This document shows, one piece after another, positions 1 to 64,000 of a DNA stretch of 64,000 nt (position 1 is the first letter of the stretch; every line of letters begins with the position of its first letter). The position numbers and the translations under genes are program-made. The notes under the pieces were generated by a model that ran no database searches, was not told the DNA's origin, and worked only from the letters and a program-made list of their open reading frames with translations. Source of the DNA: Chitinophagales bacterium (lineage in GTDB: Bacteria > Bacteroidota > Bacteroidia > Chitinophagales > JADJOU01); NCBI GenBank assembly GCA_016787225.1, contig JAEUUY010000011.1:1-64000 (forward strand), given 5' to 3'.

Positions 1-70
1 CTCTATAGCCATCCTTTTTCTTTGCAATTTCGTCAAATATTTCTGACATTTGTTCTTGTGTAAAGTTCAT
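1..70 (-). CDS. N-terminus of a protein running off the left edge, possibly an IS256/mutator-type transposase
   Basis: An ATG at 70 opens a frame (begins MNFTQEQMSEIFDEIAKKK) that continues off the left edge, so only 23 residues are visible. The short acidic and lysine-rich start resembles N-termini of Bacteroidota IS256/mutator transposases from memory. The upstream stretch near 105-140 (reading leftward: TGTTCAAAAAAGTGTGTAAA) looks like an IS256-family inverted repeat. It also marks where the neighbouring enzyme gene loses homology. The transposase call is inference; the open frame is what is seen. Confidence 0.35.
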   Translation of the reverse strand, partial: MNFTQEQMSEIFDEIAKKKDGYR

Positions 71-139
71 TTTTTCTGTGCTTTTTTATTTCAACACAAA
101 AATCAGATTTTTGGACTTTACACACTTTTTTGAACAGTA

Positions 140-608
140 TCCTTGCCTACCACTTTTCTGGACTTTTGAAGCTATTCTTAATAGCTGTTTCATTTTCTCA
201 CTGAGATTTGAAGAATCAATATTATCAATAACACATTGAACTGTTTTACCCTTATCGCCGAAGTGCTCACTAGCTGCTGCACTATGAGAATAATGACAAA
301 ACTCGCACTCATTAAGATAAGAGACATAGGAAGCTATGAGCTCTCGTTCTCCTGAACTCAATGGAGAAGGACCCAATAAAATTTCATGTGCTAGGTTTAA
401 TACCGTAAGCGTATTAGTAATAGTCCAATGTCGCATGGCTCATTGCACTAAACAAATACAGCTACGGCATTTACCATAGCAAGGTTTTAAAATGGGTTAG
501 ACCATTTTAAAACCGCTATTGGTATAACAAAACATTGCCTGTAGATTGCTTATATTGTAATAGTTCTGCGATTCCAGGTTTATCTATACCGGTATCAATA
601 TATGCCAT
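140..608 (-). pseudogene. Carboxymuconolactone decarboxylase / AhpD-like peroxidase-related gene, interrupted and truncated
   Basis: The ATG at 606-608 starts a typical N-terminus (MAYIDTGIDKPGIAELLQYK) that ends in a stop inside the MITE at 401-524. Past the MITE the same protein resumes in frame (LAHEILLGPSPLSSGERE, then the CEFCHYSHS active-site region with CxxC followed by His, as in AhpD/CMD proteins). Removing the element plus one TAA copy restores an open frame across the junction. After VQKSGRQ, near 140, homology stops and the sequence looks like the end of another insertion element, so the C-terminal helices are missing. Family members normally run to about 180 residues. It is very probably non-functional. 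Confidence 0.8.
401..524 (+). mobile_element. 124-bp MITE, copy 1 (inside the CMD-like gene)
   Basis: This is one of three near-identical 124-bp copies in the window. The ends are imperfect terminal inverted repeats of the form TACCnnnAGCG. It is flanked on both sides by TAA (398-400 and 525-527), read as a 3-bp target duplication. An internal 13-bp perfect hairpin (GGTTTTAAAATGG and its complement) lies near the right end. No coding capacity was seen. It differs from copy 2 at about four positions and from copy 3 at about two. The 3-bp TNA-type duplication suggests mobilisation by an IS5-family (IS1031-like) transposase, which is inference. Confidence 0.88.
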
Positions 609-659
609 AAGTATAGTTTAAATTAAAATTCAAAAGTAAGAAATAAAGCAAAAATTAAA

Positions 660-692
660 AAAAAGGAGAGCAATAAACTCGCTCTCCTTTCT
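660..692 (-). terminator. Rho-independent terminator of secDF
   Basis: A perfect 10-bp stem (AAAGGAGAGC at 662-671 with GCTCTCCTTT at 681-690) with a 9-nt loop is followed, reading leftward, by a run of T. It sits 20 bases past the secDF stop. Confidence 0.85.
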
Positions 693-711
693 TTTAATTA
701 GGAAAATGACC

Positions 712-3700
712 CTAATTTTTCTTCGTTTTCTTATCAAACAGGTTAATAAAATCCAGCGCTACAGGAGAAGCTACGAAAATAGAGGATAATGTACCGATAA
801 TAACACCTATCACCATGGTAAATGAAAATCCTCTCAATGATTCTCCACCAAAGAAGAATAAAACAAGCGAAACAATTAATAAGGTAGATGCTGTCATAAT
901 GGTTCTCGATAAGGTAGCATTGACCGCATCATTGATAGTTTTAGAAATATCCTCCGTAGGGAATTTCTTTCTAAATTCTCTGATTCTATCAAAAATCACC
1001 ACGGTATCATTGGTACTGAAACCTATAATAGTCAAAATAGCAGCTATTACCGACTGGTTGAACTCTAAAGAGAATGGCATGATATCCTTCAGAAGAGATA
1101 ATAGACCCAAGGTAAAGAACAAGTCATGTATAAGAGCAAAAATAGCTCCCACTGAAAACTGCCATTTGTCAAATCTTAACCAAACATATCCGAAAATACC
1201 AAGTAGTGCTATAATCGAAACCCAAAGGGCACTATTCTTAATATCATCAGCTATAGCAGCATCTATTTTTCTAAAATTGGAAACATACTTTGTATCGAAA
1301 TATTTCTCTTCAGGTTTATTGGTATAGTAAGACTGTACACCCTTATATATTTCACCTAATACTATTTCATCATTTTTCTTAGCCTCTTCTTGCGTTTCAC
1401 CAGCTTTGCCATAGAGATGAGCAGTGGTAATTTGGACTTGATTTGGTTTTCCAAATGTTTTCACAACAATATTCTTGTCGAAATTAGAAGCTAATGTTTC
1501 TTTGATTTTGGCAGCATCTACGTTTTTATCAAAGGTCACCACATAACTACGTCCTCCTATAAAGTCCACACCTAAGTCAAATCCTCTGGTGAAAATAGAA
1601 GCAAAGCCAACTACGATAAAGAACAATGAGAATGCATAGGCATATTTTTTATTCTTGATAAATTGGAAATTGGCATTGACGAAATATTTATCATAAAAGC
1701 TCTCAACAAATTTTACTTCTTCGTTTTTCTCATGCTTGATATTGAAGATTTCTCTGGTCAGTAATACTGCAGTGAAGAGGGAAGTTAAAATACCAAAAGT
1801 CAAGGTGAAAGCAAATCCCTTAATAGGTCCATATCCAAAGAACATCAAGGTCAATGACGTAATCAAGGTAGTCACGTTGGCATCGATAATCGTCCAGTAC
1901 GAATGCTTATAGCCTGCAGCTACTGCATCCCAATAGCCTTTTCCATTTCGCATTTCTTCCTTGATACGTTCGAATATAATCACATTGGCATCAACTGCTG
2001 CTCCTATTATCAATACGATACCAGCGATACCAGGTAGGGTCATAGTAGCATTGATAGAAGATAGTACCCCTAGTAGGAAGAACAAATTGACCAATAAACA
2101 TATATCCGCTACTAATCCAGGCCCTCTAAATAATAAGAACATATATGCCAAAATCAACAACAATCCTACCAATAGAGAAATCATACCCGACTGGATAGTT
2201 GCCTGCCCTAGCGTAGGACCTACTACTTCTTCTTGAATAATTTTAGCCGGGGCATCTATTTTACCAGAATTTAGAATATTTGCTAGGTCTTTAGCCTCCT
2301 GAGCTGTAAAGCTACCAGAAATCTGTGATTTACCACCTGCTATGGCTCCACCTACACTAGGTGCAGAATAGACGGTATTATCCATAACGATAGCGATACT
2401 CTTATTTGGGAAATTAGGGTCACCATTGGCTGCAAATGCAGTCATGCGCTCCCAAATTTGTGCTCCTACTGAGTTCATAACCATATCCACGCCTTGCTGA
2501 CCTTTGTCATCAGTGCCTGGCATAGCACTTGTCATCACATCTCCAGTAAGCGGTGCTTCTGTAGTAGAGCCCTTAATAGCGAATAATTGATAAAACCTAC
2601 CAGCCTTGTCTATTGGTTGTGCGCTCCATAGAAATTTCACATCTCCTTTCAAATCTTTCTTGACTTCTTCTTTGGCAAGCATTTGAGAGATTTTATCCAT
2701 ATCTTTTTTATGGGCATATCCGAGAGCTGGGCCTTTAGCATAGTTTCTGTTATCTTGTTCGAGCGCAGGCATGAATACTTCGTATAATGGATTCACATCT
2801 TTCTTGGACGAATCGGGTTTGTCAGCATTGTTGGCAGCCATTTTATTTAAAACGGCATTGGCGCCAGTAGCTAGTGAATCTTTCTTAGTAGTATCTGTAA
2901 CTACAGGTGCGTCTTTTTTAGCCTCGAGGCTAGCGAGTCCTTTTAGAGTCTCATTCACAGCTTCTAAATTCCTCGCCACCTCTCTATTATCATAAACATG
3001 CCAAAATTCAAGGCGTGCAGAAGTAGTTAGCATTTTTTTCACTCTAGCCAAATCATCTGCGCCTGGAAGCTCCACAATGATACGACCTGCACCTTCTTGC
3101 AATGTCACCACGGGTTCCGCTACTCCGAATTGATTGATACGAGACTTCAATACGTTGTAGGTTTGATTTACCGCAGAGTTGATGTCTGTTTCTAGCACTT
3201 TTAGTACAGCCTCATTCTTATCAGTTGGCTTGATTTTTTCTGCATACTTCTGATTTGTAGCAAAGATCGCAGCCATACTAGCATTAGGGTCGATTTCATT
3301 GTAGGCTTTTACTAAAAGAGTAGAGAAATTATCTTGCGAATTAGCCTGCGCTTGAATCGCTCTGTCGATAGCTTTATTGAAGATGGGGTCTTGTGATTTA
3401 TTAGAAAGAGCTCTCAAAATATCCCCTTGATTTACTTCTAGCACGAAACTCATACCTCCTTTGAGGTCTAGTCCCAGATTCAACTGGTTTTGATTAATCG
3501 TCTTATAATCATATTGAAATAAGAATAAATCTAGGAAAGGCTTTTCTGTAAAAGAGTCTCTGAAATTCGATCTATGATAACGCTCCATTTGCTTGAGCGA
3601 GTCGAGCGAAACGCCTTGGAGCTGAGAAGTATTTTTCGCTACATATTCATTCTCCGCTTTATTAAACATCCACCCTACTATAGAAAATGATAGATAATAA

Positions 3701-3759
3701 GCACATATTAAAAACATGGCTATAGTGATAAAACGAACGAGTCCTTGTCCTTGCTTCAT
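712..3759 (-). CDS. secDF: Fused protein translocase subunit SecDF
   Basis: SecD and SecF are accessory subunits of the Sec translocon that use proton motive force to complete export across the inner membrane. Here they are one 1015-residue protein, as is usual in Bacteroidota. An N-terminal TM helix (about 9-31) is followed by the SecD motif LGLDLKGG (about 95). A large periplasmic region follows, with an inserted low-complexity stretch around 270-330. Then come the SecD TM bundle (GAAVDANVIIFERIKEE), the SecF motif FDLGVDFIGGRSY (about 730) and the SecF TM bundle (DTVVIFDRIREF). It looks monocistronic, with its own terminator. Confidence 0.97.
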   Translation of the reverse strand: MKQGQGLVRFITIAMFLICAYYLSFSIVGWMFNKAENEYVAKNTSQLQGVSLDSLKQMERYHRSNFRDSFTEKPFLDLFLFQYDYKTINQNQLNLGLDLKGGMSFVLEVNQGDILRALSNKSQDPIFNKAIDRAIQAQANSQDNFSTLLVKAYNEIDPNASMAAIFATNQKYAEKIKPTDKNEAVLKVLETDINSAVNQTYNVLKSRINQFGVAEPVVTLQEGAGRIIVELPGADDLARVKKMLTTSARLEFWHVYDNREVARNLEAVNETLKGLASLEAKKDAPVVTDTTKKDSLATGANAVLNKMAANNADKPDSSKKDVNPLYEVFMPALEQDNRNYAKGPALGYAHKKDMDKISQMLAKEEVKKDLKGDVKFLWSAQPIDKAGRFYQLFAIKGSTTEAPLTGDVMTSAMPGTDDKGQQGVDMVMNSVGAQIWERMTAFAANGDPNFPNKSIAIVMDNTVYSAPSVGGAIAGGKSQISGSFTAQEAKDLANILNSGKIDAPAKIIQEEVVGPTLGQATIQSGMISLLVGLLLILAYMFLLFRGPGLVADICLLVNLFFLLGVLSSINATMTLPGIAGIVLIIGAAVDANVIIFERIKEEMRNGKGYWDAVAAGYKHSYWTIIDANVTTLITSLTLMFFGYGPIKGFAFTLTFGILTSLFTAVLLTREIFNIKHEKNEEVKFVESFYDKYFVNANFQFIKNKKYAYAFSLFFIVVGFASIFTRGFDLGVDFIGGRSYVVTFDKNVDAAKIKETLASNFDKNIVVKTFGKPNQVQITTAHLYGKAGETQEEAKKNDEIVLGEIYKGVQSYYTNKPEEKYFDTKYVSNFRKIDAAIADDIKNSALWVSIIALLGIFGYVWLRFDKWQFSVGAIFALIHDLFFTLGLLSLLKDIMPFSLEFNQSVIAAILTIIGFSTNDTVVIFDRIREFRKKFPTEDISKTINDAVNATLSRTIMTASTLLIVSLVLFFFGGESLRGFSFTMVIGVIIGTLSSIFVASPVALDFINLFDKKTKKN

Positions 3760-3915
3760 TGTTTAATTATTTTGATTTGATTCGATTTTTTAAAAAATAG
3801 TCTGCGAAAGTAAGGAATTTTCACTTTCTACCTATATATTTTTAATAACTAGGCTTGATTTTTAAGCCCTTAGAGTCAATAGAGCACGATTTCAATGAAA
3901 ATCTACCTCATCTAA

Positions 3916-4039
3916 TACCGTAAGCGTATTAGTAATAGCCCAATGTCGCATGGCTCATTGCACTAAACAAATACAGCTACGGCATTTACAATAGCAATGT
4001 TTTAAAATGGGTTGGACCATTTTAAAACCGCTATTGGTA
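3916..4039 (+). mobile_element. 124-bp MITE, copy 2
   Basis: It has the same length, TACC...GGTA ends and internal hairpin as copy 1, and is flanked by TAA at 3913-3915 and 4040-4042. It inserted about 5 bp beyond the stop codon of the haloperoxidase-family gene and so may now supply a 3' hairpin to that transcript. The rest of the secDF/haloperoxidase gap (3760-3912) shows nothing recognisable. Confidence 0.88.
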
Positions 4040-4044
4040 TAATA

Positions 4045-5577
4045 CTACTCTGCACCATCTCCTTTGGCACGAGCTACTGCGTATGCTGCGACTTTATATC
4101 CCGAGGTCAAGCCAACTTCACAGTCCGAGCGATAGTGGATACCTCCGTAGATTCTGGATTCAGAAGCTTCCTTAGCCATAGCTTGATATTTGCCTGATTG
4201 ACTTGGGACTAAATGAGATAAGATACCAGCCGCTGCACCACTAAAGGTACTATGGCCAGAAGTATAAGCTGGAAAATTTGGCAAGCCCACCGTCGTTTTG
4301 ATTCGGCTGTCTATCTGCATAGGGCGTGGATTGAAATAATAAAACTTGGCATCCCAGCAAACGATAGCAGCATCCATAAGAGTCATATTCAATAATGCCA
4401 AATTTCTAGCCCAACGTACTTCACTGATTTTTTGCTGCACAAAATCTTCAGCTGCTATATAATTCCAATGACCAGGAGGAGTGTAGGTGCGAACTCCATC
4501 TGCCCAAAAAATGCAAATTCGTTCTTGTTCTCTCGTCAAATTGGTCGTCACCTGATAAACTTCTTCCAATTCTTTTTTAAACTGGGCAGAAGAAGTAGAA
4601 GGAGGTGGTCCAGGTCTAAGGCTAGTTGCAATATCCGCTGTAGAGAATAAAAATGGCTTTACATTTCCAAACAAAGGCAACATAGGAGGACGTGGTGGAG
4701 TTTCCTGACTTAACCATGGTATCTCACCTTTAGTTACTGCGGATTGTTTCATTGACTCCCAGATAGCAGGAGTACCCACTGCAGCGCCAGCTCCATCCGT
4801 TCTCGCTCTCGCTATAAATTTTGCTGCCACAGCTTGTCCAATCGCCTGACCAGCCTCTAACTCCTCGCGCACATTTCCTCCACCCATCAATCGAGCATTG
4901 AAATGGTCTCTATATTTCTGATTGATAAATGCCGTATCCGCAGGAAAAAGCAATTTCATAATTTCAACCGAAGCAGCCATAACTACAGCATCTTCACTCG
5001 GGAAATTAGAACCCGAACTATGAGAAAAATAGGTCTGTACACTTGAGTTAATAGACGAAGGGCTCGATCTCTGATATATTTTTTTATAATGATAAGCAGA
5101 AACCAATGCGTCATATTGCGCTGTACTCAAATATGCATAGGCTCTAGCAGCATAGGGTGGATTCGCAAAAGGAAAAGTAGGATAGGCAAAAGGATTGGCA
5201 GCACTGGGCACAGGATAGGTGCCATCTGGATTTTGATAAGGTGGGATATTGTTTTTAGCGACTAGTTCACGCATAATTTCATTCCACCGCAGCACCGCTC
5301 CAGCACTCCAGTAGCGAATATTGGACTTTTGAGATTCTGTTATGTTTTTTTGTAAATCTATGACCTCTGCGAGGTCGGTTTGATACCTTGTCGAACCGAC
5401 TGAATTAGGAGTAGGGCAAGCTATTTCGCTGGCACTGGTTAGCAAAATAGGTTTCCAATTTCCTGCATTTTCATCGCCACGAATTGGATCTAGCTTAGGA
5501 TATGATAGATTAGCTTCTTGTATATCTTTCTGACAAGACATGAGAAGAGACAAAACGAATAAAAAGAAATAACGCAT
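4045..5577 (-). CDS. PAP2 / vanadium-dependent haloperoxidase family lipoprotein
   Basis: A 510-residue protein with a lipoprotein signal (lipobox LLMSC, Cys15), so probably anchored in the envelope. The C-terminal third carries the PAP2/haloperoxidase oxyanion-binding motifs: FNPRP (about 414), SGHSTFSGA with the expected active-site His (about 440), and SRIYGGIHYRSD (about 480). The same fold hosts vanadium chloro/bromoperoxidases and acid phosphatases that bind phosphate at the same site. Given the phosphate-uptake genes upstream, a phosphatase role is as plausible as halogenation. It lies 42 bp downstream of the outer-membrane gene and is probably cotranscribed with it. The MITE starts just after the stop. 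Confidence 0.85.
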   Translation of the reverse strand: MRYFFLFVLSLLMSCQKDIQEANLSYPKLDPIRGDENAGNWKPILLTSASEIACPTPNSVGSTRYQTDLAEVIDLQKNITESQKSNIRYWSAGAVLRWNEIMRELVAKNNIPPYQNPDGTYPVPSAANPFAYPTFPFANPPYAARAYAYLSTAQYDALVSAYHYKKIYQRSSPSSINSSVQTYFSHSSGSNFPSEDAVVMAASVEIMKLLFPADTAFINQKYRDHFNARLMGGGNVREELEAGQAIGQAVAAKFIARARTDGAGAAVGTPAIWESMKQSAVTKGEIPWLSQETPPRPPMLPLFGNVKPFLFSTADIATSLRPGPPPSTSSAQFKKELEEVYQVTTNLTREQERICIFWADGVRTYTPPGHWNYIAAEDFVQQKISEVRWARNLALLNMTLMDAAIVCWDAKFYYFNPRPMQIDSRIKTTVGLPNFPAYTSGHSTFSGAAAGILSHLVPSQSGKYQAMAKEASESRIYGGIHYRSDCEVGLTSGYKVAAYAVARAKGDGAE

Positions 5578-5619
5578 ATAAGAAGTATTAGAGCCTAAAG
5601 TAAATTTAAAGAGAAATTA

Positions 5620-6525
5620 TTAATGTTTTCGAGTCATATCTATAATATAAAATGCTCCTAGCCCTAGACCAGTCCACTGACCCATATTCCTGCCAGCAAA
5701 GGTGGTAAAGCCATTCGCCAAAACGGATAATCCATTGATAGGCGTTTCATATTTCAGATAAATACCCAGTCGCTGATAATCCATATTATTGCTAGGAAAT
5801 GGCATAGCATTTCTAGCAATATCGAATCCACCTATGGTATTCATATTTTCATAAAACACATCGGCTATAACATCTTGATTTCGATATCCAAAACGTGCAT
5901 TCCACACCCATACATCAGGCATAATGACTTCATTAGAATAAATTTGTCGATCGGTATAATAGGTATTTCTATCTAGGAAAATATTTTGGCGATGCATATA
6001 GGTGGCAGATCCTGTGAAATACCAACTATTTTTTTCATAATCTACCATCATTCTATAGCTCCATACTCTACTCTGCATACCGATAGCGAGTGGCAGTACA
6101 TCTGGCGTATAATAGCGCGTAGGCATAGAATAACCCAAAGCAGGTATGATTTGTAAATCCCCTTTGAATATCTTTTTCTGTATCAGTGCATACTTCAGCC
6201 ATAAGGATAAATCTTGCACGCCATTCTGTCCTTGCATATTTCCGGCAGAAGCTTTGGTCTGAACATAGGGTAAATTAAAAATAAAATTTAGTCGGTCCGA
6301 TAAGCCATAATTGCCCATAACGCCTACTGAGGTATTGGAAACCGTGCCCATATTGAGGTTATCACGCTTATTCACTCCTTCCCAGTAATGAGTAAAGCTA
6401 GTATATGAACCTAAAACTCCCACACAAAGGTTATTGCGGCTCATAAATAGTCCATCGAAGTCTGTTTGTGCCGAGACAGACAAGCCCAAGAAAAGTAAAA
6501 AAACAAAAACGATTAAACCTCGCAT
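5620..6525 (-). CDS. Outer-membrane beta-barrel-like protein, function unknown
   Basis: A 301-residue protein with a clean signal peptide (MRGLIVFVFLLFLGLSVSAQ). I place the start at the ATG at 6523-6525, because an upstream in-frame ATG would add ten residues that spoil the signal peptide. The mature part is rich in aromatic, alternating strands with no catalytic motif, consistent with a transporter-type barrel of about 12-14 strands. A TATATTTG promoter element lies about 17 bp upstream. It is probably the first gene of a two-gene unit with the PAP2-family lipoprotein. Confidence 0.7.
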   Translation of the reverse strand: MRGLIVFVFLLFLGLSVSAQTDFDGLFMSRNNLCVGVLGSYTSFTHYWEGVNKRDNLNMGTVSNTSVGVMGNYGLSDRLNFIFNLPYVQTKASAGNMQGQNGVQDLSLWLKYALIQKKIFKGDLQIIPALGYSMPTRYYTPDVLPLAIGMQSRVWSYRMMVDYEKNSWYFTGSATYMHRQNIFLDRNTYYTDRQIYSNEVIMPDVWVWNARFGYRNQDVIADVFYENMNTIGGFDIARNAMPFPSNNMDYQRLGIYLKYETPINGLSVLANGFTTFAGRNMGQWTGLGLGAFYIIDMTRKH

Positions 6526-6541
6526 GAATAGAAAATTTAAA

Positions 6542-6549
6542 CAAATATA
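6542..6549 (-). promoter_or_regulatory. Bacteroidota-type -7 element (TATATTTG) for the barrel/PAP2 operon
   Basis: Leftward TATATTTG fits the phylum consensus TAnnTTTG and sits between the pit terminator and the start at 6525. No convincing -33 TTTG was seen. Confidence 0.55.
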
Positions 6550-6568
6550 ATACAAAGTTTAATAAATC

Positions 6569-6597
6569 AAAAAAAACCGCTTCCAAAGAAGCGGTTT
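6569..6597 (-). terminator. Rho-independent terminator of the porin-pit operon
   Basis: A perfect 10-bp stem (AAACCGCTTC with GAAGCGGTTT, 6574-6597) and a 4-nt loop are followed leftward by a run of T. It lies 24 bp past the pit stop. Confidence 0.9.
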
Positions 6598-6620
6598 GTA
6601 AGTTTCAGAAATACTATGGA

Positions 6621-8033
6621 TTATATAAACAATCTAAATATCAAATATAAACCCAAAGAAAGTAAAATGGTCACTGGCAAGGTCAATATCCATGCTAAAG
6701 CGATATTCTTAATAGTTCCTTTCTGTAGATTCTTGACACCACCTGTAGCCACCATAGAACCAGCTACACCCGAGGTCAATACATGGGTAGTACTCACTGG
6801 CAAACCGAAATAGGTACTTAAGCCAATAGTCGATGCAGCCACGATTTCAGCTGTTGCACCTTGTCCATAAGTCATGTGTGTTTTACCTATTTTTTCTCCA
6901 ATGGTTACCACGATTCGTTTCCAACCAATAACCGTACCAATACCAATAGCTAATGCTATCATCATTAAAACCGTCGTACCAGGATTGCCATCGGTATATG
7001 ATTTTAAATACTTCACCTCAGATTTTAACTGAGTTTTCTCATCTCTCGAAAGCAAATCTTCTTCCTTCATAGTATGCTCCAAATCCTTTTGAATTGATGT
7101 CAATCTCTTTCTAATTTGGAATACCCCTTTCTTAGTGGTATCGGACCGATTGCTTATATCACTCTTAAGGTCACTAATCGACTTTAAGGTTTTTGTAAAA
7201 TGTTCATCCCCATTTTTAGCTACTAAAACTGATTCTATTGTAGATAGATGCTTCATAGATTCATCATTGGCAAAGTCAGATTTTAAAGCATACTGTAGAG
7301 GGAAAAATGTCATCAAAATAATCATAACAAGACCTAGTCCTTTCTGACCATCATTACTACCGTGAAAGAAACTCACTAAACTGCAAGTTGAAATCAATAA
7401 GGCTCTTACTCCTGCTGGAGGTGGCTCGTTCGCATTCACTTCTTTGAATAGTTTTTTCTTTCTGAGTAATCTGCGCAGGATAAAAACCAAAACAATAGCA
7501 ATAGTGAAACCAAATAATGGAGAAATGAGCATCCAACGAAGGACTTCCAGCCCCTTTTCAAACGGTTTAGAATCGACAATATCTTTTATACTGCCACCAT
7601 TTACAAGAAAAAAACCAACCATAGCACCCAGTAGTGAGCCTATCATGGTATGCGAACTTGAACAAGGAATACCAAAATACCAAGTACCAAAGTTCCAAAT
7701 AATAGCACCCACGAGAACTGCAGCGACCAAAGCGATATTTTCCTGAGTACTGAGATTGGCGATTTTTTCCATAGGGAGGAGTTGCACCATTTTTACAGCC
7801 ACTTTCATTCCGAATAGATAAACTGAAAGTGCCATACCTGCGAAATTTAAAAAACCGGATAAAAAAACTGCTTGCTTTGCGGTCAAAGATTTCGTATAAA
7901 TGACGGTGGCTACTGCATTGGCGGTATCGTGGAAACCATTGATAAATTCAAAGATAAGTACTGTAGCGATGCAGAAAATAAATAAGGCAAGCATCGTGCC
8001 ATCGAGTTGTGAGAATAAATTGAAAAATTCCAT
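6621..8033 (-). CDS. pit: PiT-family inorganic phosphate transporter
   Basis: A 470-residue inner-membrane symporter. Both duplicated PiT signature regions are present: an N-terminal GFHDTANAVAT (about 33) and a C-terminal GLPVSTTHVLTSG (about 415). A second GSNDGQKG copy lies in the middle. A charged, helix-rich cytoplasmic insert (about 260-345) separates the halves. It is 19 bp downstream of the phosphate porin, so the two form an operon for phosphate entry across both membranes, with the Pho-like operator in front. PiT carriers also admit arsenate, which fits the ars operon next door. Confidence 0.95.
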   Translation of the reverse strand: MEFFNLFSQLDGTMLALFIFCIATVLIFEFINGFHDTANAVATVIYTKSLTAKQAVFLSGFLNFAGMALSVYLFGMKVAVKMVQLLPMEKIANLSTQENIALVAAVLVGAIIWNFGTWYFGIPCSSSHTMIGSLLGAMVGFFLVNGGSIKDIVDSKPFEKGLEVLRWMLISPLFGFTIAIVLVFILRRLLRKKKLFKEVNANEPPPAGVRALLISTCSLVSFFHGSNDGQKGLGLVMIILMTFFPLQYALKSDFANDESMKHLSTIESVLVAKNGDEHFTKTLKSISDLKSDISNRSDTTKKGVFQIRKRLTSIQKDLEHTMKEEDLLSRDEKTQLKSEVKYLKSYTDGNPGTTVLMMIALAIGIGTVIGWKRIVVTIGEKIGKTHMTYGQGATAEIVAASTIGLSTYFGLPVSTTHVLTSGVAGSMVATGGVKNLQKGTIKNIALAWILTLPVTILLSLGLYLIFRLFI

Positions 8034-8052
8034 ATTAATTAGTTTAAAAATT

Positions 8053-9255
8053 TTAAATTCCTATTTCTACTTGTACTACAGGTGCCCATAAATCACTTAC
8101 TTGCTTCTCCGCAGACAAATTATAATTGTTGAAATAATTTATAGCACCCTGTACTTTAAATTTATGTTTATTAAAATACTTCGTAACACCCAGAGTCATT
8201 TGATGCTGCTGGTTTACAGAAGCCTTCATGTCCTCTTGTGGATTCACTACACAGTATCGAGCAGCTATTTCAAACTGATTCTTAAAACAATAACTCACTT
8301 GAGTATTCCAGCCATTACCTGTGGTGACAATCGACCTCTGTGTTTTGGCAGTATTCTGCGTAATGGAAGAATCCGTATTTCTACTTAAATATTCTACCAT
8401 AATGCCTAGCCCTTTATATTTAAACATCATATCTGCAAAGGCTGACTTTAGCGTTCTAGCTTGAAACAAATCGTTGCCAATTTGACCGTTAGTTCGGATA
8501 GCCTTTGAATTTATACTATAGGTAGCTGCAACTGATAATTTAGGTTTGTCCTCATGTTCAATATCTCCTTCAAAATAATCACCATTATTTTTAAAACTAC
8601 CAAACGGCAAATATTCTACTCTACCAGTATAACAAAGTCCATTGTCCGTTCTCTGAATATTTCGACCTTCTCCTGTGGATATAGCACCTCTGAACCTAAC
8701 GATACCTTTTTTAGAAATATGATGATTGGTAAATAAAAATAGTCCAAAATCTCTATCAATATTAAAAGCGGCATTGGCTATAGATCTATCAAAAAACTGC
8801 AATGCACCAGAACTTACGACGCGCTCTCTATTACCGGGCAGCTTGGTTTGTCCAAATCCTATTTCTATTCCAGTATTTGGACGGTAATAGAAAACCGCAT
8901 CCCTAATTATATTGGGATTATTATTAATTGAAGTCACATTATTTGCTCCAAAACCTTGGTCATTGGTAGAGAAAGCCAATTGAAGATAATAACCAAATTT
9001 AGGACTTATCATATTGCCTCTAAATGACAATCGTGTTCTAGCCACAGAGGCATTAAAAGAACCGGGTTCAAAGTCCTCCCCTGACAATGTATTCATTTGT
9101 GCTCTAATCTGCATTCTAAATCTTAAATTTAGAGTCCAATTGCTATCTGGAGTAGCTATACCCAAGCCATCCTTAAAAGAAAATTTTGGCGAAGCGTCTT
9201 GCGAATATAGCATAATGCTAAAAACAGTAAATACTGCAGTAATAGTTAATTTCAT
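8053..9255 (-). CDS. Phosphate-selective porin O/P family protein
   Basis: A 400-residue outer-membrane protein with a short signal peptide (MKLTITAVFTVFSIMLYSQ). It matches the OprO/OprP type: N-terminal LRFRMQIRAQ, many alternating strands and RTRLSFRGNM-type motifs, near the family's usual length. It would admit phosphate or polyphosphate through the outer membrane. It is the first gene of the operon with pit and has a TAGTTTTG element plus tandem TTAAC repeats upstream, which suggests induction by phosphate limitation. Confidence 0.88.
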   Translation of the reverse strand: MKLTITAVFTVFSIMLYSQDASPKFSFKDGLGIATPDSNWTLNLRFRMQIRAQMNTLSGEDFEPGSFNASVARTRLSFRGNMISPKFGYYLQLAFSTNDQGFGANNVTSINNNPNIIRDAVFYYRPNTGIEIGFGQTKLPGNRERVVSSGALQFFDRSIANAAFNIDRDFGLFLFTNHHISKKGIVRFRGAISTGEGRNIQRTDNGLCYTGRVEYLPFGSFKNNGDYFEGDIEHEDKPKLSVAATYSINSKAIRTNGQIGNDLFQARTLKSAFADMMFKYKGLGIMVEYLSRNTDSSITQNTAKTQRSIVTTGNGWNTQVSYCFKNQFEIAARYCVVNPQEDMKASVNQQHQMTLGVTKYFNKHKFKVQGAINYFNNYNLSAEKQVSDLWAPVVQVEIGI

Positions 9256-9277
9256 AAAAGTTCAATTTTTTCGGGGA

Positions 9278-9353
9278 CAAAACTAAAGCGAGATATTTTG
9301 TCCAATGTTAAGCTAATGTTATGTTTGTTATCAAAAGGTTAATTTAATGTTAA
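9278..9353 (-). promoter_or_regulatory. Pho-box-like promoter of the porin-pit operon
   Basis: The -7 element TAGTTTTG (complement of 9278-9285) lies 23 bp upstream of the start. Starting 22 bp beyond it are GTTAA/GTTAT half-sites at 9307, 9318, 9327, 9338 and 9349, spaced 11, 9, 11 and 11 bp. Read on the coding strand these are TTAAC/ATAAC repeats, like the 11-bp direct repeats bound by PhoB-type regulators (cyanobacterial SphR boxes use CTTAAC). The same arrangement recurs at 17853 and 18913. Confidence 0.65.
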
Positions 9354-9466
9354 GTCAATTGATTTTCAATTAGTTAAAACCCATTATGTTCTTATTTTTT
9401 TACGCCTTTATCGCCTTCTAATTAATAAATTTAACTAAAATACTTCCTTTCAAATTATTTATTGTA

Positions 9467-9478
9467 ATATTGCAATAT
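9467..9478 (+). promoter_or_regulatory. Probable ArsR operator
   Basis: A perfect 12-bp palindrome, ATATTGCAATAT, ends 11 bp before the arsR start. Short AT-rich palindromes overlapping the promoter are typical ArsR/SmtB operators. Autoregulation is inference. Confidence 0.6.
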
Positions 9479-9489
9479 ATAAATATAAA

Positions 9490-9816
9490 ATGGGAATTTC
9501 AAAATCAGATCATTTTTCTAAAGAGCAAAACGAAATTGCAACGATAGCTAAAGCCTTAGGAAATCCAGCTCGAATAGCCATTATGGAGTACTTAATGAGC
9601 GTCGAAACCTGTATCTGCGGAGACATTGTCAATGAACTACCTCTAGCTCAACCCACTATCTCTCAGCACCTGAAAGAATTGAAAAATGCTGGTTTAATAA
9701 AAGGGAGTATCGAAGGGAATGCTATATGCTATTGTATCAATGATGCATGCCTAGAGACTATTATGAGTTATTTTAAGAATATGGCGAGTAGGTTGAAAAA
9801 GAAGACCTGTTGCTAA
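9490..9816 (+). CDS. arsR: ArsR-family arsenic-responsive repressor
   Basis: A 108-residue winged-helix repressor. The metal-site helix carries CICGDIV (about residues 37-43), equivalent to the ELCVCDL As(III) site of classical ArsR. The recognition helix PTISQHLKELKNAGL follows. The protein ends in KKKTCC, giving an extra vicinal Cys pair. It opens the ars operon and has a palindromic operator immediately upstream. As(III) binding would release it from DNA. Confidence 0.92.
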   Translation: MGISKSDHFSKEQNEIATIAKALGNPARIAIMEYLMSVETCICGDIVNELPLAQPTISQHLKELKNAGLIKGSIEGNAICYCINDACLETIMSYFKNMASRLKKKTCC

Positions 9817-9869
9817 TGCTAATTCTGAATTCTTAATAAATAAAATATTCACAATTAAATAAATACATT

Positions 9870-10343
9870 ATGCTCTTATCCGAATTCACTAAACACCTCG
9901 AAACTCTTACTGAAGTCAATTTCAAAAAACCAGATGGAACAGATGTTCCCAAGCATTTTCATATCACCGAAGTCGGGCAGCTCACGAAGAAATTCATCGA
10001 CTGTGGCGGCACTATTCGAAATGAAAACGTCATTTCCATGCAGCTATGGGAAAGTATTGACTTTTGGCATCGCCTAGAACCTTCCAAATTGATTTCTATC
10101 ATAAAATTATCTCAAGAAAAATTAGGGATCAAAGACCACGAGATAGAAATAGAATATCAAGGAGAGACTATAGGAAAATACGGTGTTCAATTTGAGAATG
10201 GAGTTTTCAACTTGACAATAAAAAAGACAGATTGCTTAGCTATCGACCAATGCGGAATACCCGTAGATAAAATAAAAAAGGACTTATCTGAACTAGGTCA
10301 GAAAGTAGAGTCTTGTTGTTCACAAGGTGGCGGGTGTTGTTAA
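9870..10343 (+). CDS. DUF6428-family protein of the ars operon
   Basis: A 157-residue soluble protein recognised as the small family that accompanies Bacteroidota ars genes (VPKHFHITEVG, then CGGTIR and MQLWESIDFWHRL). The C-terminus is SCCSQGGGCC, a likely soft-metal ligand cluster. Biochemical function is unknown to me; a metallochaperone or arsenic sensor is a guess from the tail and context. It is 53 bp downstream of arsR, and the next gene starts 11 bp after its stop. Confidence 0.8.
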   Translation: MLLSEFTKHLETLTEVNFKKPDGTDVPKHFHITEVGQLTKKFIDCGGTIRNENVISMQLWESIDFWHRLEPSKLISIIKLSQEKLGIKDHEIEIEYQGETIGKYGVQFENGVFNLTIKKTDCLAIDQCGIPVDKIKKDLSELGQKVESCCSQGGGCC

Positions 10344-10354
10344 ATTTCAAGTGT

Positions 10355-10837
10355 ATGAATAAATTAAAAAATCTTTGGACAACAATCGTCGGCAGTGTGA
10401 GTTCCATATTCCCATTATTTTTCGCATTCTGCAAGCCAGGTGGAGCATGCGCTGTAGCCTGTGCTAGTCCTATTGCTAGTCTTTTTGGTATCTCGAGTGC
10501 ATCGCTAGCTGCTACTCCGCTTATGAAGTCACTATATCCTTTATTGCTAGTCATAAGCGCCGTATCCTTTACCGTGTCCTATTATCGACTTTATGTACTT
10601 CCTCGCTATGCTGTATCTGGTTCAAAAGGCTGCGATGATGCTTGTGCTTGCGATCCGGGGAAAGATGATAAGCAACTAAAACTATCTAAGTATATTTTTT
10701 GGATAGGACTACTTGCGAGTATTGTTTTCTTTTCGTATTTCGAATTTCAAAATTACAAATTAAACATAGCAAAAAATCAAATAGAAAATAGTGAAGTGGA
10801 AGAAGCCTGCTGCGCAGAAGGCAGTTCATGCGAATAA
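10355..10837 (+). CDS. MerT-like small membrane protein in the ars operon
   Basis: A 160-residue protein with about three TM helices. I start it at the ATG at 10355, because the longer frame would overlap the DUF6428 stop. The layout parallels MerT: a Cys-containing first helix region (FCKPGGACAVACASP), a second helix ending in YYRLYVLP, a loop with GCDDACACDPG, then a third helix entered by KYIFWIGL. MerT has a CC pair in TM1, whereas here the cysteines are spread. The C-terminus EEACCAEGSSCE adds three more. A role in As/metal(loid) movement is inference. Confidence 0.55.
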   Translation: MNKLKNLWTTIVGSVSSIFPLFFAFCKPGGACAVACASPIASLFGISSASLAATPLMKSLYPLLLVISAVSFTVSYYRLYVLPRYAVSGSKGCDDACACDPGKDDKQLKLSKYIFWIGLLASIVFFSYFEFQNYKLNIAKNQIENSEVEEACCAEGSSCE

Positions 10838-10872
10838 AAACACAAGATTTCCTTTGCAATTAACCTAAACTT

Positions 10873-11029
10873 AAACCACATAGAAACATAGATTCATCAC
10901 TACTACATGTAACTATGTCGAAATTTATTGCCTATGTATTGTAAAATTAAATTGTGTTAGGAATGCATAGAAAGCTTAGCTTTAACACAGAGAAAATGAA
11001 TACAAAATATCTATGTATCTATGTAGTTT
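10873..11029. repeat. Long imperfect inverted repeat upstream of acr3
   Basis: The left arm AAACCACATAGAAACATAG (10873-10891) pairs with CTATGTATCTATGTAGTTT (11011-11029) at 17 of 19 positions, with about 120 bp between. The same CCACATAG core occurs downstream of acr3. It fills most of the 260-bp gap 10838-11097, which otherwise shows no gene. Confidence 0.6.
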
Positions 11030-11097
11030 GAAATAGCGTTTATCAAAAATCCCAGTAAGTCAAATAATAATATTCATTTAAAATCAAAAATCCCTCG

Positions 11098-12126
11098 ATG
11101 CAACCCAAATTAAAATTTTTAGACCGCTATCTCACATTATGGATTTTCTTGGCGATGGCATTAGGCGTTTCCATAGGTTATTTCTTTCCTAGTACACCCG
11201 CTTTTATCAATCAATTCAATAGTGGCACTATCAATATACCTCTTGCCATTGGTCTTATTCTCATGATGTATCCACCACTTGCCAAAGTTGATTTTAAAAA
11301 AGTTCCTCAGATGTTTAATCAACCGAGGTTGCTTTTCACCTCATTCTTTATCACTTGGATTGTAGGACCTTTCCTCATGTTTCTTTTGTCTATATTTTTT
11401 CTAAAGGATTATCCCGATTATATGACCGGACTGATTATTATAGGGCTCGCTCCCTGCATAGCCATGGTCATAGTCTGGAGCGAATTAGCGGGCGGCAATA
11501 GAGAGTTGATCGCTGGACTCATCGGTATCAATAGTGTACTACAAGTGCTTTTTTTTAGTGCCTATGCCTATTTTTATTTAGAGTTTATGTTGCCTTTATT
11601 TGGCATTGAAGCCTTGAGCATCGATATTTCATTTAAGCAAATTTTAGAAACAGTATTTATGTATCTGGGTATCCCGTTTATTCTCGCTATGCTTAGTCGA
11701 ATCATTCTGATTAAACAAAAAGGCGAGATATGGTTCAATTCTAAATTTATTCCTAAAATATCCCCGATTACACTCCTCGCTCTTCTCTTCACTATCGTAG
11801 TCATGTTTAGTCTTAAAGGAGAAATGATAGTAGAATTGCCATTCGATGTTTTACGCGTAGCCTTTCCCTTGAGTATATTTTTTGTCATTATGTTTTTTCT
11901 GATGTTTTTCGTCAGCAAAAAAATTGGGGCGAATTATCCTGATACCGCATCGCTATCTTTTACAGCCAGTGGCAATAATTTTGAACTGGCTATAGCCGTG
12001 GCAATTGGTATATTCGGCATGAATAGTGGACAAGCTTTTGCAGGGGTCATCGGACCTTTGGTCGAAGTGCCAGCGCTCATCTTATTAGTTAAGGCAAGTC
12101 TATTTTTAAAAGCAAAATATTTCTAA
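11098..12126 (+). CDS. acr3: ACR3-type arsenite efflux permease
   Basis: A 342-residue inner-membrane carrier with about ten TM helices that expels As(III). Family hallmarks are the N-terminal FLDRYLTLWIFLAMALGVSIG and GLAPCIAMVIVWSELAGGN, which holds the conserved Cys essential in ACR3 proteins. The C-terminal TASGNNFELAIAVAIG is also typical. The length matches the family. It is separated from the upstream ars genes by a 260-bp repeat-bearing gap, so it may have its own promoter or rely on readthrough. Confidence 0.95.
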   Translation: MQPKLKFLDRYLTLWIFLAMALGVSIGYFFPSTPAFINQFNSGTINIPLAIGLILMMYPPLAKVDFKKVPQMFNQPRLLFTSFFITWIVGPFLMFLLSIFFLKDYPDYMTGLIIIGLAPCIAMVIVWSELAGGNRELIAGLIGINSVLQVLFFSAYAYFYLEFMLPLFGIEALSIDISFKQILETVFMYLGIPFILAMLSRIILIKQKGEIWFNSKFIPKISPITLLALLFTIVVMFSLKGEMIVELPFDVLRVAFPLSIFFVIMFFLMFFVSKKIGANYPDTASLSFTASGNNFELAIAVAIGIFGMNSGQAFAGVIGPLVEVPALILLVKASLFLKAKYF

Positions 12127-12138
12127 TTATACAAATTT

Positions 12139-12294
12139 AAACCACATAGGACACAATAAAAAATCGAAGATTTTATCTATGTATTCTATTCATCTACTAG
12201 TCAAACTGAATGAACCATTTTATATTAGTATTCAATAATCTATTCTTCCATTACAGAAGGCTCAATAATAAAAAACTATATGTACTATGTGGTT
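12139..12294. repeat. Inverted repeat downstream of acr3 (CCACATAG / CTATGTGG)
   Basis: AAACCACATAG (12139-12149) faces CTATGTGGTT (12285-12294) across about 135 bp. It shares its core with the repeat upstream of acr3, so acr3 is bracketed by two related palindromic elements. No gene was seen in 12127-12369. Confidence 0.5.
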
Positions 12295-12369
12295 AATATA
12301 TAGACATAAAATCAGTAGTAAAACAAGTTTTACTCGCAAAGAAAAACATAGACCTAAAAAATTTAAACT

Positions 12370-12975
12370 ATGTATCAAGAAATATTGAATCACATAAATA
12401 CATTTTCTGAAAATAATATTTCCACTGAGAGACAAAATATTTTAAAACCTCTCGTTGATTATATTCAAGCGAAAAAAAATAGTGGAGAAACCGTTCGCCT
12501 CAATTTTATTTGTACCCACAACTCGCGAAGAAGTCATTTATCCCAAATATGGGCGCAGACCTTGGCTTTTCATTTTGGGATAAAAAATGTGTATTGCTAT
12601 TCAGGTGGAACAGAGACTACAGCCATGTTTCCTAAGTTAGTAGAAACTTTGACAAATCAAGGATTTCAAATTCTAAAGCTCTCTGAAAGCGAAAATCCAG
12701 TTTACGCTGTAAAGTATGATGAAAATGAGTGTCCAATTATTTGTTTTTCCAAAACTTACGATTCAAAATTCAATCCTTCAGCGCAGTTCGCAGCTATCAT
12801 GACTTGCAATAACGCCGATAATGGCTGCCCATTTGTCATAGGCGCAGAGGCGCGATTTCCTATAAAATACGATGACCCCAAGGCTTTCGATCATACTGAG
12901 TTGCAATCACAGAAGTATACCGAGCGCAGTCTGGAAATAGCACAGGAAATGTGGTGGTTATTTTCAAAAGTATAG
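12370..12975 (+). CDS. arsC: ArsC-type arsenate reductase (low-molecular-weight phosphatase fold)
   Basis: A 201-residue protein. The P-loop CTHNSRRS (about 49-56) is the CX5R(S) catalytic loop of LMW-phosphatase-type ArsC. A later IMTCNNADNGCPF segment (about 148) supplies resolving cysteines as in thioredoxin-coupled ArsC. It would reduce arsenate to arsenite for ACR3 export. It lies 243 bp downstream of acr3, with an intervening palindromic repeat. Confidence 0.88.
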   Translation: MYQEILNHINTFSENNISTERQNILKPLVDYIQAKKNSGETVRLNFICTHNSRRSHLSQIWAQTLAFHFGIKNVYCYSGGTETTAMFPKLVETLTNQGFQILKLSESENPVYAVKYDENECPIICFSKTYDSKFNPSAQFAAIMTCNNADNGCPFVIGAEARFPIKYDDPKAFDHTELQSQKYTERSLEIAQEMWWLFSKV

Positions 12976-13159
12976 TTGGGATATATCTATTAAAAATTAT
13001 CGTATGCTAAAAACTATCATTTAGCCTCATTCCTTGTATCAATCATTTTATAATTCCTCTGTTAAGTTAAATAAGGAAGCAGTTTGGGTTACCAAAATTT
13101 TTTATGAAATAGTAAACCTAAATATTTGATATCATAATTAAAGTTTAATTCTTTTTAGA

Positions 13160-13780
13160 TTAATGCATCAACTTGAACACTGTTTTCAATATTTGCTCTA
13201 CACCTATAGCTATTAAAAAGAATCCAATAATTCTAGACAAAGCATTCAAGCCACTAGAACCAAGTATCCTAAATATTAGCTGAGAAGATTTCAAAATAAT
13301 AAAAATGAGAACGACAACTAAAAGCAGGGCTATACCTATAGACAATACATCTGAAGTATTGGTATATAAATTTCTATAACCGATCAACGTAGAGATAGTA
13401 CCAGGGCCTGCTAACATAGGGATAGCTAATGGAGTAAAGGCTATCTCTGATTTAGTACTTAACTCTTCCTCAATAAATTTTTTCTTCATCCCTTTATGTT
13501 TATTGAAAGTACCTGTAAGAAGGGAAAACCCAGAGCTAGCTATAACTATGCCTCCTCCGATACGCAGCGAATCAATAGATATACCAAAGAAATACAATAG
13601 ATTATTGCCAAGAAAGAAAGAAACTAATAAAATAAGAAGAACATACATACTTGTATAAAGTGACACTTTGGTGATATCTTTTCTCGACATTTCTGTAGTC
13701 AAGGAGAGAAAAATAGGAATGGTTCCAAAAGGATTGATGATAGAAAAAATTGAAAGAAAAACTTTGAATATAAACTCCAT
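13160..13780 (-). CDS. MarC-family integral membrane protein
   Basis: A 206-residue protein with six predicted TM helices. It has the family's N-terminal SIINPFGTIPIFLSLT and the central PLAIPMLAGPGTISTLI motif. Despite the name, the MarC substrate is not established. It is transcribed leftward, convergent with arsC and downstream of the TonB/lipoprotein terminator. No gene was seen in 12976-13159. Confidence 0.9.
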   Translation of the reverse strand: MEFIFKVFLSIFSIINPFGTIPIFLSLTTEMSRKDITKVSLYTSMYVLLILLVSFFLGNNLLYFFGISIDSLRIGGGIVIASSGFSLLTGTFNKHKGMKKKFIEEELSTKSEIAFTPLAIPMLAGPGTISTLIGYRNLYTNTSDVLSIGIALLLVVVLIFIILKSSQLIFRILGSSGLNALSRIIGFFLIAIGVEQILKTVFKLMH

Positions 13781-13794
13781 ATTGAGTGTTTTAA

Positions 13795-13826
13795 AAAAAT
13801 TAGCCGCCCCCTTTCGGAAGCGGCCG
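13795..13826 (-). terminator. Terminator of the TonB receptor/lipoprotein operon
   Basis: A GC-rich hairpin (GCCGC at 13803 with GCGGC at 13820) is followed leftward by a run of T. It lies about 60 bp past the lipoprotein stop. Confidence 0.75.
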
Positions 13827-13889
13827 TGAAAAAATTGAACTAATGAAACTAACTGGGCTCAGCTAGAGACATTACTCTTAATTAATTTA

Positions 13890-15026
13890 TTAGAACCAAA
13901 CCCAAGAAGGCTTATTAGCTCCATTACCTGCACCTGTAGCTGCTGCACCCTCTGTGATAACAGCACTTACATCTGGCGAAGCCGTACCATCTTTACCTTT
14001 TGTCTTGGTAGTTACATCTGAAAAAGTGATATTATTTACTTTCAATGGGCTACCTATAGCTGCGATAGTAGCAGGATGCTCCACTCCTACACCTACTGAA
14101 AATCCTTTCATAAATACATTGGTAATAGTGCCTTTCACACCTCTTCTGAGATAAATACCTTCTCTTTGTGTAGCTACGGTAGCACCTCTACCTATGAGAG
14201 TTACATTAGATACTGTAGGATTGGTAGCTGGTGTAGCTAAATTATTATCAGGATTGCCATCGCACTCCATTCCTCTAGAGTCAGAAGAAGCATTGGTATT
14301 GGAGTTTATAGAATACAAGTAATTTAACGTGCCAGAATAGCCTAAGTCATAGTCGAAATTATCATCATCATTATTTTCTGCATAGAGATAGCTGCAATTA
14401 TTAGTACCACCATACCATTCAAAGGCATCATCGTTGCCATTGAATATAGCTACATACTCACATACCGTGCCGCTACCTACACTGAAAAATGAAAGTCCAT
14501 TCCATTCTTTATCACCATTTTTGGCACCTGACCTAGCAATAATAGCATAGCGTATAGATCCAGAATTATCCGCTGCATCTGTACCACCATACTGCACACC
14601 ATTGATTTCAGAAGCCGCATTGATTCCTACATTGTTAGGAGCTTTACCATGAATAGCAATGCCGCCCCATGCTCCTCTTTCAGATCCTGTAGCAGTAAAT
14701 GTAACAGGCTTCGTTGCTGTTCCATTTACATAGATCTTACCTCCTCTTTCTACAGAAATAAAAAGGTTTGATGCACCCTTATCTGTTTGTGCTATGACCG
14801 TTACTCCTTCTTCGATAGTCAAAGTAGCGCCATCCTTAACATTAAGAGGACCTGTTAATGAATAAGACAATCCTGCCTTGAGCACGACTGTTCCATCTTT
14901 AATGTCACCTTGTAAATCATTTTGATTTAAGACAAAGGTAGAAGTAGGTCCAGATTCTGTCTTTTTAGAACAACCTACGATTGCAGCCATACCTAAAATG
15001 GCTAAGCTTAATAATTGTTTTTTCAT
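13890..15026 (-). CDS. Secreted lipoprotein with parallel beta-helix repeats, partner of the TonB receptor
   Basis: A 378-residue protein with a lipoprotein signal (lipobox IVGC, Cys19). The body has repeated short strands with Gly turns (GATLTIEEGVTVIA, GGKIYVNGTATKPVTF, GAWGGIAIHGKAPNN), typical of right-handed beta-helix surface proteins. Proteins of this type are commonly encoded next to TonB receptors in Bacteroidota and are sometimes mislabelled multidrug transporters. It is 39 bp downstream of the receptor and probably shares its Pho-like promoter. A substrate-capture role is inference. Confidence 0.75.
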   Translation of the reverse strand: MKKQLLSLAILGMAAIVGCSKKTESGPTSTFVLNQNDLQGDIKDGTVVLKAGLSYSLTGPLNVKDGATLTIEEGVTVIAQTDKGASNLFISVERGGKIYVNGTATKPVTFTATGSERGAWGGIAIHGKAPNNVGINAASEINGVQYGGTDAADNSGSIRYAIIARSGAKNGDKEWNGLSFFSVGSGTVCEYVAIFNGNDDAFEWYGGTNNCSYLYAENNDDDNFDYDLGYSGTLNYLYSINSNTNASSDSRGMECDGNPDNNLATPATNPTVSNVTLIGRGATVATQREGIYLRRGVKGTITNVFMKGFSVGVGVEHPATIAAIGSPLKVNNITFSDVTTKTKGKDGTASPDVSAVITEGAAATGAGNGANKPSWVWF

Positions 15027-15065
15027 TTTGATAAAGTTTTTTGGTTAATAAATTTATTTAAAGGT

Positions 15066-17816
15066 TTAAAAATTAAAGTTGATTCCGAGGCTAGCATCGA
15101 TACCTTTTTTAAAGGTCGAAATCACAAGATCTCTACCTGGAAATTCTTGATAGCGCACAATATCTGGATTCAGTAGATTTCTTAAATTAGCAGAAATTGA
15201 CAAGTTCTTATTCAATGTGTGTCGAGTGATTAAGTCTAAAGTAGCCACACCTCTCTCATAGGCATTTCCAGCTGTTTGTGCACCAATAGCATATAATCTA
15301 TCGTGAAAATAATTTAAAACAACTGTTGCTTGAGATTCTACTGATTTGATTCTTGTTTTATAAGTTAAATCAACATTGAACACCACAGGTGAAGCTCCCT
15401 GAAGGGTAGTCTCAGTAAGTGAATATACGGTAGTCGTATAGCCTTTAGTTTCTCTGGTAGCCTTGTCGTTATTCAAATCTTGTCTAGAGTACAGTGCGCA
15501 AATATTAAATCCACCTGACAAGGCATATTTATGTCCAATGGTATCTTTGCTGTTCATTCGATCTATCAGCGTTTTCTTGACCTCTAGCTCTATTCCTGTC
15601 ACCATAGCCATATCCCCAGAATTTACATACGTCATCTGCAACTGTCCAGTAGCTGCTTCGAATACTTTATTAATCGGGTTTTGAATCATTTTTCCAAATC
15701 CTGCAAGAGATATAAGCTCAGACTTGGTAGGAAAGAATTCCCATTTTAAATCGAAATTGTAATTGTCAGAAGAATATAAATAAGGATTACCTCTTGTATT
15801 AAACGTACTTATGTCGTAGTATAAGAATGGAGCTAATTCTTTGAATTGTGGAAGCGTATATGTTTTACTAAATGCGAACTTTAAATTTTGTTTGTCATTC
15901 ATTTCATATTTTGCATTGACGAAAGGAAGTATTTTGAAATCTTCAAAAAATACATTATCCTTAGGAGGTCTATTGCCCTGTATATCCCAGTTTACATTTT
16001 GTCCTACTAAATCTACTCGAGCACCAGCAGCTACAGTGATTTTAGGAGTAAATTTATGCTCTATAGCCACAGAAGGAGAATGAATAGATAAATCCCCATC
16101 ATAGATTTGTGCTAATACTCTACCTGCACTCTGTCTTTCTGCAAAGAGTCTATAATTATTATCTCCTGTACCGATATTACTTGCAGAGAAAAATCGAGAG
16201 ATATCATCTGGAAATACAAATCCAGTAGGATTCTGAACGTTGGCTTTGAAGATATAGTCGTACTGTGTAAATTCGCGTGTCTTATATCGCAAGGTATATC
16301 CAAGGCTAATAGCAGTAATATCCTCATTGGATGCTGAGTCTTTTTTGAGGCTATATCTGCCCGCTAGACCTGCTGTGTAGTCTCTATCACTTAATGACTG
16401 ATAATATGAACTCATATTTCCATCTTGATTGGTATTTATAGCCCATTGACCAGCTACCACTTGATACGCTTGGGTGAGTCTATCTGGTTGGTCATTACTA
16501 ATGGCATTGAACGAAGCATTAGCTATAAATTGCAATCTATCATTGACTTTAAATTCATTTATCAACTGTGCTACATGCAGGTTACTGATATCCTTTATAT
16601 TTCTTTTTCGCAAGGTGATATTACCATTGTTCCCATCCAAGCCATCATAGACATTAAACTGATTTGCTGCCGTTCGGAACACGAGATAGTTCAATTTCGT
16701 TTTCATTCTAGGAGACGATAAAACGGCATTGACCATCGCATTTTGGTTCACCGTATATACAAAACTTTCCTTACCTGCACTGTCACGAATATTTCCTTGA
16801 GCGTCCAAGAGCTGAGACATACCTTTGAAATGTTGGTATTTATTGCTAAAACTAGCCGTGCCGAATAAACTCAACTTGAGCTTTTCATTAAAACTATGTG
16901 ACCATCCTCCATTGATGTTTAATTCTGCGTTTATGCGCGGTGCTGTTCTTGTGACATCATCCCACTGTCTGCTTACAAATTGACCATTGACGGTAGTAGG
17001 TATTTCTGAATTTTCGACATTGCCAAAAAATCCTACTCCATGACCTTTATTGACATGAGCTATGGCATTGGAGTTTAAACCTGCTTTGACACTGCCCGCT
17101 ATAAAGGGCTTGCCATAATATTCTTTAGTAGCTATATTGATGGTAGCACCTCCGAAATCACCTAACAATGTATTATTATAAGTTTTACTAACTCCAATAC
17201 TCTGTATAATATCGATAGGGAAGTATTCCAAAGAAATATTTTTAAACTCAGGGTTATCTGAAGGCAAAAACATTCCGTTCAACATCGTCGCATTATATCG
17301 ATCTCCCAAACCTCTGACAAAGATTTGACTTGTTCCCTCTTCCTTTGAGATACCAGCCATTTTCACTATAGCCGCTTGTGCATCGGAAGCTCCTTTTCTA
17401 CTCATCTCTTGTGAACCAATGATTTCTACGGCAGCTATACTCGCCTTCTGCTCAGCCAAGGTTGCCGTCTCCGATGATTTACTCTTAGCTCCTTTCACTT
17501 TTACTTCTTTGATTTTTTTGCCACCAGATTTAAGTGTTATATCTTTGGTCATACTCTCACCTGTCTGAATGTTTATAGATATGGTCTCCTTCTTATAACC
17601 TATGTAAGACACCACTATGGTATAAGTACCTCCATTAGGGAATGTAATTTTGTACTGACCATTCGCATCTGTTTTAGCTCCAAGTCCTGCTCCTTCTACT
17701 TTAAGCATAGCGGCAGGTATAGTTGCACCTTTATCATCTGCTACCTTTCCTGTCAACACAGTCTGTGCAGATAGCAATGTATAATTTAGAAATAAGAGTG
17801 TGAATAATTTTTTCAT
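15066..17816 (-). CDS. TonB-dependent outer-membrane receptor
   Basis: A 916-residue receptor with a signal peptide ending LLSAQ. A carboxypeptidase-regulatory-like domain follows (about 20-95, LTGKVADDKGATIPAAMLKV). Next is the plug (about 130-235, SQIFVRGLGDRYNATMLNG and GDFGGATINIATK), then a long barrel ending in aromatic NFNF. It imports an unknown ligand using TonB energy. The promoter carries 11-bp-periodic TTAAC repeats shared with the phosphate porin, so the ligand may be a phosphorus compound (inference). Confidence 0.93.
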   Translation of the reverse strand: MKKLFTLLFLNYTLLSAQTVLTGKVADDKGATIPAAMLKVEGAGLGAKTDANGQYKITFPNGGTYTIVVSYIGYKKETISINIQTGESMTKDITLKSGGKKIKEVKVKGAKSKSSETATLAEQKASIAAVEIIGSQEMSRKGASDAQAAIVKMAGISKEEGTSQIFVRGLGDRYNATMLNGMFLPSDNPEFKNISLEYFPIDIIQSIGVSKTYNNTLLGDFGGATINIATKEYYGKPFIAGSVKAGLNSNAIAHVNKGHGVGFFGNVENSEIPTTVNGQFVSRQWDDVTRTAPRINAELNINGGWSHSFNEKLKLSLFGTASFSNKYQHFKGMSQLLDAQGNIRDSAGKESFVYTVNQNAMVNAVLSSPRMKTKLNYLVFRTAANQFNVYDGLDGNNGNITLRKRNIKDISNLHVAQLINEFKVNDRLQFIANASFNAISNDQPDRLTQAYQVVAGQWAINTNQDGNMSSYYQSLSDRDYTAGLAGRYSLKKDSASNEDITAISLGYTLRYKTREFTQYDYIFKANVQNPTGFVFPDDISRFFSASNIGTGDNNYRLFAERQSAGRVLAQIYDGDLSIHSPSVAIEHKFTPKITVAAGARVDLVGQNVNWDIQGNRPPKDNVFFEDFKILPFVNAKYEMNDKQNLKFAFSKTYTLPQFKELAPFLYYDISTFNTRGNPYLYSSDNYNFDLKWEFFPTKSELISLAGFGKMIQNPINKVFEAATGQLQMTYVNSGDMAMVTGIELEVKKTLIDRMNSKDTIGHKYALSGGFNICALYSRQDLNNDKATRETKGYTTTVYSLTETTLQGASPVVFNVDLTYKTRIKSVESQATVVLNYFHDRLYAIGAQTAGNAYERGVATLDLITRHTLNKNLSISANLRNLLNPDIVRYQEFPGRDLVISTFKKGIDASLGINFNF

Positions 17817-17852
17817 TTTAATTTCAATTTTTTCTGTTCAATTTTGACGGTG

Positions 17853-17950
17853 CAAAACTATAGTGGGTGTCAGACATAAATCGTTAAGCTATCGTTAGGG
17901 AATTGTTAAGAAGTTAAGTAAATGTTAATTCAACTTTATGTAAATGTTAT
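17853..17950 (-). promoter_or_regulatory. Pho-box-like promoter of the TonB receptor operon
   Basis: The -7 element TAGTTTTG (complement of 17853-17860) is followed 23 bp upstream by GTTAA/GTTAG half-sites at 17883, 17894, 17905, 17913 and 17924, with another GTTAT at 17946. Steps are 11, 11, 8, 11 and 22 bp. The arrangement is nearly identical to the promoters at 9278 and 18913. Confidence 0.68.
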
Positions 17951-17980
17951 GTTCACATTAGTTCACTATATATTCACATA

Positions 17981-18895
17981 TTATAAATTAAATTCAGCTG
18001 AAATACCATAGTGGTCTGCCAAATCAATCTCTTTATTTCCGATTAATTTCTTTGGCTTTTCGATATTGATTCGGAAAATTCTCGACGTGAAATTGGCAAG
18101 GAAGTAATCCAAACGACAAGACTGTTTGTATTCTTTATTCCAGAAATTATCCTTGTCAAAACTATGGCTTGGCTTTTTGAAAAATTCATAAACCCAATCC
18201 TTCCATCGAAATTCTTTGGCTAAGGATTTATACTCCGCACTTTCCAAATCTTCTTCTATATTGAGATCGCCTACTACTAAAACTTTTTCATTCTCTCTCA
18301 GAACATACTTCTCTATGAGCTCTGATTGAATGCTCGCTAGTTGTTCTTTTCGAATATCCTGGTACTTCTTTGTATCATAATCTGCTTGTAAATGCGTATT
18401 GACGATATATAAATTTTGGCTATCCAATCGCACTTTGACCATAATAGCTCCCTTGGCGGTAAACATATCGGACTGGGATAACTTTCTAAATACGATATTT
18501 TCGATTTTTTCTAATCGGTATTTACTTAATATCATAAGCCCATTAGACAACTTAAACCAATGAGGGCGAACAGGCAAAATAGTGTGAGGGTATTTGTGAG
18601 CTAATCTCTCCTGAGCGGCATCAATAAATTTGTTGTCGAAGCACTCTTGTAATAAAACGATATCGTAATCAGTATTATTCATGTGCTCTATAATCCAATC
18701 TGTGCGCTCCTCTTGCATTTTTCGCAAACTGGAAGAAAAGATAGAGCCTATGCGGGGAACCATTTGTACATTCCATGTAAGGATTTTTAGTTTTCCCTCG
18801 TATGCTTTGGGATTAGCGGAGGCAGGAATAGGATTGGATGATTGAAAACAATTGGAGATGATACAGAATAAAATAAGTACGAACCACTTCTGCAT
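17981..18895 (-). CDS. Secreted endonuclease/exonuclease/phosphatase (EEP) family hydrolase, sphingomyelinase-like
   Basis: A 304-residue protein with an N-terminal signal (possible lipoprotein Cys16, though the residue before it is Asn). EEP motifs appear in order: LTWNVQ (about 40), LLQECF with the metal-binding Glu (about 82), VNTHLQAD (about 165), VVGDLNIEED (about 205) and ADHYGISAEF near the C-terminus. The set and spacing resemble bacterial sphingomyelinase/phospholipase C and DNase I relatives. With a Pho-like promoter, phosphate scavenging from phosphodiesters outside the cytoplasm is the likely role. The substrate cannot be read from sequence. Confidence 0.8.
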   Translation of the reverse strand: MQKWFVLILFCIISNCFQSSNPIPASANPKAYEGKLKILTWNVQMVPRIGSIFSSSLRKMQEERTDWIIEHMNNTDYDIVLLQECFDNKFIDAAQERLAHKYPHTILPVRPHWFKLSNGLMILSKYRLEKIENIVFRKLSQSDMFTAKGAIMVKVRLDSQNLYIVNTHLQADYDTKKYQDIRKEQLASIQSELIEKYVLRENEKVLVVGDLNIEEDLESAEYKSLAKEFRWKDWVYEFFKKPSHSFDKDNFWNKEYKQSCRLDYFLANFTSRIFRINIEKPKKLIGNKEIDLADHYGISAEFNL

Positions 18896-18912
18896 AAGTC
18901 AAAAATTTTATG

Positions 18913-18980
18913 CAAAACTATGATGAGCTATACCCTAGTAGAGTTATACTATTCTTATAAATTGGTTAAGTAAATGTTAT
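18913..18980 (-). promoter_or_regulatory. Pho-box-like promoter of the EEP hydrolase gene
   Basis: The -7 element TAGTTTTG (complement of 18913-18920) is followed 23 bp upstream by GTTAT, CTTAT, GTTAA and GTTAT at 18943, 18954, 18965 and 18976. These are four half-sites in exact 11-bp steps, the cleanest of the three copies. In the rest of the gap, 18981-19305, I see nothing supportable. Confidence 0.7.
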
Positions 18981-19305
18981 ATGACAATGCTTTAGAAAGA
19001 AATAACTAACAATTGTTAAGCTCATTAGAGAATTTAAGGAAAAGATACTGAGAAGAGGACGCAGTCATTTATGTTGCAAAGGTTTTTCAGTAGTCTATAA
19101 TAGAAATTATGTCAATTAGCTAATATCAGAATTCAAGCATAGAAAGAAAAAATGATAGTAAATTTGCATGTAGTCTAAGTAATATTCTCATGAAGTAATG
19201 TCTATATTTAAAACCTAAATGTCTTCTTTTATCAATACTACTATATGACAATGATAAACTATTGCTTAAAATTTTATAAACTAGACAGAAAATAAAAATA
19301 AAAAA

Positions 19306-19827
19306 ATGGAACCATACAAAATACAAATTATAGAGACTATCACAGTGATACTTGGATATTTAGTGACTCACTTTGTTACGAAATATCTTGTAAACCACTC
19401 ATTGAAGCAAACGCATTTGCAGCGAGGTAGAAGAAAAATGATTGTCAAAGCCGTTCATTTATTATCATTTATCACGGCCACCGTTTTATTAGCTGCTATT
19501 TGGGGGCTTAAACAGCATGAAATTGCGGTATTCGTAGGAACAATAATTACAGCACTAGGGATCGCATTTTTTGCCCAGTGGTCCTTGCTATCTAACATTA
19601 CATCGAGCTTATTATTATTTTTTAATCATCCCATGAAAATTGGAGATTCTATAAAAGTTCTCGATAAAGATTATGCAATCGAAGGCGAAGTTGTAGATTT
19701 AACTTATTACTTTGTGCATGTAAAGACAAGTGAAGGCGAAGTAACAACGATCCCCAATTCAATTATTTTTCAAAAGTCAGTGACAGTGATTGAAAAGAAA
19801 AATATCTCTCATTCTATTGGCTCATGA
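19306..19827 (+). CDS. Small MscS-type mechanosensitive channel protein
   Basis: A 173-residue protein with two or three TM helices, then the MscS pore-proximal and beta-domain region: GTIITALGIAFFAQWSLLSNITSSLLLFFNHPMKIGD, followed by EGEVVDLTYYFVHVKTSEGEVTTIPNSIIFQK. It is much shorter than E. coli MscS (286 residues) because it stops after the beta domain. Its stop overlaps the start of the next gene by four bases, indicating translational coupling. Confidence 0.88.
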   Translation: MEPYKIQIIETITVILGYLVTHFVTKYLVNHSLKQTHLQRGRRKMIVKAVHLLSFITATVLLAAIWGLKQHEIAVFVGTIITALGIAFFAQWSLLSNITSSLLLFFNHPMKIGDSIKVLDKDYAIEGEVVDLTYYFVHVKTSEGEVTTIPNSIIFQKSVTVIEKKNISHSIGS

Positions 19828-20546
19828 GAAAAATATTATCTTTAGCATTCCTATTTACGTTCCTTACACATAAAAATACTGCTCAAAATTTCGATTTGGG
19901 TAGTTGGAATATTCTAAATTTAAAATATAACTACAATGATAAAATTAGCTTCTTTGGCGAAGCACAGTTGCGATCATTGCAGTTTTATAGCCACTTTCAT
20001 TATTACGAATATAAAGGTGGTATAAATTACAAAATATATAAGAATGTAAAACTAACAATAGGAGCTGGAAGTTACCAGACCTACAGAGAAGGAGGCGACT
20101 TTGTTTTACCGAAAAACAATGATGAGTTTCGACTTTGGCCACAGATTACTTTGTTTCAATCGATAGCTTTTCTTAAAATAGAGCAACGATATAGAACAGA
20201 ATTGAGATGGACATCCAATGGCTATCGCAATCGTTTCCGATATAGACTAGGTATTTCCTATCCATTTGGCAAGGATCGAAAAGATTATAAGCCGTATCAA
20301 ATTAGCGTGAGCAATGAATTGTTTTTCTCAGACAATGAACCGTATTTTGAAAGAAATCGATTACTATTTGCATTGAATTATAAACCCATTAAATCAGCTT
20401 CTATACAGATTGGCTATTTACATCAATTTGACTATAAAATTATTGATGAAATTGGACGTGACTTTTTTATGATAGGTTTTTATTATGATATTTTCAGGAA
20501 GACCTCATCAAATGTAGAGCATGAAAATGATATTAAAGACCATTAA
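19824..20546 (+). CDS. DUF2490-family outer-membrane protein
   Basis: A 240-residue protein with a signal peptide (MRKILSLAFLFTFLTHKNTAQ) and barrel-like alternating strands. The pattern GSWNILNLKYNYNDKISFFGEAQLRS is typical of DUF2490. Function is unknown. It overlaps the MscS-like gene by ATGA. A second DUF2490 gene ends the sulfur operon at 39915. Confidence 0.8.
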   Translation: MRKILSLAFLFTFLTHKNTAQNFDLGSWNILNLKYNYNDKISFFGEAQLRSLQFYSHFHYYEYKGGINYKIYKNVKLTIGAGSYQTYREGGDFVLPKNNDEFRLWPQITLFQSIAFLKIEQRYRTELRWTSNGYRNRFRYRLGISYPFGKDRKDYKPYQISVSNELFFSDNEPYFERNRLLFALNYKPIKSASIQIGYLHQFDYKIIDEIGRDFFMIGFYYDIFRKTSSNVEHENDIKDH

Positions 20547-20647
20547 TTTAGGAAAAATAGTTACTTAAAAAGAAAAATAACACTAAGTTGACTTTCTTCT
20601 AAGTTAAAAACCAAACCTAATAGTGTGAAGTATATCTGATATTTAAA

Positions 20648-21085
20648 CTAAATCTTCACCATAAAGACAGGACAATCTGCATGTCTTAGCACGTCTTCTG
20701 CAATACTACCCATGAGCAGTCTTTTAAGCCCAGTTCGACCATGCGTGCCCATTACAACTATATCAATCTTTTTTTCCTTAATCACATCATTAATTTCATC
20801 GGTCATACTCTTAAGAAAAGAATGGTGAGTCGTAAAGGATCTTGTAGGGTATTTTTCTTTAAATTCCCCAGCCATTTTTTCAAGCTGATCTTTAGCAATA
20901 TCTCTTAGCTCCTGATCCGCTTCGAAACTTACTGCTGAATCAGGACCCTGCACGGGTGAAATTAGCACACTGTGATGAAATAGGATTATATGTCCATGCT
21001 GTTCGGATAGCTTGACAGCTAATTCTACAATCTTAGAACTGGTGTCAGAAAAATCTACTGGACAAAGTATATTTTTAAAAGTCAT
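20648..21085 (-). CDS. Universal stress protein (UspA family)
   Basis: A 145-residue cytoplasmic protein. I start at the ATG at 21083-21085 (MTFKNILCPVDFSD), since upstream codons lie over the promoter. The ATP-binding signature GTHGRTGLKRLLMGSIAED (Gly-2X-Gly-9X-Gly-Ser) is intact, so it should be a nucleotide-binding Usp. Confidence 0.92.
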   Translation of the reverse strand: MTFKNILCPVDFSDTSSKIVELAVKLSEQHGHIILFHHSVLISPVQGPDSAVSFEADQELRDIAKDQLEKMAGEFKEKYPTRSFTTHHSFLKSMTDEINDVIKEKKIDIVVMGTHGRTGLKRLLMGSIAEDVLRHADCPVFMVKI

Positions 21086-21105
21086 ATCAAAAAAATTTAG
21101 TTTTA

Positions 21106-21113
21106 CAAATTTA
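21106..21113 (-). promoter_or_regulatory. -7 element (TAAATTTG) of the usp gene
   Basis: Leftward TAAATTTG fits TAnnTTTG and lies 21 bp before the chosen start, supporting that start over the longer frame. Confidence 0.5.
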
Positions 21114-21243
21114 ATATAATTATCATCTAAGTCATAGTTAACTTTTTGATAATTGTGACTACCATCACAAATGAAGCCCATATCAAAAAACTTCTAGAAT
21201 TTAAAGGATATTAGCTAAATTTACCTTTCATAAATTCGGACAT

Positions 21244-21780
21244 ATGCAAAAAATAGCTGCTCCCTTCAACCTTCAGCAATGGATTAATGATAATAGAGAC
21301 CTCCTAAAACCCCCTGTAGGGAATAAAAATCTCTATATTGAAAGTGGCGACTATATAGTCATGATTGTAGGCGGTCCAAATGCTCGGAAAGATTTTCATT
21401 TTAATGAATCCGAAGAACTTTTTTACCAAATAGAAGGTGACGTTCAGGTCAATGTTCAAATGCAAGGTAAGGTGGTTGAATATAAAATCAAAGAAGGAGA
21501 AATGTTTTTATTACCAGCGAACATACCGCACAGTCCTATTCGCCCTGCTAATACGGTAGGTCTTGTTATCGAGAGAAAGCGGACTGCAGATATGAGTGAT
21601 GGACTGTTCTGGTACTGCGAAAAATGTAACAACCCTTTAAAGTCGTACCGATTCTATTTGGAGAATATCGAAAAGGATTTCTTGCCGCGATTTAGAGAAT
21701 TCTACGGTAGTGAAGAAATGCGTACTTGCAGCAAATGTGGTCATGTCATGGAAATAGATAAACGCTTCGTAGAGAATTAG
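21244..21780 (+). CDS. haaO: 3-hydroxyanthranilate 3,4-dioxygenase
   Basis: A 178-residue cupin enzyme of the kynurenine route from tryptophan to quinolinate/NAD. Fe ligands are recognisable in DFHFNESEELFYQIEGDV (His and Glu) and PANIPHSPIRP (His). The C-terminal rubredoxin-like metal site is present as CEKCNNP and CSKCGHV, as in bacterial enzymes. No other kynurenine-pathway gene lies in the window. Confidence 0.95.
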   Translation: MQKIAAPFNLQQWINDNRDLLKPPVGNKNLYIESGDYIVMIVGGPNARKDFHFNESEELFYQIEGDVQVNVQMQGKVVEYKIKEGEMFLLPANIPHSPIRPANTVGLVIERKRTADMSDGLFWYCEKCNNPLKSYRFYLENIEKDFLPRFREFYGSEEMRTCSKCGHVMEIDKRFVEN

Positions 21781-21800
21781 TTTTGAAAAGATTTTTATGC

Positions 21801-21867
21801 TATATTTGTGCTAACATTAATTAGTACAAACTGCACAATTCTTTCGTTCGTAGCGCTGAAAGAATTG
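21801..21867 (+). promoter_or_regulatory. Promoter and 5' UTR hairpin of the patatin gene
   Basis: A TATATTTG element at 21801-21808 is followed by a perfect 10-bp inverted repeat (CAATTCTTTC at 21836-21845, GAAAGAATTG at 21858-21867, 12-nt loop). The hairpin would lie in the leader, ending 19 bp before the ATG. Whether it regulates translation or is a dispersed repeat cannot be told here. Confidence 0.45.
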
Positions 21868-21886
21868 CAAACAAATAAGTTATCTT

Positions 21887-23230
21887 ATGAGTTTTGATAT
21901 ACATTCTTTGGTTCATGAAGCAGACCAGTTATGGTCGAATGCTTTAGTAGAAAACCCACACTTGAAGGATAAAATTTATTCTGATTTTCGAGATAAAAAC
22001 AATAGACAAATTATAGATCTCGTGCAAGAGGGTGGTGGCATGCTAGGCATAGGTCTGGTGGGCTATACCTATATATTAGAAAAAGCAGGATTGCGCATTT
22101 CTAGCTACGCTGGTGCCTCTGCAGGTGCTATTAATGCCACGTATCTAGCTTCTATTCCTGATACTATCTATGATAAAGAGCATGGATACAAATCGCTAGA
22201 AACATTGAAAATTCTTGCCGACACTGACATGTCTGCCTTCCTAGATGGCAATAGAATAGTTAAGTTTATTCTCAGAAACTCACTCAATGATTATGGCGTG
22301 TCAAAGCGTTTCTATTTATTCGTATTGTCTTTTATAGGTCTTTTTCTTGGCTTCAATTTGACTTTCTTTTATCTCACGACACAGATTAATACTTGGCTGG
22401 ATATTTCCTATCCCCGAGTTATAACCTGGATAATGGGAACCTTAGGGGCCATGGTAACGGTTTTTCTTTTTTATAAAACGCTACGATGGATTTTAGGAGA
22501 CAAAATAGGCCTAAATAGAGGGGATACATTTTTTAATTGGTTGAAAACGTATTTAAATTTAAATTCTGAAAAAATAATACTTGAAAACATTGATGGATTT
22601 CATCTAGGACAACCATCTCTAATTCAATCACGAAGAATAGTCCTTATCACAGCATCCTTATCCAATAAAAAATTAGTAAAACTACCAGAAGATGCTCATA
22701 ATTATTTTGCGAATCAGGAAACTACTCACCCAGCAGAATATGTGAGGGCATCGATGTCCATACCTTTCTTTTTTGACATCTATTCACCATTAAAACCTAA
22801 AGATCCTGAAACCCCTGAGCAGTTTGTAGATGGGGGCCTGCTCTCCAATTTCCCAATAAGAGAACTCAATAACAAATCCTTAACCTGTCCAAGATTCCCC
22901 ACATTTGGGGTTAAGCTGGGTCGCGAGGATTTGGACACAGAAGAAAAGAAAAAGAGTAAGCCACTTCTGTTTCACTATATAGGAAGCTTACTGAGTACCC
23001 TAAGATCATTCTATGACACAGAATTTCAAAAAGACAATTCTGAAGTATCTATGCTGATAGGCTATGTCGACACCAGAGATCCTAATCAGAATAACAAAGA
23101 AATAAATTGGCTCAATTTTGACATGAGTGACCGAGCAAAAAAAGTTCTTTTTCTTAATGGAGTCCGTGATGCCATTCAATTTCTCGTCAAGTTTGACTGG
23201 GAAGCGTATAAAGCATTACGCTGCAAATAA
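21887..23230 (+). CDS. Patatin-like phospholipase with transmembrane segment
   Basis: A 447-residue protein. The oxyanion-hole Gly-rich loop EGGGMLGIGLVG (about 48) and the nucleophile elbow GASAG (about 81) give Ser. The DGG of the catalytic dyad is in FVDGGLLSNFPI (about 310). Two hydrophobic helices (about 142-195) between these are unusual in small patatins and suggest membrane anchoring. It likely hydrolyses acyl esters of membrane lipids; the substrate is unknown. Confidence 0.9.
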   Translation: MSFDIHSLVHEADQLWSNALVENPHLKDKIYSDFRDKNNRQIIDLVQEGGGMLGIGLVGYTYILEKAGLRISSYAGASAGAINATYLASIPDTIYDKEHGYKSLETLKILADTDMSAFLDGNRIVKFILRNSLNDYGVSKRFYLFVLSFIGLFLGFNLTFFYLTTQINTWLDISYPRVITWIMGTLGAMVTVFLFYKTLRWILGDKIGLNRGDTFFNWLKTYLNLNSEKIILENIDGFHLGQPSLIQSRRIVLITASLSNKKLVKLPEDAHNYFANQETTHPAEYVRASMSIPFFFDIYSPLKPKDPETPEQFVDGGLLSNFPIRELNNKSLTCPRFPTFGVKLGREDLDTEEKKKSKPLLFHYIGSLLSTLRSFYDTEFQKDNSEVSMLIGYVDTRDPNQNNKEINWLNFDMSDRAKKVLFLNGVRDAIQFLVKFDWEAYKALRCK

Positions 23231-23256
23231 ACTTTTCACATTTAAATCTAAACAGC

Positions 23257-24090
23257 ATGAAAATTTCCAATCACAAACTCGTCGCTGAAGGTAGCGAAAA
23301 AATTTTTCACAATAGAAAAAGTCCAAACTTTAAGGACTATCAAACTGCAGATGGCAAACCAAAGGATCTGATTATACACTACACGGCTGCAGGTCTTTCT
23401 TCTACACTCAATACTTTTGAAACCATAAACAGTACCTCGGCACACCTCGTTATAGATCGCAATGGTGATATCTATCAAATGGTACCTTTTAACAAGCAAT
23501 CCTTTCATGCGGGTTATAGCACCTGGGATGGTCTAGTAGCATTTAATAATAGAGCAATAGGTATTGAGATTATCAATTTTGGCTTCGATGTGGCAAAAGC
23601 GAATGGTTCTAGCGATATTGTCACCATGAAGCATAAACATAAATTTATAACACAAACACAATGGCAGAAATACCCTAAAGCCCAAATAGATGCATTAATA
23701 GCAGTAACCAAATCCTTGTTAGAGACTTATAATTTGCAAAAGATACTAGGACATGACGATATATCAGCAGGCAGAAAGCAAGACCCAGGACCTGCATTTC
23801 CATGGGACGAATATCGTACCGCTCTATTTGGCTCACCGAATAATATTGGTAAAATATTTAAAACGAATACCGATGGGGTAAATCTAAGGAAAAGTGATAG
23901 TGCCAATTCGGAAAGTCTAAAAAAACTAAAGATAGGATATGAAGTAGGACTCATAGAAACCTGGAATAATTGGTCTAGAGTCTATCTCTGCAATGACGCT
24001 ACTGAAGTAGTATTTAAAGGAAGTAATGGTAAACAACAGAATAAAAAAACCATCGGATGGATACGAAGTGATTTGTTATCCATGAAATAA
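23257..24090 (+). CDS. N-acetylmuramoyl-L-alanine amidase with C-terminal SH3 domain
   Basis: A 277-residue protein. The Amidase_2 domain is seen in LIIHYTAAG (first Zn His, about 39), AHLVIDRNGDIYQM, HAGYSTWDG and GHDDISAGRKQDPGPAFPW (second Zn-region His with the conserved Lys/Asp-Pro-Gly). A bacterial SH3 segment follows (VNLRKSDSANSESL, about 205-275). There is no obvious signal peptide, so export may use another route. It lies 26 bp after the patatin gene, probably in the same unit. Confidence 0.88.
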   Translation: MKISNHKLVAEGSEKIFHNRKSPNFKDYQTADGKPKDLIIHYTAAGLSSTLNTFETINSTSAHLVIDRNGDIYQMVPFNKQSFHAGYSTWDGLVAFNNRAIGIEIINFGFDVAKANGSSDIVTMKHKHKFITQTQWQKYPKAQIDALIAVTKSLLETYNLQKILGHDDISAGRKQDPGPAFPWDEYRTALFGSPNNIGKIFKTNTDGVNLRKSDSANSESLKKLKIGYEVGLIETWNNWSRVYLCNDATEVVFKGSNGKQQNKKTIGWIRSDLLSMK

Positions 24091-24095
24091 AGACA

Positions 24096-25568
24096 TTAAT
24101 AATATTCTATTTCCTTTCTTACTTTTCTTCCATCTATAAGATATAATTTTATGAGATAATAGAATATAAGCGCAAGAGCAAGTTTTATAAAGAAAATGAA
24201 AACATTGCTATATATATAGGGAATGAAAAATAAAATAGTAGAAATACAAATAAAGCACAATATCATAATAAAATAACGCATGTCGAATGGCCATATATTG
24301 AACTTTAGTTTGATAAAAATCAGTTTTGATAAATTATATAATATCAAAGATAGTGACATGGAAATGGCTACTCCTATTAAAGCCCACTGCGTAAATTTTA
24401 AGAACCATATCGTTGCAGCGATATTTACTGCACTTAATAAAAGAATAAAAAAAATATTGTATCGAATATATTTGGAGTAGGTAATGATTTCTGTATTAAA
24501 ACCTGTAGAAATATTTACTAGAATTCCAATTCCTAGTATGGCCACAATCGTTTCAAACTGCTCCATTTGACTATACAACACACTATGGAAACTCGTAACC
24601 AAAGGCAATGATATCCAAACCAAAATAAAAACAAAAGAACAATAGAAAAAAGCATCCTTTGCAGATTTAATATACAAATCACCCAACTTGGCAGTATCAC
24701 TATGATATATCAACGCTGAAATGGAATTGAGATTCAGCGCAGTAATACCAGTAGAAGGTATAGCCACAGCACTTGCAAGCAATGCTGCCATGCTAAATAC
24801 CCCGTTGTGCTGCATTGTTAAAAACTGAGGAATTAAAAATCCGTCTATTCTAAATGCAAGATAGGATCCTATACTAGCCACTAGAGAATAGCTACTATAT
24901 TTTATCAATTGTGATTTTGAAAAATTCTCAAAAAAATACAGCTCGCTGACTGAAAATCGTGGTCGCGTAAACTTAAGAATATACAGTAACATAACTACAC
25001 TTATGACTATAAATACAAAAGCATAAGAAAGTAACAAATAGAAATAATTATCAACTTTAGATGAAAATAATATATAAAATAGTATAATCAAAACCAGCTT
25101 AGGAACTAGCTTTTCGAGATATACAGGGAGAGTGACTTTTTTGAGAAATAAGGCTTTAGATTTGAAAATTTCGATATAAGCCAATCCAATTCCGATGAGA
25201 ATACCCATACAAAGCAGAAAGAAATCGGGAAGTGGAAATTCATAATTGATGGCAACAAGGACCAAGAATGAAAACAATCCCGTAAGCATTACCATTATAA
25301 TTGAATTGCCGAAAAAGGTCTTGATATGATAAGACTCAAGAAGCGGTGTAAAGTTCACGAAAGCTTGTGCCAAACCAAATGATAGTATCGGGAATAAAAA
25401 ATGACCTATGGATTCTATATAGCGTATTTCCCCGAAAAATTGTATATCAATAGGAAAAACAAATACAATAGAAAATAAAATTAGGAGATAACTAAAAACA
25501 TTAGCAAGATTGTACCAAAAAATCTGTCCCCTATTCCTAAAAGAAAAAAAACTATCCTTGTTTTTCAA
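24096..25568 (-). CDS. Oligosaccharide flippase / polysaccharide export family membrane protein
   Basis: A 490-residue MATE-like protein with about 13-14 TM helices and the family's N-terminal ANVFSYLLILFS and GLAQAFVNFTP regions. The start is TTG at 25566-25568, directly abutting the TAA of the CZB-PAS gene. The next in-frame Met is about 90 residues in, past several TM helices, so the TTG start with translational coupling is preferred. The substrate (lipid-linked glycan or O-antigen) is unknown. Confidence 0.8.
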   Translation of the reverse strand: MKNKDSFFSFRNRGQIFWYNLANVFSYLLILFSIVFVFPIDIQFFGEIRYIESIGHFLFPILSFGLAQAFVNFTPLLESYHIKTFFGNSIIMVMLTGLFSFLVLVAINYEFPLPDFFLLCMGILIGIGLAYIEIFKSKALFLKKVTLPVYLEKLVPKLVLIILFYILFSSKVDNYFYLLLSYAFVFIVISVVMLLYILKFTRPRFSVSELYFFENFSKSQLIKYSSYSLVASIGSYLAFRIDGFLIPQFLTMQHNGVFSMAALLASAVAIPSTGITALNLNSISALIYHSDTAKLGDLYIKSAKDAFFYCSFVFILVWISLPLVTSFHSVLYSQMEQFETIVAILGIGILVNISTGFNTEIITYSKYIRYNIFFILLLSAVNIAATIWFLKFTQWALIGVAISMSLSLILYNLSKLIFIKLKFNIWPFDMRYFIMILCFICISTILFFIPYIYSNVFIFFIKLALALIFYYLIKLYLIDGRKVRKEIEYY

Positions 25569-26513
25569 TTAGCTCTTACCAAAGAGTGAACTCCAAAATC
25601 CTTTCTTATCCGACTTGACAGTGTCTCGACCTGTCATCAATAAGTTATCGATATACTCCTCATAGCTACGATTGCGTTCAGTGAGAAACCCTCGCAGATA
25701 TCGTTCACTAGCATCCATGTCGGTGGCTTTTTCGATGTTGAGTAGTTTGGCGTATAGTGGCTCTATATGATTCTCTACGACATTTTTACTGACTCCAGTT
25801 TGCACTCCAGTTATTACTTTAATATCCGAATTTTCACCTAAGGTCAGGGTATAATTACTCAACAACCAGTAAAATCTTCCAGACTTAGCCCGATTCTTAA
25901 CAATAATAGGAACTGGTTTTAAATCCTTTATTGATTGCCATAAAATTTTAAAAATGACTTTTGGCATGTCAGGATGACGAAGAATATTATGACTCTTATT
26001 GATAAGCTCCGCCTCGGTATAACCACTTACTAATGTTAGCGTTTCATTGACATAGGTAATCGTTCCAGTAGCATCGGTTTCCGAAACTAATTTCTTCGTT
26101 TTATCCCATGGAACGACAAGGTTGGAATTTTCCATGCGCTCTTCTTCCGCTGCTATACCTTGATTCAGTATATTCTCAGCCTCTTTGAGCAATGCTACTA
26201 TAGACTGGGATGTAGCTTCTAGATCCAAATAAATATCTTCCGCAAGAGCTATTTCACCTATTTCTTTCAACTCATAGATATCTTTGGCCAACTTATGCAG
26301 TTTGATTTGTTTGATTTCAAACGTTTTCATCGGTTCTAGATGTCCAAATTCATCCTTCCCTTCATTATAATACCAAATCCCTAGTCGGCTATTTTGGTGT
26401 GAGACTAGTTCATCGCGCTCTACCTTTTCTGTTCCATTGAGGAAATTACGCATCTTATTTTTCCAAGCCATATGATAGGCCTTCAAATGTCCGAAATCAA
26501 CTCTATTGCTCAT
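25569..26513 (-). CDS. CZB-PAS sensor protein without an output domain
   Basis: A 314-residue cytoplasmic protein. Residues about 5-115 match the chemoreceptor zinc-binding (CZB) domain: GHLKAYHMAWKNKMRNFL, then SHQNSRLGIWYYNEG, then LHKLAKDI. The position that is usually the zinc-ligand Cys (HxxC) reads Ser42. Residues about 145-240 form an Aer-type PAS (SHNILRHPDMPKVIFKILW). The remainder is helical. No HAMP, signalling or kinase domain is present, so it must act through partners. It is 15 bp downstream of another Aer-type PAS gene. Confidence 0.82.
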   Translation of the reverse strand: MSNRVDFGHLKAYHMAWKNKMRNFLNGTEKVERDELVSHQNSRLGIWYYNEGKDEFGHLEPMKTFEIKQIKLHKLAKDIYELKEIGEIALAEDIYLDLEATSQSIVALLKEAENILNQGIAAEEERMENSNLVVPWDKTKKLVSETDATGTITYVNETLTLVSGYTEAELINKSHNILRHPDMPKVIFKILWQSIKDLKPVPIIVKNRAKSGRFYWLLSNYTLTLGENSDIKVITGVQTGVSKNVVENHIEPLYAKLLNIEKATDMDASERYLRGFLTERNRSYEEYIDNLLMTGRDTVKSDKKGFWSSLFGKS

Positions 26514-26528
26514 TAGGATATAATTATT

Positions 26529-27041
26529 TTATGCAAGAATACTTTGAATTAACTCATGATAAGTGGTGTTGTTTTGCTTTAAAAAATTTAATAGAAATGC
26601 TTCACTTTGGGCAGTTCCTTCGGCTATCTCTATTTCCAAAAGCTTCTTATATAGACCTTCTACTTTTGCCACCTGTCCAGTAGTTACACCAGTTCGCACA
26701 GAAAAATAATATCGCTCTCCGTCTGAAATCAGAGTTTTAAACTGTGCCTGTACCCAATAGTATTGACCTGATTTTGATTTGTTTTTCACTATTGCACTAA
26801 TAGGTTGACTATTTTTCAAACAATCCCATAAAACTTTGAATAAAACTTTAGGCATATCGGGATGTCTTACAATATTGTGATTAGAGCCCATTAGCTCCTC
26901 ATCAGTGTATCCACTTACCTCACAGAAACCTTCGTTGCAGTATTCAATGATACCTCTATGGTCTGTTTTACTTAAAATAGTGGTTTTTTTATCCCAGTCT
27001 ACTTCCTCGTCTATAACCTCGCTAGTTGCAGTTCTTGCCAT
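26529..27041 (-). CDS. Stand-alone Aer-type PAS domain protein
   Basis: A 170-residue protein. One PAS domain (about 15-115) has the Aer signature HNIVRHPDMPKVLFKVLW and VKNKSKSGQYYWVQA. In Aer this fold binds FAD to sense redox state. A short helical tail (about 120-170) resembles the tail of the CZB-PAS neighbour (EIAEGTAQSEAFLLNFLKQNNTTYHELIQ against ATDMDASERYLRGFL...YEEYI). The pair therefore looks like a duplication. Confidence 0.82.
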   Translation of the reverse strand: MARTATSEVIDEEVDWDKKTTILSKTDHRGIIEYCNEGFCEVSGYTDEELMGSNHNIVRHPDMPKVLFKVLWDCLKNSQPISAIVKNKSKSGQYYWVQAQFKTLISDGERYYFSVRTGVTTGQVAKVEGLYKKLLEIEIAEGTAQSEAFLLNFLKQNNTTYHELIQSILA

Positions 27042-27122
27042 ACAATTTTTGTTTTAGAGAAAGAGTCTTTCTATGATTATATCACAAAGATAGCGATAGG
27101 ATATTTAAAATCAAAGAAAATC

Positions 27123-28118
27123 TCACCGATACTCCTCTCGATAAATCCTTATCAAGATAAGCAAAAGTGATATCAGCAGCGGACCGAAGATGATTCCCAA
27201 AAATCCGAAGATATTAAGACCTGCCATGACACCAAGAAAGGTAATCAGAGGATGCGTATTATCAAATTTTTTCATAAAGAAAATCCTAAGAAAATTATCG
27301 GCACTGCTCACTGCCGCAAAACCCCAAACAAGGATAAAAATACCGGCACTTTGCTGACCTTTAAATATCAATAAAACTCCAAGTGGAACATAGATAAGGG
27401 CTGCTCCGAAAAACGGAATCATAGATGCCAAGAAGGTAGCTAAGAACCAAATAAAAGAATGACTAACCCCCATGATGCCATAGCCTATCCAAGCTATAAG
27501 CCCCTGAAATAAAGCTACCAATGGCATCATCAATGAATTAGATAAAACGGATTGATAAGTGAGGGAATAAATACTCTCTCTATTGCTATCTTTTAATGGC
27601 AAAATGGATAACAACCCTTTGCGAATAGACGTACCATCTTTTATAAAAAAATAGAGGAGAAAATACATAATTCCTATCGTAGTCAATAAATCCAATGTAG
27701 AATTGAGAACCTTAGGCGCAAAACTAGAAATCTTTAACGCTGCGGACTTGAGCATATCATCGGTGATCAGATTACTCCCCAATTTCTCATTAACTTTTTG
27801 ACTTATAATCATGACCGACTGACCATAGTTTTTGAAAAAAAGAATTATCGAAGACCATTGTCCTTTGAGCACCAAAAAAAATATAGTCAATGGAATCAAA
27901 ACAGCCAGCAGTGCACCGATAAAATAAATCCATTCTGCATGTTCACGTTTGATCCGACGCTTAACCATAAAATGAATAGGCTTGACACTCAAAATTGACA
28001 ATACCACAGAGCCTAGCAAAGCATCAATGATAAAATATAAATTGGTAAATAATAATAGCGATAAGCCTACAATGAGAGCTATAAGAAAAGACTGCCGAAG
28101 AGCGGTATGGGATATCAT
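27123..28118 (-). CDS. AI-2E family transporter-like membrane protein
   Basis: A 331-residue protein with about seven to eight TM helices and the family's C-terminal signature region (PFFGAALIYVPLGVLLIFKGQ, then NTHPLITFLGVMAGLNIFGFLGIIFGPLL). Substrates in this family are diverse (AI-2 export, Na+/H+ exchange), so none is assigned. Confidence 0.88.
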   Translation of the reverse strand: MISHTALRQSFLIALIVGLSLLLFTNLYFIIDALLGSVVLSILSVKPIHFMVKRRIKREHAEWIYFIGALLAVLIPLTIFFLVLKGQWSSIILFFKNYGQSVMIISQKVNEKLGSNLITDDMLKSAALKISSFAPKVLNSTLDLLTTIGIMYFLLYFFIKDGTSIRKGLLSILPLKDSNRESIYSLTYQSVLSNSLMMPLVALFQGLIAWIGYGIMGVSHSFIWFLATFLASMIPFFGAALIYVPLGVLLIFKGQQSAGIFILVWGFAAVSSADNFLRIFFMKKFDNTHPLITFLGVMAGLNIFGFLGIIFGPLLISLLLILIRIYREEYR

Positions 28119-28218
28119 AATGAATTGTTAATTTTAAATGCTTAATTTTTACTAGTTAGCAATAATTCTAATATTTTGCTCAAGGACTGTCCTTTAACAC
28201 AGAGTTTTGTTTAGATTG

Positions 28219-28257
28219 CAGGAATGACGCAGACTCACAACAACTTCTTCATTCCTG
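28219..28257. repeat. Inverted repeat downstream of pgk
   Basis: CAGGAATGA (28219-28227) pairs perfectly with TCATTCCTG (28249-28257) across a 21-nt loop. There is no T-run, so it is probably a dispersed palindromic repeat rather than a terminator. Nothing else is recognisable in 28119-28388. Confidence 0.45.
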
Positions 28258-28388
28258 TGAAAGTGAAGTTTAGGAATCTTCATGCTACCGATAGTCTTAC
28301 TGATTCACAAAATACTTTAAACCCACCTATTAAATTCTTAAACTTAACATTATAATAGACTCTTTTCTAACATCTAATATTCTCAATT

Positions 28389-29609
28389 CTATGCCTCTCT
28401 CTTTATCGCTTCAATCCCAGGTAGTTTTTTCCCTTCGAAATATTCTAGCATAGCACCTCCTCCAGTGGATATAAAACTCACTTGATCGTTTAAATGAAAT
28501 TGATTAATAGCTGCTACACTATCACCACCACCTATGAGAGAGAAAGCACCATGGCTCGTAGCTTCTGCTACTTTCTTAGCTATCGTCTCCGTACCCTTAC
28601 TAAAATTAGACATTTCAAACACGCCCATAGGTCCATTCCATAGTATAGTTTTAGAATTTAATATTACTTTAGAAAACGATTCTATGGCATTTGGTCCAAT
28701 ATCCAATCCCATCCAGCCATCTTCAATATGGTCTGAATTCGCCGCCTTGATATTGGCATCATTTGAGAAATTATCGGCGATGATACTGTCTATAGGCAAA
28801 TGTATTTGAACTCCTTTCTCTTTTGCTTTAGCTAATAAAGAGGTGGCTAAATCCAACTTATCTTCCTCTACCAATGATTTGCCTATCTGTCCGCCTTGGG
28901 CTTTGAAAAAAGTATAAGCCATACCACCACCGATAATGACATCATTGGCTATATTCAATAAATTTTCGAGTATCAAAATTTTATCACTCACCTTGGCGCC
29001 GCCTACGATAGCTGTAAATGGTTTTTCGGCATGCAGAAGCACTTTTTCAGCATTACTCACTTCTGCCTCCATCAAATAGCCAAACATTCGCTTGTCCTCT
29101 TTGAAGTGATGAGCCACTTGTGTCGTACTCGCATGCGCACGATGAGCAGAACCAAATGCATCGTTGATATAGACGTCTCCTAAGGTGGCTAACATTTGAG
29201 CGAAATCGTCATCCCCTTTTGTTTCTTCTCCGTAGAACCTAGTATTTTCCAGAAGTAATGCTTGACCTGCGTCTAGGTTTTTGGCTAATTTATAGGCTTC
29301 TTCACTACCACAATCGTCGGCAAAGAAAACTTCTCTTCCAAGCAATTTAGACAAATGCGAAACCAAGTGTCTGGTGGAATATTTCTCTTCTGCCCCCAGT
29401 TTTACAGATTGTAGATTGGATTTTGGGCGACCAAAATGAGTCATAATGATAGCTGCACCACCATCTTTCAGCACTTTATTGATAGTAGGTAAGGCCGCTT
29501 GAATACGGGTATCATCCGTGATTTCAAATTTATCATTGAGTGGCACATTAAAGTCGACTCGTATAAGCGCTCTAAAGTTTTTAAAATTAAAAGAATCAAT
29601 TTGGGACAT
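28389..29609 (-). CDS. pgk: Phosphoglycerate kinase
   Basis: A 406-residue glycolytic enzyme converting 1,3-bisphosphoglycerate and ADP to 3-phosphoglycerate and ATP. Signatures are the N-terminal RVDFNVPLN (about 17), AHRAHASTTQVAHH, GGAKVSDKILILENL (substrate/nucleotide region) and the C-terminal LIGGGDSVAAI. The length fits the family. gpmI, which acts next in glycolysis, is 4 kb away on the other strand. Confidence 0.97.
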   Translation of the reverse strand: MSQIDSFNFKNFRALIRVDFNVPLNDKFEITDDTRIQAALPTINKVLKDGGAAIIMTHFGRPKSNLQSVKLGAEEKYSTRHLVSHLSKLLGREVFFADDCGSEEAYKLAKNLDAGQALLLENTRFYGEETKGDDDFAQMLATLGDVYINDAFGSAHRAHASTTQVAHHFKEDKRMFGYLMEAEVSNAEKVLLHAEKPFTAIVGGAKVSDKILILENLLNIANDVIIGGGMAYTFFKAQGGQIGKSLVEEDKLDLATSLLAKAKEKGVQIHLPIDSIIADNFSNDANIKAANSDHIEDGWMGLDIGPNAIESFSKVILNSKTILWNGPMGVFEMSNFSKGTETIAKKVAEATSHGAFSLIGGGDSVAAINQFHLNDQVSFISTGGGAMLEYFEGKKLPGIEAIKREA

Positions 29610-29631
29610 AATCTTTGAAACGTATTTTGGG

Positions 29632-29639
29632 CAAAAATA
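29632..29639 (-). promoter_or_regulatory. -7 element (TATTTTTG) of pgk
   Basis: Leftward TATTTTTG fits TAnnTTTG, 23 bp before the pgk start, in the divergent spacer shared with the flippase gene. Confidence 0.5.
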
Positions 29640-29681
29640 AGGAAATGAGAATTACTGAAATGTTTAGTTTTCTTCGTCGGT

Positions 29682-31031
29682 TTGCATTTCAAAACTTTGA
29701 ACTACAAGATTCGGGTTCAACTTGAAACTAGATACTTACAACTAATTCCCTATTTTTACCCTGTGAAGTTAACGCAATATTTCAAGAACTTATCCTTACT
29801 CTTTGTTATCAATTTCGCTGTAAAACCTATATGGGTATTCCTTATAGACCGAAAGTTTCAGCTCACACTAGGCAAACAAGCTTATGGACAATATTTTGAA
29901 TTTCTCTATTTGATCTATATTTTCGCATTGGTCTTAGACCTTGGTTTACATAATTTTACAGTAAAGTCTATCTCTGAATGGAAAGAAAATTATAAAAATT
30001 ACACCGCAGAATTATGGATAAGTAAAGGTATTTTATCTGCTTTATTCCTTGGTATTGTCCTTATTTATTCGTTGACACAAATCAGCGATTCAAATCATAA
30101 GTGGATTTTCTTTTTAATAGCTATAGAAATGCTCAGTTTCTCTCTTTACCAGTTTTTGAGAACCTTTGTGCAGGGTTTGCAAATGTTAAAGCTAGATAGC
30201 TTTCTCAGCAGCTTCGATCGGATTATACTCATACTTTTTGGTGGTGGCATTTTAGCGATGATACACAATGGATTTCAAATCTCTATTTACCACTTTATCT
30301 TTTTCCATATTGCTGCCTATATTTTTTGTTTTCTTGTAGTAGGTTTTGTGCTCAGAAAAAAAATTTCATTCACCATAGATAGTTATTCACCTAAACAACT
30401 TATAGAAATTATCCATAAGGGTTGGCCTCTGATTATCATAGTTTTATTTATGACTATTTATTCTCGTATAGATGTGGTATTACTAGGGAAAATGCTTCCC
30501 AATGGAGCTGAACAATGCGATGTTTTGGCTCTATCCCTTCGCATTATTGATAGTGCCTTCAATGTGCTAGCTTTACTAAGTGTATTTTTGCTCCCTACTG
30601 TGGCTTATAACTATACAGAAGGGAATCTCGTTTATGTCAGAAAAGTTGTTTTAATTTCTTGTGGGATAGCTACTCTTCTATCATTGGGACTGATTTTTAC
30701 AAGTTTGGGTTTTGGAGATTTGATCTATGCAAAATTGTATCCACAACATACAGGCTATGAATTAGCTGTATTCAAACAGCAAGTATGGTGCACCTTGGGT
30801 GTTGGCTGGATGTACGTCTTCGGTTCTTATCTCACAGCTACTGAGAGATATAAAGAATTGATTGTAATTGTAGCTATTGGAGTCTTGCTAAGCCTATTAT
30901 CGAATATTTACGCTATCCCTAGATACGAAGCAATGGGAGTAGCCATTACATCTAGCTTTGTTCAACTTACTATGGGGATTCTTCACCTTTTGGTGGCTAT
31001 GTATTATTTATTCAGAAAACCTAGTCTATGA
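29682..31031 (+). CDS. Oligosaccharide flippase family protein
   Basis: A 449-residue, about 12-14 TM MATE/Wzx-like protein (FVINFAVKPIWVFLIDR, then LGKQAYGQYFEFLYLIYIFALVLDLGLHNF). The first 27 residues are atypical, so a GTG start at 29763 (MKLTQYFKNLSLLF) is a real alternative. Its stop overlaps the coaX start by four bases. It is distinct in sequence from the flippase at 24096. The lipid-linked substrate is unknown. Confidence 0.78.
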   Translation: MHFKTLNYKIRVQLETRYLQLIPYFYPVKLTQYFKNLSLLFVINFAVKPIWVFLIDRKFQLTLGKQAYGQYFEFLYLIYIFALVLDLGLHNFTVKSISEWKENYKNYTAELWISKGILSALFLGIVLIYSLTQISDSNHKWIFFLIAIEMLSFSLYQFLRTFVQGLQMLKLDSFLSSFDRIILILFGGGILAMIHNGFQISIYHFIFFHIAAYIFCFLVVGFVLRKKISFTIDSYSPKQLIEIIHKGWPLIIIVLFMTIYSRIDVVLLGKMLPNGAEQCDVLALSLRIIDSAFNVLALLSVFLLPTVAYNYTEGNLVYVRKVVLISCGIATLLSLGLIFTSLGFGDLIYAKLYPQHTGYELAVFKQQVWCTLGVGWMYVFGSYLTATERYKELIVIVAIGVLLSLLSNIYAIPRYEAMGVAITSSFVQLTMGILHLLVAMYYLFRKPSL

Positions 31032-31744
31032 ATTTGATAGTAGAGATAGGAAATACTAATATTAAGCTCGCACTCTTCGAAGGACGCGAACTGAAGCATC
31101 TATGGGTGGGACGAGAAGTAGATCATATATGGGAAGAATTAAAAGATTTTAAAATTCAAAATGCTATACTCTCAGGCTCTGGTAATACTGATATATTATG
31201 GTGGAAGGAGATTCAGGCAGAAAAAAAATTAGTATTCACGAGAGAAATGCTTAAAAACATTCAATATGAATATCGAACTCCACAGAGCTTAGGAACAGAT
31301 AGACTCATCAATGCTTGGTATGCTAACCTGCTTTTTCAGAATATGGATAATTTGGTGATAGATACTGGCACCTGTATCACATTTACCCTGATAAACAATG
31401 CATCTCAGTTAATAGGAGGGTCCATTTCCCCTGGCATAGCGCTCCGTGCCCACAGTATGCACGAATACACGGATAAATTGCCGCTCATTGAATTAGATAA
31501 AAACCGAGCTCCAGAGCTCATTGGCATGGATACACAGGCGAGCTTGTTCAGTGGAGTTATACTCGGGACTCAATTCGAGATTGAAAAAAGAATTGAGGCC
31601 TATTTATCGCTTTACCCTAATTTAAATATTATTATGACAGGCGGAAGCACTCAATTCTTTGAAAATAAACTAAATTATAAGATATTTGCAGATTATCATT
31701 TTACCTTAAAAGGTTTGAATGAAATACTTTTAACCAATGAATAA
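31028..31744 (+). CDS. coaX: Type III pantothenate kinase
   Basis: A 238-residue cytoplasmic enzyme for the first step of coenzyme A synthesis. ASKHA-fold motifs: EIGNTNIKLALFEG (phosphate-binding loop, about 5), SLGTDRLINA (about 90), DTGTCITFTLI (about 115) and GGSISPGIALR (about 130). It overlaps both the upstream flippase (ATGA) and the downstream barrel gene (8 bases), so this is a tightly coupled operon. Confidence 0.96.
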   Translation: MNLIVEIGNTNIKLALFEGRELKHLWVGREVDHIWEELKDFKIQNAILSGSGNTDILWWKEIQAEKKLVFTREMLKNIQYEYRTPQSLGTDRLINAWYANLLFQNMDNLVIDTGTCITFTLINNASQLIGGSISPGIALRAHSMHEYTDKLPLIELDKNRAPELIGMDTQASLFSGVILGTQFEIEKRIEAYLSLYPNLNIIMTGGSTQFFENKLNYKIFADYHFTLKGLNEILLTNE

Positions 31745-32999
31745 AATTTATATAGCTCTCACGAGCCTAATTATAGCGTCTCAAGGACTTCATGCACAAC
31801 TTCGAAGTTTGACTTCCGCATCAGATTTAGGTCGATTGAACTCAAGTGTGTTTTCACAGAACAGATTTTCTGGTCAGCTCTCCGCAGCCTATGTAGGAAA
31901 TTTAGTTACCAATTTTCAAAATCCTGCCAGTTATGCTGATGCTAGTTTGACTAATATTGAGGTAGGGGCTTATAGTATTTCAGGGGGTTATCACATTGGC
32001 GATAGTACCCTTCGCTCTGGCGGCCTTGGCATCAACCATTTTGCTATGTCATTTCCTTTAACAACTGGTAAAAGTGGGCTATGTCTTGGCTTTATGAGAA
32101 GTGCAAATACGAATTATGGACTTCAAAACATTGGACAAGATCCCGTTTTTGGACAATTTTCAAATCAAAGAATAGGCAGTGGTAATACTTATCAGGTATT
32201 CGCAGGTGCAGGATTCAGAATTAAAAACTTCAAGGTTGGAGCTAATTTAGGAATAAGCTTTGGACAGGTCGAGCATAGAAACGATTTCGTTTTTCCTGAT
32301 TCCGCACTCTTGCCAAGAATTGCCAGCAAAAACACCATTTCAGAATTTGGTATTCAGTATACGCTAGGGGCTCAATATGAATTAGAAGCATCTAAAAACA
32401 GACAATTTATCCTTGGAGGTTATTATAGCTCTTCTTTTTCTAAATCTGGCACCAATGAACTTAAAAAACAAAATATTTTTGACCGCTCAGGAGTCTCAGA
32501 ATTTGTCACTTTAAAGGATTCCAGTTCTAACATAGATTTGCCACAGTATAGTAAAATAGGACTTGGGGTCAGTATGATACAGAACAAGACAACACTCTTT
32601 GGAGCTGAGTTCAACCTTGAAAATTTTTCTAACTTCAGATCTATCATCGATGGTCAAAATCTACAGAACGCTTGGCATTTTCACTTAGGTGCAGAACACA
32701 AACCATTTATGAATAGAGACGTGGATGCTCGAAAATATTTTAATAGATTGACCTACAGAGTAGGAGCTGTGGTGGGAAAAAGTGAGCAAAATTTTGCTGG
32801 CACCCTCAATGACATTAGATTTATGGGAGGTGTTACCCTACCTGTATTTGGAAGAAATATAGGCTTTATCAGTCTAGGTGCAGAATATGGCATTCGCGGA
32901 TTTGGAGGAGATGCCAATCAACTTTCAGAGAATTATTTAAATATACATTTGATTCTCACTTTTGCAGACAAATGGTTCATGCGACAGAAATTTGATTAA
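31737..32999 (+). CDS. Outer-membrane beta-barrel protein of the coaX-lptC operon
   Basis: A 420-residue protein with a signal peptide ending GLHAQ. The mature sequence starts with a small-residue segment (SASDLGRLNSSVF, then NPASYADASLTNIEVG) as in FadL/PorV-like Bacteroidota barrels. Alternating strands follow to the C-terminus. No enzymatic motif was seen. A gene of this type between coaX and lptC is a recurrent Bacteroidota arrangement from memory. A role in envelope lipid handling is inference. Confidence 0.72.
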   Translation: MNKIYIALTSLIIASQGLHAQLRSLTSASDLGRLNSSVFSQNRFSGQLSAAYVGNLVTNFQNPASYADASLTNIEVGAYSISGGYHIGDSTLRSGGLGINHFAMSFPLTTGKSGLCLGFMRSANTNYGLQNIGQDPVFGQFSNQRIGSGNTYQVFAGAGFRIKNFKVGANLGISFGQVEHRNDFVFPDSALLPRIASKNTISEFGIQYTLGAQYELEASKNRQFILGGYYSSSFSKSGTNELKKQNIFDRSGVSEFVTLKDSSSNIDLPQYSKIGLGVSMIQNKTTLFGAEFNLENFSNFRSIIDGQNLQNAWHFHLGAEHKPFMNRDVDARKYFNRLTYRVGAVVGKSEQNFAGTLNDIRFMGGVTLPVFGRNIGFISLGAEYGIRGFGGDANQLSENYLNIHLILTFADKWFMRQKFD

Positions 33000-33029
33000 T
33001 ACAACCTTCAATAGGTTTTGATTAATAAT

Positions 33030-33560
33030 ATGCGCTTTTTTAAATTCACTTCTATTTTTTATCTCTGCCTTGCATGTAAAAATGATTTACAGAATACCCA
33101 GATAGAGAAAGACAATCTTAATGCAAGGACAGACGTCGGCAAAAATATCGTTGTTAACTATTCTGAGAAGAGTGTTCGTACAGCTATTCTTAATGCTCCT
33201 ACAATGGTGAAGCAGGAAGACACGGCTTATAAAACATATTTTCCAGATGGTATAGAATTGAAGCTATATGATAGTCTCGGAAATATTAGTAGTACCATGA
33301 CCTCAAAATATGGCGAACATGACCATAAGACGAATCAAATGAAAGCGCGAGATAGTGTACTAGTGGTCTCGGCAGATGGCAGAATTTTGAAATCCCAAGA
33401 ATTAATATGGATGGAAAATGAACGTAAGATGCAATCCTATGGTCAAGTAGAAATTCGCAATGGAAATGAAATCATTTACGGCGATACTCTTTTTGCTGAT
33501 GAGAATCTCAAACGCTATGTGGTAAAGAAGATAAGAGGGATAGTGAATGTAACGAAATGA
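33030..33560 (+). CDS. lptC: LPS export protein LptC
   Basis: A 176-residue protein. I use the ATG at 33030 rather than a TTG four codons upstream. A lipobox-like FYLCLAC places a possible lipidated Cys at 16. The body has the OstA/LptC jelly-roll pattern (YFPDGIELKLYDSLGNISSTMTS, then ARDSVLVVSADGRILKSQELIW and IYGDTLFADENLKRY). It bridges LptBFG to the periplasmic LPS conduit. It lies 30 bp downstream of the barrel gene. Confidence 0.82.
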   Translation: MRFFKFTSIFYLCLACKNDLQNTQIEKDNLNARTDVGKNIVVNYSEKSVRTAILNAPTMVKQEDTAYKTYFPDGIELKLYDSLGNISSTMTSKYGEHDHKTNQMKARDSVLVVSADGRILKSQELIWMENERKMQSYGQVEIRNGNEIIYGDTLFADENLKRYVVKKIRGIVNVTK

Positions 33561-33664
33561 CAATTTGAAAATGGATTAATTTGAAAATGTGACAATGTGT
33601 TGTTGTGATAAGGTGATAATGAGTCCCGATAACTATCTGGATTGAAAATGTGAAAATACTTTAT

Positions 33665-33711
33665 GTCTTGGTGGCTAAATAATAATAATAATAATTCGTG
33701 AATTCGTGGCG
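33665..33711. repeat. Partial dispersed repeat with AAT microsatellite
   Basis: GTCTTGGTGGC (33665-33675), a short run of AAT triplets and TTCGTGGC are half-sites of the palindromic repeat seen in full at 44416-44551. It lies directly before gpmI. Confidence 0.4.
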
Positions 33712-33713
33712 TT

Positions 33714-35228
33714 ATGACAAAAAATGAAAAATGTTTACTCCTTATTCTCGACGGTTGGGGTACCGCCAAGGAAGATGAAATCAAAGGCAGCGCTATAGAT
33801 AACGCTGGACCTCTTTATTTTCATGAATTGAAAAATAAATATCCGAATGCCTCATTAGTGACTTATGGAGAAGAAGTCGGACTACCACATGGTCAAATGG
33901 GCAATAGCGAAGTAGGGCACCTCAATATCGGTGCAGGTAGAATCGTCTATCAAGAACTACAGCGAATCAATGTGGCAATCGCTTCTGGTGAATTAAAAAA
34001 TCATTCCGTACTGAAAAATACATTTCGATATTGTCTTGATAATAATAAAAAATTGCACCTTATCGGACTCTACTCTGATGGCGGTGTGCATAGTCATACA
34101 TCGCACTTCAAGGCTGCGATTGAATATGCAGAAGCCTTTGGATTAGACAATATTTTAGTCCATGCATTTACCGATGGACGCGATTGTGACCCTAAGAGTG
34201 GTAAAGAATTAATAGAAAATTTAGAAGATTTTTTAGTTCTAAAGAAAACCAAATTAGCATCTGTCTGTGGACGCTATTATGCAATGGACAGAGATAAGCG
34301 CTGGGAACGCGTGAAACTAGCCTATGATTTATTAGTGCATGGACTAGGTGAGGAAACAAATAATGCAGCTGAGACCATAGAACAAAGATATCTTGCAGGC
34401 GAAACAGATGAATTTATCAAGCCTTTTAAAACACAGTATTTTCAGGCTATACAAGAAGGAGATGCGGTTGTTTGCATTAACTTTAGAACAGATAGATGTC
34501 GTGAGATAACTCAAGTCTTGACCCAAAAAGCATTTGAAGATTTTGAAATGACCCCTTTCCAACTTCACTATACAACTATGACCGAGTATAGCAAAGATTT
34601 TGAAAATGTCAATGTCATTTTCAGAAATGATAATCTCCAAAATACACTTGGGGAGGTTATTGCTAAAAATAACTTAACACAGCTCCGCATGGCGGAAACA
34701 GAAAAATATCCGCATGTGACTTTCTTTTTCTCTGGTGGGCAAGAACAACCATTTGCTGGTGAAAATAGAATTTTGATTCCATCACCTAAGGTGGCGACCT
34801 ATGATTTGCAACCAGAGATGTCTGCCTTTGAAATTAAAAACAAACTCCTAGTAGAATTGCAAACTACACAACCGGATTTTATCGTTGTCAATTTCGCCAA
34901 TACCGATATGGTAGGTCATACGGGGGTATTCGAAGCAGCAGTCAAAGCGACGCAAGCAGTTGATGCCTGTTTACAAGAAATTGTACCACTTGCACTAGAA
35001 AAAAATTACCATATTCTCATTATCGCAGACCATGGAAACTCAGACTATATGCTCAATCCAGACGGAAGCCCAAATACTGCGCATAGTATGAACCTCGTGC
35101 CAATAATTTATGTCTCTAATTCTCCTCGAGAAATTAAAGCAGGGAAATTAGGCGATGTCGCACCTACAATTCTAAAGGTGATGAATATTGATAAACCAGC
35201 AGAGATGGAAGGGAATGAGTTGATCTAA
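33714..35228 (+). CDS. gpmI: Cofactor-independent phosphoglycerate mutase
   Basis: A 504-residue Mn-dependent enzyme interconverting 3- and 2-phosphoglycerate. Metal and phosphoserine sites: LLILDGWG (about 8), GQMGNSEVGHLNIGAGR with the catalytic Ser (about 62), FTDGRDCDP (about 150), NFANTDMVGHTG (about 396) and ADHGNSDYM (about 440). The length is typical. Confidence 0.97.
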   Translation: MTKNEKCLLLILDGWGTAKEDEIKGSAIDNAGPLYFHELKNKYPNASLVTYGEEVGLPHGQMGNSEVGHLNIGAGRIVYQELQRINVAIASGELKNHSVLKNTFRYCLDNNKKLHLIGLYSDGGVHSHTSHFKAAIEYAEAFGLDNILVHAFTDGRDCDPKSGKELIENLEDFLVLKKTKLASVCGRYYAMDRDKRWERVKLAYDLLVHGLGEETNNAAETIEQRYLAGETDEFIKPFKTQYFQAIQEGDAVVCINFRTDRCREITQVLTQKAFEDFEMTPFQLHYTTMTEYSKDFENVNVIFRNDNLQNTLGEVIAKNNLTQLRMAETEKYPHVTFFFSGGQEQPFAGENRILIPSPKVATYDLQPEMSAFEIKNKLLVELQTTQPDFIVVNFANTDMVGHTGVFEAAVKATQAVDACLQEIVPLALEKNYHILIIADHGNSDYMLNPDGSPNTAHSMNLVPIIYVSNSPREIKAGKLGDVAPTILKVMNIDKPAEMEGNELI

Positions 35229-35242
35229 ATAAATATACGTAT

Positions 35243-36334
35243 ATGAGACATTTAATACTGCTCTATTTAGCCCTATTCATTTCTAATTCTTATTGTCAAG
35301 TCATGCCATTAAACCTTGGCAAATTGCCAGAAAGACTTAAAGAAAGTTCAGGCCTAATTTGTGGCGATAACAATACATTCTGGACACATAATGATGGCGA
35401 TGATAGCGGATATATTTATCAGTTAAATAATAGTCTCGAAGTAATCAAAAAATTGAGAATCACTAACTCTTTGGATAGAGATGTAGAAGAAATAACGCAA
35501 GATGAAAATTACTTCTATATAAATGATATGGGGAATAATAGCAACAAAAGAAAGGATTTAAGAATTTATAAAATAGCTAAAAAAGATGCTTATCTATTGG
35601 ATTCGGTAAAGGCAGAAATAATTGAGTTTTCTTATGAAGACCAAGATTCCTTTCCTCCGTCAAGAGAGAATATGAACTTTGATTGCGAAGCATTTTTTGC
35701 ACTAGATACCTCCTTGTACTTATTCTCTAAAAATCGGGGCAGGTCAAGTTTCTCAAAAATATATCGCTTACCAAAGACTAGTGGAAAATATGAAGCAAAA
35801 ATTATTGATAGCTTTCAAACAGGAATGTGGGTCACAGCCGTTGCTATTAGTCCTAATCAAAAGCAAATCGCAATTCTTGCAGGCAATATTATATATCTAA
35901 TTACAGATTTTACTCCTAATTATTTTTCTAAGGGTGGGGTAAGCAAGTTTATTGTGCCTTATTCGCAAAAAGAAGCCATTGCTTTTAGAAATGAAAAAAC
36001 ACTTGTACTGTCTGACGAGAGAAATGACTCTACTGATGGCTGTATTTATCAGATAGAAATAACAGATTCGATTCGTCGAAATCTATGTTTTCATAATTTT
36101 TATACAGATCCAATATGCACTGATAGTGCATTATATTTTCTCAATTATGCCTTTAACCCAATGTTAGTGGAAGTAAAAATTGAAGACGTCAATAATAACG
36201 AAGTGATAAAAACCTCAATAAATACTAAAGTAGGTAGAAGTTCAAAACTTGCATTCAAACTATCGAAAGGACAATATAGAATTTATTTTTCAGCGGATAG
36301 GATATTGGAAAATTATCCTTTCATTATAGAATAG
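35243..36334 (+). CDS. Secreted protein of unknown function, propeller-like
   Basis: A 363-residue protein with a signal peptide (MRHLILLYLALFISNSYCQ). The region about 25-290 has strand-turn repeats with Asp/Asn-rich turns (FWTHNDGDDSGYIYQLNN, then YFYINDMGNNSNKR) suggestive of a beta-propeller. The last 70 residues (DVNNNEVIKTSINTKVGRSS, then LSKGQYRIYFS) resemble a T9SS-type C-terminal sorting fold, but the fit is weak. It lies 14 bp after gpmI and may be cotranscribed. I do not recognise a family with certainty. Confidence 0.6.
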   Translation: MRHLILLYLALFISNSYCQVMPLNLGKLPERLKESSGLICGDNNTFWTHNDGDDSGYIYQLNNSLEVIKKLRITNSLDRDVEEITQDENYFYINDMGNNSNKRKDLRIYKIAKKDAYLLDSVKAEIIEFSYEDQDSFPPSRENMNFDCEAFFALDTSLYLFSKNRGRSSFSKIYRLPKTSGKYEAKIIDSFQTGMWVTAVAISPNQKQIAILAGNIIYLITDFTPNYFSKGGVSKFIVPYSQKEAIAFRNEKTLVLSDERNDSTDGCIYQIEITDSIRRNLCFHNFYTDPICTDSALYFLNYAFNPMLVEVKIEDVNNNEVIKTSINTKVGRSSKLAFKLSKGQYRIYFSADRILENYPFIIE

Positions 36335-36345
36335 TGACAGAATAT

Positions 36346-36690
36346 TTATTTCCTCTGCTCTTGTTTTTCTATCATTTTTAGTCCGTAGTTTCTAATGGAT
36401 GTTATCAATTTAATTATATCCATACCTTGTTCTGTCAAGCTGTACTCTGTCTTGGGTGGTACAACTGCGTAAACTTTACGTGTAATGTATCCGTCTTCTT
36501 CTAATTCTCTTAATTGTGTAGTCAGCATTTTGTCTGAAATATGAGGTATATCTTTTCGCAATTCTCCATAACGCATTGTTTTATCTTTTAGTCGCCATAA
36601 AATGGGTGCTTTCCAAGTACCACCTATTTGTTCCATTACTAATTGAACAGGGTTGTAATAAATTTTACCGTTGTATTTAAAATCAGGCAT
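36346..36690 (-). CDS. HxlR-family transcriptional regulator
   Basis: A 114-residue winged-helix regulator: GGTWKAPILWRLKDKTMRYGELRKDIPHISDKMLTTQLRELEEDGYITR is the family core. It contains no cysteine, so it is not a thiol-redox type like HypR or YodB. It is divergent from the DJ-1/PfpI gene, with a clear inverted repeat between them, and probably controls the cassette and itself. Confidence 0.92.
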   Translation of the reverse strand: MPDFKYNGKIYYNPVQLVMEQIGGTWKAPILWRLKDKTMRYGELRKDIPHISDKMLTTQLRELEEDGYITRKVYAVVPPKTEYSLTEQGMDIIKLITSIRNYGLKMIEKQEQRK

Positions 36691-36721
36691 TGTCTGTTTC
36701 TATTGATTTTATTGACACTTA

Positions 36722-36768
36722 CCAAAAAGTATGTATCGCACTTTTGGGTTGTATACATTGCAAAGGTA
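36722..36768 (-). promoter_or_regulatory. Probable HxlR operator and hxlR promoter
   Basis: CCAAAAAGT (36722-36730) and ACTTTTGGG (36740-36748) form an inverted repeat with a 9-bp spacer, one mismatch per arm. A leftward TACCTTTG (-7, complement of 36761-36768) places the operator just after the hxlR transcription start. The site also lies upstream of the divergent operon. Confidence 0.6.
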
Positions 36769-36815
36769 GATATAGTAATGATATTTGCAACCTAAAAATT
36801 GTCAAATTTTAAAAT

Positions 36816-37673
36816 ATGGTCAAGTCAGTTTTCACTTTATTCTTGATTGTTCTAACAAGTTTAGGATTGTTAGCACAAACAAAAAAATTATCTAATAAAT
36901 TAAATTCAAAAAAAATGGTAACAGAAGTAACAAGTTATGTGCATTTTCACGGTGCACCTGCCAAAGGCAAAATTTTAATGGTGGCAAGTTCACCAAGTGT
37001 AAGTAAACAAACAGGTTGGCAAATTGGTTTTTGGGCTGCCGAACTCACTCACCCACTTCGAGTATTTCAGGAAGCAGGTTATGAAGTAGAATTGGTTTCA
37101 ACCGAAGGTGGAAAATTAGAAATGGACGGCTACTCTAACCCAACCGATGCAAGTGGTTATTCGGCTGGTGATGTAATTTCTTTGGGTTATATGCAACAAA
37201 AATCATTTAACGACATGTTGGCAAATACTAAAAAATTAACTGAAGTTGATGCCAAAAACTACGATGCAATTTTTTTGGTTGGTGGTCAAGGTCCAATGTA
37301 CACTTTCAGAGGTAATAAAGATTTGGAAAAACTTTTTGTTGCTTTCTACGAAGCTGGCAAACCAAGTTCGGCTGTGTGTCATTCTACTACTTTATTGCTT
37401 GAAGCAAAAAAATCAAATGGTGAACTGTTGGTAAAAGGCAAAACCTGGACAGGCTTTGCAGATGCTGAAGAAGAGTTTGCAGACCAAGCTGTGGGTATGA
37501 AAATTCAACCATACAGAATAGAAGATGAAGCCAAGAAAATAGCAGGAACTACTTTTAAAGTGGCTGCCCCTTTTAGTTCTTATGCTATTGCCGATGGAAA
37601 CTTAATTACCGGACAACAACAAAATAGTGGTGCAGCAGCAGCAGAATTAGTGGTAAAAGCTTTGAATAAATAA
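36816..37673 (+). CDS. DJ-1/PfpI-family (type 1 glutamine amidotransferase-like) protein with signal peptide
   Basis: A 285-residue protein. A signal peptide (MVKSVFTLFLIVLTSLGLLAQ) makes it probably periplasmic, unusual for this mostly cytosolic family. The nucleophile elbow SSAVCHSTTLLL (Cys about 189) and the acidic FLVGGQGPMYTF (about 152) match Hsp31/class I GAT-like proteins. It could act on reactive carbonyls, but no substrate can be assigned. It heads a four-gene unit; Leu TTG/TTA and Ile ATT dominate, unlike flanking genes. Confidence 0.87.
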   Translation: MVKSVFTLFLIVLTSLGLLAQTKKLSNKLNSKKMVTEVTSYVHFHGAPAKGKILMVASSPSVSKQTGWQIGFWAAELTHPLRVFQEAGYEVELVSTEGGKLEMDGYSNPTDASGYSAGDVISLGYMQQKSFNDMLANTKKLTEVDAKNYDAIFLVGGQGPMYTFRGNKDLEKLFVAFYEAGKPSSAVCHSTTLLLEAKKSNGELLVKGKTWTGFADAEEEFADQAVGMKIQPYRIEDEAKKIAGTTFKVAAPFSSYAIADGNLITGQQQNSGAAAAELVVKALNK

Positions 37674-38335
37674 TGAAATTCAATTTCAAAATTTTCTTTG
37701 TAATAATGGCGATGCTTCTTTTCAGAGGCATTGTCTTTGCTCAAATACCTGTGGAAGTTTTTGTAGGTCATAAAAAGGCAACGGCGGATATTATGTTTTT
37801 TAAGTTTCTCAAAAACAAAGAAAGAAATAATTCAAAGTTTTTATTTTTTAACCGCAACCGTGCAAGTATAGATTATGCAATGACGAAAACCACCAATTTG
37901 CCACAGTTCGGATTTACCGAAGCCATTAGTTACAACCACGAAAATTTAAAAGGCTTTGCTCCTGTTATTGTTGCAAGTATTTTGAATAAAGGTGTTTATC
38001 CAAAAGCAGGTATTCAGTTTGCAAAAATCAAAAAAGAGTACACTATTTTTAGTTGGTTGGTGACTGAAACATTGAAAGAACCGAATATTGATTTTTTCTT
38101 TTTGGCAAGATATACACCAAAGCTAACCGAAAAACTAAACTTGTTTTCACAAGTTGAATTAGTCAATGCTTTTCCAACTGTTGCGCAAAATACTTTTTCA
38201 TTTACACAGCGTTTCCGTTTGGGTTTGAAGGTCAAAGAATTTCAATTTGGTGCTGGGTTAGATTTGTCGCAATTAGGCAGAGAAGATTTTATAACAACAG
38301 AAAACTTTGGTGGATTTTTAAGATATGAATTTTAG
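37673..38335 (+). CDS. Outer-membrane-like beta-barrel protein, unknown
   Basis: A 220-residue protein with a signal peptide ending IVFAQ. Alternating strands end in aromatic YEF, typical of small barrels. The start overlaps the upstream stop by one base. I do not recognise the family. The neighbours (periplasmic DJ-1, bestrophin) suggest an envelope function. Confidence 0.65.
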   Translation: MKFNFKIFFVIMAMLLFRGIVFAQIPVEVFVGHKKATADIMFFKFLKNKERNNSKFLFFNRNRASIDYAMTKTTNLPQFGFTEAISYNHENLKGFAPVIVASILNKGVYPKAGIQFAKIKKEYTIFSWLVTETLKEPNIDFFFLARYTPKLTEKLNLFSQVELVNAFPTVAQNTFSFTQRFRLGLKVKEFQFGAGLDLSQLGREDFITTENFGGFLRYEF

Positions 38336-38338
38336 AAA

Positions 38339-39271
38339 ATGATAGTAAAACGAAATTTTGATTTGAGAAAAGTGATTTGGAACATTCGTTTTGAAACATT
38401 AACCACTCTTTTTGTGACAATAGTCATTTTTGTATTGCATAGAAATAAAATTATTGACCTTGCTTTGCCTTTCTCAATTGCAGGAATTTTGGGTTCTGCA
38501 TTGGCTATTTTTATTGCATTTAGAAACCAAAGTAGTTATGCCCGATGGTGGGAAGCCCAAACCATTTGGGGTGGCATTATCAACAATAGTAGAATTTTTG
38601 CAAGGCAGATAATTGCTAATGTAAATAATGCAATGGTCATTGGTAAAGTGTCAAAAGAAGATGCCGATGGTTATAAAAAAGAAATGATTGATAGGCAAAT
38701 TGCATTTGCTCACAGTTTGCGTTTGCATTTAAGAAAGCAAAATAATTTGGCAGAATTTCAACATTTGCTTTGTGAAAAAGAGTTTGAAGAAATAAAACAA
38801 AAACAAAACCGTCCAAATATTTTATTGCACACACAAGGTTTGAGAATAAAAGAAGCAATGCAAAAGGAAATGTTGGGTGCTTTTGATAATATTAGTATGG
38901 AACCTAATTTGGCAACATTTAGCAACTGGCAAGGTGCTTGTGAACGCATAAAAAACACCCCTTTGCCTATGAATTATCAGTATTTTACTAAATTGTTTCT
39001 GTATGTTTTTATCTTTGTTTTGCCATTATGCTTGATTGGTGATTTTACAAAAATGAATATTGATTTTATGGTTGTTCCTGTGAGTTTTGTTATCTGTTTT
39101 GTGTTTGCAGTGATGAACAAAGTAGGCGAAATCAACGAAAATCCTTTTGAAAATAGTAATGCAGATATACCCATGACAGCACTGTGCAATACCATAGAAA
39201 GAGATTTGAAAGAAATGTTAGGTGAACCAATGCCTGAAAAATTGGAAGCAACAAATGGTTATTTATTTTAA
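38339..39271 (+). CDS. Bestrophin-family ion channel
   Basis: A 310-residue membrane protein. The family core is RNFDLRKVIWNIRFETL near the N-terminus, then FRNQSSYARWWEAQTIWGGIINNSR (about 60-85), and later NENPFENSNADIPMTALC. Bacterial homologues form pentameric channels that are often cation selective. It starts 3 bp after the barrel gene. Confidence 0.9.
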   Translation: MIVKRNFDLRKVIWNIRFETLTTLFVTIVIFVLHRNKIIDLALPFSIAGILGSALAIFIAFRNQSSYARWWEAQTIWGGIINNSRIFARQIIANVNNAMVIGKVSKEDADGYKKEMIDRQIAFAHSLRLHLRKQNNLAEFQHLLCEKEFEEIKQKQNRPNILLHTQGLRIKEAMQKEMLGAFDNISMEPNLATFSNWQGACERIKNTPLPMNYQYFTKLFLYVFIFVLPLCLIGDFTKMNIDFMVVPVSFVICFVFAVMNKVGEINENPFENSNADIPMTALCNTIERDLKEMLGEPMPEKLEATNGYLF

Positions 39272-39282
39272 AATTTAAAAGT

Positions 39283-39897
39283 ATGAATATAGCAATTATA
39301 GGTTCTGGAAATGTAGGTGGTGCATTAGCACAACAATGGATTAAAGCTGGACATACAGTTTTAATTGGTGCAAAATTTCCTTTAAGTGAAAAAAGTATAC
39401 AATTAGCAACTCAAATTGGGGAAGATAGATTTGCCACAATTGAAAATGCAGTTAAGCAGAGTGCAGTGATTTTGATAGCAACTCCACCCACTGCCATTTT
39501 TGAAATCGTGGAAAATATTGGTGATGTGTCAAACAAAATATTAATTGATGCAACTAATTCTGTAATGAAAAACCCCGAACCATACAAAACAGTCTATCAT
39601 TGTCTGGCAGATAAAGCCAATGCAGAAATTGTAAAATGTTTTAACACCACCGGTTTTGAAAATATGCTTAATCCAATGTACAATCACGAAGCCATTGATA
39701 TGTTTATGGCTGGCGATAGCGAAAAAGCAAAGTCTGTTGCAAAGCAATTAGCATTAGATTGTGGTTTTGGTTCTTGCATAGATTTTGGCAAGTCCGACAA
39801 AGTTGAACTTTTAGAAAAATTCGCCTTGTCTTGGATAAATTTAGCTATTATTCAAGGACACGGTAGGGATTTAGCATTTAAAGTTGTTCGTAGATAG
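39283..39897 (+). CDS. F420H2:NADP-oxidoreductase-like NAD(P)-binding protein
   Basis: A 204-residue Rossmann protein (IAIIGSGNVGGALAQQWIKAGHTV). It has the family's later motifs IDATNS and CFNTTGFENM, plus a dinucleotide reductase layout without a separate catalytic domain. The electron partner is unknown, since F420 is not expected in this phylum. It is the last gene of the cassette. Confidence 0.85.
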   Translation: MNIAIIGSGNVGGALAQQWIKAGHTVLIGAKFPLSEKSIQLATQIGEDRFATIENAVKQSAVILIATPPTAIFEIVENIGDVSNKILIDATNSVMKNPEPYKTVYHCLADKANAEIVKCFNTTGFENMLNPMYNHEAIDMFMAGDSEKAKSVAKQLALDCGFGSCIDFGKSDKVELLEKFALSWINLAIIQGHGRDLAFKVVRR

Positions 39898-39914
39898 AAC
39901 TATTACTCTTACAA

Positions 39915-40610
39915 CTACAAGCTATACATCCAATTCGTTTGAAATATGACGTTGTGAACTACTGTAGTGCTATATCTAGCTGTAGATTGAATATGTGTAA
40001 CGCCTAGCTCGAGTTTGAATTTATCAGAAAGAATGATATGGGATACTAACCCAATTCTATTCTGATCGAATATATGTCTTCCGTCTACATGAATCGTATT
40101 CAAGAATAACTCGTCATAGAGTTGAATATGTAATTTTTTTGAAATGGCATAGTCAATTCCTTCACGAAAACGCAATCTGAATAAGTCCTGTTTTCTTTCA
40201 AAGATACGATACTCCCCGCCTATCCTAGTTAGGAGCGACCATGAATTATCGGCATGAATTCTATTTTCATATTGTAGATGAATGCGGTGCTCATTGACAT
40301 TAGAATTAAATACATCTTCATCATTTCTAATCTGCGGATGATTGCTAAAAAAAGCGTATGGGCTAAAATTGATAGTCTCATGATTGGACAATTTGTATAC
40401 TAGCCATAATCTAAAAGCATCCGTCAGAGGATATCGAAATGGACTTTCTGTATTATACAAACTCTCCATTCGATGGTGTAGTTCGATTAGTGAAGTGAAC
40501 TTAGGGTTCAATTTATATTGCAGCGATGTTCTAAGCCAGAATTGCGTGTAGTCTTGGGAAAAAATCGGTTGGCATCCGAAGATTAGAATGAGGAAAATGA
40601 AATTTCTCAA
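39915..40610 (-). CDS. DUF2490-family outer-membrane protein
   Basis: A 231-residue protein with a short signal peptide (MRNFIFLILIFGCQPIFSQ) and barrel strands (YTQFWLRTSLQYKLNPKF, then FRLWLVYKLSNHETINFSPY). It starts 4 bp after TauE/SafE and ends the sulfur operon, suggesting an outer-membrane partner for export. The role is unknown. Confidence 0.78.
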   Translation of the reverse strand: MRNFIFLILIFGCQPIFSQDYTQFWLRTSLQYKLNPKFTSLIELHHRMESLYNTESPFRYPLTDAFRLWLVYKLSNHETINFSPYAFFSNHPQIRNDEDVFNSNVNEHRIHLQYENRIHADNSWSLLTRIGGEYRIFERKQDLFRLRFREGIDYAISKKLHIQLYDELFLNTIHVDGRHIFDQNRIGLVSHIILSDKFKLELGVTHIQSTARYSTTVVHNVIFQTNWMYSL

Positions 40611-40614
40611 AGTT

Positions 40615-41415
40615 CTATTTCAAAAATAATTCTTTTATAAGGATATAAATTCCCATAATAAGAACAAACCAACCAAATCCGACTTTTAGCTTAGCTCCAT
40701 CTATTTTTTTGGTTAAGAAAATGCCGATAAACATTCCCATAATTGCTGCTAAAGTAAAATAGCCTATCAAATGAAAATCCATATTAGGATTCGTCTTTAA
40801 ATCACCGAAGAAACCCAAAAGTGACTTGGCAGCTATGATAAGAAGAGATGTACCTACAGCCAATTTTATAGGTATCCTAGCTAGCAAGACCAATGCAGGA
40901 ATGATTAAAAATCCGCCACCTGCCCCTACTAACCCTGTTAAGACACCTACAAAAGTACCTTCGAGAAATATCATGGGGAAATTGTACTTAACATCACTGA
41001 AGTTTTTTTCATTTTTGTTGCTCGGCTTAATCATGCTGTAGGAAGCTAAAATCATAACCAAGGCAAAAAGCATCATTAAAAAAATATCTTTTGTAATGAT
41101 AAATCCACCAATAGTCAATATTTCTTTAGGGATAATAGGCAATATAATGGCTCTTGTAATATATACGGCAGCTATTGATGGAATTCCAAAAATGATAGCT
41201 GTTTTCCATTCTACATTTTTCTCGATAGCATTCTTAATGCCTCCAACTAAAGCTGTGGCTCCTACTATGAAAAGTGAATAAGCCGTAGCATTGACAGGCT
41301 CTACTTTCATAATATATACTAAAATAGGAACAGTCAAAATTGAACCTCCACTTCCTATCAAACCAAGGGATATCCCTACAATCACTGCTAATAAATAACC
41401 AATAATTTCTTCCAT
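40615..41415 (-). CDS. TauE/SafE-family sulfite/sulfonate exporter
   Basis: A 266-residue permease with about eight TM helices and both family repeats: GISLGLIGSGGSILTVPILVY at the N-terminus and GVLTGLVGAGGGFLIIPALVLLA in the middle. In sulfur operons this family is thought to expel sulfite or related anions. It lies 3 bp after the ArsR-family gene. Confidence 0.9.
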   Translation of the reverse strand: MEEIIGYLLAVIVGISLGLIGSGGSILTVPILVYIMKVEPVNATAYSLFIVGATALVGGIKNAIEKNVEWKTAIIFGIPSIAAVYITRAIILPIIPKEILTIGGFIITKDIFLMMLFALVMILASYSMIKPSNKNEKNFSDVKYNFPMIFLEGTFVGVLTGLVGAGGGFLIIPALVLLARIPIKLAVGTSLLIIAAKSLLGFFGDLKTNPNMDFHLIGYFTLAAIMGMFIGIFLTKKIDGAKLKVGFGWFVLIMGIYILIKELFLK

Positions 41416-41418
41416 TAC

Positions 41419-41724
41419 TTATTTTACTTTACAATTTTCCATACAATTTAGAAGTTGAATGACTTCTTTTAATTTCAATCGATAATATACAAATTGACCT
41501 TCTTTACTACATTCTAAAATTCCTTTGTCCTTCATTTTTATTAGGTGATGAGATAATAGAGATTGTTCAATGTTCTCTCCAATAGACTTCGAAATATCTT
41601 GAACACTCAAGCCATCGGTTGTCTCTAATATTTCAACTATTTTAAGACGAATAGGATGACTAATCGCTTTTAAAACAGCGGCAATAAACTCTAATTTTTC
41701 TATAGGTAAATTCCTCATTTGCAA
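41419..41724 (-). CDS. ArsR-family regulator of the sulfur operon
   Basis: A 101-residue winged-helix repressor (FIAAVLKAISHPIRLKIVEIL, then EQSLLSHHLIKMKDKGIL). Cysteines lie at about 80, 95 and 99 (ECSKEG, NCMENCKVK), which could serve persulfide sensing as in BigR/SqrR, though the pattern is not the same. It sits near the end of the operon, with a palindrome in front of the first gene as the candidate target. Confidence 0.85.
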   Translation of the reverse strand: MQMRNLPIEKLEFIAAVLKAISHPIRLKIVEILETTDGLSVQDISKSIGENIEQSLLSHHLIKMKDKGILECSKEGQFVYYRLKLKEVIQLLNCMENCKVK

Positions 41725-41730
41725 TTTGTA

Positions 41731-42228
41731 TTAATGGGGCAATTTATCTCTCAATTTTCCATAAACCCAAGTACCAGCTATTGCACTCAAAAGAACAACA
41801 ATAACCACCGTGGCACCACTGCCAATCTGAGCATAAAGTGGACCAGGGCATGCACCTGTCATAGCCCAACCAATACCGAACAATAAACCACCGAATATTT
41901 GACCTTTGTTGAATGACTTAGGTTCTATTTTTATTTCTTCGTCTGCTATAGTTTTTATCTTGAATTTTTTTATCAAGAATACGGATAGTGCTCCTACCAA
42001 GACCGCACTACCTATAATACCATACATATGAAATGATTGCAGGCGAAACATCTCTTGAATTCTAAACCAAGAAATAATTTCAGCTTTGACAAAGACTATC
42101 CCAAATAAAATACCTACAATTAGATATTTTAGATTACTCCCAAGAGTTTCCTTTTGTTCGCTTTCATTGACGCAAATTGCATCTTGATGTCTTAGTTCAC
42201 TATCTTTAAAATCCTGATAAGTATTCAT
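41731..42228 (-). CDS. YeeE/YedE-family transporter half (C-terminal type)
   Basis: A 165-residue membrane protein. I choose the ATG at 42226-42228 (MNTYQDFKDSEL) because longer starts would overlap the upstream gene. The GWAMTGACPGPLYAQIGSG motif carries the conserved Cys implicated in thiosulfate relay in YeeE. It works with the adjacent half-size YeeE protein. Confidence 0.87.
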   Translation of the reverse strand: MNTYQDFKDSELRHQDAICVNESEQKETLGSNLKYLIVGILFGIVFVKAEIISWFRIQEMFRLQSFHMYGIIGSAVLVGALSVFLIKKFKIKTIADEEIKIEPKSFNKGQIFGGLLFGIGWAMTGACPGPLYAQIGSGATVVIVVLLSAIAGTWVYGKLRDKLPH

Positions 42229-42238
42229 TATATAAAAT

Positions 42239-42799
42239 TTAAAGTGAAAGAATAAAAGGTACAATAAACCAAGCACTAACAAATCCACCAATCATAAAAC
42301 AGATAGTGGCGACAAGCGAAGGCCATTGCAGATTGGACAAACCCATAATAGCATGTCCACTGGTACATCCACCTGCATAGCGTGTGCCAAAACCAACAAG
42401 AAAACCACCGACAACCATCATTAAAAATCCCTTGAGTGTAAACACAGAATTCCAATTAAACAAATCATTAGGCACCAGACCTGATAGATTTGTAATACCA
42501 TTTTGAGCTAAAAAATTTTGCAACTCGGGATGCATCAAAATTTCTCCCGAATGAGACAAAAACATTCCAGCGATGACACCACCTATGAATATACCCGCTA
42601 CAAAAAACAGATTCCAAATTTCTTTTTTCCAATTATATTGAAAGAAAGGAATATTTCCTGGTATGCAGGATGCACAGATATGTCTCAATGAAGAGGATAT
42701 ACCAAATGTCTTATTGCCTATAATTAATAATAGAGGCACCGTAAGTCCAATTAGCGGACCAGCAATATACCAAGGCAAAGTTTGTCTCAAAAATTCCAT
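42239..42799 (-). CDS. YeeE/YedE-family transporter half (N-terminal type)
   Basis: A 186-residue membrane protein with about five TM helices and GTRYAGGCTSGHAIMGLSNLQWPS, the Cys-containing half-channel motif of YeeE/YedE. Together with the next gene it forms a two-component version of the single-chain thiosulfate carrier. It lies 11 bp after thioredoxin. Confidence 0.9.
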   Translation of the reverse strand: MEFLRQTLPWYIAGPLIGLTVPLLLIIGNKTFGISSSLRHICASCIPGNIPFFQYNWKKEIWNLFFVAGIFIGGVIAGMFLSHSGEILMHPELQNFLAQNGITNLSGLVPNDLFNWNSVFTLKGFLMMVVGGFLVGFGTRYAGGCTSGHAIMGLSNLQWPSLVATICFMIGGFVSAWFIVPFILSL

Positions 42800-42810
42800 A
42801 TAATACTAAA

Positions 42811-43119
42811 TTAATTGTTGCTTATTACTTGATTTAAAATGTCTTCGAGTTGATTGGTATCTACTACACCAGAATGTCTCCATATTTGTTCACCTTTCAG
42901 ATATATCATCAAGGTAGGAATACTCCTGATCTGAAGAAACTGAGATAAGTCTTGATTTTTTTCTGTATCTATTTTTACTATCATGGCTTTGTCTCCCATT
43001 CGCTCTTTAAGATCTACAAGTATCGGTTTCATAGCTTGACATGGACCGCACCAGTCAGCATAAAAATCTAAGAGGACTGGCTTGTCTGAATTGATTAAGT
43101 TTTGAAATTTATCGTTCAT
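42811..43119 (-). CDS. trxA: Thioredoxin
   Basis: A 102-residue protein with the WCGPC active site (about 27-31) and the cis-Pro region SIPTLMIYLKGE. Its start lies within the end of the TPMT-HMA gene (11-base overlap). In this operon it may reduce persulfidated proteins or receive sulfane sulfur. Confidence 0.95.
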   Translation of the reverse strand: MNDKFQNLINSDKPVLLDFYADWCGPCQAMKPILVDLKERMGDKAMIVKIDTEKNQDLSQFLQIRSIPTLMIYLKGEQIWRHSGVVDTNQLEDILNQVISNN

Positions 43120-43984
43120 GATATAAGTTTAAAGTGGAAAGTTTAAAGTAAGGCAACCTATCAATCTTATAATCTTCATCATACGAAACCAATTCTTGCA
43201 ATATTCTCACATCAATCTCATGGTCACTTACAATCAAAATTTCTTTGAAGTCTGAACTCATACTGACATTTTTTACTCCTTCCATTTTTGAATAAATCTC
43301 TGTGACGGAATTTTTACATCCATTGCAAGTAATACCTTGAAATAAATATAGATTTACCAAGACATTTATTTTTTTAAATTGAAAAATCAATTCTGTTTGC
43401 GAGCGAGGCTGTATGGAATTTGACGCTGTTTCTAGAATCTCAAAAAAGAATGCACCATGAAAAAGTTCTTCATATTCTTCTCGGCTTCCACCAAATGGCG
43501 GACTTTGCTCGAATGTTCTATTAAAAAGAAGTCCAGCTAAAATTCCGTATTCCTTTAATAAATGGTGCATTTTCCAAACATATCTTTGGCGCATACGTGT
43601 TGGTAAAGCACAGAAGAAAGTTTGCTCTAGAATTACATCATAGTTCTCATTATGCTTAAAAAAATCATCACAAATCACTTTTACTTGCGGATTTTTTGCA
43701 AATTTTTCTTTCAATAAATTACTGGCTGTTTCAGAAATATCGATCAATGTAATATCAGTAAATCCTTTACTAATTAAATACTCTGCCTCATAAGCATTTC
43801 CACAACCAGGTATTAAAATTCTAGCATTTTTATTTTCTATCGTCTCAATAAATGAAACTAAGGGTGGGGCAGGCATTCCTAAATCCCAACCAGTAGTTTG
43901 ACTTTTCCATTGATTATCCCAATATTGTGCATCAAGTGGTCGCTCACATACCACGACACAGCAGCCATTATCTATTTTAGTCAT
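43109..43984 (-). CDS. TPMT-family methyltransferase fused to a heavy-metal-associated (HMA) domain
   Basis: A 291-residue protein. The start at 43982-43984 (MTKIDNGCCVVVCERPLD) overlaps the previous stop; longer frames are less likely. Residues about 15-205 match thiopurine methyltransferase relatives (YWDNQWKSQTTGWDLG, ILIPGCGNAYEAEYL for SAM, DVILEQTFFCALPTRMR). Residues about 215-285 form an HMA domain with CNGC (FQGITCNGCKNSVTEIYSKM). A GCCVVVC cluster lies at the extreme N-terminus. Bacterial TPMTs methylate selenium, tellurium or sulfide-type nucleophiles, so a metal- or chalcogen-methylating role is plausible but unproven. Confidence 0.82.
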   Translation of the reverse strand: MTKIDNGCCVVVCERPLDAQYWDNQWKSQTTGWDLGMPAPPLVSFIETIENKNARILIPGCGNAYEAEYLISKGFTDITLIDISETASNLLKEKFAKNPQVKVICDDFFKHNENYDVILEQTFFCALPTRMRQRYVWKMHHLLKEYGILAGLLFNRTFEQSPPFGGSREEYEELFHGAFFFEILETASNSIQPRSQTELIFQFKKINVLVNLYLFQGITCNGCKNSVTEIYSKMEGVKNVSMSSDFKEILIVSDHEIDVRILQELVSYDEDYKIDRLPYFKLSTLNLYHER

Positions 43985-44198
43985 CTGTCTTGTTTTCTTT
44001 TGGTGAATAAGTGCATGCACTGCCTTCGCAGCCGCAACCAAGATTCCATAGAGGCATTAGTGCAAAGCCAAATCCTAACATGGCTACCATCCATTGATGA
44101 GCTAGAATTCCTTGTACTAGAAGTAATATACCAAGGAGGAGCCTTATGACACGCATAAAGCTCCATGGCATTTTTAGTTTTTCGATTAGAACTTGCAT
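43977..44198 (-). CDS. Small membrane protein, DUF2892-like
   Basis: A 73-residue protein with two TM helices (MRVIRLLLGILLLVQGIL and WMVAMLGFGFALMPLW). A Cys-rich tail (GCGCEGSACTY) suggests metal or sulfane-sulfur binding. It starts 13 bases inside the upstream DUF2892 gene and overlaps the methyltransferase start, which indicates strong translational coupling. Confidence 0.7.
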   Translation of the reverse strand: MQVLIEKLKMPWSFMRVIRLLLGILLLVQGILAHQWMVAMLGFGFALMPLWNLGCGCEGSACTYSPKENKTDD

Positions 44199-44386
44199 GT
44201 ATCTATTCCTAAAACTTTGTAAAGAGGGCAGAATTTAAGCAGACCAGTCACGAGCATAACGACTGCAGCAATACCTAGTACCCAGCTCAAAGTGCCAGTC
44301 ACAGTTCCACTCCAGTCAAGATAGGCTAGAATAGCTGCTAATACGATTCGAACGATCATGTCAATTTTTCCTACATTTTTTGTCAT
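44186..44386 (-). CDS. DUF2892 (YgaP-type) membrane protein
   Basis: A 66-residue protein with two TM helices and the family pattern MTKNVGKIDMIVRIVLAAIL, ending in FCPLYKVLGIDTC. DUF2892 is the membrane part of the YgaP rhodanese. Here it is separate from, but next to, a rhodanese gene. Confidence 0.85.
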   Translation of the reverse strand: MTKNVGKIDMIVRIVLAAILAYLDWSGTVTGTLSWVLGIAAVVMLVTGLLKFCPLYKVLGIDTCKF

Positions 44387-44415
44387 AATTTATTTAGTTT
44401 AAAGGTTGATTCTTT

Positions 44416-44551
44416 TGCCACGAAGACACTATGTCGCCAAGTTTTTTCTGATTTATTTCATTGTGTCTTTTCACCTAAATGACTGCTTTCTTTGTCATGA
44501 AGTTGTCTAGTCTTTTTAATTCAATATTTGTGACTTCGTGTCTTGGTGGCA
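44416..44551. repeat. Dispersed palindromic repeat between rhodanese and DUF2892 genes
   Basis: TGCCACGAAGACAC (44416-44429) pairs with GTGTCTTGGTGGCA (44538-44551) at 13 of 14 positions across about 108 bp. It occupies the only sizeable gap (44387-44555) inside the sulfur operon. Half-sites recur at 33665-33711. Confidence 0.6.
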
Positions 44552-44555
44552 TTTA

Positions 44556-44867
44556 TTATATATTTTTTACTTTTTCATTGACTGCTTGCCAAGTTCCTCC
44601 ATTGATCACATTAGTAAATCCATTTCTTTCTAATATAGACTTAGCTTGCGAACTTCGATTACCACTACGACAAAAAACGATAATGTTTTTCTTCCCTTTC
44701 AATTGATTCAGTGAATTCGGAATTCTATCAAGTGGTATATTGGTAGATCCTTTTACATGACCTGCATCGAATTCTTGAGGTGTTCGCACATCAACGAGAT
44801 AGGCTCCTTCTTTAAGTTTTTCAGAAATATCAACGCTGCTGAAGAGACTTTTTATAAATTGAAACAC
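44556..44867 (-). CDS. Single-domain rhodanese
   Basis: A 103-residue sulfurtransferase with the active-site loop CRSGNRS (Cys about 68) and DVRTPQEFDAGHVKGSTNIP. It likely shuttles sulfane sulfur between the upstream CstB-like enzyme and later acceptors. Confidence 0.93.
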   Translation of the reverse strand: MFQFIKSLFSSVDISEKLKEGAYLVDVRTPQEFDAGHVKGSTNIPLDRIPNSLNQLKGKKNIIVFCRSGNRSSQAKSILERNGFTNVINGGTWQAVNEKVKNI

Positions 44868-44911
44868 AGTTTAACTTATTAAGAATTAAAAATTAAAAAT
44901 TAAGAACTATC

Positions 44912-46333
44912 TTATAGCATGGTTGAAGGACAAACATAGTCTGAAATCTTAAACTTACCACTTTCTTTGATGGCAGAAAACCCACCTGCTACATTGATTA
45001 AATTTTCATATCCTCTCGCTTTTAGAATAGATGCAAATATGACAGAACGATAACCTCCTGCACAATGCACATAATAAGTCTTGTCTTTATCTACTTTTTT
45101 CATGCTCTCGTTTATATAATCAAGTGGAGCATTGACTGCACCTATAATATGTTCGCTAAAATTTTCTGATTGCTTTCTCACATCAAGGATATTTATAGTA
45201 GCATCTTCTGCTTCTCTTTTTGCGAATTCGTCGGCTGATACTGAAGGAACGTGATCTATCTCTTTGTTGGCTTTTTTCCAAGCATCAAATCCTCCCGCCA
45301 AATGTCCAATCGCATGATCATAGCCCACACGAGCCAATCTAGTTATGACCTCTTCTTCCCGACCAGGGTCTGCTACTACTAAGATTTCTTGTTTCACATC
45401 TGGGATTAAAGTGCCTACCCATACAGCGAAACTACCATCTATCCCTATAAATATGGAGTTTGGAACAAATCCTTCCGTAAAAATTTGAGGTGCTCTCGTA
45501 TCTATAATTACTGCACCCGTTTCGTTGGCCTTAGCTTCAAACTCTTCTGGCGTTAATGCGGTCATACCATTGCTAATGACTTTTTGAATAGGGTCATAGC
45601 CTTGAATATTCATCAACACATTCTGAGGAAAATATCCTGGAGGAGGCATCAAGCCATCTAGTACTTTCTCCACAAACTCATCTTCGCTCATTTCTTGTAG
45701 TGCATAGTTTACCTTCTTTTGATTACCTAGAGTATCTGAAGTTTCCTTACTCATATTTTTCCCGCAGGCACTACCCGCACCGTGTGCAGGATATACTATT
45801 ATATCATCCGCAAGTGGCATCAATTTATTTCGTAATGAATGATAGAGATGTCTCGCCAATTTATCTTGAGTCAAATCTGCTACCACTTTTTGTGCCAAAT
45901 CAGGACGACCTACATCACCTATAAATAAGGTATCTCCTGTGAAAATAGCCGAATCTTTTCCTTTGTCATCTGTCAATAGATAACAGCTGCTCTCCATAGT
46001 ATGCCCGGGAGTATGAATAACTTTTAGCTTTAAATCTCCAATAGCAAATACCTCGCCATCGGTAGCTATATGTGCATCAAATCCAGTAGTCATAGTAGTA
46101 GGACCATAAACTATTGTAGCACCTGTGGCCTTAGCTAAATCCACATGTCCACTGACAAAATCAGCATGAAAATGCGTTTCAAATATATATTTTATTTTCA
46201 CACCGTCTTTGTTGGCTCTGTCTAAATATGGCTGAATTTCTCTGAGTGGATCTATGATGGCTGCCTCACCATTGCTAGCTAAATAATAGGCTCCCTGAGC
46301 CAAACATCCTGTATAAATTTGTTCTAAAATCAT
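44912..46333 (-). CDS. Persulfide dioxygenase-rhodanese fusion (CstB-like)
   Basis: A 473-residue protein. The start is the ATG at 46331-46333 (MILEQIYTGCLAQGAYYL). The N-terminal metallo-beta-lactamase domain has ETHFHADFVSGH and DTLFIGDVGRPDL, the ETHE1/persulfide dioxygenase signature. A first rhodanese-like domain (about 265-350) has VVADPGREEE where the Cys loop should be, so it is a pseudo-rhodanese. The second (about 365-460) has HCAGGYRS with Cys. This three-part order matches Staphylococcus CstB, which converts persulfide to thiosulfate. It is the first gene of the operon. Confidence 0.92.
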   Translation of the reverse strand: MILEQIYTGCLAQGAYYLASNGEAAIIDPLREIQPYLDRANKDGVKIKYIFETHFHADFVSGHVDLAKATGATIVYGPTTMTTGFDAHIATDGEVFAIGDLKLKVIHTPGHTMESSCYLLTDDKGKDSAIFTGDTLFIGDVGRPDLAQKVVADLTQDKLARHLYHSLRNKLMPLADDIIVYPAHGAGSACGKNMSKETSDTLGNQKKVNYALQEMSEDEFVEKVLDGLMPPPGYFPQNVLMNIQGYDPIQKVISNGMTALTPEEFEAKANETGAVIIDTRAPQIFTEGFVPNSIFIGIDGSFAVWVGTLIPDVKQEILVVADPGREEEVITRLARVGYDHAIGHLAGGFDAWKKANKEIDHVPSVSADEFAKREAEDATINILDVRKQSENFSEHIIGAVNAPLDYINESMKKVDKDKTYYVHCAGGYRSVIFASILKARGYENLINVAGGFSAIKESGKFKISDYVCPSTML

Positions 46334-46354
46334 ATTGTTACTTATTAGGTTATG

Positions 46355-46383
46355 CAAATATAAATAAATGAACATATATTCAT
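46355..46383 (-). promoter_or_regulatory. Promoter and palindromic operator of the sulfur operon
   Basis: Leftward TATATTTG (complement of 46355-46362) is a -7 element 21 bp before the CstB-like start. Five bases upstream is a near-perfect 16-bp palindrome ATGAACATATATTCAT (46368-46383; seven of eight pairs match), well placed for repression by the ArsR-family product. Confidence 0.6.
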
Positions 46384-46475
46384 ATAAAAAAGTTTCAATA
46401 ATTGCAAACTAGCCTTAAAATATTGTTTATGTATGCTTTATGTGACTATAGTTTATCACAAATTAATCATTAGAA

Positions 46476-46568
46476 GCCACAACGTGGCGAACTATATGAT
46501 TTAGTTGTCCCGAAGAACCTTCGGGACGATTTAGAAATTGTTTCAATCCCCTACGTACGGGATTGAAA
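46476..46568. repeat. Three tandem hairpins between the sulfur operon and the R-M genes
   Basis: Perfect stems: GCCAC/GTGGC (46476-46488, 3-nt loop), GTCCCGAAG/CTTCGGGAC (46507-46527, 3-nt loop) and TTTCAATCCC/GGGATTGAAA (46541-46568, 8-nt loop). The rest of the 424-bp gap 46334-46757 holds the operator on the left and the endonuclease promoter on the right. Confidence 0.6.
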
Positions 46569-46732
46569 TACTATTTCTTAATCGATTCTGCATTTTCTAA
46601 TACGGAATATGGGTTTAAATCTACCAGCAATAAATGGAGTTTCAAGTAGGCAAAAACCGTCAATTTAACTCAATTCATTAGATTGACAATCTACATTAAA
46701 CTTTGAAACACCTACTATTTAAAGAAAACAAC

Positions 46733-46740
46733 TATTTTTG
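46733..46740 (+). promoter_or_regulatory. -7 element (TATTTTTG) of the restriction endonuclease gene
   Basis: TATTTTTG fits TAnnTTTG, 17 bp before the ATG at 46758. Confidence 0.5.
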
Positions 46741-46757
46741 TTTACAAAGATTTAGAA

Positions 46758-47465
46758 ATGGATAGTAAGCAAAGAGCCCAAATTATTGAAAACGCAAAAA
46801 ACTTTTTCAGAAATGAGATAGTTCAAAGTCATATAGAAGGAGCTTGTGAAAGGGCAAGTAAGCTATCTGAGTATAATGTAAATCCATTTTTATTCAAGTA
46901 TTTAGCAAACTTTTTAACTGGTAATGATGATTCAGAAAGTATTGCAAGAGCATTAGTACTGCCAAGAATTTTGGGGTCTTCAATTAATACTTCATTTGGT
47001 ATGAAAATTCAAAATTTGATAAGTTCACTATTTCAAGGATTAGGCTCAACAACACAAGGGATTGATATCGAATTTATCGATGCTATTGATGGCAATAAAA
47101 AATATTGTCAATTAAAAGCTGGTCCTAACACAATAAATCATGATGATGTAACTACAATTATTAACCATTTTAATGGTGTACGTACTTTAGCTAGGACTAA
47201 CAATCTTAATGTTGGTATAAATGATATGATTGTTGGAGTTGTCTATGGTGAAAATACGGAACTAAGCTCACATTACAAAAAAATTAGTAGTACATACCCT
47301 GTTATCATTGGTAAAGACTTTTGGCATAGACTAACTGGTAAAGATGATTTCTATTTTGAACTGATAGATGCTATTGGAGAAGTAGCTCTAGAAGTTGATG
47401 CAAGTAAAGTAGTAGATCAAACCATTCAGAAGTTAACTATCGAGATAGAAAAAAAATACAAATAG
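46758..47465 (+). CDS. Type II restriction endonuclease, PmeII/EcoO109I-like
   Basis: A 235-residue protein. A PD-(D/E)xK-type core is visible in GIDIEFIDAIDGNKKYCQLKAG (about 100-121) with acidic residues followed by QLK. NPFLFKYLANFLTG and GKDFWHRLTG are shared with the PmeII/EcoO109I group as I recall it. It is convergent with the cytosine methyltransferase, only 4 bp between stops, forming a complete R-M pair. The recognition site cannot be read from sequence, though RGGNCCY-type targets occur in this group. Confidence 0.78.
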   Translation: MDSKQRAQIIENAKNFFRNEIVQSHIEGACERASKLSEYNVNPFLFKYLANFLTGNDDSESIARALVLPRILGSSINTSFGMKIQNLISSLFQGLGSTTQGIDIEFIDAIDGNKKYCQLKAGPNTINHDDVTTIINHFNGVRTLARTNNLNVGINDMIVGVVYGENTELSSHYKKISSTYPVIIGKDFWHRLTGKDDFYFELIDAIGEVALEVDASKVVDQTIQKLTIEIEKKYK

Positions 47466-47469
47466 TCAG

Positions 47470-48705
47470 TTAACTCATAGAATATCGTGAATAATACTGG
47501 TTTAAAAATTTAACTATTGAATAGCCGACCTCTGCCCCTAAACTAACTGGAACAGCATTCCCTATTTGTTTATATTGTTGAGCTAAAGAGCCTTCAAAAG
47601 ACCAATCATCTGGAAATGTTTGTATTCTAGCATACTCTCTAACAGTGAAAGGTCTTGTTTCTTCAGGATGACATCGTTCTGTTTGTTTTTGAGCTGGACT
47701 ACAAGTAAGAGTAAGACAAGGCTCATCCCAACCAATTCTCCTAGCGATACCAGTTTTACCCCCACCTAAATAAAAACTCCCACCCATAAATTTTTTTTGA
47801 ATATCAATTGGCAAATCTCGCCAATATCCTTTTTGCGGAACCAAGTCTAAAATAACTTTCTTACTTTGAGGATATTTTACGCCGGGTGATTTTGGAACAT
47901 TGGTATTATATAATTCCCCTTTTTTTAATGCATCCTTCAAACAATAAATTTTACTATGAGGTTTAGGATATTCGTATTGAATACTAATATCCTTTCTAAT
48001 TCCAACTAATATCAATCTTTCTCTTTTTTGAGGAACTTTATAATTTATTGCTTTTAAAACTTGGACAGGAACAATTTTATATCCAATCTCATTTAAAATT
48101 GAAATCATTCCTTCCAATGTTTTTCCATTTTCGTGACTTAACAACCCTCTAACATTTTCTCCAATACAAATTAGTGGATTTACTTCTTTAACGACCCTTG
48201 CAAACTCATAAAACAAAGTCCCTCTAGCATCAGCAAGTCCTAACTTTTTTCCAGCATAACTAAACGCTTGACACGGAAATCCACCTGTAACAACATCAAC
48301 TTTATTATAATATTCTGAAAAATTATAGTCCTTTATGTCACCTTCTAAAACATTCCAATTTGGTCTGTTTTTTCTCAATGTTTGACATGCCCATTTATCA
48401 ATTTCATTTAAAGCTACACATTTAAATCCAGCTTTTTCCATTCCAACTGCTAGACCTCCAGCACCTGCAAAAAGTTCTAAGACAGAGTATTCATTAAGCG
48501 GTTTTTCAAAGTTTGAAATATGTTCATTTTCAGAGTTTACGAAATCTGAAAAAAGCACTTCAACTTCTTTTCGTTTATACACTCTGTAATTACTCATAGG
48601 CTCTCTAACTGCAGTTAGCTTCCCCTCTCTATCCCAACGTCTAAGGGTTTCCTTACTTTTTCCAATTAGTTCAGATACCTCTGATAATGACAAATATTCT
48701 TTCAT
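47470..48705 (-). CDS. DNA (cytosine-5) methyltransferase with N-terminal MerR-like HTH
   Basis: A 411-residue protein. I use the ATG at 48703-48705 (a TTG two codons upstream also opens the frame). Residues about 1-55 are a MerR-type HTH (LSLSEVSELIGKSKETLRRWDREGKL, then NYRVYKRKEVEVLF). C5-methyltransferase motifs follow: I (LELFAGAGGLAVGM, about 77), IV (GGFPCQ with catalytic Cys, about 140), VI (GENVRG), VIII (QKRERLILVG) and X (QIGNAVPV). The HTH probably autoregulates the pair. Confidence 0.93.
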   Translation of the reverse strand: MKEYLSLSEVSELIGKSKETLRRWDREGKLTAVREPMSNYRVYKRKEVEVLFSDFVNSENEHISNFEKPLNEYSVLELFAGAGGLAVGMEKAGFKCVALNEIDKWACQTLRKNRPNWNVLEGDIKDYNFSEYYNKVDVVTGGFPCQAFSYAGKKLGLADARGTLFYEFARVVKEVNPLICIGENVRGLLSHENGKTLEGMISILNEIGYKIVPVQVLKAINYKVPQKRERLILVGIRKDISIQYEYPKPHSKIYCLKDALKKGELYNTNVPKSPGVKYPQSKKVILDLVPQKGYWRDLPIDIQKKFMGGSFYLGGGKTGIARRIGWDEPCLTLTCSPAQKQTERCHPEETRPFTVREYARIQTFPDDWSFEGSLAQQYKQIGNAVPVSLGAEVGYSIVKFLNQYYSRYSMS

Positions 48706-48717
48706 AACCAAGTTGTT

Positions 48718-48744
48718 TAACCTTACACAATGGTTACAAATTTA
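48718..48744 (-). promoter_or_regulatory. Methyltransferase promoter with inverted-repeat operator
   Basis: Leftward TAAATTTG (complement of 48737-48744) abuts TAACC-N9-GGTTA (48718-48736), which would cover the transcription start and is 13 bp before the ATG. It is a candidate target for the methyltransferase's own HTH. Nothing else was seen up to 48904. Confidence 0.45.
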
Positions 48745-48904
48745 TATAATTAATAATAAATCAAGTGAAAAAAATTGCTAGGTATTGGTCACTTAGAAAG
48801 CTAGAGCTAACTTTGTGAATTTGCAATTCTATAAAATAAAAATAAAAGGAGTCCTTTTTACTAATTCTAGTTCTTAAAAACTATGATTCTTAATGTTTTT
48901 ATGG

Positions 48905-50209
48905 CTAGAACTCTCCTCTCTTCTCAAACCTCTTTCTTTTCGTCGCCAAACTATTCTCATCAATCAATTCTAGAAAATAAATTCCAGAAGTTAAGTATTG
49001 AACATCAATGTAAATAGAAGCTCGACCATGCATGATTATTTGTCCGTAAATGTTTGTGATGTGAAAATTTGAAAACATAGTTTCCGAACTCAATTGAATA
49101 TAGTTTGAGCATGGATTGGGAAATATAGTTATTTCACTATTATTATGGGCGATAGATGCATTTGTGCTGCATATCACCTGCTTCAATCTCTTCCATATTT
49201 CGTTATTAAAATCATTGGGCACATTCGATGTCGTCCACATATTTCCCATACGAATCATGACGAGATTTTGTGAAGGAATGACATTGATAATTTGACCATT
49301 TTTTCCTAAGGCCGCAAACATTTCTGCTGGAGCATCAGGGCAGAGTTGTCCGTTGAAAACTGTTTGCAAGCTCGGTAGCATAAAACTTTCTTTGCCATTG
49401 AGCCACGTGAGATAGCCATAAGATTTATTCAAAGACTGACTGGATGTAGTCATAGATTTGAAATAGTTGGAATCCTTTAATAAATCCGTACCATTCCATA
49501 CACCTTTATTCATAAGAAGCAAACCGAATCTGGCAAAACTTCGCGGTGTGCTATAATACACATTATTAAATCCTGACTTGAAGAATAAGCCAGTCATACC
49601 TGTAGTAGTTTTTATTTTGGAATTGACAAAAGTATTTAAATTCTGTCCGGTAGCTGATTCAATGACACTATCTAACAGCGTATAAGGGGCATTGTGATAT
49701 GACCATCTTGTTCCAGCATCGGCTTTATATTGCAAACAAAATTTATTCGTACAATCGAAAAATGCTCCTGAATCAATCATACCCGAAGTCATTGTTAATT
49801 GATGCCAGATAGTCACCTTATCTTCTTGGGCTTGAGTCATACTCGTCCAGCCTTTGCCGAGATATTTGGAGGTCATATCTGTTAGTTTCAACTTGCCTTC
49901 TTGATTCGCAATCCCTATGCAGAACGCAGTCAAAGTCTTGCCAGCACTGGCCCAGTACCAGGCGCTATCTTTAGTGAAGGTTCCGAAGTATTTTTCTAAG
50001 ACAATCTTTCCATTCTTCAATACAATAAAAGCTTTTGAATTATTGCTGTCGAGAAATGAATAGAGCGGGGTAATCTTATCCGTGCACCATCCAAGAGACT
50101 GTGGAGATATGGTATCCCATTGACTACCAATTGTAGGCGGGAAATAGGTTTGTCCCTGAATGGAAGAACTTATAAATAGTGCTATAAATATAAAGTAGAG
50201 ACGAATCAT
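48905..50209 (-). CDS. Secreted serine beta-lactamase-family hydrolase with T9SS sorting domain
   Basis: A 434-residue protein with a signal peptide (ends IQGQ). Penicillin-binding-type motifs: SAGK (SxxK, about 88), YHN (YxN, about 172) and GKNGQ in place of KTG (about 295). The last 80 residues form a type A T9SS sorting domain (ITIFPNPCSNYIQL, then LTSGIYFLELID), so it is secreted through the type IX system. It is probably an esterase or peptidase rather than a true beta-lactamase. No gene was seen in 50210-50392. Confidence 0.88.
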   Translation of the reverse strand: MIRLYFIFIALFISSSIQGQTYFPPTIGSQWDTISPQSLGWCTDKITPLYSFLDSNNSKAFIVLKNGKIVLEKYFGTFTKDSAWYWASAGKTLTAFCIGIANQEGKLKLTDMTSKYLGKGWTSMTQAQEDKVTIWHQLTMTSGMIDSGAFFDCTNKFCLQYKADAGTRWSYHNAPYTLLDSVIESATGQNLNTFVNSKIKTTTGMTGLFFKSGFNNVYYSTPRSFARFGLLLMNKGVWNGTDLLKDSNYFKSMTTSSQSLNKSYGYLTWLNGKESFMLPSLQTVFNGQLCPDAPAEMFAALGKNGQIINVIPSQNLVMIRMGNMWTTSNVPNDFNNEIWKRLKQVICSTNASIAHNNSEITIFPNPCSNYIQLSSETMFSNFHITNIYGQIIMHGRASIYIDVQYLTSGIYFLELIDENSLATKRKRFEKRGEF

Positions 50210-50392
50210 AATGCTAAGATAAGTAGAATTGTAAAGCTGATTGAAGTATTTGATATTAAAATCATACGTTTGTTTAAATATAGGTTTTGATAGCTTATTT
50301 GACTATTCCAAGCCCTATGAATGAAATACTAATTTATCTAAAAACTTCTATGTTTCCCAATTATTTCTGCAAATTTGTGATGAGAAGACATT

Positions 50393-51871
50393 ATGATAAA
50401 AAAAATAGCAATTATTGGTGCAGGTCCTGCAGGACTTACTGCAGCTTATCTTTTAGGCAAAGCCAATCAAGAAGTAACAATTTTTGAAAAAAGCTCGCAG
50501 TATGTAGGGGGAATTTCTAGAACTGAGACCTATAAAGGCTACGCATTCGATATAGGCGGTCATCGTTTTTTTTCTAAAAGTAAGGAAGTAGAAGATTTTT
50601 GGACAGAGATTTTAGGTGATGAATTGATGGAGCGTCCGCGCAGTTCGAGGATATATTACAATAATAATTTCTTTTCATACCCACTCATCGCCAAAGAGGC
50701 TTTAATGAAATTAGGGCTAATAGAGAGCGTTTGGTGTGTCTTTAGCTATCTCAAGTTTAAATTATTCCCAATAAAGCATCCAGCCAATTTTGAAGAATGG
50801 GTCACTAATCAATTTGGCAGCAGGCTCTTTCAGATTTTTTTTAGAACGTATACGGAAAAAGTGTGGGGCATCTCTTGCAAGGAAATTTCTGCAGACTGGG
50901 CCGCCCAGCGCATAAAAGGCTTATCTCTGAGTAGTGCCATCTGGAATGCTATTTTTCTATCTAAAAAAACGAATGATAATACTAAAGTTATAAAAACCTT
51001 AATTGACTCCTTTCGATATCCAAAGAGAGGTCCAGGACAATTATGGGAGACTTGTCGCGACAAGTGCTTAGATATGGGTATCAAACTAGAAATGGATACT
51101 GAAATTACGGGACTCGATTATAACAACCTAAAGTGGAATATTAAAACATTAACAGGTAATTCATTTGAAGGATTTGATTATGTCTTATCTTCGGCACCCA
51201 TTCGAGAAATCATTCCTAATATAACACCGTCAATGAACACCGAAGTAATAGAAGCTGCACACAATCTTAATTACCGAGATTTTCTAGTAGTCATACTTAT
51301 TTGCCAAGATGATGATGCGTTCAATGATAACTGGATATACATCCATGAACCGAATGTCAAAGTTGGTCGTATCCAAAATTTCAAAAGTTGGAGCCCATTT
51401 ATGGTACCTGATTCAACGACAGCGTGCTATGGTCTAGAGTATTTTTGTTTTGAAGGGGATGGTTTGTGGAACAGTAAGGATGAGGAGTTAATAGATTTAG
51501 CTTCGAAGGAAATGATACAAATTGGTTTAGCAAGTAAGTCAGCCATTATTGACGGCTATGTAGTTCGTCAACAAAAAGCCTACCCTGTTTATGACCATGA
51601 TTATAGAAATCACATAAATGTTATTCGTGCAGCACTTAATCAATTTTCGGGGATTTATCTGATAGGACGCAATGGTATGCACAAATATAACAACCAAGAT
51701 CATAGCATGATGACAGCTATGCTGGCTGTCAAAAATATTCTGGCAGGGGAAGATATTTATGACCTATGGAATGTCAATGAAGATGCGGAATATCATGAAA
51801 GCGAAACCATAGGAAAATCTAAAGATGGGAATATCGTTGGGCGTTCGGTTCCGGAAAAGTTATACCAATAG
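50393..51871 (+). CDS. FAD-dependent oxidoreductase, UDP-galactopyranose mutase/amine-oxidase-like
   Basis: A 492-residue protein. The N-terminal dinucleotide fold is [20 protein letters not shown], followed by [14 protein letters not shown] and [11 protein letters not shown], typical of NAD(P)/FAD oxidoreductases near UDP-galactopyranose mutase. The C-terminal FAD-contact region is [18 protein letters not shown]. The stop codon (TAG at 51869-51871) lies inside MITE copy 3. Without the insertion the frame would read one more Gly then stop, so function is probably preserved. The substrate is unknown; a glycan role is possible. Confidence 0.82.
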
Positions 51872-51986
51872 CGGTTTTAAAATGGTCCAATCCATTTTAA
51901 AACCTTGCTATGGTAAATGCCGTAGCTGTATTTGTTTAGTGCAATGAGCCATGCGACATTGGACTATTACTAATACGCTTACGGTA
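51863..51986 (-). mobile_element. 124-bp MITE, copy 3, at the 3' end of the FAD oxidoreductase gene
   Basis: It has the same 124-bp element in the opposite orientation, flanked by TTA at 51860-51862 and 51987-51989. It inserted across the last codons of the upstream gene and supplies its stop. It lies between that gene and the rpoC terminator. Confidence 0.88.
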
Positions 51987-52015
51987 TTATATCAAGGCTA
52001 ATTTTTTATTACATA

Positions 52016-52050
52016 CAAAAAAGCGAGTGACAATAAACATCACTCGCTTT
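52016..52050 (-). terminator. Terminator of the rpoBC operon
   Basis: A perfect 11-bp stem (AAAGCGAGTGA at 52020-52030 with TCACTCGCTTT at 52040-52050) with a 9-nt loop is followed leftward by T residues. It lies 25 bp past the rpoC stop. Confidence 0.9.
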
Positions 52051-52074
52051 TATTACTTAGAATTATAACAAATG

Positions 52075-55000
52075 CTAAGCCTCTGAATTGATTCTTTTAT
52101 TGACGAATATATTATCAAATTTACGGAAACCAGTACCAGCTGGAATTGGTTGACCGACGATAACATTCTCCTTCAATCCTATAAGATCGTCTCTTCTAGC
52201 CGAAATAGAAGCCATAGAAAGTACTTTCGTCGTCTCCTGGAATGAAGCCGCCGATATCCAGCTCTCTCTACCGAATGAAGTTTTTGTAATACCCTCAAGT
52301 AATGGAGAAGCAGTAGCAGCTACAGCATCTCTTACCTCTATGGTTTTCTTATCATTTCTCTTTAACAGAGAATTTTCTTCACGTTGCTGTCTGATTGTAA
52401 TAATTTGACCTTTCTTATACCTCTCACTATCTCCGTTGTCTACGACTACTTTCTTATCAAAAATATTATCATTTTCTGCTAAGAAATCAAACTTATTTAC
52501 AGACTCTCCTTCTAAGAAAGAAGTATCACCCGGATCATCAACTAGAACTTTAGACATCATTTGACGAACGATTGTTTCGATATGTTTATCGTTAATTTTT
52601 ACCGATTGTCTTTGATATACCTCTTGAACTTCATTTACTAAGTAGGACTGCACAGCAAACACACCTTTGATTCTTAAAATATCATCTAAGGCAATATTTC
52701 CATCAGATAATGGAGTACCAGAACGCACATAATCTTGTTCTTGGACAAGGATTTGACTAGATAGTGGTACAAGATACTTTCTTGGTTCTCCTGATACTGG
52801 AGTTACTATGATTTCTCTATTACCTCTTTTTATACCTCCAAAGGTTACTACACCATCCACCTCTGCTACCTTTGCAGGATTCAATGGATTTCTAGCCTCA
52901 AATAACTCGGTAACTCGAGGTAGACCACCTGTGATATCACCAGACTTACCTACGTTTCTAGGTATTTTTGCGAGAATTGTTCCAGCCTTTATCTTTTGTT
53001 TATTATCGACATTTAAACTAGCGCCTACTGGTAAGTTATATGTCTTATTCTCTTTGCCTTTAATAATAATGGTAGGTGAAATAGCCTTATTTCTTGATTC
53101 GATAATAAATTTCTCTACATTGCCTGTTTGCTCTACGATCTCTTCTCTATAGGTTACGTTATTGACAATGCTATCATACTCGACTATACCATCTTGTTCT
53201 GAGATAATGAGGTTGTTAAATGGGTCCCAAGTACAGACTATTGTTTCCTTGCCTACTTTTTGACCATCCTTTATATCCAATATGGCACCGTAAGGTATGT
53301 AAGCACTTTGCAGGACTTTATCTTCTGCACTATTCATCAATCTCATCTCACCTGTACGTCCAATGACGACATTCTTTTTCTCACCGCTGACTTCTGACTC
53401 GATAAAACGAACACTATCTAAACGAATGATACCTTCGTGTCTTGTTTTAATTTCATTGACGGTATTAGATAGAGAGGCGATACCCCCTGTGTGGAAGGTA
53501 CGTAGAGTCAACTGTGTACCTGGTTCCCCGATGGACTGGGCAGCGATCACACCGACGGCGTCTCCTATCTCACTCATTCTATTCGTAGCTAAATTTCTAC
53601 CATAACATCTGACACAAACTCCATGAGATGATTCACATGTAAGGACGGAACGAATTTCTATACTTTCAATCTCTGCTGCTTCTATCTTATCCGCTATAGC
53701 CTTTGTGATTTCTTGTCCTGCATTAACCAATAATTCATCTGTCTCTGGATGGAATACATTGTGTAAAGAAGTTCTACCTACGATTCTTTCGCCCAATGGT
53801 TCAACCACAACACCTTCTTTCATAAGGGCTGTCGTCTCTATACCCCTCAAGGTACCACAATCTTCTTCATAAATAACAACAGACTGAGCTACATCGACTA
53901 ATCTTCTTGTCAAATATCCAGCATCCGCAGTTTTCAAAGCCGTATCCGCAAGACCTTTTCTAGCACCATGCGTAGAGATAAAGTATTCCCAAGCTGAAAG
54001 TCCTTCTTTCAATGAAGATAAAATCGGGTTTTCTACAACGTCCTGCTCACCAGTCACACCTGATTTCTTAGGCTTGTTCATTAGACCCCGTACACCACCC
54101 AGCTGCTTGATCTGAGCACGAGAACCTCTCGCACCGGAGTCCAGCATCATATAGATAGAGTTAAATCCTCCTTTATCTTTCTTTAATCTATTCATAAGAT
54201 CCATGGTGATATTTCTATCCATTTTCTCCCATGTATCTACAACCTGATTGTATCTTTCTCTTTCTGTAATATGACCTTCGTTATGAAGTCCGTTGATTTC
54301 TGAAACTTGTTCCTTAGCAATGTCTACTTGTTTCTTCTTAATCTCCGGAGTCAATACATCCTCTAAGTTGAATGATAATCCACCTTTAAAGGCCATTGTA
54401 AATCCGAGATTTTTGATATCATCCAAAAACATGGCTGTGCGCTTAACACTTGTTTTTTCAATAATATTCGAAATGATATCTTTTAACGCTTTCTTAGAAA
54501 GTAACTGATTGATAAATCCGACTTCTTCTGGAACGTACTGATTTGCAAGTACACGCCCTACTGAAGTTTCAATCAACTTCATTTTCATTTCCCCGTTCTC
54601 TTCTACATTCACGCGGCATTTAATAGCAGCATGTAAATCCACCTTACCTTCATTATATGCTATGATAACTTCTTCTATAGAATAGAAAACTTTACCTGAA
54701 CCTTTGACTGGATTCTCAGGTGTAGACTCTTTAATATTTGTCATATAGTAAAGTCCGAGAACCATGTCCTGAGAAGGAAGTGTTACAGGTGTACCGTTTT
54801 GCGGGTTTAGGATATTATGCGAAGAAAGCATCAACAACTGACCTTCTAAAATAGCCTCATTGCTGAGTGGGACGTGCACCGCCATCTGGTCACCGTCAAA
54901 GTCCGCGTTGAATGCTGTAGTAACCAATGGGTGCAGTCTGATAGCTTTACCTTCGACTAGTTTAGGCATAAAAGCCTGAATAGATAGTCTATGTAGTGTC

Positions 55001-56370
55001 GGTGCTCTGTTCAATAAGACAGGGTGACCCTTTAAAATATTTTCTAAGATATCCCAGATAACAGCATCTTTTCTATCTACTAATTTTTTAGCAGATTTTA
55101 CTGTTCGTACAATACCTCTTTCAATCAATTTTCTAATGATAAATGGCTTAAATAATTCTGCCGCCATATCTTTAGGCAAACCACACTCATGCATTTGAAG
55201 TGTAGGTCCTACCACAATAACAGAACGACCCGAATAGTCAACCCTTTTACCCAATAAGTTTTGACGAAAACGACCTTGCTTACCTTTTAATGAATCAGAA
55301 ATAGATTTTAAGGCTCTTCCTCCTTCTGCTTTTACTGCATTAGATTTTCTAGAATTATCAAACAAGGAATCAACGGCTTCTTGAAGCATTCTCTTTTCAT
55401 TTCTCAAGATGACCTCTGGTGCTTTAATCTCTACCAATCTCTTCAATCGATTATTTCTTATAATGACCCTTCTATAAAGATCATTCAAATCTGAAGATGC
55501 AAATCGACCACCATCCAATGGAACTAGAGGTCTCAATTCAGGAGGTACTACTGGCAACAAACTGATAACAGTCCATTCAGGCCTGTTCTCAATTCTTGTA
55601 TTCGCCTCTCTGAATGCTTCTACCACACTCAATCTCTTCAAAGCTTCTTGCTTTCTTTGTCTTGAAGATTCTGTCTGAGCCTGATTTCTTAAATCATATG
55701 ATAAATTATCTAGATCAATAGAAGTCAATAAATCACGAATTGCTTCGCCACCCATCTTAGCGATGAATTTATTAGGGTCCTTATCGTCTAACATATAGTT
55801 ATTGGATAACTCCGGACTAGACATAGCAGCTAAATATTCCTCCTCAGTCAATAAATCCATTCTTTGATAGCTTCTTACTTCTTGCTCACCTTTCTCGTTT
55901 ATGACATTGAGTTCACCTTTAGCAGCACCTGCCTGAATCACAACGTATTTCTCATAATAAACGATACTCTCGATATTCTTAGAGCTTACTCCCAATAAGT
56001 AACCAATTTTATTTGGCAAGGATCTAAAATACCAAATATGAACTACGGGCACCACCAATTGGATATGACCCATACGCTCTCTTCTTACTTTTTTCTCAGT
56101 TACCTCTACACCACATCGATCGCAAATAGTGCCCTTGTAGCGGATTCTTTTATACTTACCGCAATAGCACTCATAATCCTTTACCGGTCCAAATACTTTC
56201 TCGCAAAACAAACCATCTCTCTCAGGCTTGTAGGTACGATAGTTAATGGTTTCCGGCTTTGTAACTTCGCCTCTTGATCTTTCCTTAATAGCATCAGGTG
56301 ATGCCAAGGTAATCGTCAATGATCTAAAGTCATTCTTTACTTGTGCTGTTCCTCTATTGATATATGCCAT
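52075..56370 (-). CDS. rpoC: RNA polymerase beta' subunit
   Basis: A 1431-residue protein. The N-terminal zinc finger is [19 protein letters not shown] (about 68), and the catalytic Mg loop is [16 protein letters not shown] (about 465). The trigger-loop region lies near [20 protein letters not shown], and a second zinc site is in [15 protein letters not shown] (about 915). The length is typical for the phylum. Confidence 0.98.
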
Positions 56371-56384
56371 AATTTTAGTTGACA

Positions 56385-56410
56385 GTTTATTTAGTTTATT
56401 TAGTTTATTT
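56385..56410. repeat. Short tandem repeat (GTTTATTTA, nearly three units) upstream of rpoC
   Basis: A 9-bp unit repeats about 2.9 times in the rpoB-rpoC spacer. It is a potential slippage site between two essential genes. Confidence 0.6.
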
Positions 56411-56489
56411 GGTGGTCAGTAGTCAGTTAAAAGATATCAGTTTGTATTAACATACTGAACACATACCTCTAACCACTGATTGCTTCAGT

Positions 56490-59400
56490 TTAATCAAATC
56501 TTAAATCTAGCGCCAAGCCTCTTAATTCATGCGCCAATACATTGAAGGATTCTGGAAGACCGAATTGAGGAATATTATCACCTTTTACAATAGCCTCGTA
56601 TGCTTTAGCTCTACCAGGAATATCATCGGATTTGATAGTTAACAATTCTCTCAAAATATTTGCGGCACCATAAGCTTCGATAGCCCAAACCTCCATCTCT
56701 CCAAAACGCTGACCTCCGAACTGAGCTTTACCACCAAGCGGCTGCTGAGTAATCAATGAGTAAGGACCTGTAGAACGAGCGTGCATTTTATCATCGACCA
56801 TGTGACTTAATTTCAGCATATAGATAACTCCTACCGTAGTCTTTTGGTCAAAACGATCTCCTGTTTCACCATCATACAAATAGGTAGACCCTAGATGTGG
56901 AAGATCTGCTTTCTTCATCCATTCGTCGATTTCCTTAACTGTAGCGCCATCTAATACAGGCGTAGCGAATTTCACTCCTAGTTTTAAACCTGCCCATCCA
57001 AGAACAGACTCGTATACCTGACCCAAGTTCATACGTGAAGGTACACCTAGTGGATTCAACACTATATCTAATGGCTCACCGTTTTCTAAGAAAGGCATAT
57101 CCTCTTCGCGCACTATCTTGGCCACGATACCTTTGTTACCATGACGTCCCGCCAACTTATCACCCACTTTTAATTTTCTCTTCACAGCTAAATGTACTTT
57201 AGCTAATTGAAGAACACCATTTGGTAATTCGTCTCCGATAGTAATATTATACTTCTCTCTCTTGTAGTAACCCGTGATTTCATTTAACTTCAAGTTAAAG
57301 TTGTGAATCACCTGCTTGACAAGTTCATTCGTCTTTTCATCCGAAGTCCAGTTATTGCCGTCTACATCTTTGTATTCGATATCTGAAAGAACCTTCGCTG
57401 TAAATTTAGAGCCTTTAGCTACCACTTCCTCCTTAAAGAAATTCTTTATAGAGTTCGATGTTTTTCCTGCCAACAATTTACCTAACTTATCAAAAAGAAC
57501 AGTTTTAAGCTTTTTTGAATTAGCCTCAAATTCACTTTCTAAAGTGTCCAAAGCTATTTTCTCCTTTCCTTTTTTCTTTGTCTCCTTATTCGCTCTTGTA
57601 AACACTTTTGTATCAATCACGATACCTTCCGCACTTGGTGGAGCTTTTAGTGAAGCATCTTTCACATCGCCCGCCTTATCACCAAATATAGCTCTTAAAA
57701 GTTTTTCTTCAGGAGTAGGATCTGTCTCACCTTTAGGAGTAACCTTTCCTACCAAAATATCTCCTTCTTTCACTCTGGCTCCTAATCGAATGATTCCATC
57801 TTTTCCAAGATCTTTGGTAGCATCTTCAGAAACATTCGGAATATCTGCAGTAAGCTCTTCTTCGCCTAACTTGGTATCTCTCACCTCCAGATCATACTCT
57901 TCTATATGAACAGAAGTAAATATGTCATCCTTCAAAATTCGCTCAGAGATAACGATCGCATCTTCGAAATTGTAACCTTTCCATGGCATGAATGCTACCT
58001 TCAAATTCTGTCCGAGTGCTAACTCCCCTTGATTCGTAGCGAAACCTTCGCAAAGTACCTGACCCTTAGTTACTTTTTCTCCTTTCTTTACGATAGGCTT
58101 TAGGTTAATACAAGTTCCTTGGTTGGTGCGCTTAAACTTAGGTAGATGATAGGTGGTAATTTCATCATCGAAATTCACTATTTTCTCATCTTCTGTTCTT
58201 TCATAAAGTACTTGGATTCTTTCAGAATCTACATATACGACTTCTCCATTTCCTTCTGCGTTTAGAAGATTATTAGAATCCTGAGCTACAATAGCTTCAA
58301 ATCCAGTACCGACAATCGGCGATTGTGGTTTTAACAAAGGCACTGCCTGTCTTTGCATGTTCGATCCCATCAAGGCTCTGTTTGCATCATCATGCTCTAA
58401 AAATGGAATTAAAGAAGCTGAAACACCTACAATTTGATTCGGTGCTACGTCTATATAATCCAGCGCTTCGGGAGTTACCAATGGGAAGTCACCTTGTTCT
58501 CTAGCCACGATTGCATCATCCTCGATCTTTCCGCTATCTGAAATGTTTATTTTAGCTTGAGCTATTATTTTTTCATCTTCATCATCAGCAGAGAGATATT
58601 CAGCCTTAGCCTTTAAGTCTATTTTCCCATCCTTGACCTTTAAGTAAGGAGTTTCCAAAAATCCTCTATCGTTTACTTTTGCGTATACACATAAAGTTGA
58701 AATCAAACCGATATTTGGTCCTTCTGGTGTTTCGATAGTACATAATCTACCATAATGAGAATAGTGAACGTCTCGTACTTCGAAACCTGCACGCTCTCTA
58801 CTCAAACCTCCAGGGCCTAAAGCAGATACCCTTCTCTTATTCGTAATTTCAGCTAATGGATTTGTCTGGTCTAAGAATTGTGACAACTGTGAAGTACCGA
58901 AAAATGAGTTAATCACAGAACTCAAAGAGCGAGAATTAATCAAATCAATCGGAGAGAATACTTCGTTGTCTCTTACATTCATACGTTCGCGAATAGTTCT
59001 AGCCATTCTGGATAGACCTAGAGAAAACTGAGCAAACAATTGTTCACCAACTGTTCTTACTCTTCTATTACTCAAGTGATCGATATCATCAATCTCTGCT
59101 CTACCATTGACTAATTCTACCATATAGCTCACGATAGCTACGATATCTTTTTTAGTCAAAATTTTGGTTTCCATAGGCACATCTAAATTCAACTTTTGAT
59201 TGATTTTGAATCGACCTACTTCGCCTAAATCATATCTTCTATCAGAGAAGAATAGTTTATCGATAACATCTCTTGCTGTTTCATCATCTGGAGCCTCTAC
59301 GCCTCTTAACTGCCTGTAGATGGTATTTAATGCCTCTTTTTCACTGTTTGATGTATCTTTTTGTAACGTATTATAGATAATCGAATAATCTAGAACACTC

Positions 59401-60296
59401 TCCTCTTTTTGAAGTGTAACTGTTTCAATTTGCGCTTCTATAATTCTATCAGTCATCTCATCTGAGATAATCATATCTCTTTCAAAAATGACCTCATTTC
59501 TTTCAATAGAAACAACCTCCCCTGTATCTTCATCTACAAAGTCTTCTACCCATGTTTTGAGTAATCTGGCAGCTAACTTTCTACCCACTAATTTTTTTAC
59601 ATTGGCTTTGGTTACTTTTACCTCATCCGCTATATCAAAAAGATTCAAGATATCTCTATCTGTATCATATCCAATAGCTCTTAGTAGCATGGTTACTGGA
59701 AACTTCTTCTTTCTATCAATATATGCATACATCACATTATTGATATCAGTAGCAAATTCCATCCAAGCTCCTTTGAAAGGAATTACTCGTGCAGAATATA
59801 TGGAGGTACCATTCGGGTGAACGGATTGTCCAAAAAATACGGAAGGAGATCTGTGTAATTGCGTGACTACTACTCTCTCTGCACCGTTTATTATAAATGT
59901 ACCTTTATCGGTCATGTAAGGGATATTTCCCAAAAAGACATCTTGTACTATTGTTTTAAAATCTACGTGTTCTTCATCATTACATGACAATCTCAACTTA
60001 GCTCTCAATGGAACCGAGTATGTAAGACCTCGTTGTATAGACTCTTCTATGGAGTATCTCGGTGGATCAATATGATACTCTAAAAATTCGAGCAAGAAAA
60101 TATTTCTCGCATCTGAAATAGGGAAATTCTCCTCAAAAACTCTGTATAGTTCTTCCTTATTTCGTAGATCCTGAGTGGTATCTACCTGAAAAAATTCCTT
60201 AAAGGACTGTCTTTGTATATCCAATAAATTTGGATATTCTGATTTTACTTTTGCTTTGCCAAAATTGACTCTTACTGCTTTGCTAGCTTGTGGCAT
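56490..60296 (-). CDS. rpoB: RNA polymerase beta subunit
   Basis: A 1268-residue protein. Key motifs: [19 protein letters not shown] (rifampicin pocket), [11 protein letters not shown] and [20 protein letters not shown]. At the E. coli His526 position the codon at 58839-58841 gives Asn ([11 protein letters not shown]), a change linked to rifampicin resistance elsewhere. At the position before IETPEGPN, usually Pro, it has Thr (58737-58739). Otherwise it is full length and apparently functional. Confidence 0.98.
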
Positions 60297-60383
60297 ATTA
60301 TTGGGTTGTTTTTTTTTGTCAAAAGTTAGGTTTACATCATAAGTCTTTGACTACACCTTGATGTCATTTTCATAAACGTATTT

Positions 60384-60409
60384 AGGCCTGTACCATATGA
60401 TACAAGCCT
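60384..60409 (-). promoter_or_regulatory. Hairpin in the rplL-rpoB spacer
   Basis: AGGCCTGTACCATATGATACAAGCCT folds on itself with two or three mismatched pairs. In E. coli the rplL-rpoB spacer holds an attenuator and an RNase III site, so a similar role is possible but not shown. Confidence 0.35.
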
Positions 60410-60454
60410 TATACGATTATTTGTCTAATTTGTCCCTGAGAACCAAGGATCAAA

Positions 60455-60829
60455 TTACTTTAGCTCTACAGTAGCTCCTGCTTCCTCTAGTTGCTTCTTG
60501 ATGTTTTCTGCATCTGCCTTAGAAGCTTTCTCCTTCACTACACCATTAGCATCTACGATATCTTTAGCTTCTTTCAAACCTAAACCTGTAACGTCTTTAA
60601 CTACTTTTACTACGTTTAGTTTCGTTCCACCAGCACTTACTAGTACTACGTCAAACTCAGTTTTTTCAGCAGCAGCTGGAGCAGCTCCTCCGCCACCACC
60701 AGCCATCATTACTGGTGCAGCAGCAGCTGGCTCTATACCATAATCATTCTTAAGAATGTCTGCTAATTCTTTTACTTCTTTTACAGAAAGGCTTACTAAA
60801 CTTTCTGCCATTGCTTTTAAATCTGCCAT
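60455..60829 (-). CDS. rplL: 50S ribosomal protein L7/L12
   Basis: A 124-residue stalk protein. The N-terminal dimerisation helix region is followed by an Ala-rich hinge ([20 protein letters not shown]) and the conserved C-terminal domain [21 protein letters not shown], then [11 protein letters not shown]. It recruits translation factors. Confidence 0.98.
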
Positions 60830-60879
60830 GATTATTAAATTTAAATGTTTATTTTAATTGTTTAAATACTTGATTTGTT

Positions 60880-61404
60880 TTATTGAGCTTTTTCTTCTAG
60901 TGCTTTTACTAGGCTGCCAATCTTGTTGCCAGCATTTCCTTGAAGGGCGCTGATAAGGTTGGTAGCAGGTGATTGTAGAAGTCCGATAATTTCACCGAGC
61001 AATTCAGATTTGGATTTCAAGGCAACTAAGTTTTTCAACTCACCATCGCCAATGAATACATCAGAATCTATATAAGCTGCTTTTAATTCAGGCTTAGCAT
61101 CTTCTCCTCTGAATTCCTTGATAAGCTTAGCTATATCATTCGAATTAGTCGAGAAAAATACTGCTGTAGGGCCATGCAGTACATCATACATAGAATCAGC
61201 ACTCTTATTGGACTGCTCTAGTGCTTTTTTTATCAATGTGTTCTTAACTACTGAATAGCTAATCCCCTTGTCAAATGCAGCTCTTCTCAATTTAGAGGTT
61301 TTGTCTGCTGACAAAGTCGATTCATCTATAAAATAGAAAAAGGTGGCATCGTCAAACTTCTGCTTGAGTGATTCTATTACTTCGCTTTTTTGAGATTTCT
61401 TCAT
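60880..61404 (-). CDS. rplJ: 50S ribosomal protein L10
   Basis: A 174-residue protein that anchors L7/L12 to the ribosome (SVVKNTLIKKALEQ, then LHGPTAVFFS and LISALQGNAGNKIGSLVKALEEKA). It starts 2 bp after rplA stops and 50 bp before rplL begins. Confidence 0.97.
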   Translation of the reverse strand: MKKSQKSEVIESLKQKFDDATFFYFIDESTLSADKTSKLRRAAFDKGISYSVVKNTLIKKALEQSNKSADSMYDVLHGPTAVFFSTNSNDIAKLIKEFRGEDAKPELKAAYIDSDVFIGDGELKNLVALKSKSELLGEIIGLLQSPATNLISALQGNAGNKIGSLVKALEEKAQ

Positions 61405-61406
61405 AA

Positions 61407-62105
61407 CTAAATACTACTTACAGATTTTGTGTCAATATTAATACCTGGACTCATAGTAGAAGCCATAGAAATAGACTTCATATATGTTCCTTTTGCAGTA
61501 CTAGGCTTCATCTTTACCAATGTAGAAATAAATTCTTCGGCATTTTGCTTGATTTGCTCAGGAGAGAAAGAAATTCTGCCTATTGAAGAGTGTACGATAC
61601 CAAATTTATCCACTCTAAAGGCTATTTTTCCTTTCTTTACCTCCTCTACAGCCTTGGCTACGTCTGGTGTAACAGTTCCTGACTTAGGGTTTGGCATCAA
61701 GTTACGAGGACCTAATACACGACCAAGTTTGGCAATAGTAGCCATGACATCAGGGGTAGCGATGATCACGTCTATGTCTGTCCATCCTTGCTCGATTTTT
61801 GTAATATATTCTTCCAAGCCTACATAGTCTGCTCCTGCTGCTTTAGCATCGGCTTCTTTTTCAGGCTTACAGAATACTAAGACGGATTTAGACTTTCCCG
61901 AACCATTTGGAAGCGATACGGTACCTCTCAACGCCTGATCAGCCTTACGAGGGTCTATTCCCAATCTAATGTGTAAATCTACTGATGCGTCAAATTTGGT
62001 GGTATTCACCTTTTTGACAAGATTGGAAGCTTCATCAATAGAATATAATTTTGCGCTATCTACTAGCTTATTTATTTCTTTTCTCTTTTTCGTTATACGT
62101 GACAT
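61407..62105 (-). CDS. rplA: 50S ribosomal protein L1
   Basis: A 232-residue protein with the L1 signature [20 protein letters not shown] and [10 protein letters not shown]. It binds 23S rRNA and often autoregulates its operon. Confidence 0.98.
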
Positions 62106-62154
62106 ACTTTATAGTTTTTCAGTTGATTCAGTTAAATATTTCAGTTGTCAGCAA

Positions 62155-62601
62155 TTAATTATTATCCCATGGAGCTGTTCCTGACACCGTGATACCAAGA
62201 CTTCTAGCTGTACCTGCTACCATCTTCATAGCAGACTCTACTGTGAAACAGTTGAGGTCTGGCATTTTAGTTTCTGCTATCGTTTTTACCTGATCCCAAG
62301 TTACACTTCCTATCTTAAGACGATTACTTTCCTTTGAACCGGTTTTTGCTTTTAAAGCCTCTAATAACAATATCGGAGTAGGTGGGGTTTTAATTACAAA
62401 GTCAAATGATTTGTCTTTGTATACCGTTAACACAACAGGTAATACCTTTCCGTTTTGATCTTGTGTTCTTGCGTTGAACTGCTTGCAAAATTCCATAATA
62501 TTCACACCTTTGGAACCTAGAGCTGGTCCAATAGGTGGTGCTGGATTTGCTTGTCCTCCTTTAACCTGGAGTTTGACGTACGTTTCAATTTCTTTTGCCA
62601 T
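62155..62601 (-). CDS. rplK: 50S ribosomal protein L11
   Basis: A 148-residue protein. I choose the ATG at 62599-62601 ([20 protein letters not shown]), the usual L11 start, over an upstream start adding eight residues. [20 protein letters not shown] is diagnostic. Confidence 0.98.
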
Positions 62602-62712
62602 TCTTTTTAATTTTTTAGTGGTCAATTGTCTTTTAGAAGGACTCCCACTATGTTAATGATAATATTTAATTTTAATTTATTCTTTCTAGTTGCAAATGTC
62701 AGAGTCTAATCT

Positions 62713-63258
62713 CTAACTAATCTTATCTACTTGACCGAAACTTACCTCTACTGGTTGCTTTCTTCCAAATATCTTTACTACTACTTTTAGCTTTTTCTTT
62801 TCTTCATTTACTTCTTCAATAGTTCCAACGAAGTCATTGAAAGGTCCATCAATGATTTTTACCGATTCATTGATAATAAATGGTTCCATCATCGATTCTC
62901 CAGCACCTAACACTTCATCCAACTTTCCTAATAATTTTTGGACCTCAGCTGGTCTCAAGGCCTGCGGTTGATTACCTCCTAAAAAATTCATTACACCAGA
63001 AATATTCCTAATGGTAGCAAGCATTTCTGGAGTTACAACCTTATCCTCTACTTCTATGTATAGGTAGCCCGGATAGAGTGTCTTATCCTTTATCACTTTT
63101 TTCCCGGCTTTTATCTTATACACCTTTTCGGTAGGAACTAATACAGTAGTGATTGCATTCTCCCATTTTGAACGCAGAATTTCAGCATCAATATATCCTT
63201 TAATTTTATTTTCTTGACCTGAAACTACTTTTAAGACAAACCACTTTCTATTTTCCAT
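62713..63258 (-). CDS. nusG: Transcription termination/antitermination factor NusG
   Basis: A 181-residue protein with an N-terminal NGN domain (KWFVLKVVSGQENKIKGYID) and a C-terminal KOW domain (VKIIDGPFNDFVGTIEEVN). It lies 24 bp after secE. Confidence 0.97.
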   Translation of the reverse strand: MENRKWFVLKVVSGQENKIKGYIDAEILRSKWENAITTVLVPTEKVYKIKAGKKVIKDKTLYPGYLYIEVEDKVVTPEMLATIRNISGVMNFLGGNQPQALRPAEVQKLLGKLDEVLGAGESMMEPFIINESVKIIDGPFNDFVGTIEEVNEEKKKLKVVVKIFGRKQPVEVSFGQVDKIS

Positions 63259-63282
63259 ACCTAATTATTTTCTATTCTACGA

Positions 63283-63477
63283 TTAAACACTCTTATAGAT
63301 AGTATCCAACATTATAAACTCACTAGCCTTATCTAGTATCCAAATGATAACGGTCAAAATAAGCAGTGATACAATAACTATGGTAGTGAATTTTTGTAAT
63401 TCTGCCATACTGGTCCAAGTCACATTTGACTTTACCTCGTTTATGGACTCTTTGACGTATTCTATTACCTTGTTCAT
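63283..63477 (-). CDS. secE: Preprotein translocase subunit SecE
   Basis: A 64-residue protein with an amphipathic N-terminal helix (VKESINEVKSNVTWTSMAEL) and one TM helix. This is the usual single-TM SecE of the phylum. Confidence 0.93.
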   Translation of the reverse strand: MNKVIEYVKESINEVKSNVTWTSMAELQKFTTIVIVSLLILTVIIWILDKASEFIMLDTIYKSV

Positions 63478-63500
63478 ACTCTAGTTTTATTAATATATTT

Positions 63501-63576
63501 TGGCACGGGCTGCAGGGCTCGAACCCACGACCTAAGGTTTTGGAGACCTTCGCTCTACCAACTGAGCTAAGCCCGT
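63501..63576 (-). tRNA. trnW: tRNA-Trp (CCA anticodon)
   Basis: A complete cloverleaf on the minus strand. The acceptor ACGGGCT pairs with AGCCCGT, the D-arm has TTAGCTCAGTTGGTAGAGC, the anticodon loop CTCCAAA gives CCA, the T-arm has GGTTCGAGCC, and a 3' CCA is encoded. It lies between tuf and secE, as in many Bacteroidota. Confidence 0.98.
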
Positions 63577-63588
63577 AAAAAATATAAT

Positions 63589-63619
63589 TGTAGGGGCAAG
63601 GCATGACCTTGCCCCTACA
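63589..63619. repeat. Perfect 13-bp palindromic hairpin between tuf and tRNA-Trp
   Basis: TGTAGGGGCAAGG (63589-63601) pairs with CCTTGCCCCTACA (63607-63619) across 5 nt. There is no proper T-run downstream, so it is either a weak terminator or processing signal, or a dispersed palindromic repeat of a kind I have seen in many genomes. Confidence 0.75.
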
Positions 63620-63633
63620 GTTAATTTAATCAA

Positions 63634-64000
63634 TTATTTAATAATTTCAGTAACCTGACCTGCACCTACTGTTCTACCACCTTCACGGATAGCGAATCTA
63701 AGACCCTTCTCAAGAGCTACTGGGTAAATCAATTTTACATTCAATGTCAAGTTATCACCTGGTACCACCATCTCCTTACCTTCAGGTAGAGTGATTTCAC
63801 CAGTTACGTCTGTAGTTCTCAAATAGAACTGAGGACGATATTTATTAAAGAATGGAGTGTGACGTCCACCTTCTTCTTTTGACAATACGTAAACCTCACA
63901 CTTGAACTCTGTGTGTGGAGTGATAGATCCTGGCTTACAAATAACCTGACCTCTCTTGATCATTTCTTTGTCGATACCTCTTAATAGAAGACCTACATTC
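63634..64000 (-). CDS. tuf: Elongation factor Tu, C-terminal part (runs off the right edge)
   Basis: The last 122 residues of EF-Tu are present, from [19 protein letters not shown] to [15 protein letters not shown]. This covers the end of domain 2 and domain 3. The GTPase domain lies beyond the window. Confidence 0.97.

Follow-up and report, generated by a model that had tools for sequence, protein, structure and literature searches.

Members of the halide/thiol methyltransferase family (HMT/HTMT; PDB 8ajp, 9h04-9h09 and 3lcc) methylate I−, HS− and SCN−, and the plant HTMT from radish methylates HS− (PMC2752461). Human and mouse TPMT and bacterial tmpT belong to Pfam family PF05724; in vitro, human TPMT methylates HS−, HSS− and glutathione persulfide (GSS−), the mammalian enzyme also accepts polysulfides, with selenite-derived anions as good substrates in the same study, and trimethylsulfonium excretion is lower in TPMT-null mice (PMC13089183). 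In bacteria, H2S detoxification by SAM-dependent S-methylation has been proposed for the H2S and MeSH methyltransferases MddA, MddH, MddM1 and MddM2; MddH/MddM are described as related to TMT1A/B and MddA as an integral membrane enzyme (PMC12904073), descriptions that set them apart from the protein considered here.

Persulfide detoxification is commonly told as oxidation alone. We analysed a stretch of 64,000 nucleotides from a Chitinophagales bacterium (contig JAEUUY010000011.1, positions 1 to 64,000; hereafter, the window), which contains an operon-borne methyltransferase whose conservation in Bacteroidota suggests a parallel methylation branch, of the kind recently reported for the mammalian enzyme TPMT. 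Such a branch might also make bacteria a source of methylated sulfur gases.

A methyltransferase-HMA fusion in a sulfide-detoxification operon

The original prediction placed a TPMT methyltransferase fused to an HMA domain at positions 43109-43984, within a sulfur operon. Both the coordinates and the setting were right, with the gene on the minus strand: an intact ORF of 291 aa runs from an ATG at 43984 to a stop ending at 43109, and the N-terminus of its product is MTKIDNGCCVVVCERPLD. The neighbouring genes are sulfide genes on the same strand and overlapping (Table 1), and the presence in one cluster of a persulfide dioxygenase, a rhodanese, TauE and a regulator identifies a cst/bigR-like operon for sulfide/persulfide detoxification. 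The persulfide dioxygenase-rhodanese, TauE and a small repressor-type regulator are common to the described cst/bigR operons, to which the window operon adds the TPMT(-HMA), a thioredoxin, the YgaP-like transmembrane protein and a split YeeE. The equivalog models for BigR (NF040642, 41.5 vs 155) and Blh (NF040641, 64 vs 625) were not satisfied. No SBP56 methanethiol oxidase was found in the same genome, which we count against the function proposed below.

Table 1. Features of the TPMT-HMA gene and its operon in the window.
Feature	Coordinates	Strand	Basis or remark
TPMT-HMA fusion gene, P0001	43109..43984	-	291 aa; ORF call, Pfam, AF2
CCVVVC motif, Cys 8, 9, 13	43946..43963	-	on N-terminal tail predicted disordered
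TPMT / halide-thiol-methyltransferase catalytic core, residues 18-205	43370..43933	-	Pfam PF05724; PDB matches 9h04, 9h0d, 8ajp, 3lcc
HMA domain, residues 209-278, C-terminal	43151..43360	-	Pfam PF00403, fold
HMA CxxC, C220-N-G-C223	43316..43327	-	invariant in alignment with G217 and Y272
HMA loop Tyr272	43169..43171	-	invariant in 51/51; D..Y pattern in 53/53 CxxC-intact
Persulfide dioxygenase-rhodanese (MBL and rhodanese domains)	44912..46375	-	Pfam Lactamase_B, Rhodanese
Single-domain rhodanese	44556..44867	-	Pfam Rhodanese
YgaP-like transmembrane protein	44186..44386	-	Pfam PF11127
Small Cys-containing membrane protein, GCGCEGSAC, 73 aa, no family	43977..44198	-	overlaps TPMT-HMA start by 8 nt
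Thioredoxin, WCGPC	42811..43119	-	overlaps TPMT-HMA stop by 11 nt
YeeE/TsuA-like sulfur transporter half 1	42239..42799	-	Pfam Sulf_transp
YeeE/TsuA-like sulfur transporter half 2	41731..42228	-	Pfam Sulf_transp / DUF6691
ArsR/SmtB-type regulator	41419..41724	-	NF033788, 69 bits
TauE/SafE sulfite/organosulfur exporter	40615..41415	-	Pfam TauE

Joining of two genes by a sequencing error, one way in which the prediction might have failed, is ruled out by the recurrence of the fusion in dozens of species, with 54 distinct homologues retaining it together with the CxxC. Our literature search retrieved no description of a TPMT-HMA fusion, and among plasmid records no match covered 80% of the query or exceeded 31% identity.

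As a separate observation, the 73-aa membrane protein ending in GCGCEGSAC is conserved beside many TPMTs bearing the N-terminal CC motif, and a second type of small protein, with GCxxGxC and a weak DUF6132 match, occurs in related operons.

Domain architecture and distribution

Residues 18-195 match Pfam TPMT (PF05724) with E=2.7e-27 and 96.3 bits (whole-protein cut-off 26). The AlphaFold2 model of the full-length fusion (pLDDT 91.6, pTM 0.88) is closest, among solved structures, to halide/thiol methyltransferases (8ajp, Z 25.9; 9h08, 23.5; 3lcc, 23.1), with mammalian TPMT next in the ranking (Z 21.5). By fold and by sequence, halide/thiol methyltransferases are thus the nearest of the TPMT-type enzymes (Z 23-26 and about 30% identity, against 18-19% identity to thiopurine S-methyltransferase), and they have the TFFCA motif in common with the window protein, although the Tulasnella enzyme reads DYTFF where the window protein reads EQTFF. 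Their solved chains align with the core alone and show no HMA domain. The core motifs PGCG (C61) and EQTFFCA (C125) are conserved across nearly all relatives. As aligned by eye, the Gln of the EQT motif apparently stands in place of Arg152, a residue important to the human enzyme in methylating persulfides, and this counts against the function proposed below. The protein scored 65 bits against the Se/Te thiopurine methyltransferase equivalog TIGR03840, well below its cut-off of 223.2.

In the whole protein, the HMA match (residues 216-263) reached 24.0 bits (E=5e-5), slightly below the PF00403 cut-off of 24.8, and residues 205-291 alone, which contain the predicted CNGC as C220-N-G-C223, reached 26.9 bits. 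The homologous C-terminal domains matched HMA in 50/51 cases (best E 1.9e-9). Because the full-length fold search was filled by methyltransferase matches and said little on the HMA, we modelled this domain alone, obtaining a beta-alpha-beta-beta-alpha-beta, ferredoxin-like fold (AF2 pLDDT 84.8) whose best Foldseek matches were metal-binding domains of ATP7B, PacS, CsoZ and MerP. The only invariant residues in an alignment of 51 HMA sequences were G217, C220, C223, L262 and Y272, the last presumably equivalent to the Tyr found in this loop in bacterial Cu(I) chaperones. The fold, the GxTCxxC motif and the loop Tyr are common to CopZ/Atx1/MerP-type domains; unlike these, the window domain is joined to a methyltransferase and lies in a sulfur operon. 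The HMA domain of the fusion is therefore genuine, with a putative soft-metal site.

In the model, the first HMA strand (209-216) directly continues from the last TPMT strand (198-205). At the other end of the chain, the predicted GCCVVVC cluster corresponds to Cys 8, 9 and 13 and follows the pattern CC-V/I-x-x-C (CCxxxC) across relatives; residues 1-10, with two of these three cysteines, are predicted to be disordered (pLDDT <50).

The TPMT core is widespread in Bacteroidota, with a match in 50/60 relatives, mostly unfused, and occurs in three kinds: plain, with the N-terminal CCxxxC but no fusion, and HMA-fused. Fusions appear at two places in the tree, one comprising the window's genus and Flavobacterium and the other a second group (L018, L019, L021 and L125). 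Within Flavobacterium, about 50 of 299 species have the fusion, and this genus contributes most of the 54 CxxC-keeping homologues. The loci were chosen for their similarity to the query and many lie on short contigs; some of the context counts are minimum values. A persulfide dioxygenase lay within 6 kb in 31/34 loci of CC-motif TPMTs versus 23/51 of those without the motif (Fisher p=1e-5, relatedness ignored), in favour of the function proposed below.

Correlated evolution of the two cysteine motifs

Among 64 distinct fused proteins, the HMA CxxC is kept in 54 and the HMA cysteines are lost in 10. Full CCxxxC motifs are found in 49 of the CxxC-keepers; four others lack one Cys (L128, L169, L170 and L173) and in one the sequence is truncated where its contig ends. 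Conversely, a full N-terminal motif is missing from nine of the 10 that lost the HMA cysteines and present only in L182.

We compared the two traits by Pagel's test in the window/Flavobacterium clade (77 tips), using a tree built from the core only, with neither end of the protein included. The likelihood-ratio statistic (LRT) was 42.6 (p=1.3e-8); the core tree has weak deep branches and the test can be sensitive to a few large clades, yet 38 control core columns of similar variability gave at most 17.7 on the same tree. The LRT was 44.5 on an IQ-TREE tree, 24.9 (p=5e-5) when restricted to proteins retaining an HMA-like domain, and 42.1 when the tail was scored as having at least two Cys, with no intact HMA lacking them in this set. 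By parsimony, the HMA state changed 12 times, with repeated losses of cysteines that nearly always coincided with loss of the N-terminal motif.

These results demonstrate correlated evolution of the N-terminal CCxxxC and the HMA CxxC, which sit towards the two ends of the chain, a finding that to our knowledge is new. Since they are kept or lost together, the two cysteine sets probably work as one unit, and the original view that both groups serve one soft-element-handling function gains support. All 10 Cys-less fused proteins are still beside a persulfide dioxygenase, indicating that cysteine loss is not explained by leaving the operon and that the core can do its work, whatever this is, without the module. 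We count this dispensability against the function proposed below, together with the occurrence of CCxxxC in 26 unfused proteins, mostly with no HMA gene detected nearby.

Separately, core residues W137 and A178 (43574-43576 and 43451-43453, minus strand) follow HMA presence, more weakly than the N-terminal cysteines do, and may mark a docking face for the HMA.

Proposed function and alternatives

We propose that the protein is an S-methyltransferase of sulfide- or persulfide-like species carrying a two-part thiolate module that binds one soft ligand, a reading to which we assign a probability of about 0.5; we infer its substrate, its ligand and the meeting of the two sites in space. The SAM-dependent, halide/thiol (TPMT)-type core would act beside the persulfide dioxygenase and offer a branch alongside oxidation. 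Its substrates would most likely be HS− or small persulfides/polysulfides, and its products methyl sulfur compounds that are volatile or less reactive. The CCxxxC, on a flexible tail just ahead of the first helix, and the HMA CxxC would jointly bind either sulfane sulfur or a soft metal, for example Cu(I), and this binding would capture the substrate or gate access to the active site, the cysteine module being optional. As to the type of ligand, the invariant HMA residues resemble a metal site and the shared neighbours are sulfur genes, a pair of sequence-based indications that may point to different ligands. The coupled cysteine module is thus a case where the evolutionary record by itself suggests that two thiolate sites far apart in the chain act in concert.

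The methylation of a bound soft element, as predicted from the DNA, is plausible for sulfide or persulfide, given that the core is nearest to halide/thiol methyltransferases and that plant HTMT (PMC2752461) and mammalian TPMT (PMC13089183) methylate HS−; for mercury it has no support. A more elaborate arrangement, which we regard as rather unlikely, is a MerA-like chalcogen relay, in which the HMA CxxC would accept a soft cargo, either sulfide bound to Cu(I) or sulfane sulfur donated by rhodanese or thioredoxin, and pass it to the CCxxxC tail for delivery into the methyltransferase pocket, so that protein-bound sulfur, and not free HS−, would be methylated. The likeness to MerA is an analogy of layout only, in that MerA too combines an HMA domain (NmerA) with a vicinal CC at the opposite end, its carboxy terminus; the MerA catalytic domain is unrelated, the window core being a TPMT that does not qualify as a flavin disulfide oxidoreductase, and there is no Hg context. 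The same superficial resemblance (NmerA plus vicinal C-terminal Cys pair; PMC3466566) is what favours detoxification of mercury or arsenic, with the module binding Hg(II) or As(III) and the core methylating it. We consider this highly improbable, because the loci read showed a strong sulfur-gene context and, in the vicinity, no enzyme genes of the mer or ars type; with no mer genes near the gene in these loci, mercury as the predicted substrate is likewise unsupported.

Possible, though less likely than not, is a role in metal handling. HMA and CCxxxC would then form a site for Cu(I) (or Zn/Cd) with a sensing or buffering role, through which the methyltransferase is controlled, for instance by being turned off or on as copper is removed by sulfide, and the ligand would never enter the catalytic site. 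The set G217, C220, C223, L262 and Y272 approximates the metal site of CopZ-like chaperones, and the top profile and fold matches are Cu-ATPase and Cu-chaperone domains, but the shared neighbours are sulfur genes, with no transporter, chaperone or regulator specific for copper noted among them. Se methylation by bacterial and mammalian TPMT is known, and the substrate might be a selenide- or tellurite-derived species following the sulfur pathway, with the Cys module binding selenotrisulfide-like adducts. The selenite-derived anions methylated by mammalian TPMT (PMC13089183) agree with this; against it stand the low TIGR03840 score and an operon of sulfide, not selenium, type, and we deem it improbable. 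Nor do we expect the HMA to serve only structure or protein docking and to play no part in ligand binding, an explanation of low probability that draws on the 10 proteins whose Cys-less HMA remnants remain in the operon. In maintained domains the CxxC cysteines and the loop Tyr never vary, and the HMA cysteines are lost with those of the N-terminus; such dependence on a remote Cys motif would not arise if the domain were purely structural.

Standalone HMA genes and other observations

A standalone HMA gene is found near 6/26 unfused CC-motif TPMTs outside the Flavobacterium clade, 3/54 CxxC-fused and 0/93 plain TPMTs, and the contrast between the first and the last of these counts favours the proposed function. 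Derivation of the fusion from such a neighbour is weakened as an explanation by L017 and L126, which carry both and whose HMA types differ: the standalone type has CGGC and a C-terminal SxxSCxIG tail, unlike the fused HMA. In standalone proteins such as that at L043:6841-7098, the conserved C-terminal SYxSCAIGK is a possible third cysteine site. The sulfide operons with a CC-motif TPMT and a standalone HMA in L043, L048, L065, L067 and L069 show 97–99% DNA identity across about 7.3 kb, or about 2.4 kb for L067, and the presence of a near-identical operon in Pedobacter, Flavobacterium and Halpernia suggests recent transfer between families.

Elsewhere in the window, at 46758-48711, an EcoO109I-type restriction endonuclease (PF14511) adjoins a C5 cytosine methylase that has an N-terminal MerR-type helix-turn-helix.
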